Below are positions 1 to 64,000 of a DNA stretch of 64,000 nucleotides, in pieces. Source of the stretch: an uncultured Oscillospiraceae bacterium (GTDB lineage: Bacteria; Bacillota; Clostridia; Oscillospirales; Oscillospiraceae); the NCBI GenBank assembly GCA_944385035.1, contig CALWVV010000006.1, positions 94,589 through 158,588 of the forward strand. Reading direction: 5' to 3'. How positions within the stretch are numbered: position 1 is the first letter of the stretch; each line of letters opens with the position of its first letter. The notes under the pieces are model-generated. The model made no database searches. It was not told where the DNA came from and saw nothing but the letters and a program-made list of their open reading frames with translations. Made by a program: the position numbers and the translations under genes.

Positions 1-128
1 AGGGCCGGTTCCATAACCCGGCACACGGCCAGCTCCACTCCGGCCACACACACCAGGGCCAGCAGGAACACCCCCAGCACATACCTGTATTTCTTTTTTG
101 GCCTTTTTCCCCCACTCAACCTTCTCAT
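1..128 (-). CDS. Membrane protein N-terminus (partial), possibly sporulation protein YunB
   Basis: Only the first 42 or so codons are inside the window; the gene continues past base 1. The ATG is at 126-128, with a close AGGTGG upstream on the minus strand. The peptide has a very basic start (MRRLSGGKRPKKKYRY) followed by one hydrophobic helix (VLGVFLLALVCVAGVELAV), so it is a type II membrane protein. Basic N-terminus, one helix and then a 'V(M)EP' segment resemble YunB, a sporulation protein of Firmicutes, but this is too short to decide. It is divergent from the ABC ATPase at 200. Confidence 0.4.
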   Translation of the reverse strand, partial: MRRLSGGKRPKKKYRYVLGVFLLALVCVAGVELAVCRVMEPA

Positions 129-199
129 GCCACCTTTTTGTGTCGTGAACGTGATTATAGCAAATTTTTTCGTGTTTGTATACAAGGAGCAATCAATCT

Positions 200-910
200 A
201 TGGCACTGATTTGTTTGGAAGGGGCCGGTAAGGACTACACCCAAACTGCCGATCAGCGGGTAGTACACGCTATCCGCTCGGTGGACCTCACCATTGAGCA
301 GGGGGAGTTCGTTTTTATTACCGGCAGCAGCGGCGCGGGAAAGAGCACCCTGCTGCAGCTCATCGCCTACGAGACCCAGCCCTCTCGGGGAAAGGTCTGT
401 TTGGATGGTGTCAATGTCAACCGCCTGTCCCAGCGCCAGCGCCAAAACCGGCGCCTGCGTTTTGGTTATGTCCCCCAGTTCCCTTCCCTCATCCGGAAGC
501 GGACCATTCAGGAAAACCTGTCCACTGTCGCTCTGTTGGGGCGGGACCGGATCCAGATGGCTCCCGATAAGCGGGTGCAGAAGGCACTGAACATGGTGGG
601 CATGGGCAATGCCGCCGACCGCTATCCTGTGGAGCTGTCCATGGGAGAGTGCCGCCGGGTAGAGCTGGCTCGGGCCATCATCAACAATCCGGACATTTTA
701 GTGCTGGATGAGCTCACGGCCAATCTGGATGAGGACACTGCCTGGGATATGTTCTTGTTCTTGTCAGAACTCAATCACCATGGTGTCACTGTCATCATGG
801 CGTCCCATGCGAAAAAATTTGTGAACCTTATGCGCCGCCGTGTCATTACCCTGGTGGACGGAGCCATTCTGGGTGACGTACAAAAGGGCCGCTACGGCGA
901 CGTGGTCTAA
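200..910 (+). CDS. FtsE-like ABC transporter ATP-binding protein
   Basis: ATPase subunit of 236 residues, the size of FtsE/LolD-type proteins. Walker A GSSGAGKST is at 42-50, the Q-loop Gln near 93, the signature LSMGE at 146-150, Walker B ILVLDE at 166-171 and the switch His near 203. Two motif positions are atypical: the signature is LSMGECRRVE where FtsE normally has LSGGEQQRV, and the Pro after the Walker B Glu is Leu (LDELTANLD). The start at 200 is chosen because AAGGAG lies 10 bases upstream; an in-frame ATG at 176 has no such site. No permease (FtsX-like) gene is adjacent, so the partner is unknown. It may couple to a permease elsewhere or act with the neighbouring membrane protein. 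Confidence 0.85.
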   Translation: MALICLEGAGKDYTQTADQRVVHAIRSVDLTIEQGEFVFITGSSGAGKSTLLQLIAYETQPSRGKVCLDGVNVNRLSQRQRQNRRLRFGYVPQFPSLIRKRTIQENLSTVALLGRDRIQMAPDKRVQKALNMVGMGNAADRYPVELSMGECRRVELARAIINNPDILVLDELTANLDEDTAWDMFLFLSELNHHGVTVIMASHAKKFVNLMRRRVITLVDGAILGDVQKGRYGDVV

Positions 911-998
911 GTCTTTGTTCCACAGCATCCCGTCTGAATCTTCAGTCAGGATTTTATTATAGCAACAAAAAATGATAGCAATCGGGAGGAACCACACA

Positions 999-2762
999 AT
1001 GAGAAACAAACGAGTCGGAACCAAAATGTTGATTTCCGTGGGCATCACGCTGCTGCTGTCCCTGTTGTTGATCGTCCTTTCTATTCGGACGATCAGCAGC
1101 ACCCGCAACAGCTACGATGATATCCTGGACAGTCAGGTGGATGTGACCAGCTCCGTGCAGGAGAGTGAAATCCTGGTCAACTCCATTGCCCGCCAGCTGC
1201 GTGACATGGCCCTGTTCGGTTACAGCGCTTCCACCATGGACCAGATCGAGTCTTCCGTCACAGCGCTGGATAACACCATGAAGGATATCCAGTCGCACGA
1301 TCTGGGCACTAACCTCAACAGCCTGTCCAACCAGTATATCCAGGAGATCCAGGATTGGGAGTCTGTTTTTGCAGACATCTCCCAGGCCCTTCAGAGCGGC
1401 AACTCCGCCCAGGCCAATCAGCTGATTCAGAACCAGTGTTCCCCCAAGCTCAACCAGGCGGTTGCCACCGGTGAATCCCTGATTGCCCAACTGAACGATT
1501 TGAGCCTCCAGCAGATCGGTGCGCTGCAAAGCCGGACCACCCGTGACATCGTGATTCTGATCGTCATCGTGGTAATCAGCTTTGTTGTGGGCCTGTCCCT
1601 GAACATGTATGTGGTACGTTCCATCGTGGCTCCCCTGCGCAAGACCCAGGAGGCCGTGGTGGCTTTCAGCCAGGGTGATCTGTCCTATGCCCTGGACTAT
1701 GAATCCAAGGATGAGATCGGCGGCATCTGCAACGCCGTGCGTACCTCCCAGCAGGTGCTGCACAATGCCATCGAGGACATTGTTTCTGTGACCAAGAATC
1801 TGGCCGACGGCGATCTGTCCTGCTCTGTCAGCCAGGACTACCCCGGTGAGCTCTCCCCCATCAAGGAGAACATTGAGTATCTGCTGGAGCAGCTGAATGA
1901 CACCATGGGCAGCATCCTGCAGGCCGCCGATCAGGTGGCTGCCGGCGCCGACCAGGTGTCTACCGGTTCCCAGGCCCTGGCCCAGGGCTCTACCGAGCAG
2001 GCCAGCGCCGTGGAGGAGCTGTCCGCCACCATTAACGACCTGGACAACTCTGCCCAGGAAAACCGCAAGACTGCTCAGACCGCTAAGGAGCGGGCCGACC
2101 AGGCCGCGGAGCAGGTGCGCATCAGCAACGACCGCATGCAGGAGATGCGCAAGGCCATGGGCGAGATCCTGTCCGGGCAGAAGGACATCGGCAAGATCAT
2201 CGAGACCATCGAGAATATCGCCTTCCAGACCAACATCCTGGCCCTCAACGCCGCCGTAGAGGCTGCCCGTGCGGGCAGCGCCGGCAAGGGCTTTGCTGTT
2301 GTGGCCGATGAGGTGCGCAACCTGGCCTCCAAGTCTGACCACGCGGCCAAGCAGACCAAAAAGCTCATCGAGTCCTCCCTGGCCGCGGTGGAGCACGGCG
2401 GCGAGCTGGCCGAAGATGTGGATGCCAACATGAAGAAGACGGTGGAGTATGCCGGCGTGGCCATCGAGTACATGGATAAGCTGGCCGAGAACACCATCTC
2501 CGAGGCCGAAGCCATTGAGCAGCTGACGGTTGGAGTGGACCAGATCTCCAGCGTGGTGCAGACCAACTCCGCCACCAGCGAGGAGTCCGCTGCCGCCAGT
2601 GAGGAGCTGTCCTCTCAGGCTGTCATGATGAAGCAGATGGTCCAGCGGTTCCGTCTGAAGGGAGCCTCTAACTTCTCCTACGAGCCCGACCACGCCGACT
2701 CTGCCGCTTCTATCCCCGCAATGAGCACCTCGGCAGATGAAAATCGTTTCAGCAAGTATTAA
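999..2762 (+). CDS. Methyl-accepting chemotaxis protein (short periplasmic sensor)
   Basis: Transmembrane chemoreceptor of 587 residues. A first membrane helix (about 11-30) precedes an external domain of about 150 residues whose size and helical character fit a four-helix-bundle sensor. A second helix near 180-205 is followed by a HAMP domain and a further HAMP-like stretch, then a long coiled-coil signalling domain. The hairpin tip that contacts CheA/CheW is clear: [20 protein letters not shown], then the conserved [16 protein letters not shown]. The start at 999 has GGGAGGA 8 bases upstream; an earlier in-frame ATG at 972 has no ribosome site. No cheA, cheW or cheY gene is in the window. 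The ligand cannot be told from sequence. Confidence 0.93.
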   Translation: MRNKRVGTKMLISVGITLLLSLLLIVLSIRTISSTRNSYDDILDSQVDVTSSVQESEILVNSIARQLRDMALFGYSASTMDQIESSVTALDNTMKDIQSHDLGTNLNSLSNQYIQEIQDWESVFADISQALQSGNSAQANQLIQNQCSPKLNQAVATGESLIAQLNDLSLQQIGALQSRTTRDIVILIVIVVISFVVGLSLNMYVVRSIVAPLRKTQEAVVAFSQGDLSYALDYESKDEIGGICNAVRTSQQVLHNAIEDIVSVTKNLADGDLSCSVSQDYPGELSPIKENIEYLLEQLNDTMGSILQAADQVAAGADQVSTGSQALAQGSTEQASAVEELSATINDLDNSAQENRKTAQTAKERADQAAEQVRISNDRMQEMRKAMGEILSGQKDIGKIIETIENIAFQTNILALNAAVEAARAGSAGKGFAVVADEVRNLASKSDHAAKQTKKLIESSLAAVEHGGELAEDVDANMKKTVEYAGVAIEYMDKLAENTISEAEAIEQLTVGVDQISSVVQTNSATSEESAAASEELSSQAVMMKQMVQRFRLKGASNFSYEPDHADSAASIPAMSTSADENRFSKY

Positions 2763-2807
2763 GTTCGGGCAGAGCGCCCGTCGTTCAGGAAAGGAGTTGG
2801 CGATCTG

Positions 2808-4700
2808 ATGTCAGATACCACACGGCCCCCAACCGTACAAAGCCAGGACCTGATCTACGCACTGGACATTGGAACCCGGAGCGTTATCGGGCTGCTGGCC
2901 AAAACAGTGGAGGACAAGGTTCAGGTTCTGGCGATGGAAAAGCTTCTCCATACCCACCGTGCCATGATGGACGGTCAGATTGAAGACATCGCCCAGGTGG
3001 CCGCCGCAGTACACACGGTTACCGCCCGTCTGGAACAGCAGGCCGGCTGTAAACTGGAACGGGCCTATGTTGCCGCCGCCGGGCGGGCTCTGCGCACGGA
3101 GCAGGGTCACGCCCTGCGGGAGCTGTCTGCCCCCGAGCCCATTACCGAGGCCCTGATTGCCCAGCTGGAGGCTGCCGCAGTGGCTGAGGCTGAGCAGGCC
3201 ATCCGGGAGGAGGGCGACTCCGGCCAGCAGCTTCTGCTGGTGGGCTACACTGCCACCCAGTACACGCTGGATGGCTACCCCCTGGCCACCCTTCTGGGCC
3301 ACACCGGCCGCCGGCTGGAGGCCCAGTTGGTGGCTACCTTCCTGCCCAGCGGCGTGGTAGACAGCCTGTACGCCGTGATGCGTCAGGCAGGGCTGGAGGT
3401 AGCCAGTCTCACTTTGGAGCCCATTGCCGCTCTGAACGCCGCCATTCCCGCCGATCTGCGCCTTTTAAACCTGTGTCTGGTGGACATTGGGGCTGGCACT
3501 TCGGATATTGCCGTGTGCCGGGAGGGCAGCGTGGTGGGTTACACCATGGCCACGGTGGCCGGAGACGAGATCACTGAGGCCCTTATGAAGGAATACCTGG
3601 TGGACTACGCCACCGCTGAGCGGATGAAATCCCAGCTGGGTGAAACGGATACCCTGGCCTTTACCGACATTTTAGGACAGGAGCAGACCTGTACCTGTCA
3701 GCAAGCCCAGTCTGCTCTGGAACCTGCCGCCCAGCTGCTGGCCAAGGAGATCGCCCATCAGGTGGTCAACCTGAACGGTGCCGCCCCCTCCGCCCTGTTT
3801 CTGGCTGGCGGCGGCAGCAAGCTGGCCGGCCTGCGGGAAAAGGTAGCCGACGCCCTGGGCATGGACCCCAGACGGGTGTCGGTAGCAGGCGGCCACTTTA
3901 AAACTTCCGCTTTCTCTGATGTCCTCTCCCTGGAGGACCCAGAGCTCACCACCCCCCTGGGCATTGCCGTGTCGTCTGGCCTGGGGCTCATCAACGACAG
4001 CTGCCAGGTCACTCTTAACGGCACTCGGGCCAAGCTCTTCCGCAGCGGCGATTTGTCCGCCATGGATCTGCTGATGATGAACGGGTATTCCTACTTTGAC
4101 CTGCTGGGCAAAACGGGAAAGCCCCTGGTTCTTCAGGTGGACGGCCGCCGGACCATTTACCACGGTCAGCCTGCCAAACCAGCCCAGCTGCATATCAACG
4201 GCCAGGAGGCCCAGCCCTCTGCTCTGGTCCATGCCGGCGACGTGGTAGATTTTGTCCCCGCTCAGGCTGGGGCGGACTGCCGTCTCACCGCCGCCCAGTT
4301 GGCCAAGCGCCTGGACGCTGCAGCCATTTTAGTCAACGGCGTTCGTCCCGACCCAGACCAGGAGGTGCCCTCCGGGGCCTTTGTGGTGGTGGTCCAGGGC
4401 GACGAGCCCCCTGCTCCCCCGGTCCCTGCCCCGGCTGCTCCGGCGGTGCCAGCCCCTCCGCCCCAGCGGGCAGCCGCCATGCCGGTCTTTCTCAACGGAA
4501 AGCCCATCATCCTGCCCGCCAAGCCGGACGGCGCTCCCTATTATGTGATGGATCTTCTGGAACGCACCGATATTGATTTTCAGCATCTCCAACGGCCGGT
4601 GACCCTGCGGCTCAACGGTGGGGAATGCCTGTTCCAGCAGGTGCTTCAGGCCGGGGATCAGGTCAGCATTGGCTATGAGGACGAGGTGAACAATCCGTGA
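2808..4700 (+). CDS. FtsA-fold (actin-like ATPase) protein with extra C-terminal domains
   Basis: The first 390 or so residues carry the actin/Hsp70 ATPase signatures: phosphate-1 loop DIGTRSVIGLLA near 20, phosphate-2 LVDIGAGTSDIAV near 224 and adenosine loop LFLAGGGSKLAGL near 331. This is the FtsA/PilM family. The last 240 residues are unlike FtsA: short beta-rich segments of the type 'VNG...L..GD.V', separated by a Pro/Ala linker (about 525-560), and no C-terminal amphipathic membrane helix. At 630 residues it is far longer than FtsA (about 420). It sits between two chemoreceptors and is translationally coupled to the lipoprotein gene after it (GTGA overlap at 4697-4700). A role in division, polar organisation or a pilus-like machine is possible; none is shown. 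Confidence 0.75.
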   Translation: MSDTTRPPTVQSQDLIYALDIGTRSVIGLLAKTVEDKVQVLAMEKLLHTHRAMMDGQIEDIAQVAAAVHTVTARLEQQAGCKLERAYVAAAGRALRTEQGHALRELSAPEPITEALIAQLEAAAVAEAEQAIREEGDSGQQLLLVGYTATQYTLDGYPLATLLGHTGRRLEAQLVATFLPSGVVDSLYAVMRQAGLEVASLTLEPIAALNAAIPADLRLLNLCLVDIGAGTSDIAVCREGSVVGYTMATVAGDEITEALMKEYLVDYATAERMKSQLGETDTLAFTDILGQEQTCTCQQAQSALEPAAQLLAKEIAHQVVNLNGAAPSALFLAGGGSKLAGLREKVADALGMDPRRVSVAGGHFKTSAFSDVLSLEDPELTTPLGIAVSSGLGLINDSCQVTLNGTRAKLFRSGDLSAMDLLMMNGYSYFDLLGKTGKPLVLQVDGRRTIYHGQPAKPAQLHINGQEAQPSALVHAGDVVDFVPAQAGADCRLTAAQLAKRLDAAAILVNGVRPDPDQEVPSGAFVVVVQGDEPPAPPVPAPAAPAVPAPPPQRAAAMPVFLNGKPIILPAKPDGAPYYVMDLLERTDIDFQHLQRPVTLRLNGGECLFQQVLQAGDQVSIGYEDEVNNP

Positions 4701-5410
4701 AGCAACTGATCAAGGCGGCAGCACCCCTTCTGGCTGTGCTGCTGCTCTCCTCTTGCGGCGGCTCCAAAGAACCGCCGCAGGAGTATACTTTAGAGGAGGA
4801 GACCATTCCCTCCCTTACCGCGCTGGTTTCCCTGGAAAATGTGCAGTTTGAGGAGAAGACTGGTGAAGGCGACACGCTCACCTACGTTTATTCCGGCCTC
4901 TCGAACGGCGGTGAGATCGCCAAAGAGTACACCCAGGCCCTGAAATCGGATCAGAAGTGCACCATTGCTTCCGACTCAGAAACCAGCGCCGCCCCAGACT
5001 TTACCGCCTCCTCCGGCCAGGCTTTGGCCGCCAGGGAACTTGAGGACAGCGAACAGTTGTTTTTACTGACCATCCAGTGGGAGGAGACCTCCTGTTCCGT
5101 CACCCCCTCCCTGGCCGACGCGGACGCTATGCCCCCGTCCATGGAAGATCAATCCATCACACTGGATGATGCCGCAGCCCTCCTGGAGGCCATGTCCCCC
5201 TCCCAGCTGGGATTGGCCGGCAGTTCTATGTCCGAGTACTTGGTCTACCCTCAGGAAGGTACCGTCTTTTTGGATGACCAGCCCTGCCTGCTGCTGAACG
5301 TCTATGCAGCCGCCGACCACCAGTACCAGGGCAGCTATCTGCTTACAGTCCCTGCTCTGCAGGTGTACACGCTGGACCGGGCCACCGGAGAAGCCTCCCC
5401 TATATCATAA
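4697..5410 (+). CDS. Putative lipoprotein, unknown function
   Basis: Starts with GTG overlapping the stop of the FtsA-fold gene. The N-terminus is a lipoprotein signal (KQLIKAAAPLLAVLLLSSC), with the lipobox Cys near residue 20 followed by GGS. The mature part of about 215 residues is acidic and rich in Ser, Thr and Glu, with no catalytic motif that I recognise. The tight coupling to the upstream gene suggests the two products act together at the membrane. A strong terminator follows immediately at 5414, so this ends the transcript. Confidence 0.7.
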   Translation: MKQLIKAAAPLLAVLLLSSCGGSKEPPQEYTLEEETIPSLTALVSLENVQFEEKTGEGDTLTYVYSGLSNGGEIAKEYTQALKSDQKCTIASDSETSAAPDFTASSGQALAARELEDSEQLFLLTIQWEETSCSVTPSLADADAMPPSMEDQSITLDDAAALLEAMSPSQLGLAGSSMSEYLVYPQEGTVFLDDQPCLLLNVYAAADHQYQGSYLLTVPALQVYTLDRATGEASPIS

Positions 5411-5413
5411 AAT

Positions 5414-5450
5414 GAAACGGCCGGTCTTCCGGCCGTTTCCCACCTTTTTC
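5414..5450 (+). terminator. Rho-independent terminator
   Basis: Perfect 11-bp stem GAAACGGCCGG / CCGGCCGTTTC with a TCTT loop, followed after four bases by a T tract. It closes the FtsA-fold/lipoprotein transcript. Confidence 0.85.
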
Positions 5451-5527
5451 CATTCTGTACGCTCTCCGGAGCAAGCGGGAGGGGCCAGCCCCTTCCGCTT
5501 TTTTTATACATTTTGCATTTTTCCCTT

Positions 5528-5554
5528 TAACTTTTTGTCTGATCTTGTCGATAT
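5528..5554 (+). promoter_or_regulatory. Candidate sigma-D (FliA-type) promoter before second chemoreceptor
   Basis: TAAC (5528-5531), 15 bases, then GTCGATAT (5547-5554). The motility sigma consensus in Bacillus is TAAA, about 15 bases, GCCGATAT. The match is 3 of 4 and 7 of 8, and it sits 65 bases before the chemoreceptor start. A palindrome at 5551-5567 overlaps its downstream end. Confidence 0.6.
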
Positions 5555-5619
5555 CCATTATGGATATTACTATACTCGCCGTAAGCAATGGGGAGCAATA
5601 GGGGAGGAGAAGTATCATT

Positions 5620-7611
5620 ATGAAAAGCATTCGTCAAAAACTCCTGATCTGCTTTTTGGCTCTATCTGGCATTGCCGCACTGGTCTGCGGCGGCGTGGGA
5701 ATCTTCGCCAGTTATTCCAGCAGTCAAAGCATTTTGGAGGAAACCATGGCCGCCACCGCCTCTGAGACGGCCCAGCGTGTCACCTACCAGCTGCGTTCTT
5801 ACGAAAACGCGGTGGAGGCTCTCGGCATGGTCCCTAAGCTCAGCGATGCCACGGTCTCTGTGGAAGAGAAGCAGGCTTTGCTGGATTCCTGGGTATCTTT
5901 CTATGGCATGGTACGGGGCAATGTACTGTCCACTAATGGTGTAAGCCTGTTTGACGGCAACAACTACTCTGACCGGGAGTACTTTCAGCATGCTATCCAG
6001 GGCGAAACCTGGATCTCGACACCTACCATCAGCAAGATCACCGGAGAACTGTCTATCATGGTAGCCGCTCCGCTGTGGCAGAACGGAATTCAGGGTGGTC
6101 AGATCGCAGGCGTGGTCTACTTTGTCCCGGACGAGGAATTCCTGAATGACATTATGTCCGCCATCAAGATCAGCGACAATGGCGGTGCCTACATGCTGGA
6201 TAAGGATGGAAACACCATCGCCGACACCACTATGGAAACCATCTGCAACCAGAATATTGAGCAGGAGTCCCAAAGCGATTCCAGCCTGAAGGACCTGGCC
6301 GCCATGCACACTAAGATGCGTGCGGGCGAGAGCGGCTTTGGCTCCTACCAAATCGATGGTACGTCCAAGTACCTGGCCTTCGCCCCTGTCTCCGGCACCG
6401 ACGGCTGGAGCCTGGGCGTCACAGCTCCTGTCTCTGACTTTATGGGCAGCACCTACCGCAACATCGTGATCATCGCGGTGCTGGTGGCTGCAGTGGTGAT
6501 TCTGGCTGTGTTGATCTCCATTCGGATCGCCAACGGCTTGGGCAAGCCCATCCGGGAGTGCGCCCACCGCCTGCAGCTGCTGCAGGAGGGCGACCTCACC
6601 TCTCCTGTGCCGGAGTTCAACCGCAAGGATGAGATTGGCCTGCTCACGGATGCCACCAGCCAAATCGTCCAAGTCCTTCAGGGTATCATTGAAGACATGG
6701 GCTACCAGCTGGGGGAGATCTCCCAGGGCAATCTGAACGTCCGCTCCAAAAATCAAGCGCTCTATGTGGGTGACATGAGTGCAGTATTGTCTACCCTTCA
6801 GGATCTGGAGCGCGGTCTGAGCGACACCATGTCTCAGATCAACACCGCCGCCGAGCAGGTCTCCTCCGGCGCTGAACAGGTCTCCTCCGGCGCCCAGGCA
6901 CTGGCACAGGGCGCCACTGAGCAGGCCAGTTCTGTCCAGGAGCTGGCGGCCACCATTAACGAGATCAACACAATGGCCGCCGAAAACACAAAGGCAGCCC
7001 AGCAGTCCCAGGATAAGGCCAATCAGGCGGGAGCCCAGGTGGCAGCCTGCAACGACAAGATGGGCGAGCTGAAGCAGGCCATGTCCGACATCTTCCAAGG
7101 CCATCAGGAGATCAGCCAGATCATCGCGGCCATTGAAAACATTGCCTTCCAGACCAATATCCTGGCTCTGAACGCTGCCGTGGAGGCGGCCCGTGCCGGC
7201 AGCGCCGGCAAGGGCTTTGCCGTGGTGGCTGATGAGGTACGCAGCCTGGCCTCCAAGTCCGACCAGGCGGCTAAGCAAACCAAGGAAATGATTGAACACT
7301 CCATGAACAATGTGGAGCGGGGCAATGTCCTTACCGACGAAGTGAGCCAGGCTCTGGACGAGACCGTCCTCTTTGCCAAGGAGGCCGTCGGCCTTATGAA
7401 CCAGGTGGCCGAAAATATCGTCTCCGAGACCGACTCTATCCGTCAGGTCTCCGAGGGTACCGACCAGATTTCCAGCGTGGTGCAGACCAACTCTGCCACC
7501 GCGGAGGAGTCCGCAGCCGCCAGCGAAGAGCTGTCCGGCCAGTCCCAGCTTTTGAAAGAGCTGGTGGCCCGCTTCACACTGCGCGACGACTTCACTTCCT
7601 TCCGGGATTAA
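5620..7611 (+). CDS. Methyl-accepting chemotaxis protein with dCache-type sensor
   Basis: Chemoreceptor of 663 residues. Membrane helix 1 (about 8-30) is followed by about 240 external residues with features of a double Cache domain: the segment [20 protein letters not shown] and later a 'DGWSLGV' strand, common in amino-acid-sensing receptors. Helix 2 ([20 protein letters not shown]) near residue 285 leads to HAMP and the signalling coiled coil, whose hairpin tip is nearly identical to that of the receptor at 999. GGGAGGAG lies 12 bases before the ATG. It has its own sigma-D-like promoter and terminator, so it is probably a single-gene motility unit. Confidence 0.93.
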
Positions 7612-7613
7612 AC

Positions 7614-7660
7614 AAAACAGCGGCAGAAACCACTATCCCGTGGCTTCTGCCGCTGTTTTT
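7614..7660. terminator. Bidirectional terminator
   Basis: A 15-bp stem, AAAACAGCGGCAGAA (7614-7628) pairing with TTCTGCCGCTGTTTT (7645-7659), with A and T tracts on opposite sides. It lies between the convergent chemoreceptor and hemerythrin genes and can serve both. Confidence 0.85.
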
Positions 7661-7667
7661 ATCGTTC

Positions 7668-8075
7668 TTATGTTCCGCTCTGCTCTTTGATGTAGCGGGC
7701 CAGACGCTTATCTTCGGTGCGGATGTGGGAGACCAGCACCCCGATCACCTGATTGAGATCCCCCAGAGCCTTGATGCTGGGGCCATCGACCAGCAGCTGC
7801 TGGGACTTGTCTGCCAGCTGGCGGCGGTAGCCGTCATGGAATGTCTTGTGGGCCTGATAGCCGGGGTACTTGTTCTTCACCTGCAGATTCTCTTCATCGC
7901 CAAAGTGCTTGACCACATAGTCACTTAAAAACTTCACAGTCTTCTGAATCTGATCCCGCCCCTTGCCCTGAGAGCAGGCATCCATCAGATCGTTGACCGC
8001 GGCAAACAGCTGGCGGTGTTCCGAGTCGATCAAGGCATTTCCAGTGACCAGATCCTGTGTTACTTCATAGCGCAT
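7668..8075 (-). CDS. Bacteriohemerythrin (di-iron oxygen-binding protein)
   Basis: Protein of 135 residues, the normal size of a single-domain hemerythrin. All seven di-iron ligands are visible in order: His20 (SEHRQ), His57 and Glu61 (KHFGDEE), His76 and His80 (AHKTFH), His117 and Asp122 (HIRTED). Such proteins bind O2 and are common next to chemotaxis genes in anaerobes, where they act in oxygen sensing or protection. The start is the ATG at 8075, with AAAGGAG 8 bases upstream; the reading frame continues upstream but without support. It is divergent from the flagellar operon. Confidence 0.92.
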   Translation of the reverse strand: MRYEVTQDLVTGNALIDSEHRQLFAAVNDLMDACSQGKGRDQIQKTVKFLSDYVVKHFGDEENLQVKNKYPGYQAHKTFHDGYRRQLADKSQQLLVDGPSIKALGDLNQVIGVLVSHIRTEDKRLARYIKEQSGT

Positions 8076-8238
8076 AGGGATAACGCTCCTTTCTTTGCTG
8101 CGAGGGACTGATGCTCTCCGTTTTGTGTTTGATCTTGGAGGATATTTTTCTCCCTTCTTTATATCGTCCAAACCTGAGGAAAAATAAGAGAGAATAAAAT
8201 TTCTTTGGGGAATTTCCCCGTATTTTTTCATCTGGCCC

Positions 8239-8265
8239 TTATTTTTCAGCCATATGAGCCGATAT
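8239..8265 (+). promoter_or_regulatory. Candidate sigma-D promoter of the flagellar operon
   Basis: An exact GCCGATAT -10 element (8258-8265) with TTAT 15 bases upstream (8239-8242; consensus TAAA, so 2 of 4). It lies 75 bases before flgM, the usual place for a FliA/SigD promoter, and flgM encodes the inhibitor of that sigma factor. The weak -35 lowers confidence. Confidence 0.55.
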
Positions 8266-8340
8266 ATAAAGTAAAAGACGTTTTCGCGCTGGGCCCTCGC
8301 GGCTGAACTTTGCAACGGAACGCGAGAAGGAGGAATTGAT

Positions 8341-8643
8341 ATGTTACGGATCTATCCCGGCGGGAGCAGCCCCATCAGCAGCGCCTCCCTTTACAACCGA
8401 AAATCCGACCTCTCCACCCCTGTCTCCGTGGAGCAGCGGTACGATCAGATCCAGTTTTCTTCCCACCTGGACGAGACCGTCCGCCGTGTGAAGGAAACGG
8501 TGGGACGGCTGTCCCAGGAGATTCGCGCCCAGGTGACCACCCAGGATGTGGAGCGGCTGCGCCAGCAAGTGGCTAGCGGAGCGTACCAGCCCTCTTCTCG
8601 GGAGATCGCCGCCCGGATGCTGCTGCTGAGGGAGGAAACTTGA
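8341..8643 (+). CDS. flgM: Anti-sigma-28 factor FlgM
   Basis: Protein of 100 residues. FlgM binds and inhibits the flagellar sigma factor until the hook-basal body is complete. The C-terminal half has the family pattern: 'V.RLRQQVASGAYQPSSREIAARML', the sigma-binding helices ending close to the C-terminus. The N-terminal 30 residues are Ser-rich and probably disordered, as usual for this protein. GGAGGA lies 8 bases upstream. It is the first gene of the flgM-flgN-flgK-flgL-yviE-fliW-csrA series, in the same order as in Bacillus subtilis. Confidence 0.9.
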   Translation: MLRIYPGGSSPISSASLYNRKSDLSTPVSVEQRYDQIQFSSHLDETVRRVKETVGRLSQEIRAQVTTQDVERLRQQVASGAYQPSSREIAARMLLLREET

Positions 8644-8646
8644 TTT

Positions 8647-9087
8647 ATGGATATGCAAGCGTATTTTTCCTTTTTGTCGCAGCTGCGTCAGGCTTTGGAC
8701 TCCCTGACCGCTCTGGAACAGGAGAAGATCCAGGCCGTCCAGGCAGGCGATTTAGAGACGCTGGATGCGTGCATGAAACGGGAGCAGGTGGCTACCCTGG
8801 ACTTGCGGGGCCGGGAGCGTAAGCGCACGGAGCTTCTGCGTCAGCTGGGTCTGGAGCAGGTTTCCCTGCGGGAGCTGCCCGCCCACTGTTCCCCCCAGGA
8901 CCGGGGACAGGCGGCTGAGCTAAGTGAGCAGGTGCTGCGCAGCTACCAGGTGCTTTCCAGCGCTCAGCAGGCGGCCCGCACCCTGATGGAGTCCAATCTG
9001 CGCCACATCCAGCAGGAGCTGGACCGGCGGCAGCAGACCCCGGAGGCCCCCGCCTCCCAGAAATCGCAGACCGACTTCCGAGTTTGA
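8647..9087 (+). CDS. flgN: Flagellar export chaperone FlgN
   Basis: Helical protein of 146 residues, 3 bases after flgM, with GGGAGGA before its ATG. FlgN is the export chaperone for the hook-associated proteins FlgK and FlgL, which follow directly. The features are a mostly helical, Gln/Glu/Leu-rich composition, heptad-like spacing, and a flexible polar C-terminus ('QQTPEAPASQKSQTDF') of the kind seen in FlgN. Identification rests on size, composition and conserved position more than on a sharp motif. Confidence 0.82.
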   Translation: MDMQAYFSFLSQLRQALDSLTALEQEKIQAVQAGDLETLDACMKREQVATLDLRGRERKRTELLRQLGLEQVSLRELPAHCSPQDRGQAAELSEQVLRSYQVLSSAQQAARTLMESNLRHIQQELDRRQQTPEAPASQKSQTDFRV

Positions 9088-9100
9088 GAGGAGCACAGCA

Positions 9101-10726
9101 ATGGGTACTTTTGGTTCGTTCACTACCGTCCGTCTGGGCATCTATTCCGCCCAAAAGGGCTTGGATGTGACTGGCAATAACATTACAAATATCAACACCG
9201 AGGGCTACACCCGCCAGAGACTCAATCAGGTCAGCCTGATCCCCTCGTCGGTGGACCGCTATTCCTCCACCTACAACACACGCATAGGCCAGGGCTCTGT
9301 GGTGGCTGGCATTACCCAGCTCCGGGACCCTGGGCTGGACATCTCCTATCGGAAGGCCTCCTCTGACTTAGGCTCCGCCAACTCTAAACTGGAGGGTCTC
9401 AATTCTCTGGCCGACATTTTGGACGAAGTGGGCAAAGGCGACCTGGAGCAGGATGACGGTGTGATCCTCAGCCAGCTCAATGACATCCGTGACCTCATCA
9501 GCCAGGCCATTGCCAGCGGCGGTTCCAGCACTTATAATGATCTGATCCGCTCCTCCGCCCAGTCACTGGCCACCCTGTTCAATTCCTATGCCGACAAGCT
9601 TACGAAACTGCAGGGCACTTATGAGAAGAAGCTGAACCAGCAAGTGGATGAGATCAACGACAAGCTTACTCAGATTCGGGACTTGAACCTGTCCATCCGG
9701 GATGCTGATCTGCGGGGCGACCCGGCTCTGGAGCTGCGGGACCAGCGCAATCTGCTTCTGGATGAGCTCAGCCAATATATGGACATTGACGTGACATACT
9801 CCATGGAGAACGTAGGCGCCAATACCCAGGTAGAAAAGCTCACCATTACTCTGGCCAGCGGTATCGGGCACAAAGACCACGTTCTGGTGGATGGGCTGTA
9901 CGCTACCACAGTCAGCGCCGGAGATGCAGCCAATGGATATCAAATTTCTATTTCCGACCTGGTGGATGACAAAGGCAACGAAGATCCCAATATTCCGAAC
10001 AATGGAATGGGGCTAGCGGAAGGCGACCTGTACGGCTCCCTCCAGTCCATCCGGGACATTCTCACCGGTGAGGGGCAATATGCCTCCCAGGCTGACATTG
10101 ATAAGAATAAGGACGCTGCCACCATCCGGGGCATTCCCTACTATCAAAAGGCGTTGGACTCCCTGGCCTATGAGTTTGCCACGGCGATGAACACGCTCAA
10201 CAACGTCCTTGATGCGGACGGAAATCTGGTTAAGGGCGCCGGCAATCTGTTCAGCACAGGCAGCAACACGGATGATGCTGCCGGCATTACTGCCAGCAAT
10301 ATTTCCGTGTCTTATTCCTGGGCCAACCAAAAAGTCTCCATTCAAACCTCCGCTGACCCCAATGCCCCCAGCGGCGATACCTCCCGCTTGTCGGAGTTTC
10401 TTGCCCTGTTTGACAAGAAAATTGATTTTGAACCCAGCCATGTGCAGGGTGATGCGGAGGGAGACGCCTTCAACGGCACCTTTGAAGAGATGCTGCTGAA
10501 GATCCAGTCCACCTTGGGCGAAGATCAGATGAGTACTGACGCGATTCTCAATAACTATGCTGTAACCATAGGCGACCTGTATGTGGATCGGGAGGGCGTC
10601 ACCGGTGTGGACCTGAACGATGAGGCCGCCAACCTGATGACCTACCAAAAGGCCTACGCCGCCGCCTGCCGGCTGATGACCACGCTGGAGGAGGCACTGG
10701 ACTCTCTGATCAACTCCATGATGTAA
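9101..10726 (+). CDS. flgK: Flagellar hook-associated protein 1 FlgK
   Basis: FlgK forms the first hook-filament junction layer. It has 541 residues, a normal length. The N-terminal rod/hook signature is clear: 'LGIYSAQKGLDVTGNNITNI' followed by NTEGYTRQR. The C-terminus has the matching heptad region (GVDLNDEAANLMTYQKAYAA, then 'MTTLEEALDSLINSM'). The central part is the variable surface domain. GAGAGGAG precedes the ATG; the gap from flgN is 13 bases. Confidence 0.95.
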   Translation: MGTFGSFTTVRLGIYSAQKGLDVTGNNITNINTEGYTRQRLNQVSLIPSSVDRYSSTYNTRIGQGSVVAGITQLRDPGLDISYRKASSDLGSANSKLEGLNSLADILDEVGKGDLEQDDGVILSQLNDIRDLISQAIASGGSSTYNDLIRSSAQSLATLFNSYADKLTKLQGTYEKKLNQQVDEINDKLTQIRDLNLSIRDADLRGDPALELRDQRNLLLDELSQYMDIDVTYSMENVGANTQVEKLTITLASGIGHKDHVLVDGLYATTVSAGDAANGYQISISDLVDDKGNEDPNIPNNGMGLAEGDLYGSLQSIRDILTGEGQYASQADIDKNKDAATIRGIPYYQKALDSLAYEFATAMNTLNNVLDADGNLVKGAGNLFSTGSNTDDAAGITASNISVSYSWANQKVSIQTSADPNAPSGDTSRLSEFLALFDKKIDFEPSHVQGDAEGDAFNGTFEEMLLKIQSTLGEDQMSTDAILNNYAVTIGDLYVDREGVTGVDLNDEAANLMTYQKAYAAACRLMTTLEEALDSLINSMM

Positions 10727-10757
10727 CTTGCGCTTTGAATTTCGAGGTGAATAAACT

Positions 10758-11891
10758 ATGTTGCGCGTAACCACCAATTCCACCCTGTATACTTATCAGA
10801 AGAATCTTCTGAAATCGTCCAACCAGCTCTATCAGGCCATGAACGCCATGACCACTGGCCGGAAATTTGATAGCTACTCCGCCGATCCCGCCGCCGCTAC
10901 CCGTGCTTTTCAGATCCACAGCTCCCTCAATGCCACCAATACGCAGGCGGCAAACAATAAGACGGTGTACAACAAATTTTCCACCGCCTGGGATATGGCC
11001 GATGATATGATCAACGAGCTGACCTCGGATCTGGCCAAGACCCCTCTGCTGGAGGGCTTGAATCAGCCTAACTGGAGCACTTTGAATACCCAGGGCGATG
11101 TGATCCTATCCGGCGCCGAGGCCATGGTGCAGAATCTGAACGCCAAGTATGACGGCAACTACATCTTCAACGGTGCCGACACCAAGAATCCGCCCTTTGC
11201 CATTGAGACCGTGGGGGATAAGCACTACCTTACCTACCGCAATGTGCGGGTGGATGACGATCCAAACTCCGATTATTACACCAAAGAGATCTATCACGAT
11301 GCCAACGGCAACACGATCAAGAATGCCGATGGAAGCGACATGACCAACGGCCAGGCTCTGGCCCTGTTTTCCAGCGGTTCCGAGCACCAGTATGTGGACA
11401 TCGGCATCGGCTTTGAGGTGAAGGACGGCAACGTGATTAGCTCCACCGCCTTTGATGCCGCCATCTCCGGTCTTGAGTTCATTGGCGGCGCCGGATTGGA
11501 TAAGGACGGCGATCCTAAGAACATCATCTCCATCATGCTCCGTGCCGCTGAGGTCTTTAAAGGCTACGACCAGGAGGGCTCTGGGAATGGCTCTTGGGGC
11601 AGCGCCGGCGACTTGGAGGATGCCAAGCGCTTGGTGGATAAGTTCACTACTGCCCAGGATGCGCTGAGCAATCAGCACGTCCAGCTGGAAACCGATGCTA
11701 AGTATTTGCAGACGAACCAGTCCCAGCTGGAGAGCACCTTCTATTCCCTGAACACCGAACTGAACAGCATCGAGAAAATTGATCAGGTGGAAGCTATTCT
11801 CAACTTAGTTTCCATGCAGACCAGCTATAACGCCGCCATTCAGGTAGGGGCCAACATCGTGCCCCAGTCTTTGATGGACTACCTGAAGTGA
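10758..11891 (+). CDS. flgL: Flagellar hook-associated protein 3 FlgL
   Basis: FlgL is the second junction protein, of the flagellin superfamily. It has 377 residues. The N-terminus 'MLRVTTNSTLYTYQKNLLKS' with 'MTTGRKFDSYSADPAAATRA' is the conserved flagellin-like D0/D1 region. The C-terminal helix ends 'LVSMQTSYNAAIQVGANI', the other half of the D0 coiled coil. The middle segment (about 130-270) is an inserted, variable domain. It follows flgK by 31 bases with a GAGGTG site. Confidence 0.94.
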   Translation: MLRVTTNSTLYTYQKNLLKSSNQLYQAMNAMTTGRKFDSYSADPAAATRAFQIHSSLNATNTQAANNKTVYNKFSTAWDMADDMINELTSDLAKTPLLEGLNQPNWSTLNTQGDVILSGAEAMVQNLNAKYDGNYIFNGADTKNPPFAIETVGDKHYLTYRNVRVDDDPNSDYYTKEIYHDANGNTIKNADGSDMTNGQALALFSSGSEHQYVDIGIGFEVKDGNVISSTAFDAAISGLEFIGGAGLDKDGDPKNIISIMLRAAEVFKGYDQEGSGNGSWGSAGDLEDAKRLVDKFTTAQDALSNQHVQLETDAKYLQTNQSQLESTFYSLNTELNSIEKIDQVEAILNLVSMQTSYNAAIQVGANIVPQSLMDYLK

Positions 11892-11942
11892 GCGTTCCCA
11901 TATTAAAATCCGCGTCCGCGCGAGAAAGGAGTATTCAGCGTC

Positions 11943-12548
11943 ATGTATCCTCTTATTGAAATCAAAACCGTCCCCATTGAGATCCAGATGAAGGTGACCC
12001 GAGCCCACTTGGAGTATGCCAGAGGTACCGCCCAGGTTGAGATCTCACGGGACAAGGGTGGCCTGAATATCCGCAGCCAACCCATCAAGGTCAATCTGGA
12101 TACCTTTGAAGCCCGCAACTCTGTGATTCCCACCACTGCCACGGCCATTCGCCAGCAGGCTCAATACGGAATCGAGGGGGCCTATCAGGCCACTGGCGTA
12201 CTGGCTCGGGAAGGCCGTATGATGATGGAAGCCAAGATCAATCAGGATGTCATCCCCCAGCTTGCCAAGCAGCAAAACCTGGGCAATCCTGCCAACCTGA
12301 ACATTGATTTTCTCCCCTCCACCGGCCCCGATATCAGCTGGGACGGGGGCGAGTTGAGTATCCAGTATCAGATGGATAAGCTCAACTTCGACTGGCGTAT
12401 GGAGCAAATGAACTTCACCTTTGTCCCCGGCGACATTGAGTTTACCATGACCCAGCGCCCTGATGTCATCATTAAATATGTAGGCGGGCCCCTGTACGTG
12501 CCCCCTTCTTCCGATCCGAACTATGAGCCGGTAGATGTTGAAGCCTAA
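11943..12548 (+). CDS. yviE: YviE/DUF6470 family flagellar-locus protein
   Basis: Protein of 201 residues in the slot between flgL and fliW, where Bacillus carries yviE. The opening 'MYPLIEIKTVPIEIQMKVTRAHLEYARG' followed by a strand 'INFDFLPS'-like region and a C-terminal 'PDVIIKYVGGPLYVPPSSDPNYEP' tail fit DUF6470. The function is unknown; position implies a role in hook-filament assembly or filament export. AAAGGAG lies upstream of the ATG. Confidence 0.8.
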   Translation: MYPLIEIKTVPIEIQMKVTRAHLEYARGTAQVEISRDKGGLNIRSQPIKVNLDTFEARNSVIPTTATAIRQQAQYGIEGAYQATGVLAREGRMMMEAKINQDVIPQLAKQQNLGNPANLNIDFLPSTGPDISWDGGELSIQYQMDKLNFDWRMEQMNFTFVPGDIEFTMTQRPDVIIKYVGGPLYVPPSSDPNYEPVDVEA

Positions 12549-12566
12549 GCCAGAGGAGGAACCGCT

Positions 12567-13013
12567 TTGCAGCTAGATACAAAATACTTTGGGCGTATTA
12601 CCTACGATTCCCAGGACGTGTTGGAATTCCCCAATGGTCTGTTTGGCTTCGAGGGGGAGAAACGCTTCCTGCTGCTCCCCTTTTCCGGCAGCCATGGAAA
12701 CATGCTTTGTTTGCAGAGCGTGGCCTCCCCCTCCCCCGCATTTATTTTGATGAACCCCTTTTCTCTAAAGCCGGACTATGCCCCGGAACTTTCCCCAGAG
12801 GAACTTAAGCTTATGGGGGTATCTTCCAGCTGTGAGCTGTGCTACTATGTGATGTGCGTGGCGCGGGAGCCCGTGGGAGAGAGCACGGTCAACCTGCGCT
12901 GTCCGGTAGTCGTTAACCCTGACCTGCACCGGGCCTGTCAAGTGATTCTGGATACCCAGGATTACCACATGCGCCACCGCCTAGACGAGTTTTCCAACAG
13001 GGGGGTGGGCTAA
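12567..13013 (+). CDS. fliW: Flagellar assembly factor FliW
   Basis: FliW binds flagellin and, when free, inhibits CsrA allosterically, coupling filament export to flagellin translation. It has 148 residues (usual about 140). Conserved pieces include 'DVLEFPNGLFGFEGEKRFLLLPF' near residues 16-38, LQSVASPSPAFILMNP, and the C-terminal RCPVVVNP. It starts with TTG at 12567, supported by GAGGAGGA 6 bases upstream and by family length. Its stop is directly followed by the GTG of csrA, so the two partners are translated together. Confidence 0.93.
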   Translation: MQLDTKYFGRITYDSQDVLEFPNGLFGFEGEKRFLLLPFSGSHGNMLCLQSVASPSPAFILMNPFSLKPDYAPELSPEELKLMGVSSSCELCYYVMCVAREPVGESTVNLRCPVVVNPDLHRACQVILDTQDYHMRHRLDEFSNRGVG

Positions 13014-13295
13014 GTGCTGGTTCTCAGCCGGAAAGAAGGGGAGTCCCTGATCATCGGGGATCACATCAGCATCACCATTCTCTCCATCGAAGCGGGCGGA
13101 CAGGTGAACATCGGCATCTCTGCCCCAAAAGAGGTCCTGGTACTGCGCAGCGAACTGCAGAAGGCTGTCACAGCCAATCAGGACGCCGCCGACACCGCCC
13201 CCGCCCTTTTGGTCGCTGAGCTGGAATCTGCACTTTCTGCGTGTACACCGGTTCAGCCCACACCTCCCCCCAAGTCCCAAACGCCGGAGCCCTAA
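13014..13295 (+). CDS. csrA: Carbon storage/translation regulator CsrA
   Basis: RNA-binding repressor of flagellin translation in Firmicutes. The N-terminal 55 residues match CsrA closely: 'MLVLSRKEGESLIIGDHISI' and IGISAPKEVLVLRSEL, including the RNA-contacting L-x-L-SRK strand and the Arg near 46. The protein has 93 residues; CsrA is usually 60-75. The extra 20 C-terminal residues are Pro/Ala-rich and probably disordered. The GTG start at 13014 directly abuts the fliW stop; the GGGGGG run at 12999 serves as ribosome site. Confidence 0.93.
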   Translation: MLVLSRKEGESLIIGDHISITILSIEAGGQVNIGISAPKEVLVLRSELQKAVTANQDAADTAPALLVAELESALSACTPVQPTPPPKSQTPEP

Positions 13296-13320
13296 ACCGG
13301 GCTGCGGCGCTGTCTTTTAT
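13283..13320 (+). terminator. Weak terminator after csrA
   Basis: A short stem AGCCC (13288-13292) / GGGCT (13299-13303), extendable by GCCG/CGGC, overlaps the csrA stop and is followed by a TCTTTTATTT run. The short stem suggests partial read-through into the response regulator. Confidence 0.45.
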
Positions 13321-13356
13321 TTCCGCTGACCTTCCGTCAGACAAAGGAGGACGCCC

Positions 13357-14439
13357 ATGATCCGCGATACTTTACTGGTAATTGACGACTCCCCCCTGGA
13401 CCTGGCCATTTTGCGGGAAATCTTCCGCTCCCTGTTTCAGGTGGAGTGCTTTGAGGAATCCCGCCCTGCCCTGGCCTATATCCACCGCAACCCGGAGCGC
13501 ATCTGCGCCGTGCTGCTGGACCTGTGTCTGGGCAAGCGGGGAGCCGGCTTTTCTGTGCTCCAGCAGCTTCAAACTGCGGAGAATACTTGGGATGTTCCTG
13601 TCATTCTGATTACCTCCGATGCCCATGAAGAACAGGTTTTAAAGTCGGTGCGCACCGGGGCGACTGATTTTCTGGCCAAACCGGTGGATCCCGTCACCGT
13701 CCAGGAGCGCGTGTGCGCTGCGGTACAAGCCGCATGGCCCGCCGGCTCCACCATTCTGGACTGCCCCCTCAACCAGCCGGACGATACTCCCCAGGCTTCT
13801 CAGGATGACAACACCCTCCTGCTGGCCGACCACTGGGACCGCCTGCTGGAGCTCTTCATCCAGGCCCGTCCCCACTTCTCCCTGGCCAAGTACCACGCTC
13901 TGGGGCAAATCACTGCTGTTTTGGCCAATGGCTACCGCAAGAATCATCCCAACTGCTCTCTGACCCCGGAGGATGTACAGCTGATCGGCCGGGCTGCCGT
14001 CTACTGTGATGTGGGCTTGCTGGGCGTGCCGGACGCTGTTCTGGAGCAGGGGCCAGAACAGGGAGGCACGGGGCAGCAGCTATACCGGCGCCACATCGAA
14101 CTGGGCCATGCCTTGTTTACTACCGGTCCCTCCAGCAGCCATCCCCTGTCCCGCTATGCCGCAGAGATCGCCTACTGGCACCACAAAAACTTTGACGGCA
14201 CCGGCTACCCCACCGAGCAGGCTCCCAACCCGCTCCCGCTCAGCGCCCAGCTGACCCGAACCGCCATCCGCTGCATGGGCTATATGAACTACTTTTTGGG
14301 GTATCCCGACCGGATGGATCGGATGCTGCGGTCTTTGGCCTCTGACGTGGGCCGGTTTATCTCTTCGGACATGTACCAGGCCGCTCAGTCCGCCCGGGAG
14401 GAGCTGTCCAGCTGTCTCTCCTCTTCCTGGCTGGGGTGA
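13357..14439 (+). CDS. Response regulator with degenerate HD-GYP output domain
   Basis: 360 residues. The N-terminal receiver domain is complete: acidic pair Asp10/Asp11, phospho-acceptor Asp55, Thr86 and Lys108 (AKPVD). The C-terminal domain has the HD-GYP layout (segment 'YCDVGLLGVPDAVLE' near 216-230, 'HHKNFDGTGYP' at 275-285). The metal-binding HD pair is Cys217-Asp218, and the final 'ADxYDA' helix is replaced by RTAIRCMGYMNYF. Intact HD-GYP enzymes hydrolyse cyclic di-GMP; here activity is doubtful, and it may bind rather than cleave. Its place between csrA and a PilZ gene fits c-di-GMP-linked motility control. Confidence 0.85.
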   Translation: MIRDTLLVIDDSPLDLAILREIFRSLFQVECFEESRPALAYIHRNPERICAVLLDLCLGKRGAGFSVLQQLQTAENTWDVPVILITSDAHEEQVLKSVRTGATDFLAKPVDPVTVQERVCAAVQAAWPAGSTILDCPLNQPDDTPQASQDDNTLLLADHWDRLLELFIQARPHFSLAKYHALGQITAVLANGYRKNHPNCSLTPEDVQLIGRAAVYCDVGLLGVPDAVLEQGPEQGGTGQQLYRRHIELGHALFTTGPSSSHPLSRYAAEIAYWHHKNFDGTGYPTEQAPNPLPLSAQLTRTAIRCMGYMNYFLGYPDRMDRMLRSLASDVGRFISSDMYQAAQSAREELSSCLSSSWLG

Positions 14440-14461
14440 CGCTTTTTCCTCTGATGATAAG

Positions 14462-14516
14462 AAACGCACCGCATTGGTTTGGGCAGAGCGGCCCAAACCA
14501 ATGCGGTGCGTTTTTA
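14462..14516. terminator. Long perfect hairpin, bidirectional terminator
   Basis: A 22-bp perfect stem (14462-14483 with 14492-14513) around an 8-base loop, with AAA at one end and TTTTT at the other. It separates the convergent response-regulator and PilZ genes. Confidence 0.88.
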
Positions 14517-14540
14517 TGTTGTATCGTACGCCAAACCAGG

Positions 14541-15194
14541 CTACTTCTCCCTGACCGAACGAAGCCGAACAGCCTGAAGCGCAAAAATATCGCAGCACAG
14601 TTTGTCTTGTGCTTCTGTGGAGAGATGTTCGTATTTGCAGCCGTAGAAGTGGCGGTAAGGGCCGGTTTCCAGGGCCTGCTGCCGAACGACCACAAACTCC
14701 AGGTCATGGGCCGGCCCTCCCTCCCGCAGCCTCTGTCCACTCAGCCGCAGACAGTCGCCGATTTCATAGACTTCATTGCTCTGCAGTCCCACGCCCGTGA
14801 CGCTGACATCTACAATCACGCCCGGTTTGTCCGCCTCCTCACCGTTGACTGCAGTGATCTCTACCTTTCTCATCACCGGCTGCCGAAAATACTCCCGTTC
14901 CTCGCTTTTTTCAATGACCAGCTTGGGTTTGAGAACAAAGTATCGGTTGATGACCTGATCCACTTCTCCCTCCACCAGAATAAAGTGGGGATCTTGGCTG
15001 CCCTGTCGGATACTCAGCTTGACCCAATCCATTGGACGGACAAACTGCCGGGCGGCCTGGCTGTCTCCATCAACGCGAATGGTCTTATTTACCAGGTCGC
15101 AGTAGGCAACCTCCCCGAAAAACAAAAGCTGGTTGTCCTTGGATAGAATCATACAGCGGCTGCCTACACAGTTTTTGATCAGCTCGAGTTGCAT
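14541..15194 (-). CDS. PilZ-domain (YcgR-like) c-di-GMP-binding protein
   Basis: 217 residues from the ATG at 15194, which has GGGAGG upstream; the frame is open further but without a site. The N-terminal half is a YcgR-N-like beta domain. The PilZ domain carries both c-di-GMP-binding motifs: RxxxR as Arg100-EYF-Arg104 and the D-x-S-x-x-G motif as Asp129-V-Ser131-VT-Gly134. YcgR proteins bind the flagellar motor and slow it when c-di-GMP is high. The location next to the flagellar operon and a receiver-HD-GYP protein supports this role. Confidence 0.88.
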   Translation of the reverse strand: MQLELIKNCVGSRCMILSKDNQLLFFGEVAYCDLVNKTIRVDGDSQAARQFVRPMDWVKLSIRQGSQDPHFILVEGEVDQVINRYFVLKPKLVIEKSEEREYFRQPVMRKVEITAVNGEEADKPGVIVDVSVTGVGLQSNEVYEIGDCLRLSGQRLREGGPAHDLEFVVVRQQALETGPYRHFYGCKYEHLSTEAQDKLCCDIFALQAVRLRSVREK

Positions 15195-15289
15195 GAACGT
15201 GTTGACCTCCCAATACACTGGCGGCCCCTGCCCCAACATTCCATTATGGCGGAGATTCGGAACTGTCAGCAACATACATCTTGTTTTAT

Positions 15290-15319
15290 ATCATAGCATT
15301 TCCAGCCCCTAAAAGGCAA
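15290..15319 (-). promoter_or_regulatory. Sigma-A type promoter for the PilZ gene
   Basis: On the minus strand, TTGCCT (15319-15314), an 18-base spacer and TATGAT (15295-15290), with an extended -10 TG just upstream of the -10. It gives a leader of about 90 bases before the ATG at 15194. Confidence 0.55.
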
Positions 15320-15392
15320 GAGGCAGGAAAACATTTCCCCCGTTTTTATCCTTTCAGAGGCTGCACTTCTTTCGTGGCCCGATCATGTGAGG

Positions 15393-15440
15393 CAAAGGCG
15401 TTTGACATCCCTTTGGGAATATCAAACGCCTTTGTTTTTC
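15393..15440 (+). terminator. Hairpin with T tract on the plus strand
   Basis: Stem CAAAGGCGTTTGA (15393-15405) with TCAAACGCCTTTG (15422-15434), followed by TTTTTC on the plus strand. No plus-strand gene precedes it. On the minus strand, where the kinase operon ends at 15486, the bases after the stem are not T-rich. Confidence 0.6.
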
Positions 15441-15485
15441 ATAGGTAGTCTCTCTTGCTTCCCTGCAGCGCGCAGCAAACCTTTG

Positions 15486-16454
15486 TCACCGGAGTGTTCC
15501 TCTCTGGACGTATTCCCTCAGTTCCTCCGCGCTTGGCATGGCTGGAATGGCCCCCTTTGAGGTCGTGGTCAATCCACCGGCCGCATTGGCAATACGGGCA
15601 GCCAGCTGCCACTGAGAAAGGGTCATCGCGCTCAGCGCTTCTCTGCCTCGGCCCTGGATCTGTGCCAGCAGTGCCCCCAGGAAAGCATCACCTGCTCCCG
15701 TTGTATCCACTGCCTGGACATCAAATGCCGCCACACGGCCCGAACCGGCTGGAGTCTGGAAATATACGCCTTCTTCCCCACGGGTCACAAATACGGCCGC
15801 AGGTCCCATGGCCAGCAATTGCGCAGCTCCCTGCTCCAGGTCTGTCTTTCCGGTAAGCAATACCATCTCTTCTTCACTGACCTTCAACAGATCTACCAGG
15901 GGCAGGGCATCCAAAATCACCGTTTTGGCCGTCTCCTCCCGCTCCCATAAGAAAGGCCGATAATTGGGGTCATAACTGATCAAGGCGCCCGCTTTTTTGG
16001 CCTGCTGGGCTGCCCAGATGGTGGTACTGCGGCAGGGTTCCCCGGTGAGCGAGACGGAACCGAAATGGAACATTCGGCAGCAGGTTAGCAGCGCCTCCGG
16101 CACTTCTTCCTGGCGCAGCCTCAAATCTGCACCTGGATCTCTGTAAAAGGTAAAGGAGCGGTCCCCTTTTTCGTCCAGATGGACAAATGCCAGCGTTGTG
16201 GGAACATGAGCGTCCTTCCGCAGGCCAGAGCAATCGATGCCGGCCTGTTCCATACTACATTGTAAAAACAGTCCAAAGTCATCCTGTCCGACTTTTCCGA
16301 TAAACGCGGTTCGTCCCCCTAATTTTGCATGCATCGCCAGCACATTGGCCGGCGCTCCCCCTGGATTCTGACTGAAAAGGGGCATCCCCAGCTCATTTCG
16401 ACCGGAAGGAGTAAAGTCAATGAGACTCTCCCCCAGGGCTACCACATCATACAT
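15486..16454 (-). CDS. PfkB-family carbohydrate kinase (fructokinase-like)
   Basis: 322 residues. Sugar-binding signature near the N-terminus 'NPGGAPANVLAMHAKLGG' (about 30-48), and the ATP/anion-hole signature DTTGAGDAFLGALLAQI near 245, with catalytic Asp in GAGDAF. The opening 'VVALGESLIDF' is typical of fructokinases and 2-keto-3-deoxygluconate kinases. It is the last gene of the ROK/ABC/dehydrogenase operon, so it probably phosphorylates the ketose formed by the dehydrogenases. GAGGTGG lies before the ATG. Confidence 0.85.
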   Translation of the reverse strand: MYDVVALGESLIDFTPSGRNELGMPLFSQNPGGAPANVLAMHAKLGGRTAFIGKVGQDDFGLFLQCSMEQAGIDCSGLRKDAHVPTTLAFVHLDEKGDRSFTFYRDPGADLRLRQEEVPEALLTCCRMFHFGSVSLTGEPCRSTTIWAAQQAKKAGALISYDPNYRPFLWEREETAKTVILDALPLVDLLKVSEEEMVLLTGKTDLEQGAAQLLAMGPAAVFVTRGEEGVYFQTPAGSGRVAAFDVQAVDTTGAGDAFLGALLAQIQGRGREALSAMTLSQWQLAARIANAAGGLTTTSKGAIPAMPSAEELREYVQRGTLR

Positions 16455-16525
16455 AGTTCCACCTCATGAAATCCGGCCCAGGCTGTCCTTCTGATTGGAA
16501 CAAAACCTTGTCTTTCGCCTGGGGA

Positions 16526-17563
16526 TCATTCTTCTTTTTCGTCTGTTACATCAATGAGCACTTTCATGGTGCTTTCCCGGTTGGCATCAATATACTCATA
16601 GGCTTTCAGATAATCACGGAAGGCAAAATGTTTACTCATCAGCGGTTTGAGCTGAATTTTCCCTTCTTCCACCAAGCGGATGGCCGTCACATAGTCCTCA
16701 TGCCGGTACATCATGGTGGTATCCAAATCCAGCTCATGGTCATTCAGCACCGCCAGGTCTACCGTAGCCATCCCTGCGTATACCGCCACCAGTACCAGCT
16801 TGCTGCCCTTTCGCGCATATTGGATGGCCTGCCCCATGGTAATGTCATTTCCGGCACAGTCGTAAATGACATCCGCTTTATCCGGGCCAAAGCACTCCAC
16901 CATGGCCTCGCCAAAGTTGCGCTCCCGTGTATTGACGGTATAATCCACGCCGCAGCGCCGGGCCAACTCCAGACGCATATCGGAAATATCCGTAATCAGC
17001 ACCTGACTGGCTCCCAGCGCTTTACAGCTTTGGGCCAGCAGAATTCCAATGGGACCACAGCCCAAAATTGCCACCTTTGCCCCTTCCAGCTCCGTAAACC
17101 GGCGGGCCGCATGAACGGTGACTGCCAGAGGTTCAATCATGGCCCCTTCGTCAAAGCTCATGGATTCGGGCAGAGGAGTTACCTTCTCGGCGTCCACTGC
17201 AAAGTATTTGCTGGCCGTTCCGGTGGTCTGAAATCCCATCACCTTAAGCTCTTCACACAGGTTATATTTCCCGTGTCTGCAGGGATAGCACTTGCCGCAA
17301 ACCACCTGGGGCTCAATGGTCACCTTCTGCCCCACAGAAAAGCCCGTCACTCCCTCACCCAGCTGGACAATACGGCCGGATACCTCATGGCCCTGGGTCA
17401 CAGGATACTTTGTAAAGGGATGCTTGCCGTGGTACACATGGATGTCAGAGCCGCATACGCCAATGCGCATAATTTGTACCAGCACCTGACCGGGCTGAAG
17501 CTCCGGCTTGGGGATTTCACGAAATTCGATCACTCCAGGCGCTGTCATCACCTGCTGTAGCAT
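16526..17563 (-). CDS. Zinc-dependent medium-chain dehydrogenase (sorbitol/threonine type)
   Basis: 345 residues from the ATG at 17563, which has AAGGAGGG upstream. Catalytic zinc ligands are Cys37 (VCGSD) and His59-Glu60 (GHE). The structural zinc loop has four cysteines at 89, 92, 95 and 103. The Rossmann motif is 'VAILGCGPIGILLAQ'. Members oxidise polyols (sorbitol, xylitol, galactitol) or threonine with NAD. Next to RbsD and a fructokinase-like enzyme, conversion of a polyol to a ketose is the likeliest role; the exact substrate cannot be read from sequence. Confidence 0.85.
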   Translation of the reverse strand: MLQQVMTAPGVIEFREIPKPELQPGQVLVQIMRIGVCGSDIHVYHGKHPFTKYPVTQGHEVSGRIVQLGEGVTGFSVGQKVTIEPQVVCGKCYPCRHGKYNLCEELKVMGFQTTGTASKYFAVDAEKVTPLPESMSFDEGAMIEPLAVTVHAARRFTELEGAKVAILGCGPIGILLAQSCKALGASQVLITDISDMRLELARRCGVDYTVNTRERNFGEAMVECFGPDKADVIYDCAGNDITMGQAIQYARKGSKLVLVAVYAGMATVDLAVLNDHELDLDTTMMYRHEDYVTAIRLVEEGKIQLKPLMSKHFAFRDYLKAYEYIDANRESTMKVLIDVTDEKEE

Positions 17564-17577
17564 AAATGACTCCCTCC

Positions 17578-17997
17578 TTATCGCTCGCAGTACCAACGCG
17601 GGCCGCCCGCACTGATCAAAATGATATTGCTGTTGGCCGTAAAATCTCCCGTCCGAATGGCAAATTTTACTTCCTTTGTCAGGTCATCCCGGAAATGGGG
17701 ATGGCTTACTACCTCACATGGCAAGTCCTCGGCAAAGCACGCTTTAAATTCCTTTTCCCGGCTGGGGCTCACATCCAAGGTCGCCTGGCTGAGAACGATT
17801 CCTTCTACACTGAAATGCTCCAGGATCACCTTTAAAACGTCCACCGCAGTGGGAACATTTGGCGCTAAAGAGAGGTCGATCACCCGTGTGGTATTGGGAA
17901 TGGCCAAACCCGCATCCGCAATCAGCAGCCGGTCGGTATGCCCCATTTTTGACAGCTCAGCGGCAAGCTCTCGATTTAAGATCCCGGTTTCTGTCAT
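17578..17997 (-). CDS. rbsD: RbsD/FucU-family sugar mutarotase
   Basis: 139 residues from the ATG at 17997, supported by GAGGAGGT upstream. RbsD interconverts pyranose and furanose anomers so the kinase or dehydrogenase meets the right form. Conserved His20 in 'KMGHTDRLLIADAG' with Asp28, and the C-terminal 'AIRTGDFTANSNIILISAG' are the family's active-site segments. It lies 14 bases before the zinc dehydrogenase and 14 bases after the iron dehydrogenase, inside the operon. Confidence 0.88.
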   Translation of the reverse strand: MTETGILNRELAAELSKMGHTDRLLIADAGLAIPNTTRVIDLSLAPNVPTAVDVLKVILEHFSVEGIVLSQATLDVSPSREKEFKACFAEDLPCEVVSHPHFRDDLTKEVKFAIRTGDFTANSNIILISAGGPRWYCER

Positions 17998-18011
17998 GCT
18001 GTGGTACCTCC

Positions 18012-19178
18012 TCAAGTCCGCTCATAACAGCTCATCAGCAGGTCATACATCTCAGGGATGGTGGCAACTCTTGGGTTGTTGGCATAGTCACCCAGCACCT
18101 GGCCGCAGTCGGCAATCTCCCGAATGTCTTCCTTGGTCACATTCAGGTCCTTCAGACTGATCCACAGCCCGATCTTTTTCAGGAAATTGTCAATGGCTTC
18201 ACAGCTCTTTTCTGCTGCCACAGCGTCGCTTTCCTGTTCCAGCGCCGGATCAAAAATACGTCCTACCGCGGCAAATTTCTGCTCAGCTGCGGCATAAGTG
18301 TACCGGGTAAAAGCGGGGTAGAACACCGCCAGCGCCTGCCCGTGGGTCACATGGGGACAGTGGCCGCCAATCTGCATACCCAGGCCATGGGGAAGTGTCA
18401 CACCGGCCGAAGCGTTGGTCAGGCCGCCCAGCGTGTCAGCCCAGGCCATTTTGCTGCGGGCCTCCAGATCCGAGCCGTCTTCCAAAACCTTGGGCAGGTA
18501 CTCGGCCACGATCCGGATGGCATCCAGCGCCATACACTCCACCAAAGGATTGGTGTTGACCGAAAGGTATGCCTCAAAATTGTGGCAGAAGGCATCAAAA
18601 CCCGTTTGCGCCGTGACGCTCTTGGGCAGAGACAGTGTGACCTCTGGGTCAACGATTGCCACCTTCGGGAAAATATTTTTATGCCAAATGGCGCTCTTGT
18701 CCTTGTCGCTGGTCTTGGTGATCACCGCGCAGGGCGTGGTCTGACTGCCGGTACCAGCGGTGGTGCTGATCGCAATGATGGGCAGCGTCTTTTCGGTGGG
18801 GCCATCGGTGTGGCAATTGTAGTCCCAGGCCGTACCGGGATGGGTGGCCTCCACGGCGATGGCCTTGGCCGTATCCATGGAAGAACCGCCGCCCAGGCCA
18901 ATCATGACGTCCACATGCTCCGCCTTGGCAATGTCCGCGCCCTTTGTCACCAGATCTGTGGTGGGGTTGGGGATCACGCCGTCATAATGTACCCACGCAA
19001 CGCCCGCATCCGTCAGGCTCTTCTTTACATTTGCGTAGAGCTCAGCCACAGCGGGAAATTCGGGGACGGTTACCAGCATCGCCTTTTTGCCGTAGCGTGC
19101 GGTGATTTCACCGACCTCTTTCACACGGCCGGCGCCAAATACGATTTCAGTGGGGGCATAGTAAGAAAATGCTTTCAT
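18012..19178 (-). CDS. Iron-containing alcohol dehydrogenase
   Basis: 388 residues, group III (Fe-ADH). NAD-binding 'GLGGGSSMDTAKAIA' near 95-110 and 'STTAGTGSQTTP' near 138. The metal site is built from Asp in GFDAFCH and the His residues of 'LPHGLGMQIGGHCPHVTHG'. Relatives include lactaldehyde/propanediol, butanol and hydroxyacid dehydrogenases. In this operon it may reduce an aldehyde product or oxidise a sugar alcohol. AGGAGTG precedes the ATG. Confidence 0.88.
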   Translation of the reverse strand: MKAFSYYAPTEIVFGAGRVKEVGEITARYGKKAMLVTVPEFPAVAELYANVKKSLTDAGVAWVHYDGVIPNPTTDLVTKGADIAKAEHVDVMIGLGGGSSMDTAKAIAVEATHPGTAWDYNCHTDGPTEKTLPIIAISTTAGTGSQTTPCAVITKTSDKDKSAIWHKNIFPKVAIVDPEVTLSLPKSVTAQTGFDAFCHNFEAYLSVNTNPLVECMALDAIRIVAEYLPKVLEDGSDLEARSKMAWADTLGGLTNASAGVTLPHGLGMQIGGHCPHVTHGQALAVFYPAFTRYTYAAAEQKFAAVGRIFDPALEQESDAVAAEKSCEAIDNFLKKIGLWISLKDLNVTKEDIREIADCGQVLGDYANNPRVATIPEMYDLLMSCYERT

Positions 19179-19231
19179 CGTCTTTCACTCCTCTAGTCGA
19201 ATTATGGATCAGCACTTGCTTCACACAAATA

Positions 19232-19276
19232 CGGCGCCCACGGGAAACAGGGGCTATGCCCTGCCCCGTGGGCGCC
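19232..19276 (-). terminator. Intercistronic hairpin after the solute-binding protein gene
   Basis: Stem CGGCGCCCACGGG / CCCGTGGGCGCCG with a second inner stem (CAGGG/CCCTG) and only a weak T run on the minus strand. It lies between the binding-protein gene and the dehydrogenases. It probably protects the binding-protein mRNA or thins transcription of the downstream genes and does not end the operon. Confidence 0.55.
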
Positions 19277-19309
19277 GGCGTTAAAATCCTACGCTTTCAT
19301 CAATGGGAA

Positions 19310-20305
19310 TTACGCGGCGGGATAATACTCGTCAACGTTCTCTTTGGTGACGATGGTAACGCCGGTATCCACATAACCGGGCAGAGCCTTCTGAGACAGG
19401 CCGTTGGCCTCTACGTACATGAACATCATGCTCCAATAGCCCATGTTGTACATGCCCTGAGCGACGGTGGCGTCGATCTCACCGCTCTTGACCTTATCCA
19501 GGACGGTGGTATCCACGTCAAAGGCCAGCACGTGCAGATCCTTACCGGACTCAGCCACAGCGGTGGGGCCGGCGGTACCGGCGATGCCGTCCACGCAGAA
19601 CAGGCCGACCAGATCGTCATTGGCCTGCAGAGCGGCGGCCATGTTATCGGTAGCAGCCGTGGTGTCACCTGCGTCGTTGACCTTTACCAGCTCAATACCA
19701 GGGGCGTTTTCCTTGCACCAGTTCTCAAACCCGATGACGCGGCTCTCACTGTTTTCTGCGCCAACGGTATAGAGCACTGCGATCTTGCCTTCGCTTCCGC
19801 ACAGGGGGACCAGATACTCAGCAGCGATCCGGCCGGCCTCTTCGTTACCGGTGGACAGATAGGAAGCGCGGTTGGAGGTGGGAGAGTCAGAGTCGAAGGT
19901 CACCACAGAGATTCCCTGCTCTCGGGCAGCATTGATGGTGTCGGCCAGAGCGGTAGAGTTTACACAGGTGACGGTAATGCCCTTGGGGTTCTTTGCAATC
20001 ACCTGCTCCAGAACGGCCACCTGGCCAGCCACATCGGCATCCGTCTGGCCGGTATACTTAGTGGTAACGCCCAGCGCCTTGCCGGCATCCTCCATGCCCT
20101 CAAAGCAGTGCTTCCAATAGTCAATGCCAGACAGGAAGCTTACCATATAATACTCGTCACTTTCATTTCCCACAAATGCAGCGCTATCCGTGGTGGGTGC
20201 TTGGCTGGTGCTGCTGCCGCCGCCGGAAGATTCGGTGCCGCTGCTGCAGCCAATCAGAGACAGGGTCATTGCCAATGCCAGAGCCAAAGAGATCGCCTTT
20301 TTCAT
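19310..20305 (-). CDS. Sugar ABC transporter substrate-binding lipoprotein (RbsB family)
   Basis: 331 residues. Lipoprotein signal with lipobox Cys20 (LSLIGC) and a Ser/Gly-rich linker. The periplasmic-binding-protein-1 fold shows in 'GITVTCVNSTALADTINAA' near 120, 'ISVVTFDSDSP' and 'AVLYTVGAENSESRVIGFENW'. It delivers a monosaccharide or polyol to the RbsC-like permease. AAGGAGGA is upstream. Specificity (ribose, allose, xylitol, other) is not readable. Confidence 0.9.
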   Translation of the reverse strand: MKKAISLALALAMTLSLIGCSSGTESSGGGSSTSQAPTTDSAAFVGNESDEYYMVSFLSGIDYWKHCFEGMEDAGKALGVTTKYTGQTDADVAGQVAVLEQVIAKNPKGITVTCVNSTALADTINAAREQGISVVTFDSDSPTSNRASYLSTGNEEAGRIAAEYLVPLCGSEGKIAVLYTVGAENSESRVIGFENWCKENAPGIELVKVNDAGDTTAATDNMAAALQANDDLVGLFCVDGIAGTAGPTAVAESGKDLHVLAFDVDTTVLDKVKSGEIDATVAQGMYNMGYWSMMFMYVEANGLSQKALPGYVDTGVTIVTKENVDEYYPAA

Positions 20306-20376
20306 TTTTGTTTCCTCCTTCTAATTTCATATATACTTGCGTTTTACCCTAAAACGCACAGGGTCCTGAACCAACC

Positions 20377-21411
20377 TTACGACCGAATGGGGCGTTTGAT
20401 TCCCACCACACGATGTAAGAAGCTATTCCCGCTGTTTCTGTGGCTCATGTAGTCGATGGTAACCGCAATCACCAGGATCGCGCCCTGGACAAAGTCCTGC
20501 CAGTAAACGGAGATGTCCATCATAACCAGTGCAGAATCCACAATTTTCAGCAGGAAAATACCCAGGAAGGTGCCGATGATACCGCCCACGCCGCCAGTCA
20601 TGGAGGTGCCGCCGATCACGGCCGCGGAAATTGCGGTGGTCTCAGCGCCGCGGGACAGTTCCGGTGTGGCCACGTTGAACCGGGCCAGCGACAAAATGCC
20701 CACCAGGCTGGACAGCAGCGCAATGACAACATAGACCCAGATCTTTACCTTATCCACATTGATGCCGGACAGCTTTGCAGCATTTTCGTTGCTTCCTACG
20801 TAATAAATATTGCGGCAGGCGTTGGATTTCTTCATCAGGATATAGAAGATCACCGTAACTACAAAGAAGATGAAAAACAGCATGGGGATCCCCAAAACGC
20901 TGCCGGTGGCCAGGAACCGGAAGGAATCGGGCAGCGTTCCGGAAACAGACAAGGGGGAACCCGTGGTGATGATAAAGGCAACGCCCCGTGACAGGTTCAT
21001 CATGGACAGGGTCACAATAAAGGGAGGCAGCCCCACTTTACTGACCATCACGCCGTTGAAGAGTCCACACAGGCCGCCTGCCACGATGGCAGCCAGACAA
21101 GCGAGCCAGATGTTCACGCCCTTTAACGCCAGATCGCCTGCAATCACGCAGGTCATGGCCGCCACGCCGCCCACGCTCAATTCGATCCCGCCTAAGATCA
21201 GTGCCAGCGTCAGACCGATGGAGAGCAGGCCATCCGCCGCCACACTGATGGCGATACTCTTGATGTTGGAGAGCTGCATAAACTTCGGATTCACCACAAC
21301 GGCAATTGCCACAACCAAAAGGATGATAAGGAATACGCTCATTTCCCGCTGGGCAAACAACCTGCGCAGGATACCGGGATTTGCCCGACTCTTTTCCTGT
21401 TTCGTTTTCAT
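20377..21411 (-). CDS. Sugar ABC transporter permease (RbsC family)
   Basis: 344 residues with about 9-10 hydrophobic helices. Family stretches include 'ALILGGIELSVGGVAAMTCV' and 'GGTSMTGGVGGIIGTFLGIF'. It forms the membrane channel for the import system; the ATG overlaps the stop of the ATPase gene by 4 bases (ATGA type), so stoichiometric translation is likely. Confidence 0.92.
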   Translation of the reverse strand: MKTKQEKSRANPGILRRLFAQREMSVFLIILLVVAIAVVVNPKFMQLSNIKSIAISVAADGLLSIGLTLALILGGIELSVGGVAAMTCVIAGDLALKGVNIWLACLAAIVAGGLCGLFNGVMVSKVGLPPFIVTLSMMNLSRGVAFIITTGSPLSVSGTLPDSFRFLATGSVLGIPMLFFIFFVVTVIFYILMKKSNACRNIYYVGSNENAAKLSGINVDKVKIWVYVVIALLSSLVGILSLARFNVATPELSRGAETTAISAAVIGGTSMTGGVGGIIGTFLGIFLLKIVDSALVMMDISVYWQDFVQGAILVIAVTIDYMSHRNSGNSFLHRVVGIKRPIRS

Positions 21412-22922
21412 TCCCGCAACTCCTTTACTCCAAGCTGCTCGCCAGAGGCAAGCTTCATGATGTTTTCCTCCGTGATGTCTTCCCCTTCCAACATCCCCGC
21501 CAGATCACCTTCGTGCATGACCGCAATGCGGTCAGACACGCCAATGACCTCCGGCAATTCGCTGGATACCACAATGACACCCATACCGCTTTCGGCCAGA
21601 TTCCGCAGCAGGTTGTGGATTTCCCGTTTCGCGCCTACATCAATGCCTCGGGTGGGCTCATCCATAATGATGACCTTTGGATGCAGGGACAGCCATTTCC
21701 CAACCAGACATTTCTGCTGATTGCCGCCTGACAAACTGCTGATGGGATATTCGATGCCGGGAAGCTTGATGGCCAGTTGTTCCACATACTGGTTGGCAAG
21801 GTCTTTTTCCATTCCGTCATCCAGCCAAATCCCGTGGGAGACCCCCTTCAGGTTAGCACTTGACATATTGTTCTTGATGCTCATGCCCAGGAACAGTCCC
21901 TGGTTCTTCCGGTCCTCCGTGAGGTAACAAATGCCCGCGTTTACGGCATCCCGGTAGTGGTGGAAGGAGCATGCGCTGCCTTCCAAAAACACCTGGCCGC
22001 CGCTGGTGGGATCAATGGCACACAGTCCGCGCATCACTTCGCTTCGTCCCGCTCCAACCAGGCCGGCAAACCCCAGGATCTCGCCGCGCCGCAAGGTGAA
22101 GCTGACGTTTTTAAAGATTTCTCCGGTGAGGTGTTCCACCTTCAAAATGATATCGTCCTGGTCGATATGGCTGGATTTGGGCGGATACATGTTTCCCAGC
22201 TCGCGCCCCACCATGGACTTTATAATATCGTCCGCAGTACATTCCGAGGTCTCCATCGTGGTCACATAGGTCCCGTCTTTAAACACCGTCACCCGGTCAC
22301 ACACCTCAAAGATCTCAGCCATGCGGTGGGAGATGTAAAGAATACTGATGCCCTTTTCCTTTAATTCCCGGATCACCTGGAAAAGGCGCGTGGTCTCTTT
22401 TTCCGTTAGTGAAGACGTCGGCTCATCCAGAATGAGCAGCTTACAATTCAACGACACAGACTTGGCAATTTCAATGATCTGCCGCTCGGAAACCGTAAGG
22501 TCACTGACCACCGCGGTGCTTGCAAAGTTGGCGTTAAACTGTCCGAGCACCCGGTCCGCTTCCTCCCACAGCCGCTTAAAATCGATCATGCTCCCTTTCC
22601 GGGGCAGCCTGCCGATAAAAATGTTTTCCGCCGCCGTCAAGTGGGGGCAGAGGCTCAGCTCCTGATGGACAAAGCCAATTCCCAAATCCTGGGCCTCTTT
22701 CGGGTTTCGCGGAGCGATCTTCTTTCCGTCAAAAATAATTTCGCCTTCTGTGGGTGGAAATACGCCGCCGATGATGTTCATCAAGGTAGACTTGCCAGCG
22801 CCGTTTTCGCCGCACAGGGCATGTACTTCCCCCGGCTTTACCTGCAGCTGCACCTGATCCAGCGCCCTGGTTCCAGGAAACAGCTTGGTAATGCCCCTGG
22901 CCTCAAGCAAATACTCGCTCAT
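21408..22922 (-). CDS. Sugar ABC transporter ATPase (RbsA family, two nucleotide domains)
   Basis: 504 residues with two ABC domains. Domain 1: Walker A GENGAGKSTL near 38, signature-like LTVSERQ, Walker B 'LLILDEPTSSL'. Domain 2: degenerate Walker A (GLVGAGRSEV), signature LSGGNQQKC, Walker B VIIMDEPTRGID. Such asymmetry is normal for RbsA/MglA/XylG. It overlaps both the ROK gene before it and the permease gene after it by 4 bases. Confidence 0.93.
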   Translation of the reverse strand: MSEYLLEARGITKLFPGTRALDQVQLQVKPGEVHALCGENGAGKSTLMNIIGGVFPPTEGEIIFDGKKIAPRNPKEAQDLGIGFVHQELSLCPHLTAAENIFIGRLPRKGSMIDFKRLWEEADRVLGQFNANFASTAVVSDLTVSERQIIEIAKSVSLNCKLLILDEPTSSLTEKETTRLFQVIRELKEKGISILYISHRMAEIFEVCDRVTVFKDGTYVTTMETSECTADDIIKSMVGRELGNMYPPKSSHIDQDDIILKVEHLTGEIFKNVSFTLRRGEILGFAGLVGAGRSEVMRGLCAIDPTSGGQVFLEGSACSFHHYRDAVNAGICYLTEDRKNQGLFLGMSIKNNMSSANLKGVSHGIWLDDGMEKDLANQYVEQLAIKLPGIEYPISSLSGGNQQKCLVGKWLSLHPKVIIMDEPTRGIDVGAKREIHNLLRNLAESGMGVIVVSSELPEVIGVSDRIAVMHEGDLAGMLEGEDITEENIMKLASGEQLGVKELRE

Positions 22923-24169
22923 ACAGCCTCCTCCTCACCGTTTGCATGCAGCCGCCCCCCATGTCTGAGCAGCCGCTTCAACTGGATTGCCGCAGCCCCA
23001 ATTGCCGTGGCATATTCTCCCAATTCCGACACACGCACCTGAACCTTGCGCCCTGCAAAGCGCATTCTGCGCACCTTTACAACCTTTTCGATCTGCTCGA
23101 TGAGCAGTTCTTCATTGGACATTCCGCCGCCCAGCACAATGATTTCGGGATCCAGCAGGTTGATATAGCTGGCAATCCCGATCCCGATATACTCTCCGGC
23201 TTTTCTGACCAGGTCAACGGCAGCCATATCCTGTTTCTCCGCTGCCTCAAACACGGTTTTTGCCTCTATTTTTGCCGGATCTCCTCCTGTGAGCTCCAAA
23301 ATGCTGGTTTTGACTCCACTGGAGATTAAATTTCTTGCCTGCTGTGCAATGGCCCTTCCGGATGCCAGCGCTTCCAGACAGCCGTTATTCCCACAGGTAC
23401 AAAGAGGGCCATCTTTTTCCACGGTAATGTGTCCAAGCTCTCCCGCCGTTCCGGAAATTCCCTTGTACAGTTCCCCGTGCTCCATGGCAGCGGCCCCAAT
23501 TCCATAGCCTAAGTTGATGCAAATAAAATAATCAGAGCCTACGCCCGAACCGTAGTACTGCTCCCCCAAGGCCATGGTTCGATTGGAGTTTTCCATCTGC
23601 AGCTCCCATCGGATTCCAGTGGCTGCAAATAGCCGCTCTCTCAGCGGCGTGAGCAAATCCACATTCTCCCAGCGCAAATTGGGAGAAAACAACACCATGC
23701 CCTTTTCCGTATCCAGAATCCCCGGTACCGCAACCCCCACGTCCAGGATGGCTTCTTTGGCCACTGCGCTGTCCGCCAACGCGCTTAGCACCAGCGCCTG
23801 TGTATCGTTCAAGACGCTGTCCACATCGGGAATCTGGTCAAAGGTTTTTTTCCCACAGCCCAAAACCCGGCCATTCAGGTCTATGACCACTACTTTTAAG
23901 TTGGTGGGCGTCATATCGATCCCAATGCTATAAAATGCGTCTCCCGCAAAGACATATTGCTCCGCCCGTTTCCCCGCGCTCCCCTCTGTCTTTCCACAGG
24001 AAGCAATTACACCGCGTCCGGCCAGCTCTTCCATGATCTTAATGACCGTGGGCAGGCTCAGTGCAGTGAGACGGGTAATCTCCGCTTTACTGATGGGGCC
24101 TTTTTCCCAAATCGTCTCTAACACAAGCTGACGGTTCATCGAGGCCACTATATGCTTATCAACCCTCAC
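22919..24169 (-). CDS. ROK-family transcriptional regulator (operon repressor)
   Basis: 416 residues from the GTG at 24169, which has AAGGAGAGG 4 bases upstream; the frame is open further without support. Winged helix-turn-helix at 10-65 ('GPISKAEITRLTALSLPTVI'). The ROK/sugar-kinase domain has the zinc knuckle CTCGNNGCLEALASG. Proteins of this build (XylR, NagC, Mlc) repress sugar operons and release DNA on binding sugar. It is the first gene of the sugar operon and probably acts at the palindrome at 24271. Confidence 0.9.
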   Translation of the reverse strand: MRVDKHIVASMNRQLVLETIWEKGPISKAEITRLTALSLPTVIKIMEELAGRGVIASCGKTEGSAGKRAEQYVFAGDAFYSIGIDMTPTNLKVVVIDLNGRVLGCGKKTFDQIPDVDSVLNDTQALVLSALADSAVAKEAILDVGVAVPGILDTEKGMVLFSPNLRWENVDLLTPLRERLFAATGIRWELQMENSNRTMALGEQYYGSGVGSDYFICINLGYGIGAAAMEHGELYKGISGTAGELGHITVEKDGPLCTCGNNGCLEALASGRAIAQQARNLISSGVKTSILELTGGDPAKIEAKTVFEAAEKQDMAAVDLVRKAGEYIGIGIASYINLLDPEIIVLGGGMSNEELLIEQIEKVVKVRRMRFAGRKVQVRVSELGEYATAIGAAAIQLKRLLRHGGRLHANGEEEAV

Positions 24170-24270
24170 ATAACCTCTCCTTTTCCGCCACGCGACCGTT
24201 TTAGAGCATACACATTTGCTTATTAAGCTCGGTTTTCCGTTCGGTGATGGCATCGTTTGCCGTAACTTAC

Positions 24271-24288
24271 TAAGTTAACTTAACTTAC
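24271..24288 (-). promoter_or_regulatory. Candidate ROK operator
   Basis: The 12-bp palindrome TAAGTTAACTTA (24271-24282) sits within three AACTTA repeats (24264, 24277, 24282). It lies just downstream of the -10 element, covering the likely start of transcription, the position expected for a repressor site. Confidence 0.55.
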
Positions 24289-24299
24289 TTTATGGTTTC

Positions 24300-24328
24300 A
24301 TTGTATCGATTGGTCGAAGTATTGTCAA
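24300..24328 (-). promoter_or_regulatory. Sigma-A promoter of the sugar operon
   Basis: On the minus strand TTGACA (24328-24323), a 17-base spacer and TACAAT (24305-24300): a near-consensus promoter. The transcript would start around 24293 and run into the palindromic operator, then the ROK gene. Confidence 0.8.
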
Positions 24329-24411
24329 TAGTATTCTTGATTTTTGGTTATTATGACATTTACACTTTCTATTTCTTGTGCTCATTCACAAAAGAAGGAA
24401 AAGAGAGTTAA

Positions 24412-24453
24412 AAAAGCGAAGCGGAGCAGAAGAATCTGCTCCGCTTCGCTTTT
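24412..24453 (-). terminator. Terminator of the second ROK gene
   Basis: A 19-bp stem AAAAGCGAAGCGGAGCAGA (24412-24430) with its complement at 24435-24453, followed on the minus strand by a T6 run. It insulates the sugar operon promoter from the upstream ROK gene. Confidence 0.88.
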
Positions 24454-24482
24454 CCGTTAAATGAGTTTAGTTTCTATTTCGC

Positions 24483-25739
24483 TCAGTAGTAATGCTCCAA
24501 TTTCGGTATGCGCCATCCATTATAGGAAATCACATGGGCCGCTCCAACGGCGGTTCCGTAGTCCCCCAATTTCCCAAGACAAATATCCACATGGCGCCCC
24601 GCCTGCCTCATTCTGCGCTTTTTTGTGCTCTCACAAACCTTGTCGAAAAAGATGGGGCCGTTTTTTGTCAAGCCGCCGCACAGGACGATGGAATCCGGGT
24701 CCAATATATTGATCGCCATGGCAAGTGCAATTCCAATATAATCGGTCGCCCGATCTACAATAGAAAGTGCCGCCAAATCCCCCTGCTTCGCCGCATCAAA
24801 CACCAGCTTTGCATCGATCTTTTCTCTGGCCCCGCCGCAAAGCTCGCTCATCAAAGTCGGAAGACCGCTGGCGACTGCATCCCGCCCCTGTAGCGCAATA
24901 GCCTCGCCCGATGCCACGGCCTCCAGGCAGCCGGAATTTCCACAGGCACACAATGGGCCGTCTTTACAAACGGTAATGTGGCCAATCTCGCCGCTTGTGC
25001 CGCTGCTGCCCAAGTACAACAGGTCGTCTTGCAGAAGCGCCGCGCCAATTCCGTGGCCCATATTCACACACAGCACGGTACGGCTGCCGCTCCCTGTTCC
25101 ATCGCCCAAACAGGCGCCTGCGCCCTTCCATTTTCCCTCCGCAAGGGCCAGCGCCCGGTTTGCGTTTTCCACAACGACCGGATAAGGAAGTTTCCGCTGC
25201 AGCCAGTTTTGAAGTGGGATATCACTCCAGCCGAAGTCAGGGGAGAACAGTACATGTCCCGTCTCTCCCTCGATCAGGCCAGGCATCGCCACGCCTACCC
25301 CCGCTAAGCGGCTGACATCCAGCTCCGCCTCTGCCAGGCTGCTTTGGATCAAGGTGCACAGTCGGTTTACAAAGGCCTCTTCCGGCTGTACCGCACCCGT
25401 TTCAATTCTTGTCCCAAAAATTACCTTCTGTGCTAAGTTTAAAATCACCAGTCGAATGGCACTTCGTCCGATGTCCACACCCATGTAGTATTCGCTGTCC
25501 GGGACAACACTCAGCAGTTCCGGCGGTTTTCCCCCGCTGCTCTTCCCTTTTCCCACCGTCTGGACCAATCCACGGCCGATCAAGTTCTCTGTGATCGTCA
25601 TAACAGAGGGAATGCTCAACCCAATTCGCTTCGCAATGGCAGCCCGGCTGATGGGCCCTTCCAATATAATGAGTCGCATAACATTGCTCTTATTGGTAGA
25701 CGGTCTCCTGCACCACTCCGATTTCAATTTTTTGGTCAC
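24483..25739 (-). CDS. Second ROK-family transcriptional regulator
   Basis: 418 residues if it starts at the GTG at 25739 (GGGGGG site 6 bases upstream); an ATG at 25784 is an alternative. Helix-turn-helix 'GPISRAAIAKRIGLSIPSVM' near 25-45 and ROK domain with zinc knuckle CACGNSGCLEAVASG. It is closely similar in layout to the ROK protein at 22919 and ends with its own terminator, so it is a separate unit. It may control the neighbouring sugar operon or a distant one. Confidence 0.88.
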   Translation of the reverse strand: MTKKLKSEWCRRPSTNKSNVMRLIILEGPISRAAIAKRIGLSIPSVMTITENLIGRGLVQTVGKGKSSGGKPPELLSVVPDSEYYMGVDIGRSAIRLVILNLAQKVIFGTRIETGAVQPEEAFVNRLCTLIQSSLAEAELDVSRLAGVGVAMPGLIEGETGHVLFSPDFGWSDIPLQNWLQRKLPYPVVVENANRALALAEGKWKGAGACLGDGTGSGSRTVLCVNMGHGIGAALLQDDLLYLGSSGTSGEIGHITVCKDGPLCACGNSGCLEAVASGEAIALQGRDAVASGLPTLMSELCGGAREKIDAKLVFDAAKQGDLAALSIVDRATDYIGIALAMAINILDPDSIVLCGGLTKNGPIFFDKVCESTKKRRMRQAGRHVDICLGKLGDYGTAVGAAHVISYNGWRIPKLEHYY

Positions 25740-26016
25740 ATTTATCCCCCCATACAACCGACCTGCTTTCTTGAGATCCGCCATCTCTCCTGTCCCAGCC
25801 TCCTGCACGCATCTCCCAAACCCGCTTCCTGATGCATCTTCTCTGGTCTCACCCAGAAGGTTTCCAGGACCCTTAGGAACTCCTTCGCCGGTCAAAATGC
25901 TTCTGTGGGGTTTATTATATCACAAAATCCGCAAATATTCAGCATAATCTCATTGGTTTATTGACGGGGAACAAGGGCAGAAGCAAGGAATCAAACCGCT
26001 GCATCGGCAGCAAACA
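25740..26016. other. Upstream region of the second ROK gene
   Basis: No convincing gene. On the minus strand an extended -10 (TGATATAAT, hexamer at 25919-25914) gives a leader of roughly 170 bases before the GTG at 25739. The leader is open in the ROK frame but has no usable ribosome site for the earlier start at 25895. No riboswitch that I recognise. Confidence 0.45.
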
Positions 26017-26059
26017 AAACAGTACTCCGCACCCGTTGCCGCAGTGCAGAGTACTGTTT
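26017..26059 (-). terminator. Terminator of the opine dehydrogenase/GltS operon
   Basis: Stem AAACAGTACTC (26017-26027) with GAGTACTGTTT (26049-26059), extended inside by CGCAC/GTGCA, and a TTTTGTTT run on the minus strand, 65 bases after the gltS stop. Confidence 0.82.
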
Positions 26060-26123
26060 GAATTTTATTGCGCTCCTTGCGGATGGCTTCCAATGAAAGC
26101 CATGTTTTGCAGAAAAGAAGGAT

Positions 26124-27329
26124 TTACATTGGGCCAAAAATATTCATCAGCATAGTCAGAATCAGCGCATTCACCACATCGATGATGACAGATCCGACCC
26201 CCGGAACTACAAAGAAGGCTGTGGGAGAGGGGCCCCATTTCTTGGTAAATGCCTGCATATTTGAAACGCCGTTTGGCATAGCACCCAGCCCAAAACCGCA
26301 GAAGCCAGTGACCATAACCGCCGCATCATAATCTTTGCCCAAAATATAATAGCCGACAAAGATCATAAAGAATACAATAAATATGACTTGCGCGGTCAGC
26401 GTTACCACCATGGGCAGAGCAAGGGATTTCAGCTCCCACAGTTTTAGTGACATGAGGGCCATGGAAACAAACATGGAGAGGCTGATATTACCAATGCAGT
26501 CTATTTCAGGAAGAGGAGTTTCAAATTTCTTAGTATATACACTGATATTACGCAGGACAACGCCCATCACCATACCGCCCACATAGGAAGGGAAGGTAAT
26601 CCCCACCAGCTTCAGCGCCAAATAGATCAGGGTGCCGATGCCCATGCAGATGATGATCTGCTTTGCACCCAGCATCATGTTTCTTGCATTCAGCGGCAGG
26701 TCCTGCTCATGCGCAGCAGCCTGGGTAGGATCTTCCCGGCGCTTGGCGGCACCCTCTGCCAGGCCATGTCTGCGCACCAGGAAGTTGCCCACGGGGCCGC
26801 CGACCAGGCCGCCGGAAACAAGGCCAAATGTGGCAGCTGCCATGCCTACCAGCAGCGCACCGTTACATCCATAGAGGCTCTCAAACATAGGGGCAAATGA
26901 GCCTGCCGTACCATGACCGCCGGTCATGGACGCCGAGCCGGTACAAAGGCCCAGCAGGTAATGGATATCAAACACCTTCGCAAGTCCCAGTCCGATCGCA
27001 TTTTGGAAGATGACCAGCAGCGTCAGCAGGACCGTAAAGCGCAGGGCACGTTCCCCGTATTTGAACAAAACCCGAACGTCACAGCTAAAGCCTACCGCCG
27101 TGAAGAAAACGGTCATAAACACATTCTGCAGCGTGGTATCCAGTTCAAACATCATCAGCCCTGAGCTATGGCCGATCAAAGTAAACAGGGAAAACAGCAG
27201 GCCGCCTACCACGGGGTCGGGAATACAAAGCTTCTCCAAAATCTTGACATACTTTTTTACAAAGCCACCAACGAACAGGACGATTACAGCAACTGCCAAT
27301 GTCTGTATAATATCCAAGCGTATAACCAT
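26124..27329 (-). CDS. gltS: GltS-type sodium/glutamate symporter
   Basis: 401 residues with about 10-11 membrane helices. ESS-family features: 'GLCTGSASMTGGHGTAGSFAP' near 130-150, a reentrant-loop-like Gly/Ser stretch, and a matching 'VTGFCGFGLGAMPNGVSNM' in the second half. GltS imports glutamate with sodium. It follows the opine-dehydrogenase-like gene by 90 bases with GAGAGGAG before its ATG and no promoter between, so import of an amino acid or opine and its oxidation are probably co-regulated. Confidence 0.9.
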   Translation of the reverse strand: MVIRLDIIQTLAVAVIVLFVGGFVKKYVKILEKLCIPDPVVGGLLFSLFTLIGHSSGLMMFELDTTLQNVFMTVFFTAVGFSCDVRVLFKYGERALRFTVLLTLLVIFQNAIGLGLAKVFDIHYLLGLCTGSASMTGGHGTAGSFAPMFESLYGCNGALLVGMAAATFGLVSGGLVGGPVGNFLVRRHGLAEGAAKRREDPTQAAAHEQDLPLNARNMMLGAKQIIICMGIGTLIYLALKLVGITFPSYVGGMVMGVVLRNISVYTKKFETPLPEIDCIGNISLSMFVSMALMSLKLWELKSLALPMVVTLTAQVIFIVFFMIFVGYYILGKDYDAAVMVTGFCGFGLGAMPNGVSNMQAFTKKWGPSPTAFFVVPGVGSVIIDVVNALILTMLMNIFGPM

Positions 27330-27418
27330 ATACGTCTCCTCTCTTCCTCATTGATGATACATGTCAGCTTTTTAGAAACTTGTTTGCCATCGACGCGGCA
27401 TTGCCGGAACCGGCGGTC

Positions 27419-28654
27419 TCAGCACTCCCCTTTATTCAAATAAGCCAGCAGCTGCTCTTTGGACATGTTGTCAATGCCCAGGTAAGCCAGGTTATAACGG
27501 CTGGTCTCAAAGAAGCTCTTCTTGTGCATGGCGCCAGCCAAAACGATCATGGAGTCGATGATCGGAGTGGGCACCCCGTAAGCCACGCCCAAATCATGAT
27601 AGACCTTGCAGCCGATGGGCACATCCTCCGTCAGGTAGCGGTGATGAATACTGTTGGGGCCGGTATTGCCCTCGTTGGAAGGCTGGTCCAGGGGGAATAC
27701 CACGTTGTCGTTGCCGTTTTCATCCAAGCCCATGTACTCCTGGGTCAGCACACTGCGCCGGGAGAAGAACATCTCATATTTGTAGGAGGGACAGCCCACA
27801 CCAATGGCCTCGGCCAGAGCGATCTCCTCGTTGTAGAACTGGTACTGGACCTCGCAAATGGAGGGGCACAGGCCGTGGGAATACATGGAGTAGGTAGTCT
27901 TGTCGTGTCCGCAGAAGATCACGCCCCAGTTTTCCATGGTGGACACACCCAGGATGGTGGCCGGCACATGGATGACGGGGTTGACATTAGCAAAGTCCAC
28001 GTCCAGAACGGTGTTTGCCACAGAGGGACCGTCACCGTTGGTCACTGCGTCCATACAGGGCAGGTACTTGGAAGACGCGATAAAGTCCTCTGTGTCCGTC
28101 ATGGGCAAAGCCGCACCCCGCAGGGTAATGGCCCGGTATTTGGCGCTGACGTGGGGGAACTGGAACTTGCCGATGCTCTCAATGCGGGTGCCGTAGGGAG
28201 CGGAAGACCAGCCGCCTACAATGATCTTCTTGTCACACCCCATTTCCCGCATCAGGCGGCGCAGCAATAGGCAGCCGAAGTTGTCGGCAAAGATATGAAT
28301 GACCTGACCGTCCTCCAGATGGGGAATCAAGGCGCGGAACATGGGCTCGTGCCCCCAGGAGCCGCAGGCCACTACGATGAGGCCGGCCCCCTTGACGGCC
28401 GCTTCCATGTCTGTGGTGACCAGATCAAAGAAAGCGCGGCCGGAGCGCTCGAAGCAATACTTGTTGCGCTGTACACCGTCCAGCAAAATGCCGGTCTTGT
28501 CCACATCCTTCAGAGAAGTGGCTGCAAAGGGCATGGTATCATAGAGACGAACCTCACGGCCAGCCAACTTCATATCCGCAGCGCAGGTCTTGCCAACCGC
28601 ACCACCGCCTAAAACAGCGATGGGCATATCCTTCAAATAACTCATATCCTTCAT
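27419..28654 (-). CDS. Opine (octopine/nopaline) dehydrogenase family protein
   Basis: 411 residues from the ATG at 28654, which has GAGGAG 8 bases upstream; an in-frame GTG 9 bases earlier is less well placed. N-terminal NAD(P)-binding motif 'IAVLGGGAVGKTCAADMKLAG', then the conserved 'VVACGSWGHEPM' and a C-terminal all-helical domain with His in 'NSIHHRYLTEDV'. Family members condense an amino acid with a 2-oxo acid, or do the reverse to degrade opines. Paired with a GltS carrier, catabolism of a glutamate-derived opine or a related N-(carboxyalkyl) amino acid is plausible. Confidence 0.82.
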   Translation of the reverse strand: MKDMSYLKDMPIAVLGGGAVGKTCAADMKLAGREVRLYDTMPFAATSLKDVDKTGILLDGVQRNKYCFERSGRAFFDLVTTDMEAAVKGAGLIVVACGSWGHEPMFRALIPHLEDGQVIHIFADNFGCLLLRRLMREMGCDKKIIVGGWSSAPYGTRIESIGKFQFPHVSAKYRAITLRGAALPMTDTEDFIASSKYLPCMDAVTNGDGPSVANTVLDVDFANVNPVIHVPATILGVSTMENWGVIFCGHDKTTYSMYSHGLCPSICEVQYQFYNEEIALAEAIGVGCPSYKYEMFFSRRSVLTQEYMGLDENGNDNVVFPLDQPSNEGNTGPNSIHHRYLTEDVPIGCKVYHDLGVAYGVPTPIIDSMIVLAGAMHKKSFFETSRYNLAYLGIDNMSKEQLLAYLNKGEC

Positions 28655-28712
28655 ATTGATCACTCCTCTTGTAAAATATGTCTATATTCGATGGGATTCG
28701 CCTTGCATTTTG

Positions 28713-28741
28713 AGTATACTGTGCTATAATTCATTTGTAAA
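28713..28741 (-). promoter_or_regulatory. Promoter of the opine dehydrogenase operon
   Basis: Minus-strand TTTACA (28741-28736), 17 bases, TATACT (28718-28713). The -35 lies inside the LysR-type palindrome at 28727-28749. Confidence 0.7.
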
Positions 28742-28749
28742 ACGAATTA
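28727..28749. promoter_or_regulatory. Candidate LysR-type operator
   Basis: Perfect inverted repeat TAATTC-N11-GAATTA, containing the T-N11-A core of LysR regulators, between the divergent dehydrogenase and LysR genes. Overlap with the -35 fits direct control of that promoter and autoregulation. Confidence 0.65.
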
Positions 28750-28788
28750 AAATAATCGAAAACATCATAATTATTGATGGGTATTGAT

Positions 28789-29682
28789 ATGGAAGTAAGA
28801 AATATACAAACCTTTCTGAAAATTGTGGATCTGGGCAGCTTTACTGCCGCCGGAAATGCATTGAATTATGTACAGTCTACCGTCACCATGCAGATCCAGC
28901 AGTTGGAGCGGGAATTGGGTGCCCCACTTTTCGACCGCATCGGCAAGCACGTATTTTTAACCGAAGTCGGCAAGTCCTTTCTTCCCTATGCCAACCAAAT
29001 CTGGAATTTGACCCAACAAGCCAGCACGCTCGGCAAGAACCCCTCACAGGTAGAGGGGGTCGTCCGTGTGGGCGCTCTGGAATCTTTGCTGTTCGGAAAG
29101 GTAATTGACATCCTGCCTCTTTATCAGGCCAAGTACCCCAATGTAGACATTCAGTTGAAAATGGGGCAGTCTGCCGAGCTGCTGGCCCTGCTGAAGCAAA
29201 ATCAACTGGATCTTGCCTATGTGTCCACAGACCGGGGGGACGATACGGAGCTTTATTGCTCCTATCAAAAAAAGGCAAGCATTGTATTTTGCGCCACTCC
29301 CAGCCATCCCCTCGCCCAGCGGAACAAGGTATCTTTACGGGAAATTCTCTCTTATCCTTTAATTGTCACAGAATTATCCGGCATATGCTATGGCCGCTTG
29401 AAACAGCTGGCATACGATCAGCAGCTGTCTGTCCACCACTCCATCGTGGTAGACAGTACGACCTTTATTGCGGAGTATTTACGGAAAAATAATGGCCTTG
29501 CTTTTCTCCCGGAATACTCCGTTTACAAATATTTTTCCACAGGGAAGTTAGTGCGCATAGATGCCGATATTCCACAGCAGATTTATTACAGCCAGATATT
29601 CTGTCATAAAAACAAATGGATTTCACCTTCTATCGCCGGCTTTATTGACCTGATCCGGGGTACGGAACCGCAAGCAATATGA
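28789..29682 (+). CDS. LysR-family transcriptional regulator
   Basis: 297 residues. Winged helix at 1-60 ('FLKIVDLGSFTAAGNALNYVQSTVTMQIQQLERELGAP' region) and the LysR substrate-binding domain beyond 90, with 'VRVGALESLL' and 'GLAFLPEYSV'. The start is placed at the ATG at 28789, where the domain begins; earlier TTG/ATG codons at 28774 and 28777 are possible and no site is strong. Divergent transcription from the dehydrogenase/GltS operon marks it as the likely regulator of that pair. Confidence 0.87.
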   Translation: MEVRNIQTFLKIVDLGSFTAAGNALNYVQSTVTMQIQQLERELGAPLFDRIGKHVFLTEVGKSFLPYANQIWNLTQQASTLGKNPSQVEGVVRVGALESLLFGKVIDILPLYQAKYPNVDIQLKMGQSAELLALLKQNQLDLAYVSTDRGDDTELYCSYQKKASIVFCATPSHPLAQRNKVSLREILSYPLIVTELSGICYGRLKQLAYDQQLSVHHSIVVDSTTFIAEYLRKNNGLAFLPEYSVYKYFSTGKLVRIDADIPQQIYYSQIFCHKNKWISPSIAGFIDLIRGTEPQAI

Positions 29683-29776
29683 ACAACCATTCCCGCTAAA
29701 ATGATACTTTGTTTCCCCCTCAAACTGCAGCTCATAACCGCTCGTTTCGGGGTTGACTTTTCGTCCCGTAACCAAC

Positions 29777-29812
29777 AAGCCGCTGAAATCTCTGATTTCA
29801 GCGGCTTTCTTT
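29777..29812 (+). terminator. Terminator of the LysR gene
   Basis: A 14-bp stem AAGCCGCTGAAATC / GATTTCAGCGGCTT with a TCT loop and TTCTTT after it. Almost the same stem sequence is used by the terminator at 45145. Confidence 0.82.
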
Positions 29813-29860
29813 CCCCTTTGGCGTTTGGCCATATCTTGCCGTATCTTATCAGCAGGGTAA

Positions 29861-29898
29861 AAGCAATACCGTAGTGGATCACCACTACGGTATTGCTT
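29861..29898 (-). terminator. Terminator of the tct operon
   Basis: A 17-bp perfect stem AAGCAATACCGTAGTGG with its complement, loop ATCA, and TTTT on the minus strand, 140 bases after tctA. Confidence 0.75.
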
Positions 29899-30036
29899 GC
29901 CCTTGGACCGATCCAAGTCTTTTATCATGAGGGGAATTTCCAAACAAGTACAGTTACGGTTTGCAAAATTCCATCGCCGGCAGAAACACCTCTGCCAGGA
30001 GGAAAACGGTGCTGGGCAGTATTTACGCGATGATGT

Positions 30037-31530
30037 TCAGTCTTTTTTCTTGTTCTGGTACTGTGAGATATACGGGTAGCTCACCGATATGACCATGCAC
30101 AGGAACAGCACGATACAGATGGGCCGAGTGGTCATGGAAGCGAACACTGCAACCATAGAATTTCCATTCAACAGCAGAGCCTGAGACAAACCCGCCTCGG
30201 CAATGGGCCCCAGAATCAGGCCCAGTACGATGGGAACCACATTGTACTTGTACAGCTTCAAAAGGTAGCCGATGACGCCGAATACCAGCATGAGGAAAAC
30301 ATCGGACACGCTGCCTCGGATGGCATAGGTCCCGATCACACTCAGGAACAACACGAAGGCGTTTAGGATATTTTTGGGCGCCAGGGTCACCCGAGCAAAA
30401 TATTTAGCGCCCAAGATACCAATAGCCGCCATCATCACATTTGCGATAAACAGCGCACAGATAAAAGGATACGTAATCTCTTTCTCCGTTGTAAACAGGC
30501 CATAACCGGGGGTCAATCCCTGTATTGTCAGGGCAGACAGGAGCACAGCTGTGGTGGCGTTGCCAGGCACTCCCAAGGTCAAGGTGGGAATCAACGTTCC
30601 GCCTGTGACTGCGTTGTTGGCCGCCTCACACCAGGCGACCCCCTCTCTGGAACCATTTCCATAATCCGGATCTTTGGTAAACATGTGGCCGGTGTTGTGG
30701 GCGACATAGGACGCCACGTCACCGCCGGTTCCGGGGATAATCCCCACAATCAGGCCGATAACAGAAGACCACCAGTAGATCTTGGGGTATTTAAAAATGT
30801 CTTTCAGCGTCATCTTACTGCTCTTGTACTGGACCAGCGACTCCTTGCTGGCCACCTCCACAGGATCCTTCAGGGAGGTAAATACCTGAGACATGCTGAA
30901 CAGGCCGATGACCACGGGGATCATCTGAATCCCGCCCATGAGGAAGGTGCTGCCGAAGGTAAAGCGGACACTCCCCTGGACTGGGTCAATGCCAATGCAG
31001 GCCAGCACAAGGCCAACGCACCCCATCATCAAACCCTTGATCACACTCTTAGCGGTCAGAGAAGCAATGATGGTCAGCCCAAAAAGGGCCATCATAAACC
31101 GCTCCTGTGGGCCGAACTGGAACGCAAACCGGGCCAGCGGAGGGGCCAGAAACAGCAGGGCAATAACACTGACAATTCCGCCCCAGAAGGAGGACATGGC
31201 AGACTCCACCAAGGCCTCGTGAGCTTTTCCCTTCAGCGTCATCGCATATCCGTCCATAGCGGTGGCGGCGGCGGCACTGGTGCCCGGCGTGTTGATCAGA
31301 ATCGCGGAAATCGATCCGCCAAACATTGAGCCGCAATAGATAGCACCCAAAAATACCAAGGCACTGGTTGGAGAAATGGTGTAAGTCACCGGGATCAGAA
31401 CCGCGATGCCCATTGTGGGAGTAAAGCCCGGAAGGGCGCCCACAATAATGCCCAAAATCGTGCCAACCAGAGCAAAAACCAGGTTTTCTGGTGAAAAAGC
31501 GGTGGCAATATAGCCTAAAATCTCAGTCAT
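30037..31530 (-). CDS. tctA: Tripartite tricarboxylate transporter large permease TctA
   Basis: 497 residues, about 12 helices. TctA signatures: 'GTILGIIVGALPGFTPTMGIAVLIP', GSMFGGSISAILINTPGTSA and a second 'GLIVGIIPGTGGDVASYVAH' repeat, i.e. the two inverted halves with the PG(L/F)(G/T)P-type loops that bind carboxylate. Works with TctB and the binding protein TctC to import a carboxylate using an ion gradient. AAAGGAGG precedes the ATG. Confidence 0.93.
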   Translation of the reverse strand: MTEILGYIATAFSPENLVFALVGTILGIIVGALPGFTPTMGIAVLIPVTYTISPTSALVFLGAIYCGSMFGGSISAILINTPGTSAAAATAMDGYAMTLKGKAHEALVESAMSSFWGGIVSVIALLFLAPPLARFAFQFGPQERFMMALFGLTIIASLTAKSVIKGLMMGCVGLVLACIGIDPVQGSVRFTFGSTFLMGGIQMIPVVIGLFSMSQVFTSLKDPVEVASKESLVQYKSSKMTLKDIFKYPKIYWWSSVIGLIVGIIPGTGGDVASYVAHNTGHMFTKDPDYGNGSREGVAWCEAANNAVTGGTLIPTLTLGVPGNATTAVLLSALTIQGLTPGYGLFTTEKEITYPFICALFIANVMMAAIGILGAKYFARVTLAPKNILNAFVLFLSVIGTYAIRGSVSDVFLMLVFGVIGYLLKLYKYNVVPIVLGLILGPIAEAGLSQALLLNGNSMVAVFASMTTRPICIVLFLCMVISVSYPYISQYQNKKKD

Positions 31531-31542
31531 AGGGTGCCTCCT

Positions 31543-31995
31543 TTAAATCAGAATTCCTCTGGGAAAACGGATACCAAGAAGGGAGAACATGGCGAACAGG
31601 AGCACAGAGAAAATAACGGTCACCACAATATCCCGAATATAATGTTTTTTATCCTTGACCGGCTCAAAGATCAAGATAATGATGGCGGTAAAGACCATAG
31701 AGGAAACCAGAAATCCCACCCGCGAGAGAAGGAAAATCCAAATTGCAGTGAGTGCAGTAAGCATCAGACCGCGCTTGATTTGCCCTGGGTTTAGAGGAAA
31801 AACCGCCGTCTGGCTCTGTTCCTGCTTCCACTTTACGCCGGAGATCACAATATTTGCAGCAGACAAAACCATTCCGGCCATGCAGATGATCCGCGGCCAA
31901 AGGGCTGCTGCCGGCTGGAGTTGACCGCTATAGACGTAAAACAGCGCGAAGAAGGCCAGCACCACAATCCCGGTGATAAAATTTCGTTTATTCAA
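31543..31995 (-). CDS. tctB: Tripartite tricarboxylate transporter small subunit TctB
   Basis: About 150 residues with four hydrophobic helices ('ITGIVVLAFFALFYVYS', 'IICMAGMVLSAANIVIS', 'LMLTALTAIWIFLL', 'FVVTVIFSVLLFAMFSLLG'-like), as in TctB. I place the start at TTG 31995, 6 bases after GAGGTG; a GTG at 32004 overlaps that site. It lies 12 bases before tctA. Confidence 0.88.
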   Translation of the reverse strand: MNKRNFITGIVVLAFFALFYVYSGQLQPAAALWPRIICMAGMVLSAANIVISGVKWKQEQSQTAVFPLNPGQIKRGLMLTALTAIWIFLLSRVGFLVSSMVFTAIIILIFEPVKDKKHYIRDIVVTVIFSVLLFAMFSLLGIRFPRGILI

Positions 31996-32077
31996 AGGTT
32001 TCACCTCAAAGATTTAAAATAAAACTGGACCGGACCGCCCCCAAACAGGACACAGCCGGTCCAGCACCGTGATGGTT

Positions 32078-33118
32078 TTACTGAAGTGCCTCCAGAATGG
32101 GAACTGCCAGTTCTGCAGCATTCTTCACCTGCTCGGCAAACTCCTCATGGCCCGCGTATCTGTGCATGAAGTTGGACTCTGCAGCAGCAGCCAGGAACTC
32201 TTCGTCCTCCAGGGTAGCTTTGACCGCTGCGTCAAAGGCTTCCACATAGGCCTCGTCCACACCCTTCATGTAATAGAAGCCGGCAAACGCATTGGTCTCG
32301 TAGCCCTCATAGCCCAGTTCTGCCAGGGTCGGCACATCCTCGAAGCCAGGCGTGGTGGACTTGGTGCCCAGATTGATCACCGGACGAATATCAGACCGGC
32401 CAGTCAACTCAGACTCACTCACAGAATAGGACATCACATGGCCGCCCATCACCGCCGTATAGCAGTCGGCCGTACCGCCGGTGAAGGGAACGCTGAGGGC
32501 ATCCAGGCCCTCGCTGTCCAAGAAGGAGGCAAAGGCTACATGGGCAATGCCTCCGTTGCCGGCATTGGCATAAGTGAACTGGCCGGGGTTCTCCTGAATG
32601 TAGATCAGAACGGACTGCCCGTCAGGGAACTGGTCATTCTCACCGGAAACCGCCAGATAGAACGGGTCGGCTGTGATCCGGGAGACGGGCACCAGATCGT
32701 CCACGGTATAGGTCGTCTCCCCGCTGGCGGGACGGTAAACCGTAGGAGTAGGCAGGCTGAACAGAATGTTGCTGCCATCCGCTGCTTGGGAGATAAAATC
32801 TGTGGTGCCAATCACGCCAGAAGCACCGCCAGCGTTATTGATGACTAAGGTAGCACCCAGGTGCTTCTCCAGATAGGGTTGGATAAAGCGCATCTGGATA
32901 TCTGTATTACTGCCCGCGTTAAAGGGGACCGTGACCGTAATGATGTCAGGGAACTCCACCTGGGCAGCTGTGCCGGATGCACTGGCACTGGTACCGGCTC
33001 CAGCGCTGGTGCTGGAAGTTCCGCTGCTCGAAGTTGCATCGGACCCGCCGCCGGCGGAGCAAGCAGCCAAAGAAAAAATCAGCGCAGCAGACAGTGCAGA
33101 AGAAATAAACTTTTTCAT
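32078..33118 (-). CDS. tctC: Tripartite tricarboxylate transporter substrate-binding lipoprotein TctC
   Basis: 346 residues from the ATG at 33118 (AGGAGGG upstream). Lipoprotein signal with lipobox Cys19 (LAAC), then a Ser/Thr/Gly-rich linker. The TctC fold shows in 'PFNAGSNTDIQMRFIQPYLEKHLG' (loop contacting the carboxylate), 'INNAGGASGVIGT' and 'GGTADCYTAVMGGHV'. The ligand is probably a C4-C6 oxo- or hydroxy-acid consistent with the RraA genes. Confidence 0.9.
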   Translation of the reverse strand: MKKFISSALSAALIFSLAACSAGGGSDATSSSGTSSTSAGAGTSASASGTAAQVEFPDIITVTVPFNAGSNTDIQMRFIQPYLEKHLGATLVINNAGGASGVIGTTDFISQAADGSNILFSLPTPTVYRPASGETTYTVDDLVPVSRITADPFYLAVSGENDQFPDGQSVLIYIQENPGQFTYANAGNGGIAHVAFASFLDSEGLDALSVPFTGGTADCYTAVMGGHVMSYSVSESELTGRSDIRPVINLGTKSTTPGFEDVPTLAELGYEGYETNAFAGFYYMKGVDEAYVEAFDAAVKATLEDEEFLAAAAESNFMHRYAGHEEFAEQVKNAAELAVPILEALQ

Positions 33119-33141
33119 AATGAAATCCCTCCTAAAACCGC

Positions 33142-33960
33142 TCAAGCTTTTTCCGTACTGGGTGCGTCATCGGTGTAGCGCTTCCGGAAGAGTTTTTTGA
33201 TTTCCGCGATGGGCGCATCCCGCTCAATCAATTCCCGCATTACTTCCTCGTCCGGAAGAATTTCTTGACACTTTTTCAGCACATAGGCAGCATGCTGAGA
33301 GGGAACGGCACAAATTCCGGAGTCATCGGCGATGATCAAATCGCCGGGATTAATCTGAATGCCCGCCAGCACCACAGGGCCATTGATCTCAATGGCTTCG
33401 ATACGGCACTTGCCGGTTTTCGGGGTAACGCCCCGGCACCAGGTAGGCATCTGATACTTCCGGATTTCACCCACATCACGGACGGCGCCGTCAATTACGA
33501 CTCCCTCCAGCCCCCGGATCTTGGCCGAGACGAAGGACTGTCCTCCCATGCTGCTCATATCTGTCATGCCGCCTGCATCCCCCACCAGCACATCGCCAGG
33601 TTCTGCCAGGTAATTGACTTCCCGTGAGGCCATCTTGATGAAGTCGTGGTCCATCAGGCCCTTGGTTGTGGTCTTTTCAATGGGGATACTGCGCAGCGTC
33701 ACGGCAGTACCCACAATTAAATGGCCCGGTTCAATGGGCTTCAGCACAGAAGCAGGTATCACCTTATTGTAGCCCAAAGCGTCCAGAATGTCGCTGACCG
33801 TTCCCGTCAGATCGTCCTCCAGTGCTTTAAACCCATCGATAATTTCCTTTGGCACGCGGGGGAACTTAATCATTTTGATATTTTCCTTGTCGATCACGCC
33901 CCAGATACGTCCCGCCGCCTTATATTCCTCATACTCGGCAGCAACTTTTGGATCCATCAT
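33142..33960 (-). CDS. RraA-family (HMG aldolase-like) protein, copy 1
   Basis: 272 residues. Core fold of the RraA/4-hydroxy-4-methyl-2-oxoglutarate aldolase family with the catalytic Arg-Asp pair in GAVRDVGEI, the loop GDAGGMTDM and GDLIIADDSGICAVP. It has about 50 extra N-terminal residues compared with typical aldolases. HMG/CHA aldolases split 4-carboxy-4-hydroxy-2-oxoacids to pyruvate and a second oxo acid using a divalent metal. The partner copy at 34004 is clearly homologous. Other RraA members inhibit RNase E, but RraA-type regulators are shorter (about 160) and do not sit in transport operons. Confidence 0.82.
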   Translation of the reverse strand: MMDPKVAAEYEEYKAAGRIWGVIDKENIKMIKFPRVPKEIIDGFKALEDDLTGTVSDILDALGYNKVIPASVLKPIEPGHLIVGTAVTLRSIPIEKTTTKGLMDHDFIKMASREVNYLAEPGDVLVGDAGGMTDMSSMGGQSFVSAKIRGLEGVVIDGAVRDVGEIRKYQMPTWCRGVTPKTGKCRIEAIEINGPVVLAGIQINPGDLIIADDSGICAVPSQHAAYVLKKCQEILPDEEVMRELIERDAPIAEIKKLFRKRYTDDAPSTEKA

Positions 33961-34003
33961 ATCAAAAACTCCCTTTCGCTTCCGGTAAAGTCAACAGATC
34001 GTC

Positions 34004-34834
34004 TTATTTGTACCGCGCCCGGAACAGGGGACGCAGCTCAGAAATGGGTGCTTTGGTCTCAATCAGCTGGCGCATCCGCTCCTCGGAGGCAGCGATCTTC
34101 AAGCACTCCTCCAGCACCGGCTCCGCCAGTTCATAGGGGACAATACATACGCCGGAGTCATCCGCCACCATCAAGTCACCGGGCATGACCAATTTACCGC
34201 ACAGGGTGACGGGGCCGTTCATTTCGATGCACTCCATGCGGAACTTGCCTGTGATCTGGGTCGTCCCACAGCTAAATACAGGATAACCCATTTCCCGGAT
34301 GGAGGATACGTCCCGGCAGCAGCCGTTGACAATGTTTCCGGCAAAGCCGCAGCTCTTGCCCACGGTGCAGCTCTGTCCACCCATGTTGGATACTTCTAAA
34401 TTCCCGCCAAAATCGGACACCAGTACATCACCCGGCTCACCAAGGTAGTAGATGTCTCTGGTGGACATGGCAATGAAATCGTGGTCATGGGCTCCTTGTG
34501 TGGGAGTCTTGCGCACCGGAATGTTCCGGATCGTCACAGCCGGGCCGCAGATCTTGCTGCCCGGAATCACCGGCTTCAGGTATGAGGTGGGGATGGCCCC
34601 GTCAATTCCATAGCCGTCCAGAACATCGGAGACAGTTGTGCTCATGTCTTCCATGGACAGGTACCCATCAATGATGTCTTTGCTGACACGGGGGAACTTG
34701 ATCCGGGTGATTCGCTCCCGTGGGACCAGGCCCCAGATGCGTCCAGCCGCCTCGTACTCCACATAGTCTTTGTCCCGCTGGGCGCGTAGCGCGGCGATTT
34801 CCTCATTTGCTTTTTCTACCTGTGTGATATCCAT
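34004..34834 (-). CDS. RraA-family (HMG aldolase-like) protein, copy 2
   Basis: 276 residues; same layout as copy 1 with shared blocks (YEAAGRIWGLVPRERITRIK, FPRVSKDIIDGY). Keeps the Arg-Asp pair as GCCRDVSSI and GDLMVADDSGVCIVP. Two intact paralogues in one operon may act on two intermediates or form a hetero-oligomer. First gene of the tct operon; AGGAG is upstream of the ATG. Confidence 0.82.
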   Translation of the reverse strand: MDITQVEKANEEIAALRAQRDKDYVEYEAAGRIWGLVPRERITRIKFPRVSKDIIDGYLSMEDMSTTVSDVLDGYGIDGAIPTSYLKPVIPGSKICGPAVTIRNIPVRKTPTQGAHDHDFIAMSTRDIYYLGEPGDVLVSDFGGNLEVSNMGGQSCTVGKSCGFAGNIVNGCCRDVSSIREMGYPVFSCGTTQITGKFRMECIEMNGPVTLCGKLVMPGDLMVADDSGVCIVPYELAEPVLEECLKIAASEERMRQLIETKAPISELRPLFRARYK

Positions 34835-34862
34835 AAGCCATGCTCCTTTTTACAATATTTCT

Positions 34863-34879
34863 AAATAGGAAACCTATTT
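34863..34879. promoter_or_regulatory. Candidate IclR operator
   Basis: Perfect inverted repeat AAATAGG-AAA-CCTATTT. On the minus strand it begins at the end of a -10-like TAGAAA (34883-34878), which has TTGACG 17 bases further upstream (34906-34901). A repressor bound here would block the tct operon. Confidence 0.6.
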
Positions 34880-34985
34880 TCTAATCAAAGGATATCACAT
34901 CGTCAAAAAATATTCAATATATACAACAAAGGATAAAAAATTTCGTATATATTAAACATTTATAACGGGAAGTTTTTAATAAAAT

Positions 34986-35022
34986 CCCCCACACTGTTTC
35001 CTATCAGGAAATTAGGTGGGGG
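34986..35022 (-). terminator. Terminator of the iclR gene
   Basis: Stem CCCCCAC (34986-34992) / GTGGGGG (35016-35022) with an inner TTTCC/GGAAA stem, followed on the minus strand by ATTTTATT. It separates iclR from the tct operon. Confidence 0.7.
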
Positions 35023-35037
35023 TGTGTTTCCCATATA

Positions 35038-35799
35038 TTAAAGAGAATTTCCGATCGCACCACTGCTCAGATCTTTGGACATTTCCTTTGCTATTTCTTT
35101 CACCAGAAAAATGTAGCGTTCCAGTTTGGCCTGATCTACCCGCGCCCTGGGCGCGCCGATGGAAATAGCCGCCCAAACCGTTCCGGACTCATCCCGAATG
35201 GGAGCGCCGATGCCAATGGTCTCAATACTCAGCTCCCCATCGCTGATCGCATATCCCTGTGCGCGAATTTTGGCGTACTCCTCCAAGAGTTCATCTGGAG
35301 AAATGATCGTGCGCTCGGTCAGCGGCGTAATGGGTTCCTCCATCAGGCGCCGGCGGATCACCTCATCCCCCTGGAATGCACCCAAAACCTTTCCGTTGGC
35401 CCCGGCGTACAGGGGACGCTCCTGTCCCACATTGCCCGCCACCCGGACGGCCTGGAGGCTCTCCTCCCGATAGACCAAATTTGCTTTTCCGTCAATCAGC
35501 ATACTGAAGGAGGCATTCTCCCCAGTGAGGTCCCGCAGGCGCGCCAGATATGGTTTCACCATTTTGGACAACCCGATATGATCCTCATAGGTTTTTCCCA
35601 AAATATATACTACCGGTCCCAAGGTATATTTTCGGTCTACCGTTTGAGCGGCCAACCCACATTTGACCAGGGCAGCTAAAAGTTTACACGTCCCACTTTT
35701 CGTACAGCCGATTTTTTCTCCCAGCTCAGTAACACTGTGAACATAGGGAACCTGACCGAGTAACTTCAGCAATAAGACCGTTTTCTCACCAGAGGTCAT
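35038..35799 (-). CDS. IclR-family transcriptional regulator
   Basis: 253 residues. N-terminal winged helix ('VLLLKLLGQVPYVHSVTELG', 'EKIGCTKSGTCKLLAALVKCG') and C-terminal IclR effector domain from about 75 ('IDGKANLVYREES', 'ETIGIGAPIRDESGTVWAAIS'). IclR proteins sense small acids and control catabolic operons. It is directly upstream of the tct operon on the same strand with its own promoter and terminator. Confidence 0.88.
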   Translation of the reverse strand: MTSGEKTVLLLKLLGQVPYVHSVTELGEKIGCTKSGTCKLLAALVKCGLAAQTVDRKYTLGPVVYILGKTYEDHIGLSKMVKPYLARLRDLTGENASFSMLIDGKANLVYREESLQAVRVAGNVGQERPLYAGANGKVLGAFQGDEVIRRRLMEEPITPLTERTIISPDELLEEYAKIRAQGYAISDGELSIETIGIGAPIRDESGTVWAAISIGAPRARVDQAKLERYIFLVKEIAKEMSKDLSSGAIGNSL

Positions 35800-35831
35800 A
35801 CGGCACCCTCCCTCGCATTCTTTCTTTTGCT

Positions 35832-35860
35832 ATTGTAGCCAGAGCTTTGATCCATGTCAA
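35832..35860 (-). promoter_or_regulatory. Sigma-A promoter of iclR
   Basis: Minus-strand TTGACA (35860-35855), 17-base spacer, TACAAT (35837-35832), about 35 bases before the ATG. One of the best promoters in the window. Confidence 0.82.
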
Positions 35861-36101
35861 TCATCCTTGTGTAACGGAAAGGCGCCTTCTGTCGTTTCTT
35901 GATGTTTGAACTGAGCTTGACTCAGGGCCCAAAAGCAGTGCAGAATATACATAAATCCTTTAATTTCTTGTGCTTAAATGCCAAATTCTTGTCAACAGCA
36001 GGGCACGGCTCGTCTTTTTTCGATTTTTACCATCGTCCGGAGGCAGCAATCGACAGAAAAGTGATGCACAGGTGACGCAACGGTCATATAATAACGGTAA
36101 C

Positions 36102-36110
36102 TGCTATAAT
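36102..36110 (+). promoter_or_regulatory. Extended -10 promoter of the BTAD regulator
   Basis: TGCTATAAT at 36102-36110, a perfect extended -10; no good -35 at 17 bases. Transcription starting near 36117 excludes the in-frame ATG at 36119 as start and supports the one at 36146. The rest of 35861-36100 shows no gene. Confidence 0.65.
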
Positions 36111-36145
36111 ATGGACAAATGCCATCCAAAAAGGGGGCCTTTCCT

Positions 36146-39100
36146 ATGGAAGCTACGTTTACGGTAAGGGCATATTTGCTGCAAGCTCCGCGCATCGAAT
36201 GCAACGGAGAAGAAATACCAATCCGCCTTAAGCGGGCAGCCGCAGTTCTTTACTATGTCATTGTAAAGCAAAATGCTGCCAGAGAAGAATTGGCCGCCTT
36301 GATTTGGCCGGAAGAAAATTCCGAGCTGGCTCACCGTCATCTTCGGGACATTCTCTATTATCTGGGAAAGCAGTTTCCCCTTAAACTAATCGTTCCCCAC
36401 GGCCGCAGCAACTTAAAGTTCAACCCTGAGATCCATTTAATTTGTGATGTCGCACTGTTTCAAGCGGGAACTGGAATTGACCACTACGGCGGAGATTTTC
36501 TAGATGGCTTCACATTGGACGACGGGGCCGCCTATGAAGAATGGGTCCTAGAAATGCGCAGTTTTCTGCGCGATCAATATTTACAGCGGCTGGAACAGAT
36601 GGCAAAAACCGCCCAGGCGGAACAGCAGATGGAGTCCGCAGAACAATACTGGAACCTGTATTTAAAGGAAGAGCCTCTCTCTGAATCCGCCGCAGCCGCT
36701 CTGATGAGCCTGTACCGCACACAGCGGAACTTCAATAAAGCCGCACTGGTTTACCGACGGCTCCATGGAGCGCTGGCCGATTACCTTGGAATTTCACCGC
36801 TGAAAGAAACATCCGCGCTCTATCGCACCATTATGTCCGAGTGGAACGACTGCGCCTGCGCCAAAGATGACCAGGTGGAGGAACTCCTGATCGGCCGTCA
36901 AGCGCTATTTGAGCACCTTTCAAAATGTTTCAACACCAAAAAAAGTTTTTCCATGGTCCTGCAGGGTGAGGCGGGTGTTGGGAAAACACACCTGCTGAAT
37001 TATTTGCTCAATCACGCGGTCAGAGAACCTTGGGTCACCATCACCGCTTCCTGCTATAAATCAAAGAAAGACGACCCGCTTTATCCCTGGCAGGCCATTA
37101 TGCTCTCCATTTCAAACCTGATCGCCAGCAAGAAAATTTCCGTACCGGAACAAACCTTACCGCTGGCTGCCACCCTTTTTCCGGTGCTGGCGCCGGCCTC
37201 TGCAGTGGACAGCACAAACATAAAATACCCCTTCGGGGTCGACCTGGAATATGACAGCATTGTATCCATTTTAGCGGCAAGCTCCGCTTGTGCTCCGTTG
37301 TTGCTGGTATTTGAAGACATTCAGTGGATGGATCGGGCCAGCCTCAATTTATTAGACCAGGCCTTGCACAAAATATCCCCATCGCGGGTATTGGTTGCAG
37401 CCACCTGCCGCCAGCCTGCCGATAAAAATGTGACTGCCTTTCTTGACTCAGCTCAGGAGGACCATTTGCTGCAGAGATATACCCTGCAGCCCTTCACACG
37501 GGAAGAAACCATGCAGTTTATGGAGCAATCAGAAGCCAGAACCTTTTCATCCGACCTGAAAGAGCGAATTTATCAGGACACGCAGGGAAATGCATTTTTA
37601 TTGACTCAACTGATCAACAGTTTGCTGGAGCAAGGTTGTCCCTCCATTATGCCCAGCAACATGAACGATATTGTGTCCTACCGTCTTTCTGGTCTCAGTG
37701 CAGAGGGACAGCAGGTGCTGAACCTGGTCGCCATGTTTCCGGATGCCGCGCCCTATGAAGTTCTGGAGCACATCAGCAACAAGGCGCCGCTGGACCTGCT
37801 TTATATCTGCCAGGAACTTTGCAGACGATCTATTCTGGCGGAGCTTCAGGATGGCGGCCAGCTATCATTGGTCTTTGCACAGCCCGAATTTCGGGATCTG
37901 GTCTACGCACAAATTCACCCGCTCAGCCGGAGAATCATCCATCTGAATATCGCCACCGCGCTGACCCACTTCACCTCCATGCAGGTGCCCGGCTTAACGT
38001 CTCAGATCATCTATCACTACCAGCAGGGAGGCGATAAGCGCAACGCCCTGCGGTATCAGATCAAGTTTCTGGGGGCATATACCTATTATCACTATGCGCT
38101 GGTATCATGCTCGGATTCCGCAGACGATCCAATGCCCAACACAGACACGCAGGCAATGAAACATTTTCAGAAGGTGGAAAAAAAGCTTGCTGAGCTAAAG
38201 GCCGTCTCATCGGATCCCGAGCTTGACCAGATGGAGAACGATATTTTGTACGCAAAGGCCTGCTTTTGTGTCTTCAAAGGGTTTTACGAAGCAGGGGTAG
38301 AAGCCCTCCAAACCATATTGGCCAAACCGGCCGTGGACCCGGTACTGCAGGATCTTGCACACGAGCAGATGATGTACTATGGAATTCAAACCTATAACAC
38401 CGCCATTTTCCGCGCACATCTATCTTCCGCGTTGGATCTGACCAGAGGAAAAAATCCCACCCGCTACGCGATCAACCGGCGCTATTACGGGTACTTGCTT
38501 TTCATGGAAGGAAGCTATGAGGAAAGCCGCATCGAGCTAAAGCATTCTCTTGAACTTCTCCGCAGCGCTTTTTCCAGGGGATTGGATCTGACGCTGCAGT
38601 CCTCCTACGCCTACAACTATATCGGTGAGGCATACCGCAAAGAGGGACATTACGAGCAGGCCATGGAATGCTATCAGTGTGCAATCCGGGAGCTGGAACA
38701 GTTTGGTGTCTTTTCGTGGGTATCGGTTTTTTATACCAACTGTGCTCATGCTGCCTTTGCCGCCAAAAAGTACCAATGTGCCAAAACTTTGCTGAAGCAG
38801 GCGGAGAAGCATTCCTCCTATATTCAGGAACCGGGCGGACATCGCACCATCGCCTACTCCTACACGGCGCTCTATGCGTTTTCCGAGGGCAAGGATGCAC
38901 AAGTATGCCGCCTTCTGCAGCAGGCAAAGCGATTTGCAGATGCGCTGCAATCCCCCTATGAACAGGGGATCGTGTGGATGTGCAAAGCAATCATACGGCG
39001 GCGCTGCGACCAAATTTCCGAGTTCCACCCGGCAGTCAGCGAATTTCTCAACCGCCCCTACGCCGAGTATCTGTCCTATAGTCAGACGCTGCTGGCAGGG

Positions 39101-39199
39101 AAGGCCGGCCGTTTTGAACAGGAGATGCTGGAGGCCCTGGCACAAGGAAACGATGAAATCCTTCGCGGCTTCTGGCAATTTAGCGGTTCATTACACTAG
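36146..39199 (+). CDS. Large BTAD/ATPase/TPR transcriptional regulator (AfsR/SARP-like)
   Basis: 1017 residues from the ATG at 36146 (GGGGG site 8 bases upstream). The N-terminal winged helix (about 1-95) is of the OmpR/SARP type, followed by a bacterial transcriptional activator domain with TPR-like helices (about 100-235, ending 'ALADYLGISPLKETSALY'). An ATPase domain follows with Walker A GEAGVGKT at 274-281 and Walker B LLLVFEDIQWMD near 385. The C-terminal 400 residues are helical repeats (TPR-like; 'AYNYIGEAYRKEGHYEQAMECY'). Such STAND-type regulators respond to a ligand and activate adjacent genes. It lies 160 bases before the symporter and lyase genes. Confidence 0.85.
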   Translation: MEATFTVRAYLLQAPRIECNGEEIPIRLKRAAAVLYYVIVKQNAAREELAALIWPEENSELAHRHLRDILYYLGKQFPLKLIVPHGRSNLKFNPEIHLICDVALFQAGTGIDHYGGDFLDGFTLDDGAAYEEWVLEMRSFLRDQYLQRLEQMAKTAQAEQQMESAEQYWNLYLKEEPLSESAAAALMSLYRTQRNFNKAALVYRRLHGALADYLGISPLKETSALYRTIMSEWNDCACAKDDQVEELLIGRQALFEHLSKCFNTKKSFSMVLQGEAGVGKTHLLNYLLNHAVREPWVTITASCYKSKKDDPLYPWQAIMLSISNLIASKKISVPEQTLPLAATLFPVLAPASAVDSTNIKYPFGVDLEYDSIVSILAASSACAPLLLVFEDIQWMDRASLNLLDQALHKISPSRVLVAATCRQPADKNVTAFLDSAQEDHLLQRYTLQPFTREETMQFMEQSEARTFSSDLKERIYQDTQGNAFLLTQLINSLLEQGCPSIMPSNMNDIVSYRLSGLSAEGQQVLNLVAMFPDAAPYEVLEHISNKAPLDLLYICQELCRRSILAELQDGGQLSLVFAQPEFRDLVYAQIHPLSRRIIHLNIATALTHFTSMQVPGLTSQIIYHYQQGGDKRNALRYQIKFLGAYTYYHYALVSCSDSADDPMPNTDTQAMKHFQKVEKKLAELKAVSSDPELDQMENDILYAKACFCVFKGFYEAGVEALQTILAKPAVDPVLQDLAHEQMMYYGIQTYNTAIFRAHLSSALDLTRGKNPTRYAINRRYYGYLLFMEGSYEESRIELKHSLELLRSAFSRGLDLTLQSSYAYNYIGEAYRKEGHYEQAMECYQCAIRELEQFGVFSWVSVFYTNCAHAAFAAKKYQCAKTLLKQAEKHSSYIQEPGGHRTIAYSYTALYAFSEGKDAQVCRLLQQAKRFADALQSPYEQGIVWMCKAIIRRRCDQISEFHPAVSEFLNRPYAEYLSYSQTLLAGKAGRFEQEMLEALAQGNDEILRGFWQFSGSLH

Positions 39200-39358
39200 A
39201 TGACGCAGAACTGACGGAACTTCTCTATACTAAGGCGCAAGAAGAGAGAATTTGTCAACAAACCCATCTTCCTGCCGATGCCATTGCGGAGGCGAGGATG
39301 GCACAGCCGCCCGTTCTCTCTCAAAAGATTGAAACGTGTTTGAAAGGTGGAGAAGTTT

Positions 39359-40789
39359 ATGACATCGATTTACCTGGTTCTGGCAATCTACATGTGCATT
39401 CTGTTTGGAATCGGCGTGTATTGCACCAAGAAGAACCAAAATGTAACTGACTTCCTCCTGGCAGGTCGAAGTCTGGGCGTAGTGGCCGCAACACTGACGA
39501 TCACGGCCTCTTTGTTTGGCGGCGGACTGCTGACCGGCACCGCCCAGTACGCCTATGAGTCAGGACCCATGATGTATGTCTACGGCGGGACCCAGGGCAT
39601 CGGATTATTCCTGGCGGCACTTTTAGTGCACAAAATGGCCAATTTTTCCAATTACGGAACAGTGACTGAGTACTTGGAGTGGCGCTTCAACAGCAAATTC
39701 CTGCGCACCGCGGCTTCCTTCCTGTCTATGATCGCCCTGATCGGTATTTTGGGCGGCCAGGTTTCCGCTGTGGTAGGAATCATGAACGCGCTGGGCTTTA
39801 CCAACACCATGTTCTGCACCTTGCTGGCCATGGCCGTTATTATCGCCCTGACCGCCATGGGCGGCCTGATGGCCGTCACCATGACCGACTGTTTCCAAAT
39901 TATTCTTGTTATCATTGGCGTGATTTGGATCTTCTTCACCGCCTTAGGCAACCACGGCGGTTTTGATGGAATCAATGCCTCGCTTGCGGAAATGGCCTCT
40001 ACCCTGCCCGAGGGGTTCAACGTATTTATGAACGGCTCCAAGGCAACGACCTTGGCCTGGATGATCCTGCCCGGCATTATGTATGTCATTATTGGCCAGG
40101 ATATCTACCAGCGGCTGTTTGCTTGTAAAGACGGCAAGACCGCCGTTAAGGCTTCTCTGGCTTCCGGCGCTCTGGTGATGGTCATTTCCATGATGCCTGT
40201 AACCCTCGGTTTGATGGCCCGTATCGACTTTCCGGAGCTGGCGGCCAACGGCACCACCGCTTCTGCTTTCGCCACCTTGGCCATGGCTACTCTGCCTTCC
40301 TGGGGCGTTGGCATCATCATGGCCGCCGCTTTGTCGGCTATTCTTTCCACGGCAGATTCTCTGCTGAGCGCAGCCTCCTCTCATTTTATGAATGACTTCT
40401 GGATGTGCTATATTGCAAAGGATGCAGATCCCAACGACAAAAAACTGCTGTGGGTCTCCCGTATCTTTACGGTCGTCGCCGGTGTTGCGGCAGTGGTAAT
40501 CTCTTTGATGATCCCCAGCATTCTGGATGCCTGCTTCTACTCTTACTACATTTACACCGGCGGCGTGTTTGCCCCCATTGTATTTGGTGTATTCTGGAAA
40601 AAGACAGCGAAAGAGGGCGCCATTGCAGGCCTGCTGTTCGGCGCGATGTTTGTGGTTTTGTCCCTCACCGGAATTGTCAATATGGGCGGCATCCCCGGCG
40701 AGCTGTTCAGCGGTGTTGTTTCGGCCATTGTGCTGGTGATCGTCTCGCTGGCCACGGCCAACCGCCACAAGGATACGGCCGCGAGCTGA
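39359..40789 (+). CDS. Sodium:solute symporter family transporter
   Basis: 476 residues with about 13 helices. SSS-family features: 'DFLLAGRSLGVVAATLTITASLFGGG' near 25-50 (the sodium/substrate unwound helix), 'GLMAVTMTDCFQIILVIIG', and 'ALSAILSTADSLLSAASSHF' near 325, the Na2-site helix. AAAGGTGGAG precedes the ATG at 39359; a GTG at 39347 is possible but lies in that site. Imports an amino acid, betaine or carboxylate; the following lyase suggests the substrate is that enzyme's. Confidence 0.9.
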   Translation: MTSIYLVLAIYMCILFGIGVYCTKKNQNVTDFLLAGRSLGVVAATLTITASLFGGGLLTGTAQYAYESGPMMYVYGGTQGIGLFLAALLVHKMANFSNYGTVTEYLEWRFNSKFLRTAASFLSMIALIGILGGQVSAVVGIMNALGFTNTMFCTLLAMAVIIALTAMGGLMAVTMTDCFQIILVIIGVIWIFFTALGNHGGFDGINASLAEMASTLPEGFNVFMNGSKATTLAWMILPGIMYVIIGQDIYQRLFACKDGKTAVKASLASGALVMVISMMPVTLGLMARIDFPELAANGTTASAFATLAMATLPSWGVGIIMAAALSAILSTADSLLSAASSHFMNDFWMCYIAKDADPNDKKLLWVSRIFTVVAGVAAVVISLMIPSILDACFYSYYIYTGGVFAPIVFGVFWKKTAKEGAIAGLLFGAMFVVLSLTGIVNMGGIPGELFSGVVSAIVLVIVSLATANRHKDTAAS

Positions 40790-40837
40790 CCGCTCTTTAT
40801 TTGTCAACTATTTCACTGGAAAAGAGGTACTCATACT

Positions 40838-42379
40838 ATGCTGATCAAAGGGGATGCACAGTTAATCCGTGAGGTCCTGGTGGACGATTGCCGCATTTCA
40901 CTGGAAGAATTTGTTGCAGTTGCCCGTTACCATGCAAAGGTCCGCTTTTCGGATGCGTACTGCCAGCGTGTGCGAAACAGTCGCAGGATTTTAGAGGAGC
41001 GTATCTCTGACGGCGTCGGGATTTACGGTGTCAACACCGGTTTTGGAGACAATGTCCGGTACCGCATCAGCGAGCATGACATGGTTCGTCTTCAGGAGAA
41101 CATTATCCGCAGCCACGGCTGTTCGGTTGGGCGATTATTGGAGGAAGAAGAAGTCCGCGCCATGCTTTTACTGCTGATCACAAATATTGGGAAGGGATAT
41201 TCTGCCACGCGCTTTGAGATCGTGGAGCAAGCACGGCTGTTTCTCAACGAGGGGATTTACCCCTATGTCCCCGCAGAAGGTACGGTAGGGCAGCTGACCT
41301 GCCAGCCCTATATGGCAATCACACTTTTTGGCGAAGGGCGTATCATCGACAAGGGTGAAGCCCGCCCTGCCGCGGAAGTTCTGGCAGAACACAACATCGC
41401 TCCCATTCAGATCAGTTTCCGGGAAGGCTTGGCTTCGCTGACCAACGCCAGCGGCTCTGTGGGAACGGCAATGTTAGCCATATATGACTATGTGATGGCG
41501 GTACGCCATGGAGATTTGTGCGCAGCCCTGGTCTGTGAAGCACTTCAAAGCACCGATAAACATTTTGATCCTCGGCTCATGGCCGGGAAGGGGCACAAAG
41601 AACAGATCGCATCCGCGGAATATCTGCTCAAGCTGCTGAAAAACAGTGAAATTGTAGCAGACGCGCGAAAGAGTCATATTCAGGACAGCAGCAGCATTCG
41701 AATCATTCCGCATGTGCAAGGCGTGGCAAAGCGTATGGGGGAGCAGGCCTACCAGGCAATGATGGAAGAATTCTACGCCGTATTTGATAACCCCATATTT
41801 CTTCCCGACGGCACAGCACTCATGGGTTCCAACTGGGATGCCACCATGATCGAAGCATATTGTGACAGCCTGTGTCTGGGGGTAATGAACCTTGCCAAGC
41901 TGTTTGAGGTACATATGGAGCGTATGGTGACGCCTACCCTCAGCGGACTGCCTGCGTTTCTGGTCAAAAACCCCGGTCTCAATAACGGATTTATGCTGGT
42001 CCAATATTCTACACTGGGTCTTCTGGGGGATATCCTGCTGCTTGCCAATCCGGCCGGCGCCTTTAACGGCGCGGTCAGCGCAGGCCAGGAGAGCCCGCTT
42101 TACCGGGACGAAACCGCAGCCCGCAAGCTGCGCACGGCAGTCAGAAAACTGGAACATCTCATCTCCCTGACGATGATGACCGCTCTGCAGGCACTGGAAT
42201 TCCGGACCCGCGCCATGTCTCCCATTACGCAGAAGCTGTACGATGAGGCACGCCGTACGGTTACCTTTATGGAAAATGATGATTTGATGTATGAGCGGAT
42301 CGAAGCAATGGAAGCGCTGGTCAAGAGCAATCGTCTGCTGCAGCTGGCTCAAGAGTTAGCAGGGGACTTTGTCTTCTAA
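40838..42379 (+). CDS. Histidine ammonia-lyase homologue lacking the MIO triad (candidate ergothionase-like lyase)
   Basis: 513 residues, the length of histidine ammonia-lyase. Superfamily features are kept: 'GIYGVNTGFG' with Tyr63, LPAFL..PGLNNGFM near 385 and SAGQES near 425. The MIO-forming site of active lyases reads GSVG-ASG-DLAPLAHM; here it is GTVG directly followed by QLTCQPYM (148-159), an exact three-residue gap, so no MIO can form. The catalytic Tyr of the QDxYSxR motif is Ser285 (QDSSSIR, 282-288). Ergothionases are known MIO-free members that eliminate trimethylamine from ergothioneine. A symporter precedes it by 48 bases. Assignment to that activity is inference; an unrelated betaine or amino-acid lyase is possible. 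Not a normal hutH. Confidence 0.8.
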   Translation: MLIKGDAQLIREVLVDDCRISLEEFVAVARYHAKVRFSDAYCQRVRNSRRILEERISDGVGIYGVNTGFGDNVRYRISEHDMVRLQENIIRSHGCSVGRLLEEEEVRAMLLLLITNIGKGYSATRFEIVEQARLFLNEGIYPYVPAEGTVGQLTCQPYMAITLFGEGRIIDKGEARPAAEVLAEHNIAPIQISFREGLASLTNASGSVGTAMLAIYDYVMAVRHGDLCAALVCEALQSTDKHFDPRLMAGKGHKEQIASAEYLLKLLKNSEIVADARKSHIQDSSSIRIIPHVQGVAKRMGEQAYQAMMEEFYAVFDNPIFLPDGTALMGSNWDATMIEAYCDSLCLGVMNLAKLFEVHMERMVTPTLSGLPAFLVKNPGLNNGFMLVQYSTLGLLGDILLLANPAGAFNGAVSAGQESPLYRDETAARKLRTAVRKLEHLISLTMMTALQALEFRTRAMSPITQKLYDEARRTVTFMENDDLMYERIEAMEALVKSNRLLQLAQELAGDFVF

Positions 42380-42400
42380 CGTTCTCCGGACCATTTCAAT

Positions 42401-42440
42401 CACAAAGCGGCTATCGGACAAGATAGCCGCTTTGTGGTTC
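42401..42440 (+). terminator. Terminator of the symporter/lyase operon
   Basis: A 15-bp stem CACAAAGCGGCTATC (42401-42415) with GATAGCCGCTTTGTG (42422-42436), then TTCCTTTT. Confidence 0.85.
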
Positions 42441-42493
42441 CTTTTCGTCAATTGGAAGGTAAGCTCTGTAGTATACAAATAGCAACGCTCATT

Positions 42494-42502
42494 TGCTATA
42501 AT
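42494..42502 (+). promoter_or_regulatory. Extended -10 promoter of the phosphatase gene
   Basis: TTGCTATAAT (hexamer 42497-42502) 30 bases before the ATG; the -35 region is poor, as often with an extended -10. Confidence 0.55.
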
Positions 42503-42532
42503 GGTGGTATATCTGATTGCGAGGAGAACAAC

Positions 42533-43240
42533 ATGATTTACTGTGCATCTGACCTACATGGGGACTACACCAAATACCGCTCTCTGCTGGAAAAAATTTC
42601 ACTTCGAGACCGGGACACCCTGTATATCCTGGGCGATGTGATTGACCGGGGGCCGGATGGAATCAAAATCCTGCGGGATATGATGGTCCGTCCCAATGTG
42701 GTCCCCATTTTAGGCAACCACGAATTTGTTGCCGCCGCCTGTCTGGGGTGGCTGCTGGACGATATCACCGAGGAGAGTCTGGCCGCTCTGGGGCCAGCCC
42801 AGCTGGGGGCCCTTCAGGGGTGGATGAACAACGGGGGAACGCCTACCTTTTTGGCCGTGTGCGCATTGTCTCGGGAAGAGCGGGAGGAAATTTTGGAGTA
42901 CATCAAGGAGATGGAGCTTTACGCCCAGGTGGAGGCGGGCGGCCGCTCCTTCCTCTTGGTCCACGCTGGACTGGACCATTTTTCCCCGGAGAAGGATCTG
43001 GAGGACTATGACCTGGAGGATTTTCTCTTCTGCCGCCCGGAACGAAACCAGCTGTATGACCTGGACCAATATCTGGTCTACGGCCACACCCCCACCCGCT
43101 CCCTGCGCCACCAGCTGGGAGAGCCTCCAGCGGACACGATCCTCCGCCGGGGAAGCCAGATCGCCATCGACTGCGGCTGTGGATTTGGCGGCTGTTTGGG
43201 ATGTCTGTGCCTGAATACAATGGAAGAATTTTATGTTTAA
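42533..43240 (+). CDS. PPP-family metallophosphatase (serine/threonine phosphatase-like)
   Basis: 235 residues from the ATG at 42533 (GAGGAG upstream). Dinuclear-metal motifs are intact: D-L-H (Asp8, His10), GDVIDRG at 34-40, GNHE at 61-64, His in LVHAG near 145 and YGHTPT near 185. This is the bacterial PrpA/PrpB/ApaH group: protein phosphatase or diadenosine-tetraphosphate hydrolase. The C-terminus has a cysteine cluster (CGCGFGGCLGCLC). It is a single-gene unit between two terminators. Confidence 0.88.
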   Translation: MIYCASDLHGDYTKYRSLLEKISLRDRDTLYILGDVIDRGPDGIKILRDMMVRPNVVPILGNHEFVAAACLGWLLDDITEESLAALGPAQLGALQGWMNNGGTPTFLAVCALSREEREEILEYIKEMELYAQVEAGGRSFLLVHAGLDHFSPEKDLEDYDLEDFLFCRPERNQLYDLDQYLVYGHTPTRSLRHQLGEPPADTILRRGSQIAIDCGCGFGGCLGCLCLNTMEEFYV

Positions 43241-43377
43241 TGGAAGGAATACGGGCGGCCTTTTTGACCAGAGTTCCCCCGGCTTTGTCCACTTCAAAAA
43301 TCCGGCCGGGCGCGCGGGACCAGCCATTGGGTGACGGGAATCCCTGCCCTTTGCCTCGTTTTTTCATTTTGAAGAAT

Positions 43378-43424
43378 GCCTGCCGTGTTTTCTGCCGACA
43401 GCAGAGCCCGGCAGGCGTTTTTTG
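43378..43424 (+). terminator. Terminator of the phosphatase gene
   Basis: Stem GCCTGCCG (43378-43385) / CGGCAGGC (43409-43416) with an inner hairpin, then GTTTTTTG. The interval 43241-43543 holds only this and a weak promoter (TTGACA at 43491-43496, TGTTAT 18 bases later). Confidence 0.8.
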
Positions 43425-43543
43425 TTGCCTTCTCCCCACTTTTTCAGGATAAGCTCAGCCCTTATCCCCCGCTCATTTTTTCTCGGACATTTTGACAGAT
43501 TTGCCCGCGCTGTGTTGTTATATAGGTGAAAGGGGGAAGCTCC

Positions 43544-44029
43544 ATGGAAGACCAACGGGCGGAATACCTGGTGGAACAATATAGCGATATGATCCTTCGC
43601 CTGGGGTACAGTTGGCTGGGAAATATGGATGACGCGATGGACATCTGCCAGGACGTATTGCTGAAGCTGCTGACGGATGAACGTACATTTCAAGACCAGG
43701 GGCAGGAACGGGCCTGGGTCGTACGGCTGGCCATCAATCAATGCAAAAATTGGAAAAAGAGCGCCTGGTTTCGCCACCGGGCTCCGCTGGAGGAGGGGCT
43801 TCATCTGGCCGTTGAAGCCCCCGAACCGGAAGACGGCTCCCTGCTGGAGCAGATCCGCCGCCTGCCTGCCAAATACCGCCAGGTAATTTACCTGCGGTAC
43901 TACGAAGGCTATGCGGTACAGGAAATTGCCCAGCTTCTGGGCCGCAGTCCTGGGCTGGTCAGCACTCATCTGGCCAGGGCAAAAATCAAATTACGGGAGC
44001 AACTGGAGGGAACTTGCTATGAAGTATGA
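43544..44029 (+). CDS. ECF-type RNA polymerase sigma factor
   Basis: 161 residues from the ATG at 43544 (AAAGGGGGAAG upstream). Sigma region 2 at about 10-75 ('YLVEQYSDMILRLGYSWLGN', DICQDVLLKLL) and region 4 at about 105-155 ('RLPAKYRQVIYLRYYEGYAV', then a helix-turn-helix 'LLGRSPGLVSTHLARAKIKL'). ECF factors drive small stress or envelope regulons. The gene overlaps the next one by 11 bases, so the pair is a sigma/anti-sigma unit. Confidence 0.9.
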   Translation: MEDQRAEYLVEQYSDMILRLGYSWLGNMDDAMDICQDVLLKLLTDERTFQDQGQERAWVVRLAINQCKNWKKSAWFRHRAPLEEGLHLAVEAPEPEDGSLLEQIRRLPAKYRQVIYLRYYEGYAVQEIAQLLGRSPGLVSTHLARAKIKLREQLEGTCYEV

Positions 44030-45068
44030 GCAATACCGAAACGAACTGGAGCAAATCCGCCTGACGAAGGAGAGCAAAGCGGCCTTGATCCATGCTCTGA
44101 AAGCCAAACAGGTCCCGCAGGCCTCCCGCAGTCCCCGCCGGTGGAACCGGGTCACGCTGATCGCCGCCGCTGTGGCAGCGGTTTTGATGATCTCGGCAGG
44201 GGCGGCGGTGGTAGCGTCTCCGGTAGTGCGCAGCTACTTTGGCAACAGCATTGGATATCAGCAAAGCGCCGTGGAGCTGGGAGAGTCTATCACCAAAAAC
44301 GGCTGGACCATGACCCTCACCGACTGCGCGGCGGACGATTATACCGTTTATGTGGGCGTGACCCTCACCGCGCCGGAAGGCACTGTGCTGGACAACGAGA
44401 GAGGTTATCTTTTTGAGGACTGGTTCTCCCCCCGCTTTCCCGAACTGGATGCGGCAGGCGCGGGAGGCTATATGCAGGTGGAGGACGAAGATCCCTCCGA
44501 CAACCAGGTCAGCTTCATTTTTACCACCAATCTTTACTACAACAGCGGTAATCAGCCATTAAACGGGCAGCTCATGGAACTTTCGCTGGGCAAGCTTTAC
44601 CACAATACCGTTTGGAATGAAACGGAGGAGCAGTGGGAGCGGGCTTATGACTGTGAGGAAAACTGGACCTTCCGCACTACGATGAACTATTCTGACCACA
44701 TCATCCGCCTGGAACCTAATCTGCCTGTGCACACCCTGGATGTGGACGCTACAATTACTCAAGTAGTCCTCTCTCCCCTCACCGTCTATATACAGATCGA
44801 GAGCGACGCCCTCAAGGGCCACCACGATTGGGTACCCAAAACCGCGCCGGACGGCTGGTACAGCTGTACGGAATACCAGGAAGTCACTCTCTATACCAAA
44901 GACGGAGCAGCCATTCCCATGATGGACGGTACATCCGGCAGCGGGTGCAGCGGCGGAACCGATCCCACCGAGGACGGCTGGATCCGCCTGGTGCGCCGCC
45001 CGGATACGCCACTGGATGTAGAAAGTCTGATTGCCATTTCCATCTGTGGGGTCAGGATTGACTTGTAA
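44019..45068 (+). CDS. Membrane anti-sigma factor (DUF4179-like)
   Basis: 349 residues from the ATG at 44019, with GGAGGGAA upstream and within the sigma gene's end. A cytoplasmic N-terminus of about 48 residues (charged, 'QYRNELEQIRLTKESKAALI') precedes one membrane helix (VTLIAAAVAAVLMISAGAAV). The external part of about 280 residues has beta-rich character, with a DUF4179-like block ('GYQQSAVELGESITKNGWTM'). Standard arrangement of an anti-sigma factor whose outside domain senses the envelope and whose inside segment holds the sigma factor. Confidence 0.8.
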   Translation: MKYEQYRNELEQIRLTKESKAALIHALKAKQVPQASRSPRRWNRVTLIAAAVAAVLMISAGAAVVASPVVRSYFGNSIGYQQSAVELGESITKNGWTMTLTDCAADDYTVYVGVTLTAPEGTVLDNERGYLFEDWFSPRFPELDAAGAGGYMQVEDEDPSDNQVSFIFTTNLYYNSGNQPLNGQLMELSLGKLYHNTVWNETEEQWERAYDCEENWTFRTTMNYSDHIIRLEPNLPVHTLDVDATITQVVLSPLTVYIQIESDALKGHHDWVPKTAPDGWYSCTEYQEVTLYTKDGAAIPMMDGTSGSGCSGGTDPTEDGWIRLVRRPDTPLDVESLIAISICGVRIDL

Positions 45069-45144
45069 CTTCTTTCGTTTTGCTCTTTTCTGCTTTGCAG
45101 AACGAATCACTACCGGGTTAACAGCTTTCATTCTTACACCAGGA

Positions 45145-45184
45145 AAGCCGCTGAAATCACATGGTTTCAGCGGCTTGTTTTCTT
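45145..45184 (+). terminator. Terminator of the sigma/anti-sigma operon
   Basis: Stem AAGCCGCTGAAATC (45145-45158) with GGTTTCAGCGGCTT (45163-45176), loop ACAT, then GTTTTCTTTT. Stem nearly identical to the one at 29777. Confidence 0.82.
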
Positions 45185-45227
45185 TTGATCTGTGTGTCTC
45201 GCTTCATCATTTCTATGCTTTCAAAAA

Positions 45228-45255
45228 AATTTTTATATTTTATAAAACCAAACGG
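45228..45255 (+). promoter_or_regulatory. AT-rich box with ATAAAACCAAACGG
   Basis: An A/T tract followed by ATAAAACCAAACGG, 145 bases upstream of the membrane protein gene. A closely similar box is at 48057-48086 before the SLH protease gene. Possibly a shared ECF-type -35 region or activator site. The rest of 45185-45400 shows no gene. Confidence 0.35.
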
Positions 45256-45400
45256 CTCCTTTCCTTGTCTTGTTCTATGTGGATGGAAAATGAGTCCTTT
45301 TCCAGCCTGACTGTACTTCACAATTCGCGCCGCCGCAGACCTATTCCCCCACAGCAGCGGCAAAGTACAAACGTTTTTAGTTTAGAAGGGAGATCATGTT

Positions 45401-45910
45401 ATGAAGCTGTCATTTTTGTTTGGGTATCTTGCAGGAGAAAAAGCAGTCAAAAGTTTAGCGGGTCGGACCAAGCTGGAAACCATGCAGAAAATATCATCTG
45501 TCGTGTTATCTGTCTCAACGTTTATTTTGGGATTCATACTGGCCGAAAATCTGGCCACCTTTGCATGGAGTATGCTATTTGAGGTACTGCAAATGTGGGC
45601 GCTGATCTGCTTTTTGTGGTATTTTCCTTCCTTCGGACTCCTCGCTGTGCGCCTCAAAGGCACACATGTACAGAAGAAGACGATTTTTCAATATACCGGA
45701 GAGCACATGGGCCTGTACAGCATCGCTTGCCTGACTGTGTTCAGTGTCATTGCTGTGATCTTGGGGCGCATTTACAACGGGGACAGTTCTTCCTGGATCG
45801 TATGGATCCTCCCCATATTCCCCATCACCCTCCCCATTTTCCTGAATCGCCGCTTCCACACGGTCCTTCGTACTGGAGCGGAAGCACTGCAAGAACAATC
45901 CCGTACATAA
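45401..45910 (+). CDS. Small membrane protein, unknown function
   Basis: 169 residues; GAAGGGAG precedes the ATG. Four hydrophobic segments can be seen (about 29-47, 55-78, 100-120, 126-145) and a basic, Arg-rich C-terminus. No family that I recognise. It lies downstream of a box shared with the SLH protease gene and next to the membrane-bound sigma factor, so it may be part of the same envelope response. Confidence 0.65.
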   Translation: MKLSFLFGYLAGEKAVKSLAGRTKLETMQKISSVVLSVSTFILGFILAENLATFAWSMLFEVLQMWALICFLWYFPSFGLLAVRLKGTHVQKKTIFQYTGEHMGLYSIACLTVFSVIAVILGRIYNGDSSSWIVWILPIFPITLPIFLNRRFHTVLRTGAEALQEQSRT

Positions 45911-46195
45911 ACGCAGGATAAGCTGCATCGCTATGTTCCGGACAAACGAAATGGTTCATCTGGATTCTTTCACACCACGCAAGCCCTCCGGGACCTGGTA
46001 TCGCCTCATCCACGACAGTCTGGAGAGCGACGCGGCCAAAACCACCCTCAGCCGGTCTCAGATCCAGTTTCTCCTGAATCGGCTGAAGGCAGAACACCTC
46101 TTTTCTGTGCCGTCTCCAAACGCCCCCATTCCGGGCAGCCCTCCCCGGTGAAGAAGGTGCCCCTGCCGGCGGCCAAGGCTGTATCCGCGCAAAAA
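45911..46195. other. Non-assigned interval, possible small ORF or gene remnant
   Basis: GC-rich and codon-like in composition. A plus-strand frame of 72 codons (45933-46151) starts with ATG but has no ribosome site and no recognisable family. It might be a decayed gene. I would not call a function. Confidence 0.3.
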
Positions 46196-46219
46196 TGCCC
46201 CCCGCCGAAGCGGGGGGCA
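46196..46219 (-). terminator. Terminator of the membrane-anchored sigma gene
   Basis: A 10-bp GC stem TGCCCCCCGC / GCGGGGGGCA with a CGAA/TTCG tetraloop, followed by ATTTTTG on the minus strand. Confidence 0.88.
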
Positions 46220-46248
46220 AAAGAGAATATCCCTCGGAATACCGGGTT

Positions 46249-47934
46249 TTATTCCGGCTCCACGATGACCTCAAAGGAGAGGGTGTCACTGGTCTCATAA
46301 CCGATGCCTGTGATGGTAAAGTGGACGGTGCCGGTGATGGTGGCGGTGCCGGGAGCAACCGCAGTAACAAGCGCAGACGGTATCTCGGTGGTCTCTTTCA
46401 CCTGTGCAACGGAGGGATCGCTGCTGGTCCAGGTCACAGAATCCAGCGTGGTTCCACTGTAAAGCGCATAGGGAGACACGGTGTTCGAGCGGGTTTGCCC
46501 CGCCGTCAAGGTCATGGGCGAGCTGGGAGGCGCATAGTCCCATTGGAAGTGATCCTCTACAGTTACAGGAATATGAACCTGATAGTTTCCGTCCTGGGGG
46601 AATGTGATGATAATCTCCGCCTGTCCCGGACGCAGCAAATAGATCACTTCCCCCTCCCCTACATAGGCCACTGACGGATCGGTGGAGGAATAGGTAATGC
46701 TGTCAAAGGGTGTCTTTCCGGCGTAGACGGTAATGAGGCCGGCCCGCACCGTGCCATAACCGCCGGTGATGGAATCGTAGGCCAGCTTGAGCTGAGAGGG
46801 ACCTGTGGGTTCGGGCTCCGGTTCTGGTTCCGGCTCCGGTTCCGGTTCGGGCTCAGGTTCCGGTTCTGGTTCGGGCTCCGGCTGGGGCTCCGGTTCCGGT
46901 TCTGGTTCCGGTTCGGGTTCCGGTTCGGGCTCCACTTCGGGTTCCTCTTCGATCACCGGTTCCACGACCTCCACCGCCGGCGGGGGAACCGGGTCCACGG
47001 GAGCTGGTTCCGGGCGGTTGAGCAGGACGGTACCGCCAATGGCGCCGGTCAGCACCACGCCGGCCACGGCGGCGGCGACCTCCTTGTGCGCCAACACCGC
47101 GGTCAGAACATTTCCCGCAGAGGCGGAGGCCCCTGCGCCTGCCCCACCCGCAGCGGCGGTGCTCTCCACGGCCCCCGCCGCCCCTGCAGCAGCGCTTTGC
47201 GCAGCCCCCGCTGTCCCTGCGGCAGCAAGTGCAGAGGAACTCCCCGCCAAAGCAGCCTGAACAAAGGCACCGCTTTGCGCCGCCGTCAGGCCGCCAAGCA
47301 GGGCATCCTGCTTGAGAATGTATGCCAGGAAGGGCAGCGGAGCCAGCCCATAGAGCTTGATCCCCTGGGCAGCGTAGCGATCCACCCCCGTTTTGATGGC
47401 CTTGCGTGCATAGTTGAGCCGGCTTTTTACCGTGCCCTCGGAAGTCTCCAGAGCGGCGGCAATTTCCTTAACGCCCATCTCATCGTAGTAATACATCAAC
47501 ACGCACTGGCGCTGGGCCTCGGGCAGGGCATCCACCAGCTCCACAATCATACGGCGGCTCTCTTCACTGTCCAGGGCCTTGTCCGGAACGACCTGATCAT
47601 CCAGCGTCTCATAGGAATCGATCAGGCTGTTTCCCTCCTCGTCCTGGGGGAACTGCACCTCCCGTGAGCCACGGACCAGCGCATTCCGGCACTGGTTTGC
47701 GGTCATGGCACTCAGCCATCCCCAAAAGGCCGCCGGTTCCTTCAGCGTATCCAGCTTACTCAGCATGGAAATCAAAACCTCCTGGGTGGCATCCAGGGCA
47801 TTGTCTTCATGCTTGAGCATCTTTTTGCAGTGATAATACACCCGGTTTTGTACCGCCAGCACCAGGGCCTCCTGGGCCTGCCCGTCTCCCTCCAGACAGC
47901 GGGGGATCAAGCTGGCTACATCGATCTTTTCCAT
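46249..47934 (-). CDS. Sigma factor fused to membrane helix, Pro-Glu stalk and Ig-like domains
   Basis: 561 residues. Residues 1-185 form an ECF sigma factor: region 2 near 20-90 ([14 protein letters not shown]) and region 4 near 130-185 ('[20 protein letters not shown]', [18 protein letters not shown]). An Ala/Gly-rich linker (about 215-280) leads to a membrane helix at about 286-305 with Lys/His on the inner side. Outside is a stalk of alternating Pro-Glu (329-376), then two bacterial Ig-like (BIG2-type) segments ([13 protein letters not shown]; '[14 protein letters not shown]'). This puts sensor and sigma factor in one chain. Release by proteolysis, as in RseA-type systems, is inference. 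It is divergent from the SLH genes. Confidence 0.85.
46806..46945. repeat. Hexanucleotide-type tandem repeat encoding the Pro-Glu stalk
   Basis: About 24 copies of a GGTTCC/GGCTCC/GGTTCG-type unit (plus strand), encoding alternating Glu and Pro on the minus strand. Slippage would change stalk length by one Pro-Glu pair per unit without shifting frame. Confidence 0.85.
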
Positions 47935-48056
47935 TCTCCTTCACACCGTCTTTCTTTTGTCATCAGCGCTGCAACATCCACGCTTTCGGCAAAATAGTTA
48001 TATACAGGGTACTGCCACGGTCCTATTTTGTCAATTCTCCCCATAGCGGATGCTGA

Positions 48057-48086
48057 AAATTTTTTTAAATTGATAAAACCAAATGG
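48057..48086 (+). promoter_or_regulatory. AT-rich box with ATAAAACCAAATGG
   Basis: Second copy of the box at 45228-45255: A/T tract, then ATAAAACCAAATGG, 96 bases before the SLH protease gene. The two copies flank the sigma gene they may answer to. Confidence 0.35.
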
Positions 48087-48181
48087 GGGGCTTCTGTTTC
48101 TATAGCATCAGAAGCGTGGAAGAAGCCAGTCCACCCACATCATAAACAGATTATCTTATGTCTTGCTAAGGAGGTTACACC

Positions 48182-49639
48182 ATGAAACGAAACGATTTTA
48201 ACAAGCGGATTTTATCCACCATCTGTGCAGCAGTCCTTGCCGTCACCCTGATGCCCACAGTCCAGGCAGCGGGACAAACCTTTACCGACGTCAAACCCGG
48301 AGACTGGTACTATGACATGGTGACGGAGATGGTAGGCCAGGACATGATCGGCGGTTTCCCCGACGGCAGTTTTCAGCCCAACCGCCCCATCAGCCGGGTG
48401 GAGCTGACGGCCATTGCCCTGCAGGCCTTCCCTGAGGCGGCCATTGAGATGGACTACGACCCGGAGGCCGCACTGGAGGAGATCAATGCGCTCAATCCCG
48501 GCTTCTGGGGCAACCAGGTGATCCGGGACGCGGCACTGCGGGGCATCTACATCTTTGGACTGGACCAGGAGACATGGAACCAGCCGGCGACCCGCGCAGA
48601 AGTGGCTGGAATTCTGGTCAAGTTCTATGGCAGCAGCCAGGAACAGCCGCTGGATGCCATGGAGGAGGCAGCGCTGCTCATCGGGGACTATGACAGCGCC
48701 GTTGCGGGCCACCCCATGGAACCCATGATCCTCTGGATGTACAGCAGCGGCGTCTTGACGGGGATCAATGAGCAGGGCGACTTCAATCCCGAAGGGCAAT
48801 GCACCCGTGCTGAGGCCTGTACCATGGTGCGCAGCATCCTGCACCCGGAACATTGGGTCCAGTACGACTGGAACCAGGTGGTTCAGGAGCACAAAAACCA
48901 GCCGGAAACCCCAGCTGCCCAGATGGACTTCACCGGCCAGCTTCGGGAGCGCTATGCCGAGGATGTGGCCTATGACTATTGCAGAGCACTGGAGCAGGAG
49001 ATCGGGATCCAGATTTTCTATCTGCCCGAATGGACGCAAAAAGATTCCGGACTGTTGTCCTACGCTGACCTTGATGCCCTCCCCAAAAATCGAGATTACT
49101 TTCAACATGTACTCGCCGAGCTGAAAAAAATGAAAGCCGCCTATGATCTCTATCCCGAAGGATTTTTGAAGGATGTGGTGACCAGCAAAAAAGGACATGG
49201 GACCGAAATTATCCTGTGCCCGTATACCTTTGAAGGAATCGCTTGTTATGGCGCATTTGTCTATGACAGCTCCAACGATGCCCAGAAGGTGGACCAGATA
49301 TTTTACACCGGTACGGGAGACAGCCAGTATTACAGCCATGAAGCGGGCCATATGGTGATGAGTGCTATGGCGATCCGCCGGGGATGGAATACGACCTGTC
49401 AGGACTGGGAGAATTGTACACAGGGGATCGACGATTATGTGTCCGGCTACGCAATGGGCGGTCAGCCGGAGGACTGGGCGGAGACCTGGGCCTACCTCTG
49501 GCACCAGACAGATGCGGTCGGCCAGATGATCCAGGGGGGCGCCTCGGGGCTCCAAGCAAAGGTCGCGCTGCTGACCCAGATGATGGATCAGTATGACACC
49601 GTGGATACAAGCCGCCTGCCTTGGCACAGCTTTTTATAA
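48182..49639 (+). CDS. S-layer-homology protein with zincin-like protease domain
   Basis: 485 residues; AAGGAGG upstream. Signal peptide to about residue 30 (cleavage near VQA-A). Three SLH-type repeats follow (about 32-225; 'FTDVKPGDWYYDMVTEM', 'GFPDGSFQPNRPISRVELTA'), which hold proteins to the cell wall. The C-terminal domain carries H-E-A-G-H at 386-390 with a downstream Glu434 in EDWAET, a gluzincin-like arrangement. Predicted wall-anchored zinc protease; substrate unknown. It is divergent from the membrane-anchored sigma factor. Confidence 0.8.
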   Translation: MKRNDFNKRILSTICAAVLAVTLMPTVQAAGQTFTDVKPGDWYYDMVTEMVGQDMIGGFPDGSFQPNRPISRVELTAIALQAFPEAAIEMDYDPEAALEEINALNPGFWGNQVIRDAALRGIYIFGLDQETWNQPATRAEVAGILVKFYGSSQEQPLDAMEEAALLIGDYDSAVAGHPMEPMILWMYSSGVLTGINEQGDFNPEGQCTRAEACTMVRSILHPEHWVQYDWNQVVQEHKNQPETPAAQMDFTGQLRERYAEDVAYDYCRALEQEIGIQIFYLPEWTQKDSGLLSYADLDALPKNRDYFQHVLAELKKMKAAYDLYPEGFLKDVVTSKKGHGTEIILCPYTFEGIACYGAFVYDSSNDAQKVDQIFYTGTGDSQYYSHEAGHMVMSAMAIRRGWNTTCQDWENCTQGIDDYVSGYAMGGQPEDWAETWAYLWHQTDAVGQMIQGGASGLQAKVALLTQMMDQYDTVDTSRLPWHSFL

Positions 49640-49734
49640 GCGGAAACAAAAGCCGTTGGCTGCATGCACCTAAGCATAAGCAATCCAAGCACAGGAATCC
49701 ATAAACTATTTTTGTAAAAGGAGAGTAGAATCCT

Positions 49735-51391
49735 ATGAAACGAATGATTACGGCTCTGACATTGGCCGCTTCCATCTGTCTGGGAATCAGCGTTCCCGTC
49801 TCGGCCATCAACACCCCCTTCCAAGATGTCCCTTCCTCCCACTGGGCTGTGGAATATATTCAGACTGCCGCCCAAAACGGGTGGGTCAGCGGGGATGAAA
49901 ACCATAAATTTCACCCTGAACAGCCGGTGACCGGGGCCGAATTTATCACCATGGTCACCCAAATGCTCTACCCGACTGAAATTCAGGCGGGCTCCGCCGG
50001 GGGAGCCTGGTATCATCCCTATCAAACGGTGGCAAACCGGCATCACCTGTTATCCAATCCGAACGCTAACCTAAACTATAAAATGTTTGATGCCCTCAAC
50101 CGCCAGGAGATGGCGTTTATCCTGGCCCAGACGATGGAAGACCTCCAGCTTGCCACAGATGACACTCAGGGGACAGCGAACAAAATTCCAGATTATAACA
50201 TGATTCCCGAGGCCTTTCAGTCCAGCGTGAAGCAGGTCTATCATGCGGGGGTGATGAGCGGGGTAGACGCGGCCGGAAGGTTTTCCGGATGGCAAAACAT
50301 GACACGGGCACAGGCGGCGGTGGTCCTGTGCCAGCTTCAGAATCTGCAATCAAATTCCGGTCAGCCCCCCATTTCTCAGGGCCAGGACAAGGATGACGCC
50401 AGCCCATCGGGCCTGCAGCCGGAAGGGCAAGTTACCATCGGTCAGGTGATCGTAGAGCCCTATGAGGGCGGCGCAGCCATCCACTACATTCCATCCAGCG
50501 GCATTTGGACCGGAGAGCGCGGCGATCGCACCTATGGATTTGTGGTTGACAGCATCGCTGATATCCAGGCCGTCTTCGCCGAAATGATGGACCGCTATCC
50601 AAAATCTCTCACCTTTTTCTCCATAAAGGCGCTGGATTTTGACCCTGCGGCCATTTGTGAGCCTTACGAGTTTTTCCACGGGCTGCTCCCCCGTGTAAAG
50701 GGAATCTGCTACGACTACTATGAGTGTGTTCCCGTCTCCCTGGACAGCCCATATCGAAAATCCTCCGGCGAATACTATGAATACCGCATGGATCTGCACT
50801 ATGGCGCCGCAGGCATGGTCAAGATGTACCGGGAAGGCATCCTCCATGAGCTGCCAAACCAGGAGGACTTTTTGGGTAGCAGCAGGTATGCCGACTATGA
50901 GCCTCTGCTCAACGCGGTGGAGGAGATCGAAGCGCAGTACGGCATCACCACCGCCTCCCGTGACTACGACAAGGTATCTGCGATTTACTCAGTATGTAAC
51001 ATCCAACATCAAGTACGACCATTATATGGCTTCTTTGAGCGGAATGGATCGTATCAACTATTCGGATGGGGTTCCTTACCCGACAGAAGTCAATTTTGCC
51101 TTGACCTACAAAAAGGGTGTCTGCTTTAATTACTCCCTCTTGTTCAAAGAGCTGTGCTGCGCCTTTGGTGTAAACTGCTACTATGCAGGCGGGACGGCAG
51201 GCGGCCCCCACGCCTGGAATATCGTAGAGGTGGATGGAACATATTATCAAGTGGACCCCACCTGGGATGCCGGTAAGCGCCCGGAACAGTACCGGTATTT
51301 CCTCATCAGCGACCGCACCATGGCCCGCGACCACACATTGGACACCCCGGATTACCTGTACCGCCTTCCCTCCTGTCCCTTCGACTACTAA
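49735..51391 (+). pseudogene. S-layer-homology protein with transglutaminase-like domain, frameshifted
   Basis: Frame 1 (49735-51129) encodes a signal peptide, three SLH-like repeats (about 25-205) and a long middle domain to about residue 418. The continuation is in the next frame (to 51391), with the transglutaminase/protease core: Cys in KKGVCFNYS, His in GGPHAWNIVE and Asp in YQVDPTWD. The frame changes near 50983-50996, around 'ATTTACTCAGTATGTAAC'. Frame 1 loses homology there and frame 2 gains 'QYVTSNIKYDHY'. One extra base (or two lost) explains it. It is either a real mutation, a sequence error or, less likely, programmed shifting. AAAGGAGAG precedes the ATG. Confidence 0.75.
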
Positions 51392-51521
51392 CTTCCATAT
51401 CTTCGGGCTCTGTTCCATCCCGGAAAAGGGCCAACGACAGCTGCATGTTGCGGCATCCATTTCACAACAGCTTTTTCCATGTTGGTCCGAACGGCACGGT
51501 TCAAACTGTGTTGGCAGCAAA

Positions 51522-51560
51522 ATAACACCCTCCGCATTCATGCGGAGGGTGTTATCTGTC
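51522..51560. terminator. Bidirectional terminator
   Basis: A 15-bp stem ATAACACCCTCCGCA / TGCGGAGGGTGTTAT between convergent units, with TTTT on the minus strand. It ends the folate operon and probably the SLH gene. Confidence 0.8.
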
Positions 51561-51591
51561 GTATTGGTCTGCACAGGCAGGCTCGCGCCGT

Positions 51592-52434
51592 TCAGGCTTC
51601 GCATACCTCTTTTGCCAGCTGAGAGACCGTTTTATGCAGCAGCGGGTGCCGTTTGTTGGGGGCAATCTCCTCCAGGGGCTTGAGCACAAAGTCCCGCAGA
51701 TGCATTTCCACATGGGGGATGACCAGCTCATCTGTCTCCAGGACCAGATCGTCGTACATCAAAATGTCCAGATCCAAGGTCCGGGGACCCCAACGGACAA
51801 TCCGTTCCCGGTGGGCCGCCTGCTCGATTTCATGCATACGATCCAGCAGCTCCAGAGGGGGAAGGAATGTCTTGAGCATCAGGCAGGCATTTAAAAAATC
51901 ATCCTGCTCCACCCCGCCGTATGGTTTGGTAACCAGGAAGGAGGATACCTTCTGCACACGGCAGCCCCGAATTTGGTCCAGCGCTTCTACTGCCATGTTC
52001 AGATAACCAGCTTTGTCCCCCATATTGGACCCAAGGCCCAGGTAGGCAGTGTGCCAAAAGCGGGTAATCTTTACCGATACGGTCTCCAGCGGCAGCCCTA
52101 CGGGCGCCCAGGGCTTTTTCAGCTCCAGCGTTACCCCCTTCAGCAGCGGATACTGCAGCAGCAGCTCTTCCGCCAGGTGTTCCGCGGCAGCTTCAATCAG
52201 TTTGAAGGTGTTCTGTTTCATGTAATGGGTCATGAAGCTGCTGACTTCCCCATAGTGGACAGATTGCTCCAGGCAGTCTGATGTTCCAGCCGGTCTGGAA
52301 TCCACATACATGGTGAGGGAAATCAGAAATTTCTGCCCCAGGCGGGTTTCTTCGGGAAAAACACCATGATTGGCAAAAATTTCAAGATTTTTCACATGGA
52401 TTTCGTCATAGCATGAGGTATCCATCTTCCTCAC
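51592..52434 (-). CDS. folK: Bifunctional dihydroneopterin aldolase / HPPK (FolB-FolK fusion)
   Basis: 280 residues. Residues 1-125 are FolB (IFANHGVFPEETRLGQKFLI; 'LIEAAAEHLAEELL'), converting dihydroneopterin to 6-hydroxymethyl-dihydropterin. Residues 128-280 are FolK ('YLGLGSNMGDKAGYLNMAVE', 'RWGPRTLDLDILMYDD', 'IPHVEMHLRDFVLKPLEEIA'), which adds pyrophosphate. The GTG at 52434 overlaps the folP stop by 4 bases; an ATG 9 bases later is the alternative. Last gene of the folate operon. Confidence 0.93.
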   Translation of the reverse strand: MRKMDTSCYDEIHVKNLEIFANHGVFPEETRLGQKFLISLTMYVDSRPAGTSDCLEQSVHYGEVSSFMTHYMKQNTFKLIEAAAEHLAEELLLQYPLLKGVTLELKKPWAPVGLPLETVSVKITRFWHTAYLGLGSNMGDKAGYLNMAVEALDQIRGCRVQKVSSFLVTKPYGGVEQDDFLNACLMLKTFLPPLELLDRMHEIEQAAHRERIVRWGPRTLDLDILMYDDLVLETDELVIPHVEMHLRDFVLKPLEEIAPNKRHPLLHKTVSQLAKEVCEA

Positions 52435-53246
52435 CGTCCCTCACGCATGATCGCCTGGGTCATACGGATGGCCCGGAGATTTTCTTTTACATCGTGGACA
52501 CGGACAAAAGCCGCCTTCTTCTGCACACCGATCACAGTCGTCACCATGGTCCCCTCAACCCGCTGGTCGGTAGGCAGGTCCAGCGCGCGGCCGATAAAGC
52601 CCTTTCGGGAGGTCGCCAGCAGCACAGGATACCCCAGCTCCACAAGGCGTTCCAGGTGCCAAACAGCGGCCAGATTATGTTCATCGTTCTTTCCAAAGCC
52701 AACGCCAGGGTCCAGAATAATCTTGTCGTCCTGGATGCCCGCGCTCTTGGCAATGGCCAGGGACTCCCGCATATCCTGGCACATATCGTCTAAAAAGTTG
52801 TGATATTCCGCCTTTTCCCGGTTATGCATCAGGCAGCAGGGGACCTGATACTGGGCGATCAGATCCGCCACCTTCCGGTCATATTTCAGGCCCCAGATGT
52901 CGTTGACCAGGTCAGCACCCGCTTTCAGGGCCGCTTCTACCACAGGGCTTTTATAGCTGTCGATGGACACAGGGATGTCAAAGCTGCTTTTTACCATTTC
53001 AATCATAGGCAGCACCCGGTCGATCTCCTCCTGGTCGCTGATCTGAACATGTCCGGGCCGGGTGGATTCGCCACCGATATCAATGATGGAGGCGCCCTCC
53101 TCGATCATCTGGGCCGTGTGCTGTTTGGCGGCTTCCAGGTTGTTCCACTTTCCCCCATCGGAAAAGGAGTCGGGCGTCACATTGAGGATGCCCATGATAT
53201 AGCAATCATTTTCCACGTCAAACAGACGGTTTCCTATTTTCATCAT
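52431..53246 (-). CDS. folP: Dihydropteroate synthase FolP
   Basis: 271 residues. Joins 6-hydroxymethyl-dihydropterin pyrophosphate to para-aminobenzoate; target of sulfonamides. Signatures: 'MGILNVTPDSFSDGGKW' near 20, 'IIDIGGESTRPGH' near 57, DLVNDIWGL, and the C-terminal 'RVHDVKENLRAIRM' with the Arg-x-His loop. AGGAGC precedes the first ATG. Confidence 0.96.
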   Translation of the reverse strand: MMKIGNRLFDVENDCYIMGILNVTPDSFSDGGKWNNLEAAKQHTAQMIEEGASIIDIGGESTRPGHVQISDQEEIDRVLPMIEMVKSSFDIPVSIDSYKSPVVEAALKAGADLVNDIWGLKYDRKVADLIAQYQVPCCLMHNREKAEYHNFLDDMCQDMRESLAIAKSAGIQDDKIILDPGVGFGKNDEHNLAAVWHLERLVELGYPVLLATSRKGFIGRALDLPTDQRVEGTMVTTVIGVQKKAAFVRVHDVKENLRAIRMTQAIMREGR

Positions 53247-53264
53247 GTTACCATGCTCCTATTG

Positions 53265-53747
53265 TTATCTGGTTAGAGTGAGATTTTTCTTGTCTTCGCT
53301 CCAGTTGCACTCCCGGCAGGCATCGCAAAACAAGCAGGCACGGGATGCCTTGTCCGCACGGTAAATGAGCCCCGCCAAGTCGCCGGCCTGCCCCATGTCC
53401 CGTGTCCTATGCTGTAAGATTGCGTTCAGGATCGTGTTCTGCTCTTCTTTGGAAAATCCGCAGTCGTTTAAAATACCTTCCGCCTCCATGGCGCTTGCCT
53501 GCTCGTGGGGCACCCCTTGTGTATACTGCAGATGGCGGCCGATGTCATGGAGAAACGCAGCAGCATAGATCTCCTCTTTGGGGATGCCAAGGCCCTTTTC
53601 CAGATTTTCAATATAGGCGATCCTGGCCACATCGAAAAAGTGCGTAATATCATGCCTGCAAAAGATACGGTCCTGCTCTAATACACGGATTTTTTCCACA
53701 CTTTCCTTCCAGCGTGGATGGGCACAGATTCGATTGATCCGATCCAT
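53265..53747 (-). CDS. HD-domain protein in the folate operon
   Basis: 160 residues from the ATG at 53747, 4 bases after the folE stop. HD-superfamily phosphohydrolase ligands: His in CRHDITHFFDVARI near 31-35, His-Asp in FLHDIGRHLQ near 70, and Asp in YRADKASR near 130. The C-terminus has a cysteine group (CLFCDACRECNW). HD proteins hydrolyse phosphate esters of nucleotides; between folE and folP it could remove phosphate from dihydroneopterin triphosphate or monophosphate, a step with no dedicated enzyme in many bacteria. Role inferred from position only. Confidence 0.75.
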   Translation of the reverse strand: MDRINRICAHPRWKESVEKIRVLEQDRIFCRHDITHFFDVARIAYIENLEKGLGIPKEEIYAAAFLHDIGRHLQYTQGVPHEQASAMEAEGILNDCGFSKEEQNTILNAILQHRTRDMGQAGDLAGLIYRADKASRACLFCDACRECNWSEDKKNLTLTR

Positions 53748-53751
53748 ACTC

Positions 53752-54309
53752 TTATCTGCGCTCCAGCATCCGGTAAAAGTTGTTTTGGAGTGTCTCATTG
53801 TTGTCAAAGACGCCCCTGGTCACCACGGTGACCGTTTTGGTGCCGGGCTTTTTCACTCCGCGCATGGTCATGCACATATGCTCAGCTTCAATGAGAACCA
53901 TAACGCCCTGGGGCTTCAGTTCCTCCATAAATACATCCGCTACCTGGGCGGTAAGCCGCTCCTGAAGCTGGAAGCGCTTTGCAAATACTTCCAAAGTACG
54001 GGCAATCTTGCTCAGGCCCACTACCTCGCCGTTGGGAATATAGGCAATGGCGGCCGTCCCGTAGAAGGGCAGCATATGGTGCTCACAGAAGGAATAGAAG
54101 TGGATGTCCTTCTCAATGACCATATCATTGTTATCCACATGGAAGCGCTTGCACAGATGTTTGGCCGCGTCATCCGTGTAGCCGCCGGCCAGTTCCTCAT
54201 ACATTCTTGCAATGCGGTCAGGGGTCTCCAAAAGTCCCTCACGGGTAATATCTTCTCCGATTCCTTCCAGAATCAGTTTTACTCCCTCTTTGATCATTTC
54301 ACTGTTCAT
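53752..54309 (-). CDS. folE: GTP cyclohydrolase I FolE
   Basis: 185 residues. First step of folate synthesis, GTP to 7,8-dihydroneopterin triphosphate. Zinc ligands in '[12 protein letters not shown]' (Cys, His) and a second Cys in 'HMCMTMRGV'; conserved '[20 protein letters not shown]'. The start overlaps the folC end by 11 bases and has GGAGGGG upstream. Confidence 0.95.
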
Positions 54310-55600
54310 TGCCGACCCCTCCGTTCAAAACTGCTTTTTCTGCCTCACCGAGGAAGGAAAGGGACCCGAAAATAAGAATCACATCGTCTTGATCCGCCCG
54401 CTCCAGGCTCAGTTTTACCGCCTGTGCAATGCTCTCTGCAGCTTGGGTCCGGGGGTTGACCGCTTCCACCGCTTGTTTCAGGGCCTGCGCAGACAGTGCT
54501 CTGGGATTATTGGGTGTTTCCACCGTGATGATATCCTCCGCCAAAGGCGCAGTAAGCTGGATCACCGTTTGAAAATCCTTATCCTTAAACATTCCCATGA
54601 TATAGTGAAGCTTTTTGTCCGGGAAGTAGCGCTCCAGGGACTGCTTCAATTCCTGGGCAGCTCCGGGGTTGTGGGCTCCGTCGATAATCACCACCGGGTC
54701 CCGGCGCAGCAGCGTAAACCGGCCCCGCCAGACCGTGTGCAGCATACCATCGCGCACCTGCTCGTCTGAAAGCGGATAGCCCACTTCGCGCAGGGCCTCC
54801 ACCGCTTCCAGCGCCAGAGCGGCGTTCTGGATCTGGTAGCTGCCGGCCAGACTGATTTTGACATCCTGCCATGTCTTGTAGGAGAAGCTCTGGACGTCAT
54901 ATCCATAATGAACCTCTCTTAACTGTGTCAGGTCGACGGTGCGAAGGGCACAGTCTTTTTCTGTGCAGGTTGCTGCAATCACGCTGGCCGCTTCCGGCTG
55001 CTGGGCCGCCGATACGACTATAGTATGGGGCTTAATGATCCCCGCCTTCTGCTGTGCAATTTTCTCCAGGGTATCCCCCAGACAGTCCATGTGGTCCATG
55101 CTGATGGAAGCGATGACTTCGATGACGGGGGTCCGGATCACATTGGTGGCGTCCAAGAGGCCGCCCAATCCGGTTTCCAGGGTCACGATGTCGCAGTGTT
55201 TTTCCTTAAAGTAAAGGAAGGCCAGTGCCGTTTCAATTTCAAAGGCAGTTGGTCCGGCCAGCCCAGCGGCCTTCATGTCCTCCACTGCTGCTGCAATTTT
55301 TGTGACATGGCGGGCCAGCGCATCTTTCTCGATGTATTCCTGGTCGACTTGAATTCGCTCACGATAGGAAAACAGCGTGGGAGAGATGTAGCGGCCGGTT
55401 CGGTATCCCGCACCAGACAGTACCGTTGAAAGATACGCCAGTACAGACCCTTTTCCATTGGTTCCGGAAATGTGGATGAACTTTAAGTCATCCTGGGGAT
55501 TCCCCAGTCTGTCAAGCAGCTCTTTCATGCTCTCCAAGCCAAGCACACTTCCGTATTTGGATATTTCATCCAAATATACTCTTGCTTCTGTGTAATTCAT
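54299..55600 (-). CDS. folC: Folylpolyglutamate / dihydrofolate synthase FolC
   Basis: 433 residues. Adds glutamate to dihydropteroate and folates. Mur-ligase-type motifs: ATP loop '[19 protein letters not shown]' near 42, [14 protein letters not shown] near 75, '[12 protein letters not shown]', '[14 protein letters not shown]', [11 protein letters not shown] and C-terminal '[15 protein letters not shown]'. First gene of the operon. Confidence 0.95.
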
Positions 55601-55648
55601 ACTTCTCCTATCCGAGGCAAAATTTCGCCTCTAAAGTTGTCGAGGATT

Positions 55649-55677
55649 ATTATATTCCAGTCCATTATGTATTGCAA
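55649..55677 (-). promoter_or_regulatory. Sigma-A promoter of the folate operon
   Basis: Minus-strand TTGCAA (55677-55672), 17-base spacer and perfect TATAAT (55654-55649). The short leader has a small hairpin GAGGC..GCCTC (55617-55634) just before the ribosome site. No tetrahydrofolate riboswitch fits in the space. Confidence 0.78.
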
Positions 55678-56211
55678 TAAGGGATTAGAAGGTAAAATCC
55701 TCAATTACTTTTCTTTTTTTGCCTGGCTGCCAGGTTACACTTAAACTCATTACTCCTGCTTGTATGACCGGTATTTCAGAGGCCTTGGTGCGGCAAAAAA
55801 CGCAGCAGAAAATAAACCGGTTTTACCCATTTGAACGGCCGCAGTGCGCACATGAAAACGCCGGATTTTTCATCTGTCGGCATGCAAAAGAAAATGGCCG
55901 GCAATTCCATAAGGAATTACCGGCCACACAATCCGAAGTGCCATGTACATGTCTCATCTTAGCACTCTGCTGTTTTCTTCTCCCGCAGTTTCACTATTTA
56001 TCTATTTAATTTATGAAATTAGCTTTATTTTTCAAAAATACTTTGTTTGAATTTTGCAGTTACTTTTTCAATTCATCGTATTACAATACCAGATAAGATT
56101 TCTGCTGTTTCCACGCAGCTGCTGTTCTTCTCTTCACGAAAGAGCGGACCATCAGGCTGCCAGGAATTCGTTGCTGATCCATGTTCCAATTTCTTTTCTC
56201 TGTTGGTTTCA
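55678..56211. other. Gene-free interval with crp-side terminator
   Basis: No supported gene. AT-rich near 56000-56110. The hairpin at 55895-55926 lies about 290 bases after the Crp/Fnr gene, which would then have a long 3' untranslated region. Confidence 0.45.
55895..55926 (-). terminator. Terminator on the minus strand
   Basis: Stem TGGCCGGCAATTCC with GGAATTACCGGCCA (one mismatch), then ATTTTCTTTT on the minus strand. Confidence 0.75.
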
Positions 56212-56895
56212 TTATGGCTGCCAGCTGTCCGCCGTCAGCTTGCACAGCGCGTCCATATCACAGATCACAACATGGCTTTTTTTCCTGATAATAATGCCCT
56301 TTTGGCTTAAAAACTGAAAGGCTTTGGTAACCGTGACGCGGCTGGTATGAAGAAGGTTGGCCACATCCTGATGGCTGAACCGAATGGAGATTTCTACTCC
56401 CTCGGCAGATGGAATCCCATACTCCTGGGAAATATCCAGCAAGGCCTGGGCAATGCGCTGCAGGGAGCCATAAGAAGATTGTGATAACAGCCGCTTGATC
56501 AGTAAGGAATTCTTTCTGGAAATGATTTGCAGGACACATTTGGTCAATTCCGGAAACTGTTCCAGCTTCGCCTGAAATTCGTGCAGAGGAATGGCATAGA
56601 TTGTAGAATCTACAATTGAGACCGCAGAAGTTGTATGAGGAATTTCCAACAAACTGGAATGCTCTCCAAACAGTGCCCCCTGTTCTGCGATATAGAGCTG
56701 CTGCTCAATGCCGGACTGTGAATATGTAGTGATGCATACACGTCCCTCTTTTACCACATAAACGCTGCGCGGCATATCCCCTTGATAGAAAATCGGCTGC
56801 TTCCTGCGCAGATGAACCACAGCCTGATTTTCCACTAATGGGTGCAGTAAATTGGGGTCCAGGCGAAGCCATGGAGAAAAACCGTCAAAATTCAT
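56212..56895 (-). CDS. Crp/Fnr-family transcriptional regulator
   Basis: 227 residues. Cyclic-nucleotide-binding fold at about 20-130 ('IFYQGDMPRSVYVVKEGRV', GALFGEHSSLL) and a winged helix at 150-215 ('FSHQDVANLLHTSRVTVTKAFQFLSQKG'). No Fnr-type cysteine cluster is visible at the N-terminus and the cAMP phosphate-binding RxS is not clear, so the signal is unknown. It is divergent from the PLP-enzyme operon by 300 bases and is the likely regulator. Confidence 0.88.
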   Translation of the reverse strand: MNFDGFSPWLRLDPNLLHPLVENQAVVHLRRKQPIFYQGDMPRSVYVVKEGRVCITTYSQSGIEQQLYIAEQGALFGEHSSLLEIPHTTSAVSIVDSTIYAIPLHEFQAKLEQFPELTKCVLQIISRKNSLLIKRLLSQSSYGSLQRIAQALLDISQEYGIPSAEGVEISIRFSHQDVANLLHTSRVTVTKAFQFLSQKGIIIRKKSHVVICDMDALCKLTADSWQP

Positions 56896-57065
56896 AAACT
56901 TACTCCTATCACAGTCGCGTTCCGGCTATATGCACGGAACATCCAAATGAGGAAAGTTGTATAATTTCTAATTCATGTCGTATATAATATCACACTAAAC
57001 TATAAATAAGAAGAGTTTTTTTCACCCGTAATTTTAAATAAATTCGCCCTTTGACGAAAAAATAT

Positions 57066-57103
57066 TTTGTGCACAAAGCTGAAAACTGTAAATTATTTTA
57101 CAG
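57066..57103. promoter_or_regulatory. Two palindromes, candidate Crp/Fnr operators
   Basis: TTTGTGCACAAA (57066-57077) and CTGTAAA-TTAT-TTTACAG (57086-57103, perfect 7-4-7). They lie 93-130 bases before the operon's first ATG in an AT-rich intergenic region. The second also has the geometry of a Rex site. Confidence 0.55.
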
Positions 57104-57195
57104 AACCCAAACCTGATCTATGCTATTTTAAATCCACAGACGACAAGAGAGGTTGAACACCACTGATTTCAAAAAAATTACAGGAGGAAACGAAT

Positions 57196-58443
57196 ATGTC
57201 TGTAGATTTTGAGGCAATCAGAAAGCGCGAGTGGCCCGTATTAGAGACCATGACATTTTTGGATGCAGCCTGCGTCAGCTTCGCTCCCCAGCGCACGGTA
57301 CAGGCACTGAAAGATCTGGCGGACTTCTCCGCTCGCCAGGACGAGGCAAACTCCAGTGCCCACCATATCGCTATGGATGCCAAGCGGCACAAGGCCTATG
57401 AAGAGGCCCGCAAGCTCCTGAACGCAGACCCCGAGGAGATTGCTCTGGTGGAAAGCACCTCTCACGGCCTGAACATCGCTGCCAACGGCATTGAGCTTCA
57501 GGACGGTGACAACATCATCACCACCAATCTGGAGTTTATCCAGGTGGCCCTTCCCTGGTGCGTTATGCGCAAGGAGAAGAACATTGAGATCCGCGTAGCC
57601 AAAACCGCTGACACCCGCTTCACCGCCGAGGACTTTGCAAAGCTGTGTGATGACCGCACCCGGCTGATCGTCCTGTCCACCGTAGAGTGGTGCAACGGCT
57701 GGCGAATGGATTTGAAGGAAATCGGTGATTTCTGCAAGTCCAGAGGCATTTTCCTGGTGGTGGACGCCGTCCAGGAGCTGGGCGTCAACAAGCTGGATAC
57801 CAAACAGTTCCATGTGGATATTCTCACGGCCGGCGGACATAAGTGGCTCAACTCCCCCTTCGGCACCGGCGTGCTGTACATCAACAAGGAGACGCTGCCC
57901 AAGCTGAAGAGCGTGTATCACGGTTACCTGAACACCAAGGAGCCCCCCGAGGGCTGGGGCGGCTATTGGGAGAATCCCGCTGCCTCCTCCGTCAACGACT
58001 GGGAGTTTGACATGACCGCCCGCAAGTTTGAGATCGGCGGCACCTCCAACTATCCCGGCGCTGTGGCTCTGGGCGAGTCTCTGGCTCTGGTCAATGAGAT
58101 CGGCATTGAGAACATCCAGGCCCGTGTGGAGGAGCTGAGCGCATACTGCATGGAGCAGCTGGAGGCCATTGGAGCCACCATTATCACCCACAAGGATCCC
58201 GGACGCCGGGCCGGCATTGTAATTGCCCGGATCTTTGAGGATCTGGATACCGAGCGGGCCATTCTGAAGAAGCTTCACGCCCAGAACATCTTTGTGGCCC
58301 ACCGCTTCACCGATTATGTGGGCGGCTTCCGTATTTCCTGCCAGTACTTCAACAATCATCAGGATATCGACAATCTGGCCGCCGCCCTGAAGAAGCTGAT
58401 TGCGGAAGTGGGCCGCGCCCCCGATTACAAAAAGCCCTGGTAA
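57196..58443 (+). CDS. Class V aminotransferase-fold PLP enzyme
   Basis: 415 residues. PLP lysine Lys216 in 'TAGGHKWLNSPFGTGVLY', with the upstream 'VDAVQELG' Asp that binds the pyridine nitrogen. The C-terminal segment is 'GGFRISCQYFNNHQDIDNLA'. The reactive-cysteine loop of cysteine desulfurases (HCA) is absent, so desulfuration is unlikely. Nearest functional groups are isopenicillin-N-epimerase-like and lyase or transaminase members. AGGAGG precedes the ATG. First gene of the operon with VOC, RidA and racemase genes. Confidence 0.85.
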   Translation: MSVDFEAIRKREWPVLETMTFLDAACVSFAPQRTVQALKDLADFSARQDEANSSAHHIAMDAKRHKAYEEARKLLNADPEEIALVESTSHGLNIAANGIELQDGDNIITTNLEFIQVALPWCVMRKEKNIEIRVAKTADTRFTAEDFAKLCDDRTRLIVLSTVEWCNGWRMDLKEIGDFCKSRGIFLVVDAVQELGVNKLDTKQFHVDILTAGGHKWLNSPFGTGVLYINKETLPKLKSVYHGYLNTKEPPEGWGGYWENPAASSVNDWEFDMTARKFEIGGTSNYPGAVALGESLALVNEIGIENIQARVEELSAYCMEQLEAIGATIITHKDPGRRAGIVIARIFEDLDTERAILKKLHAQNIFVAHRFTDYVGGFRISCQYFNNHQDIDNLAAALKKLIAEVGRAPDYKKPW

Positions 58444-58456
58444 AGGAGGACTTTCA

Positions 58457-58855
58457 ATGGCAAAGCTGGATTTAACATCCAATATTACGTTCCTGTACTT
58501 CAACGACCTTCCCAAGGCCAAGGAATTCTTTTCCGAGACGCTGGGACTGAGCGTAGCCTATGATCCAGGATGGGCCTGCGTCTATCATCTGAAGGATAAA
58601 TCCTTCCTGGGCGCGGTGGACAACGCTTCCGGTTCCATCCAGGTGGATTCCACCAGCAGCGTGCTCATCAGCCTCACCGTCAGCAACATCCATGACGTAC
58701 ACAAGGCTCTGGAGGGCGCAAAGGGTGTGGAAGGCCTGTCCCCCATTAAGCAGGTGAAGGACATGGCTCTGGAGTCGTTTTTCTTCACCGGCCCCGAGGG
58801 CTACCACTTTGAGGTGGAACAGTTCACCTCCGGCGAGCTGCAAAAGCTCTTTTGA
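58457..58855 (+). CDS. VOC (glyoxalase/bleomycin-resistance) family protein
   Basis: 132 residues from the ATG at 58457, with AAAGGAGG upstream, 13 bases after the PLP gene. Paired beta-alpha-beta-beta-beta units: 'NITFLYFNDLPKAKEFFSET' and 'FFFTGPEGYHFEVEQF'. The usual N-terminal His ligand is missing, so metal binding is uncertain. Role in the operon may be an isomerase, dioxygenase-like or binding step. Confidence 0.8.
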   Translation: MAKLDLTSNITFLYFNDLPKAKEFFSETLGLSVAYDPGWACVYHLKDKSFLGAVDNASGSIQVDSTSSVLISLTVSNIHDVHKALEGAKGVEGLSPIKQVKDMALESFFFTGPEGYHFEVEQFTSGELQKLF

Positions 58856-58869
58856 GGAGGTCGGCAAAC

Positions 58870-59328
58870 ATGTACGAAGACAAGGTAAAGCAGCTGGGGT
58901 TTGAGGTTCCTCAGCTCGCCGCTCCGGTTGCCAACTATGCCCCCAGTGTCGTGGAAGACGGCTGGATTTATATTTCCGGCCAGCTGCCCATGGTAGACGG
59001 GAAACTGGCCTACAGCGGCAAGGTGGGGCAGGACCTGGACCTGGAGCAGGGCTACGCGGCCGCTCAGGTCTGTGCGCTGAACTGCCTGGGCGCCATCAAG
59101 CAGGCCCTGGGGTCCCTGGACCGCATTGAGCGGATCGTCAAAATCAGCGGCTTTGTAAACAGTGCGCCCGATTTTACCGATCAGCCCAAGGTGGTAAACG
59201 GAGCTTCCGATCTGCTGGGGAAGGTATTTGGCAGCTGTGGTGTACATGCCCGCAGTGCAGTGGGCGTCGCGGCCCTCCCCTTGGGTGCCTGCTGCGAGGT
59301 GGAACTGATTGCAAAGATCAAGGCCTGA
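58870..59328 (+). CDS. RidA-family protein (imine/enamine deaminase-like)
   Basis: 152 residues from the ATG at 58870 (GAGGAGG upstream). Core 'GWIYISGQLPMVDGKLAYSG' and 'HARSAVGVAALPLGACCEVE', the latter holding the Arg that contacts the carboxylate in RidA. It is longer than classical RidA (about 128) and fits the 150-residue YjgF subgroup. RidA hydrolyses reactive imines made by PLP enzymes, which fits the gene two places upstream. Confidence 0.87.
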   Translation: MYEDKVKQLGFEVPQLAAPVANYAPSVVEDGWIYISGQLPMVDGKLAYSGKVGQDLDLEQGYAAAQVCALNCLGAIKQALGSLDRIERIVKISGFVNSAPDFTDQPKVVNGASDLLGKVFGSCGVHARSAVGVAALPLGACCEVELIAKIKA

Positions 59329-60055
59329 TGCATCGGCCCCCATCGGGGTTTTGATGTTTGAAAGCGCCGGAGACCGCATCGTCGGCGATCCGGGCATGCC
59401 CGGAACCTTCCCCTTTCCCATTCGCTATGGGATGGTTCCGGGAAGCTACCGGGATCTGATCCACGGATCTCCCCAGGCGCGTGACCACCTGTGCATGGCG
59501 GCTCAAAAGCTGGAACAGGAAGGCGTAGCCGCCATCGCCGGAGACTGTGGCCTGATGGCTCTCTATCAGGCCGATCTGGCCCAGAGCGTAAGCGTTCCCA
59601 TTATTTCCTCTAGTCTGGTGCTGCTTCCTTTGGCGCAATGTCTCATTGGGAAGAACCGAAAAATCGGTATTATCACCGGGCACTCCCAGCTGCTGAGCAC
59701 ACAGCATTTACTGGGCGCCAACGCAGATCCCTCCCGCCTGGTCATTCAGGGCATGGAAGACCAGCCTCATTTCCGCCAGGTCGTGCTGGAGGGAACCTGT
59801 CCCCAGGATTACCAGTTGATGGCCCAGGATGTATGCAACGCAGCCAAGCTTTTGCTGGAGCGGGATGAAACCATCGGCGCAATCCTGCTGGAGTGCAGCA
59901 ATTTGACCACATTCGCCCGTGAAATTTCAAATCTTTACCATATTCCCGTCCTTGATGTAAATCTCGCCATTCAAATGTTATATCTGGGAAGAAACCATAC
60001 GGATTATCAAACGACAAATTTAGGAGGAATTGAACATGCGGTTTTTAGAGTATGA
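59309..60055 (+). CDS. Aspartate/glutamate racemase-superfamily protein
   Basis: 248 residues. The two catalytic-type cysteines are present: 'AIAGDCGLMALY' near 77-88 and 'ILLECSNLTTF' near 188-198. I take TTG at 59309 as start because GAGGTGG sits 6 bases upstream and the conserved N-terminal strand (PIGVLMFES) must be included; it overlaps the RidA gene by 20 bases. Could be a racemase, hydantoin racemase or decarboxylase-like enzyme. Confidence 0.8.
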   Translation: MQRSRPDASAPIGVLMFESAGDRIVGDPGMPGTFPFPIRYGMVPGSYRDLIHGSPQARDHLCMAAQKLEQEGVAAIAGDCGLMALYQADLAQSVSVPIISSSLVLLPLAQCLIGKNRKIGIITGHSQLLSTQHLLGANADPSRLVIQGMEDQPHFRQVVLEGTCPQDYQLMAQDVCNAAKLLLERDETIGAILLECSNLTTFAREISNLYHIPVLDVNLAIQMLYLGRNHTDYQTTNLGGIEHAVFRV

Positions 60056-60404
60056 GACTTGGCGTCTGAAGAAGGACATTGATCCCGCTGCTTATGACCA
60101 GATCATTCGGGATTGGTTCCAGTTCCTGAAGGACAATTACAAGGAGCTGTTCCCCGAGTGGGTCAGCGCCAAGTATTACCGTCAGACTGACCGGGAGGGC
60201 AATCCCACCGGCGTGTTCATCATGATCTTTGAGTATGACTCCCTGGAAGGCCATCACGCCTACAAGGAGCGCCGCAAGAATTGGGACGGTCCCTATGAGG
60301 CCTATAAGAAGGTCGATCCCTACCAGGAGTTCTTCGATCTGGAGACCGTTACCACCGAGTACTGGCAGCCTATGGAGACGGAGCAGTGGGCACAGTTTAA
60401 GTAA
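60036..60404 (+). CDS. Small conserved protein, probable dimeric alpha/beta barrel
   Basis: 122 residues from the ATG at 60036 (AGGAGGAA upstream), overlapping the racemase gene end by 20 bases. Aromatic and charged, with alternating strands and helices ('MRFLEYETWRLKKDIDPAAY', 'VFIMIFEYDSLEGHHAYKER'), the pattern of EthD/NIPSNAP/monooxygenase-like ferredoxin folds. I do not recognise a specific family. It is inside the operon and so probably takes part in the same pathway. Confidence 0.65.
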   Translation: MRFLEYETWRLKKDIDPAAYDQIIRDWFQFLKDNYKELFPEWVSAKYYRQTDREGNPTGVFIMIFEYDSLEGHHAYKERRKNWDGPYEAYKKVDPYQEFFDLETVTTEYWQPMETEQWAQFK

Positions 60405-60461
60405 TTCTCAATTGCAGCCAACCGGGTTGTACGTTTATAAAAAATTGGAGGAGGTACCACA

Positions 60462-62012
60462 ATGAAAAAACTAATCTCATTGCTTTTAGCCGCAGCAATG
60501 ACCTTGTCTCTTGCCGCTTGCGGCGGAGGCGGTGACAATACCAGCAAGAGCTCCGGTGCAAGCGCCTCCGGAACTACCGCAAAGGACACCTTGATCATCG
60601 GTCACTATGGCGATACTCCCAATTTTGACACGCACAACAATCTGAATGATAACGGCATGCGCATCAACCTGTCCATCTACGACCCCCTGGTTCGCATGGA
60701 CAGCGAGACCTATGAAATCAACCCCTGCATCGCCGAGAGCTGGACCATCTCTGAGGACGGAACCGAGTATACCTTTAAAATTAAGTCCGGCGTGAAGTTC
60801 TCTGACGGCACCGACATGACGGTGGATGACGTTGTGTTCTCCCTCCAGCGCGGCATGGAGATGCCCATGGCTGTCCCCAGCTTTGCCCGTGTAGTGGGTG
60901 TGGAGAAGGTGGATGACAGCAACGTAAAGGTAAAGCTGGACGGTCCCTATCCCGAGTTCCTGTTTGCCATGGCGCTGCCCACTGCCGGTATTATCTCCAA
61001 GGCGGCCTTTGAGTCCATGGGCGAGGAAGCCTACGCCCAGCGGCCTGTTACCACCGGTCCCTACTATGTGGAGGACTGGAAGGTTGGCGAGCAGGTCATT
61101 CTGAAGGCCAATGAGTATTACCACATGGGCGAGGTGCCCATCAAGAATGTGGTGTACCAGGTCATCACCGATGCCAACTCCGCTGTGCTCAGCCTGGAGT
61201 CCGGCGACATCGACGCCTATGTGGACGTACAGCAGAGCAGCTTCAAGCGCATCGAAGAAAACGAGAATCTGGTGCTGCACAAGGGCCAGGCTTTCGGCAT
61301 GAACTTCATCCAGCTCAACTGCTCGATCGCTCCCTTTGACAGTCTGGAGGCCAGACAGGCTATGGCCTATGCCACCGACAAGGAATCCATGCTGTATGGT
61401 ATTATGGACGGCGACGGCACCATTGTGGATACCTTCGCCACTCCTGAGTACCTGGGCTATACCGACGATGTGACCAAGTATCCTTATGATCTGGAAAAGG
61501 CCAAGGAGCTCTTTGACAAGGCCGGCGTCGATGGAAATACCCCCATTAAGATCATCCTCTACAATACCAAGGCTTCTAAACTGGCTCAGGTGCTTCAGAA
61601 TTCTCTGAAGGAGATCGGCATCAACGCTGAGATCAGCCAGCTGGAGCGTTCCGCATTTGACGATGCTGCCGTCTCCGGAACTGCCAACATTATTGTAGAC
61701 GGCGGTACCTTCACCGCGCCCACCATCGACGAGGTGCTGTACACTGCGGTCCACTCTTCCCAGATGGAAATCCGCAATTACAGCAAATACAACAATCCTA
61801 AGGTCGACGAACTGCTGGAGACCGCCCGTGTGACTCTGGATGAGAACGAGCGCGCCGCGATCTATCAGGAGCTTCTGATCCTGCTCAGCAATGAAGTGCC
61901 TATGATTCCCACCATTTGGAATACGAAAAACATCGCCGCCAACAAGGATCTCAAGGGTGTTACTGCGAATCCCTGGTCTTTCTACAATCTGTACGAATTT
62001 AGCTGGGAATAA
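60462..62012 (+). CDS. Peptide/nickel-type ABC transporter substrate-binding lipoprotein
   Basis: 516 residues; AGGAGG upstream. Lipobox Cys20 (LAAC) and Gly/Ser linker. SBP family 5 pattern: 'SLYDPLVRMDSETYEINPCI AES'-type entry, 'YTFKIKSGVKFSDGTDMTVD' near 105, 'TTGPYYVEDW' near 195 and 'LNCSIAPFDSLEARQAMAYA' near 290. It captures oligopeptides, opines, amino-acid conjugates or similar. It follows the enzyme genes by 57 bases in the same operon. Confidence 0.92.
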   Translation: MKKLISLLLAAAMTLSLAACGGGGDNTSKSSGASASGTTAKDTLIIGHYGDTPNFDTHNNLNDNGMRINLSIYDPLVRMDSETYEINPCIAESWTISEDGTEYTFKIKSGVKFSDGTDMTVDDVVFSLQRGMEMPMAVPSFARVVGVEKVDDSNVKVKLDGPYPEFLFAMALPTAGIISKAAFESMGEEAYAQRPVTTGPYYVEDWKVGEQVILKANEYYHMGEVPIKNVVYQVITDANSAVLSLESGDIDAYVDVQQSSFKRIEENENLVLHKGQAFGMNFIQLNCSIAPFDSLEARQAMAYATDKESMLYGIMDGDGTIVDTFATPEYLGYTDDVTKYPYDLEKAKELFDKAGVDGNTPIKIILYNTKASKLAQVLQNSLKEIGINAEISQLERSAFDDAAVSGTANIIVDGGTFTAPTIDEVLYTAVHSSQMEIRNYSKYNNPKVDELLETARVTLDENERAAIYQELLILLSNEVPMIPTIWNTKNIAANKDLKGVTANPWSFYNLYEFSWE

Positions 62013-62025
62013 GCATTCCAGCCGG

Positions 62026-62056
62026 GCGATGGTACTTTTTAAGTACCATCGCCTAT
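62026..62056 (+). terminator. Intercistronic hairpin after the binding-protein gene
   Basis: Stem GCGATGGTACTT / AAGTACCATCGC with TTT loop, then CTATTTTA. Likely partial, giving more binding protein than permease. Confidence 0.6.
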
Positions 62057-62114
62057 TTTAAAACAGAAAGTTCTCGGCAGCCTAGCAACGGGGTGCCTTA
62101 GGAGGGACGCCTAT

Positions 62115-63044
62115 ATGTATAAATACATACTCAAGCGCTTGGCGCTGATGATACCAGTTATCATTGGTGTGTCATTTGTCATTTTCACCATCATGAGTTT
62201 TATGCCCGGAAACCCCGCCCGACTGCTGCTGGGAGAAAAAGCAACTCCAGAAGCGATTGAACAGCTCAACGAGGAACTGGGACTAAACGATCCGATCCCC
62301 ATCCGGTACTTAAACTACATGGGAGATGCCCTGCACGGGGATTTCGGAACCTCCTATACCAGCAAACAGCCCGTGGTGGACGAGATCATCGCCCGCTTCC
62401 CCACCACGTTGAAGCTGGCTTTGCTGAGCGTACTGTTTGCCACCATCATCGGCCTTCCGCTGGGCATTTTGTCGGCGGTGAAGCAGTACTCCTGGATCGA
62501 TAATCTGACCACGGTGTTGGGACTGGGATTCATTTCCGTGCCGCCCTTCTGGCTGGGTCTTATGCTGATCATCTTGTTCTCCGCACAGCTGGGCTGGCTT
62601 CCGTCCTACGGCTCGGATACCTTCGCCTGCTTTATCCTGCCCGCCATTACCAGCTCGGCCTCTACCTTCGCCACTTTGCTGCGTATGACCCGCTCCACCA
62701 TGCTGGAAGTCATCCGGCAGGACTATGTCACCACCGCATACGCAAAGGGCGCTTCCAAGCAGCGCATCATCTTCCGCCACTGCCTGCCCAACGCGCTGAT
62801 CCCCCTGATCACCGTGGTAGGTGTGAACTTCGGCGGAATGCTGGCCGGGTCTGTGATTACGGAATCTGTGTTTGGTATGTCCGGCATCGGCAGCCTGCTG
62901 ATCAACTCCATCCGCTCTCAAAACGTGCCTACGGTAATGGCATGTACCCTGCTGCTGGCCATTCTGTTTGGCCTTGTAAACCTGGCCGTTGATATTATTT
63001 ACGCCTATGTGGACCCCCGCATCAAGGCCCAGTATCAGAAGTGA
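62115..63044 (+). CDS. ABC transporter permease (DppB/OppB family)
   Basis: 309 residues, six helices. Signatures: 'IPVIIGVSFVIFTIMSFMPG', the cytoplasmic EAA-type loop 'TTAYAKGASKQRIIFRHCLP' and 'GSVITESVFGMSGIGSLL'. AGGAGGG precedes the ATG. Confidence 0.93.
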   Translation: MYKYILKRLALMIPVIIGVSFVIFTIMSFMPGNPARLLLGEKATPEAIEQLNEELGLNDPIPIRYLNYMGDALHGDFGTSYTSKQPVVDEIIARFPTTLKLALLSVLFATIIGLPLGILSAVKQYSWIDNLTTVLGLGFISVPPFWLGLMLIILFSAQLGWLPSYGSDTFACFILPAITSSASTFATLLRMTRSTMLEVIRQDYVTTAYAKGASKQRIIFRHCLPNALIPLITVVGVNFGGMLAGSVITESVFGMSGIGSLLINSIRSQNVPTVMACTLLLAILFGLVNLAVDIIYAYVDPRIKAQYQK

Positions 63045-63056
63045 GGAGGTGGTATC

Positions 63057-63968
63057 ATGGCAAGAAAGTCTTTGGAAAACACACATGCAATGCCCAAAAA
63101 GCGTTCTCAGCTGGGCATGATCTGGCATCAGCTGCTGAAAAACAAGCTGGCCGTCTGTGGTCTGATCATTATCTTGGGAATCATCTTGGCCTCCCTGCTG
63201 GTGGGTCTGGTGGTGGACTATGATACTATCATCATCCACGACCTGATGAACAAAAATCAGGGTCCCAGCCTGCAGCACTGGTTTGGAACGGACAGCTACG
63301 GCCGTGACCTGCTGCTGCGCATCATTTATGGTGCCCGGATCTCCCTGTTTATCGGCTTTGTGTCGGTGCTGGGCGCTATGGTGGCCGGCGGCGCCGTGGG
63401 CGCGATTTCCGGCTTTTACGGTGGAAAGACCGACATCATCGTCATGCGGTTTATGGACGTACTGATGGCCATTCCCTCTACCTTGATGGCCATCTGCGTG
63501 GTGTCTGCCCTGGGCCAGGGCGTTATGAATTTGCTCCTGGCCATTATGATCTCACTGATCCCTCAGTTCGCCATGATCGTCCGCTCCTCTGTGCTGACCA
63601 TTAAGAACAGCGAGTTTATCGAAGCGGCCCGCTGCGGCGGCACCTCTACCGCCCGCATTATCATCCGGCATATCCTGCCCAATGCAATGGGCCCCATCAT
63701 TGTGCAGGCCACCCTGGCCTTGGGCGGCGTAATTCTGACCGCAGCCTCCATGAGCTTTATCGGCCTGGGCGTTCAGCCCCCGGAACCCGAGTGGGGCTCC
63801 ATTCTGACGGAAGGTCAGGAGTTCATGCGGGATTATCCCCATCTGGTTCTGTTCCCAGGCCTGACCATCATGCTGGCCGTATTGGCCTGTAACTTCTTGG
63901 GCGATGGACTTCGTGACGCCCTCGGGTCTGTTGACAAAGTGCCACATAATCATGGGCTGGCAGAATAA
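63057..63968 (+). CDS. ABC transporter permease (DppC/OppC family)
   Basis: 303 residues. An N-terminal cytoplasmic segment, one helix, then a domain with 'HWFGTDSYGRDLLLRIIYGA', the EAA-type loop ('AARCGGTSTARIIIRHILP') and C-terminal 'FNFLGDGLRDALG'-type end. GAGGAGG lies before the ATG, 12 bases after the DppB-type gene. Confidence 0.93.
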   Translation: MARKSLENTHAMPKKRSQLGMIWHQLLKNKLAVCGLIIILGIILASLLVGLVVDYDTIIIHDLMNKNQGPSLQHWFGTDSYGRDLLLRIIYGARISLFIGFVSVLGAMVAGGAVGAISGFYGGKTDIIVMRFMDVLMAIPSTLMAICVVSALGQGVMNLLLAIMISLIPQFAMIVRSSVLTIKNSEFIEAARCGGTSTARIIIRHILPNAMGPIIVQATLALGGVILTAASMSFIGLGVQPPEPEWGSILTEGQEFMRDYPHLVLFPGLTIMLAVLACNFLGDGLRDALGSVDKVPHNHGLAE

Positions 63969-63976
63969 GTGGGAAG

Positions 63977-63998
63977 AAAAAAGACGCCCTATGGCGTC
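63977..63998. terminator. Hairpin at the window edge
   Basis: Stem GACGCC (63983-63988) / GGCGTC (63993-63998) with A6 before it, so on the minus strand it is followed by T6. It would end a minus-strand gene beyond the window and may also close the ABC operon; the ATPase subunits may then lie elsewhere. Confidence 0.55.
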
Positions 63999-64000
63999 AA

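Follow-up and report, generated by a model that had tools for sequence, protein, structure and literature searches.

A HutH-like lyase gene without the MIO triad in an uncultured Oscillospiraceae bacterium, and its relatives beside BCCT transporters

The lyase gene and its surroundings

The window, that is, the whole stretch of 64,000 nucleotides of an uncultured Oscillospiraceae bacterium analysed here, carries a unit in the order BTAD/AAA regulator, symporter, lyase and hairpin (Table 1). The lyase reading frame has no internal stop across its 513 codons. Its product matches the Pfam family Lyase_aromatic (PF00221) with 408.5 bits, against a gathering cut-off of 27.3, over residues 21–472 and profile positions 2–465 of 466, and so belongs to this superfamily. 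With the HutH equivalog profile TIGR01225 it scores 375, below the cut-off of 539.15.

Table 1. Features of the lyase unit and positions of active-site residues in the window
Feature	Position	Strand	Basis or remark
BTAD/AAA/TPR transcriptional regulator, possible regulator of the unit	36119..39199	+	profile match
Sodium:solute symporter (PF00474), 48 nt upstream of the lyase	39347..40789	+	profile match
MIO-free HutH-like lyase gene	40838..42379	+	ATG start, 513 aa, coordinates include the stop
Tyr63, counterpart of HAL Tyr53	41024..41026	+	Tyr in 185/185 aligned rows
His93, counterpart of HAL His83	41114..41116	+	alignment
GTVGQLTCQPYM block, residues 148–159, three-residue gap replacing the MIO triad	41279..41314	+	alignment
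Ser285, at the HAL Tyr280 column	41690..41692	+	alignment
Arg288, counterpart of HAL Arg283	41699..41701	+	alignment
Asp334, at the HAL His330 column	41837..41839	+	alignment
Glu418, counterpart of HAL Glu414	42089..42091	+	alignment
Terminator-like hairpin, 18 pairs, directly after the lyase stop	42398..42439	+	hairpin search, RNA fold

At the MIO site, where MIO enzymes read GSVGASGDLAPLAHM, the window protein reads GTVGQ---LTCQPYM (G148-T-V-G-Q152-L153-T-C-Q-P-Y-M), and GS(L/V)GASGDLAPLAHM of the MIO enzymes corresponds to GTVGQLTCQPYM. Aligned to Pseudomonas putida HAL, for which the reference chain was 1gkj, a Y280F mutant, the window protein has no residue opposite S143, G144 and D145, and its Q152 stands opposite A142. 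Naming the missing residues ASG or SGD depends on the placement of the gap; the Ala-Ser-Gly triad is lost in both. Because this triad is absent MIO cannot form, and as read from the alignment the window protein is MIO-free. The clean three-residue gap described in an earlier note on this DNA is thus borne out. So are two further observations of that note, a serine in place of the catalytic tyrosine, which aligns with HAL Tyr280, and a retained Tyr63 in a full-length protein, which spans the whole PF00221 domain.

The Tyr280 column is variable among the 51 MIO-free rows of our alignment (Leu in 39, Tyr in 10, Cys and Ser in one each). Other substitutions with respect to HAL are Asn195 to Thr202, Phe329 to Trp333 and His330 to Asp334. 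In HAL, Phe329, the column just before His330, lines the active site, and Arg283 binds the carboxylate. The AlphaFold2 model of the window protein is confident overall (pLDDT 92.7, pTM 0.93), with a confidence of only 62 in the stretch 411–420, which holds Glu418. Foldseek TM scores (by query) of the model are 0.89–0.92 to HAL entries, with 0.90–0.92 for those of P. putida, slightly better than the 0.88 to ergothionase (6s7j). The protein resembles HutH/HAL (1b8f, 6v6h; TIGR01225) in its fold, in the counterparts of Tyr53, His83, Arg283 and Glu414, and in having HALs as nearest PDB sequences. It differs, however, in the lost MIO triad, the lost Tyr280, the Asp at the His330 column and the TIGR01225 score below the cut-off.

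Eight hairpin-like sites were found in the region versus 7.3 expected by chance; the one after the lyase is far longer than the other seven, which have 5–6 pairs. Folding of positions 42380–42440 as RNA gave −31.2 kcal/mol (z −7.97). The earlier note took the gene to be under selection; the intact reading frame and the strong hairpin after it would agree with this, but the many changes at conserved columns (see below) would not.

Besides the window gene, the genome has three other PF00221 genes, four in all. One, on a different contig, encodes a normal HutH; the remaining two are MIO-free paralogues lying about 4 kb from each other, with products 39–41% identical to the window protein. The symporter of the window shares 40–41% identity with four members of a cluster of five symporters that adjoin other MIO-free lyases in the genus, and 26% with the fifth member. 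Since the lyases are 39–41% identical and the symporters much alike in divergence, this suggests that the pair diverged together. The BTAD regulator shares 33% identity with the one encoded at L089, a locus of the ergothionase clade. Relatives of it are also present at L155 and L239 and, in L242, beside a MIO lyase; since it stands beside a MIO lyase too, it was dropped as a marker of ergothionase or of a substrate.

No BCCT transporter (the betaine/carnitine/choline transporter family) and no urocanase gene were found beside the lyase at this locus, where the PF00474 symporter stands instead. Adjoining the lyase unit on the opposite strand are genes for an RraA-like aldolase and an IclR regulator (34004–35799, minus strand). 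Further along, a sigma-factor-like protein, recognised by eye, has a long Pro-Glu repeat tract ahead of its C-terminal part (46249–47934, minus strand).

Relatives with the three-residue gap, and ergothionase

The MIO-free type is more general than the single window gene. Our alignment holds 185 rows, namely 125 MIO, 51 three-residue-gap and nine ergothionase-clade sequences, with the rows classed by the motif itself. A quick tree was built from 111 rows; in it, the 31 sequences with the three-residue gap cluster together with a support of 100, and the six ergothionase rows make up a cluster of their own (also 100). In a more careful tree, which had 59 rows and took in plasmid-borne relatives, the values were 98/90 for 33 MIO-free rows and 100/100 for nine ergothionase-clade rows. 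Because the gap is common to 51 of the 185 rows, and the gap rows cluster with a support of 100, it is not a chance loss. On these trees the MIO-free clade is distinct from that of the Treponema denticola ergothionase. The best tree and the difference between the gaps favour MIO having been lost twice; a single group of all MIO-free rows, ergothionases included, was not rejected by the AU test (p 0.158).

Within the genus, a search matched 37 of 64 genomes; going by the stretches fetched, at least 19 of these 64 genomes have MIO-free genes. The best 80 matches of a profile scan of named genomes correspond to 79 loci; MIO-free genes are present at 18 loci, two of which may repeat loci already in the set. 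The carriers among the matches listed include Clostridium mobile, Geosporobacter subterraneus, Candidatus Blautia merdipullorum, Lachnospiraceae and a Peptoniphilus, as well as Acidaminococcus provencensis, Acinetobacter sp. ANC 4558 (two genes), Candidatus Adiutrix and a record labelled Lutibacter sp. B2. The clade was also found in a cockroach-gut deltaproteobacterium, and a sister form on a Klebsiella plasmid. Outside the genus, the fetched matches in a sample of 200 genomes of the family were all MIO enzymes (11 of 11 genomes), as were those in a sample of 394 genomes of the order (21 of 21 matching genomes, some repeating the family ones). In a sample of 398 genomes of the phylum, the best-scoring 29 of 128 matching genomes all had MIO enzymes; the matches beyond these 29 include some at 300–350 bits. 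On the basis of these best 29 of 128 for the phylum, the distribution of the MIO-free type looks patchy.

A comparison with ergothionase separates the two types at the level of residues. The window protein is 23% identical to the T. denticola ergothionase (6s7j) and 27% to P. putida HAL, and its best sequence matches in the PDB are HALs (229 bits versus 134 for 6s7j). Like the window protein, 6s7j is MIO-free, has counterparts of the conserved residues (its Tyr53, His83, Arg280 and Glu411) and has an acid at the HAL 330 column. Unlike the window protein, it shows a one-residue loss with a Glu (GE-GD) rather than a three-residue gap, has an NKD motif and falls in a separate clade. Where ergothionase has Trp61, Lys63, Asp64 and Glu142, the window protein has Asp71, Val73, Arg74 and Gln152. 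All ergothionase-clade rows compared (6s7j, five others that are 47–60% identical to it, and three more) carry Lys63 and Asp64 of the NKD motif, which the window protein lacks.

Members of the ergothionase clade were found in the genus as well. A set of them in four genomes (L088–L092) reads G(S/A)(I/V)GE-(G/A)D at the MIO site, and the best PDB match of one L088 gene is the T. denticola ergothionase 6s7j, with 533 bits. Both types coexist in four genomes of the genus (G204, G217, G244 and G250), each with an ergothionase-clade gene in addition to its MIO-free genes. Genes of Burkholderia arboris, Polaromonas and Sinorhizobium belong to the ergothionase clade too and have the NKD motif. Plasmid-borne genes of this clade read GSVGAA-D (L283:6995-8614) and GSVGQA-D (L284:5938-7578); the Sinorhizobium one lies near a gene annotated as dimethylsulfoniopropionate lyase. 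Large-subunit genes of molybdenum hydroxylases lie within 6 kb of seven of nine ergothionase-clade genes, and a BCCT gene is adjacent to three of the nine. In L088:4791-17408, three ergothionase-clade genes share 13 kb with two molybdenum-hydroxylase gene sets, and in L239 and L241 one ergothionase-clade gene each adjoins the same type of molybdenum hydroxylase.

Where MIO has been lost, the HAL 330 column carries an acid, the Klebsiella plasmid sister being an exception. The column holds Asp in all 51 three-residue-gap rows and Glu in all nine ergothionase-clade rows, while the 125 MIO rows have His in 124 and Gln in one. Exceptions found later are the His of the Klebsiella sister and the Asp of the Polaromonas ergothionase-clade gene. 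At other columns, a tandem MIO-free pair in a BCCT operon (L057:770-4152) has Ser-Asp for Ser-His at HAL 82–83, perhaps with another ring specificity. A divergent lyase group (L085:4490-6118, L086, L087) carries the triad Ala-Cys-Gly for Ala-Ser-Gly, with molybdenum hydroxylase or ABC transporter genes beside it.

The nine-row sub-clade of the window protein (99/97 in the careful tree) includes members from BCCT operons (L150, L152 and L144) and members from symporter cassettes, from its own genome and from the cockroach-gut deltaproteobacterium. Among columns conserved in the MIO-free clade, 33 of 105 are changed in the window protein, the most of all 51 rows (the next has 19 of 107), and five of 28 superfamily-wide columns are changed as well. 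The superfamily-wide Asp409, Asp419 and Glu445 columns read Phe, Ser and Thr. The clade hallmarks Tyr152 and Glu156, kept in the other 50 rows, are Gln152 and Gln156. Its branch is the longest listed in the quick tree (1.89) and second to L281 in the careful tree (1.52). No relative above 41% identity was found in 200 genomes of the family and 64 of the genus, and a direct scan of genome contigs confirmed no close relative. As the most divergent member of the clade, the window protein would therefore have either its own substrate or a loss of function.

Transporters and urocanase beside MIO-free genes

Neighbours were counted in 148 loci (L053–L112, L142–L220 and L237–L245), with one row per distinct lyase, leaving out duplicates and reading frames of 300 aa or less, and with gene gaps measured from stop to stop. 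They were called by profiles made from loci of the genus; the BCCT profile corresponds to PF02028 for the one member tested. Of the MIO-free genes, 26 of 52 have a BCCT gene in the same orientation as direct neighbour, compared with 0 of 94 MIO and three of nine ergothionase-clade genes (MIO-free versus MIO, Fisher p 1e-14, kinship ignored). A single genus supplies 30 of the 52 MIO-free rows, and these are not independent of one another. Within the genus the counts are 18 of 30 MIO-free versus 0 of 20 MIO genes. Outside it, a BCCT gene lies within 6 kb in 11 of 22 MIO-free rows. Only two MIO rows have a transporter within 6 kb: L153, where the BCCT belongs to a MIO-free gene, and L104, where a symporter lies on the opposite strand. 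Ten of the 52 MIO-free genes, including L149, have neither a BCCT nor a symporter gene on the same strand within 6 kb.

In the genus, the unit that occurs most often comprises a sigma-54 regulator, a BCCT, the lyase and a small membrane protein. This small protein (L065:8794-9045; 84–94 aa in the genus) is encoded near 23 of the 52 MIO-free genes, and in 21 of these cases a BCCT is present as well; the one that was tested, of 84 aa, had no Pfam or NCBIfam match. A second type of unit, with the lyase and a sodium:solute symporter, occurs in the window, with the paralogues of its own genome, with several relatives and in the cockroach-gut deltaproteobacterium. Weak symporter matches in L146, L151 and L154 (72–129 versus 523 for L279) may be other transporters. 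In one further locus (L155:1591-4550), two aconitase-X (AcnX) genes directly follow the MIO-free lyase, with a BTAD regulator nearby.

Some MIO-free lyases are found among genes of histidine degradation. In Acinetobacter sp. ANC 4558, the genes for urocanase, an amidohydrolase, an arginase-family protein and glutamate dehydrogenase (gdh) precede a MIO-free lyase (L149), and we read the amidohydrolase and the arginase-family gene as hutI and hutG. This genome also has a MIO lyase, on another contig, where it is accompanied by a permease gene and the end of a further urocanase gene. The L149 protein (GSVGYLAPEAH) shares the three-residue gap, the Asp at the 334 column and the clade with the window protein. 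It differs in following hutU and hut-type genes and in belonging to the other main sub-clade, and is 34% identical to the window protein. In the Lachnospiraceae locus L144, molybdenum-hydroxylase genes and two MIO-free lyases are followed by a BCCT and a urocanase gene.

A Klebsiella pneumoniae plasmid (L281:7004-8536, NZ_CP138728.1) has a MIO-free lyase among hutU, hutI, hutC and a hutD-family gene, together with genes for a formimidoylglutamate deiminase and an ABC transporter; it is the sole lyase in the stretch read. This protein (GSVGYLIATAH) shares the three-residue gap and is the sister of the clade (98/90). In contrast to the window protein, to which it is 30% identical, it has His at the 334 column and an ABC transporter beside it. 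In a tblastn search, 226 Klebsiella plasmid records match L149; the motif was checked in one of them, and some are annotated as ordinary hutH.

Altogether, urocanase genes lie near four of the 52 MIO-free rows, of which two are one locus (L144) and one is L153, with the Klebsiella plasmid outside this count. The urocanase of L153 is better explained by the HutH gene that it stands beside. The co-occurrence of urocanase in genomes of the genus (31 of 64, the window's own included) was set aside as too unspecific to serve as evidence.

Gene neighbourhoods suggest quaternary-ammonium substrates for the MIO-free clade. Because the clade is linked to BCCT transporters and, in few loci, to urocanase, its members probably catalyse an elimination on a betaine. 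If urocanate is formed from a betaine by loss of trimethylamine, the substrate would be hercynine (histidine betaine). As judged from gene neighbours, the likeliest reaction of the urocanase-linked members would therefore be that of hercynine to urocanate and trimethylamine. For the window protein, membership in the betaine class is suggested by its sub-clade, since this has BCCT-linked members, one of which (L144) is also urocanase-linked.

Possible chemistry, rival readings and meaning

A quaternary nitrogen cannot add to MIO, an argument known for ergothionase, and this would be why MIO is dispensable for betaines. Ergothionase itself is stated to lack MIO (PMC13405746). Ser-to-Ala mutants of two phenylalanine ammonia-lyases, which are unable to make MIO, have practically no activity (PMC3903478, PMC12535398). 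Because ordinary lyases need MIO, a MIO-free member would need a substrate with a better leaving group. The MIO-free clade probably works like ergothionase, with elimination of trimethylamine from imported betaines.

For the window protein, such a mechanism could proceed as follows. The sodium symporter would import an aromatic, probably imidazole-bearing, quaternary amino acid. Tyr63 would abstract the beta-hydrogen, Arg288 would hold the carboxylate, and the acidic Asp334 and Glu418 may accommodate the cationic leaving group. Neutral trimethylamine would then depart without a covalent MIO adduct, leaving an aryl-acrylate. On balance, we lean slightly toward a MIO-free branch of the HAL fold that would eliminate trimethylamine from imported aromatic betaines, and of which the window gene would be a member. 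Weighing against it are the lack of a BCCT and a urocanase beside the window gene, the strong divergence of the window protein, the ten MIO-free genes with neither transporter type, the rarity of urocanase links and the His of the Klebsiella sister.

Another candidate is a MIO-free lyase or hydro-lyase acting on a histidine-like compound that is not a betaine but has another good leaving group. It would fit the sodium:solute symporter, rather than a BCCT, in the window and the nearest cassettes, and the two AcnX genes of L155 hint at other substrates in the clade. Such an enzyme is nevertheless unlikely, given the BCCT-linked members in the same sub-clade and the Asp at the 334 column in all 51 rows. 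A decaying or re-purposed pseudoenzyme would explain why the branch of the window protein is among the longest, why no other row differs at so many conserved columns and why no match exceeds 41% identity. We regard this as quite unlikely, as the reading frame of 513 aa is intact and followed by a strong hairpin, the model is confident, Tyr63, His93, Arg288, Asp334 and Glu418 are all kept, and the partner symporter is intact and has diverged to a like degree.

The earlier note had gone further and proposed a possible MIO-free elimination on ergothioneine or another betaine or amino acid. The MIO-free part of this proposal stands, and a betaine substrate is probable from the BCCT and urocanase links; the identity as ergothionase, which would convert ergothioneine to thiourocanate and trimethylamine, is not supported. 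Such an identity would be in keeping with the absence of MIO in the same fold (TM 0.88 to 6s7j), the regulator of the same family at an ergothionase-clade locus, and an Acidaminococcus locus (L151) in which an ergothionase-clade gene is directly followed by two MIO-free genes. However, the alignment to 6s7j and HAL that the note had called for found no counterparts of Trp61, Lys63, Asp64 and Glu142. Ergothionase was dropped on these residues (no NKD motif, no Glu142) and on the separate clade (100 and 100/100), which was drawn without the sequence of the characterised ergothionase of Burkholderia sp. HME13. Together with the 23% identity to 6s7j and the coexistence of both types in the four genomes named above, this makes an ergothionase in the window improbable. 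Finally, an ordinary MIO enzyme with an electrophile from other residues, or a triad lost by sequencing error, has nothing found in its favour and can be set aside, as the gap is in frame, occurs in 51 rows from several phyla and comes with other clade-specific columns.

Returning to the betaine reading, we tentatively suggest that the clade may be a second MIO-free lineage of the HAL fold beside ergothionase, radiated into aromatic-betaine trimethylammonia-lyases that would include a hercynine lyase feeding histidine catabolism. Within it, the window protein would be a symporter-coupled member, the one that has diverged furthest, and would act on its own substrate. In the mostly open-access literature surveyed (e.g. 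PMC7653990, PMC9002059, PMC11089744, PMC9103826), ergothionase was the sole histidine-type lyase described as MIO-free and a hercynine lyase did not appear; an earlier description is possible. Members of the clade and its sister (L279, L281) are annotated as histidine or aromatic amino acid ammonia-lyases, though MIO cannot form in them.

The clade offers a natural comparison, within one fold, of elimination with and without a built-in electrophile, and also lets the acid at the HAL 330 column be compared against the loss of MIO. If the betaine reading is true, these enzymes would be an uncounted source of trimethylamine in gut anaerobes, some of which carry several copies, in environmental clostridia and in Acinetobacter, with a sister form on Klebsiella plasmids.
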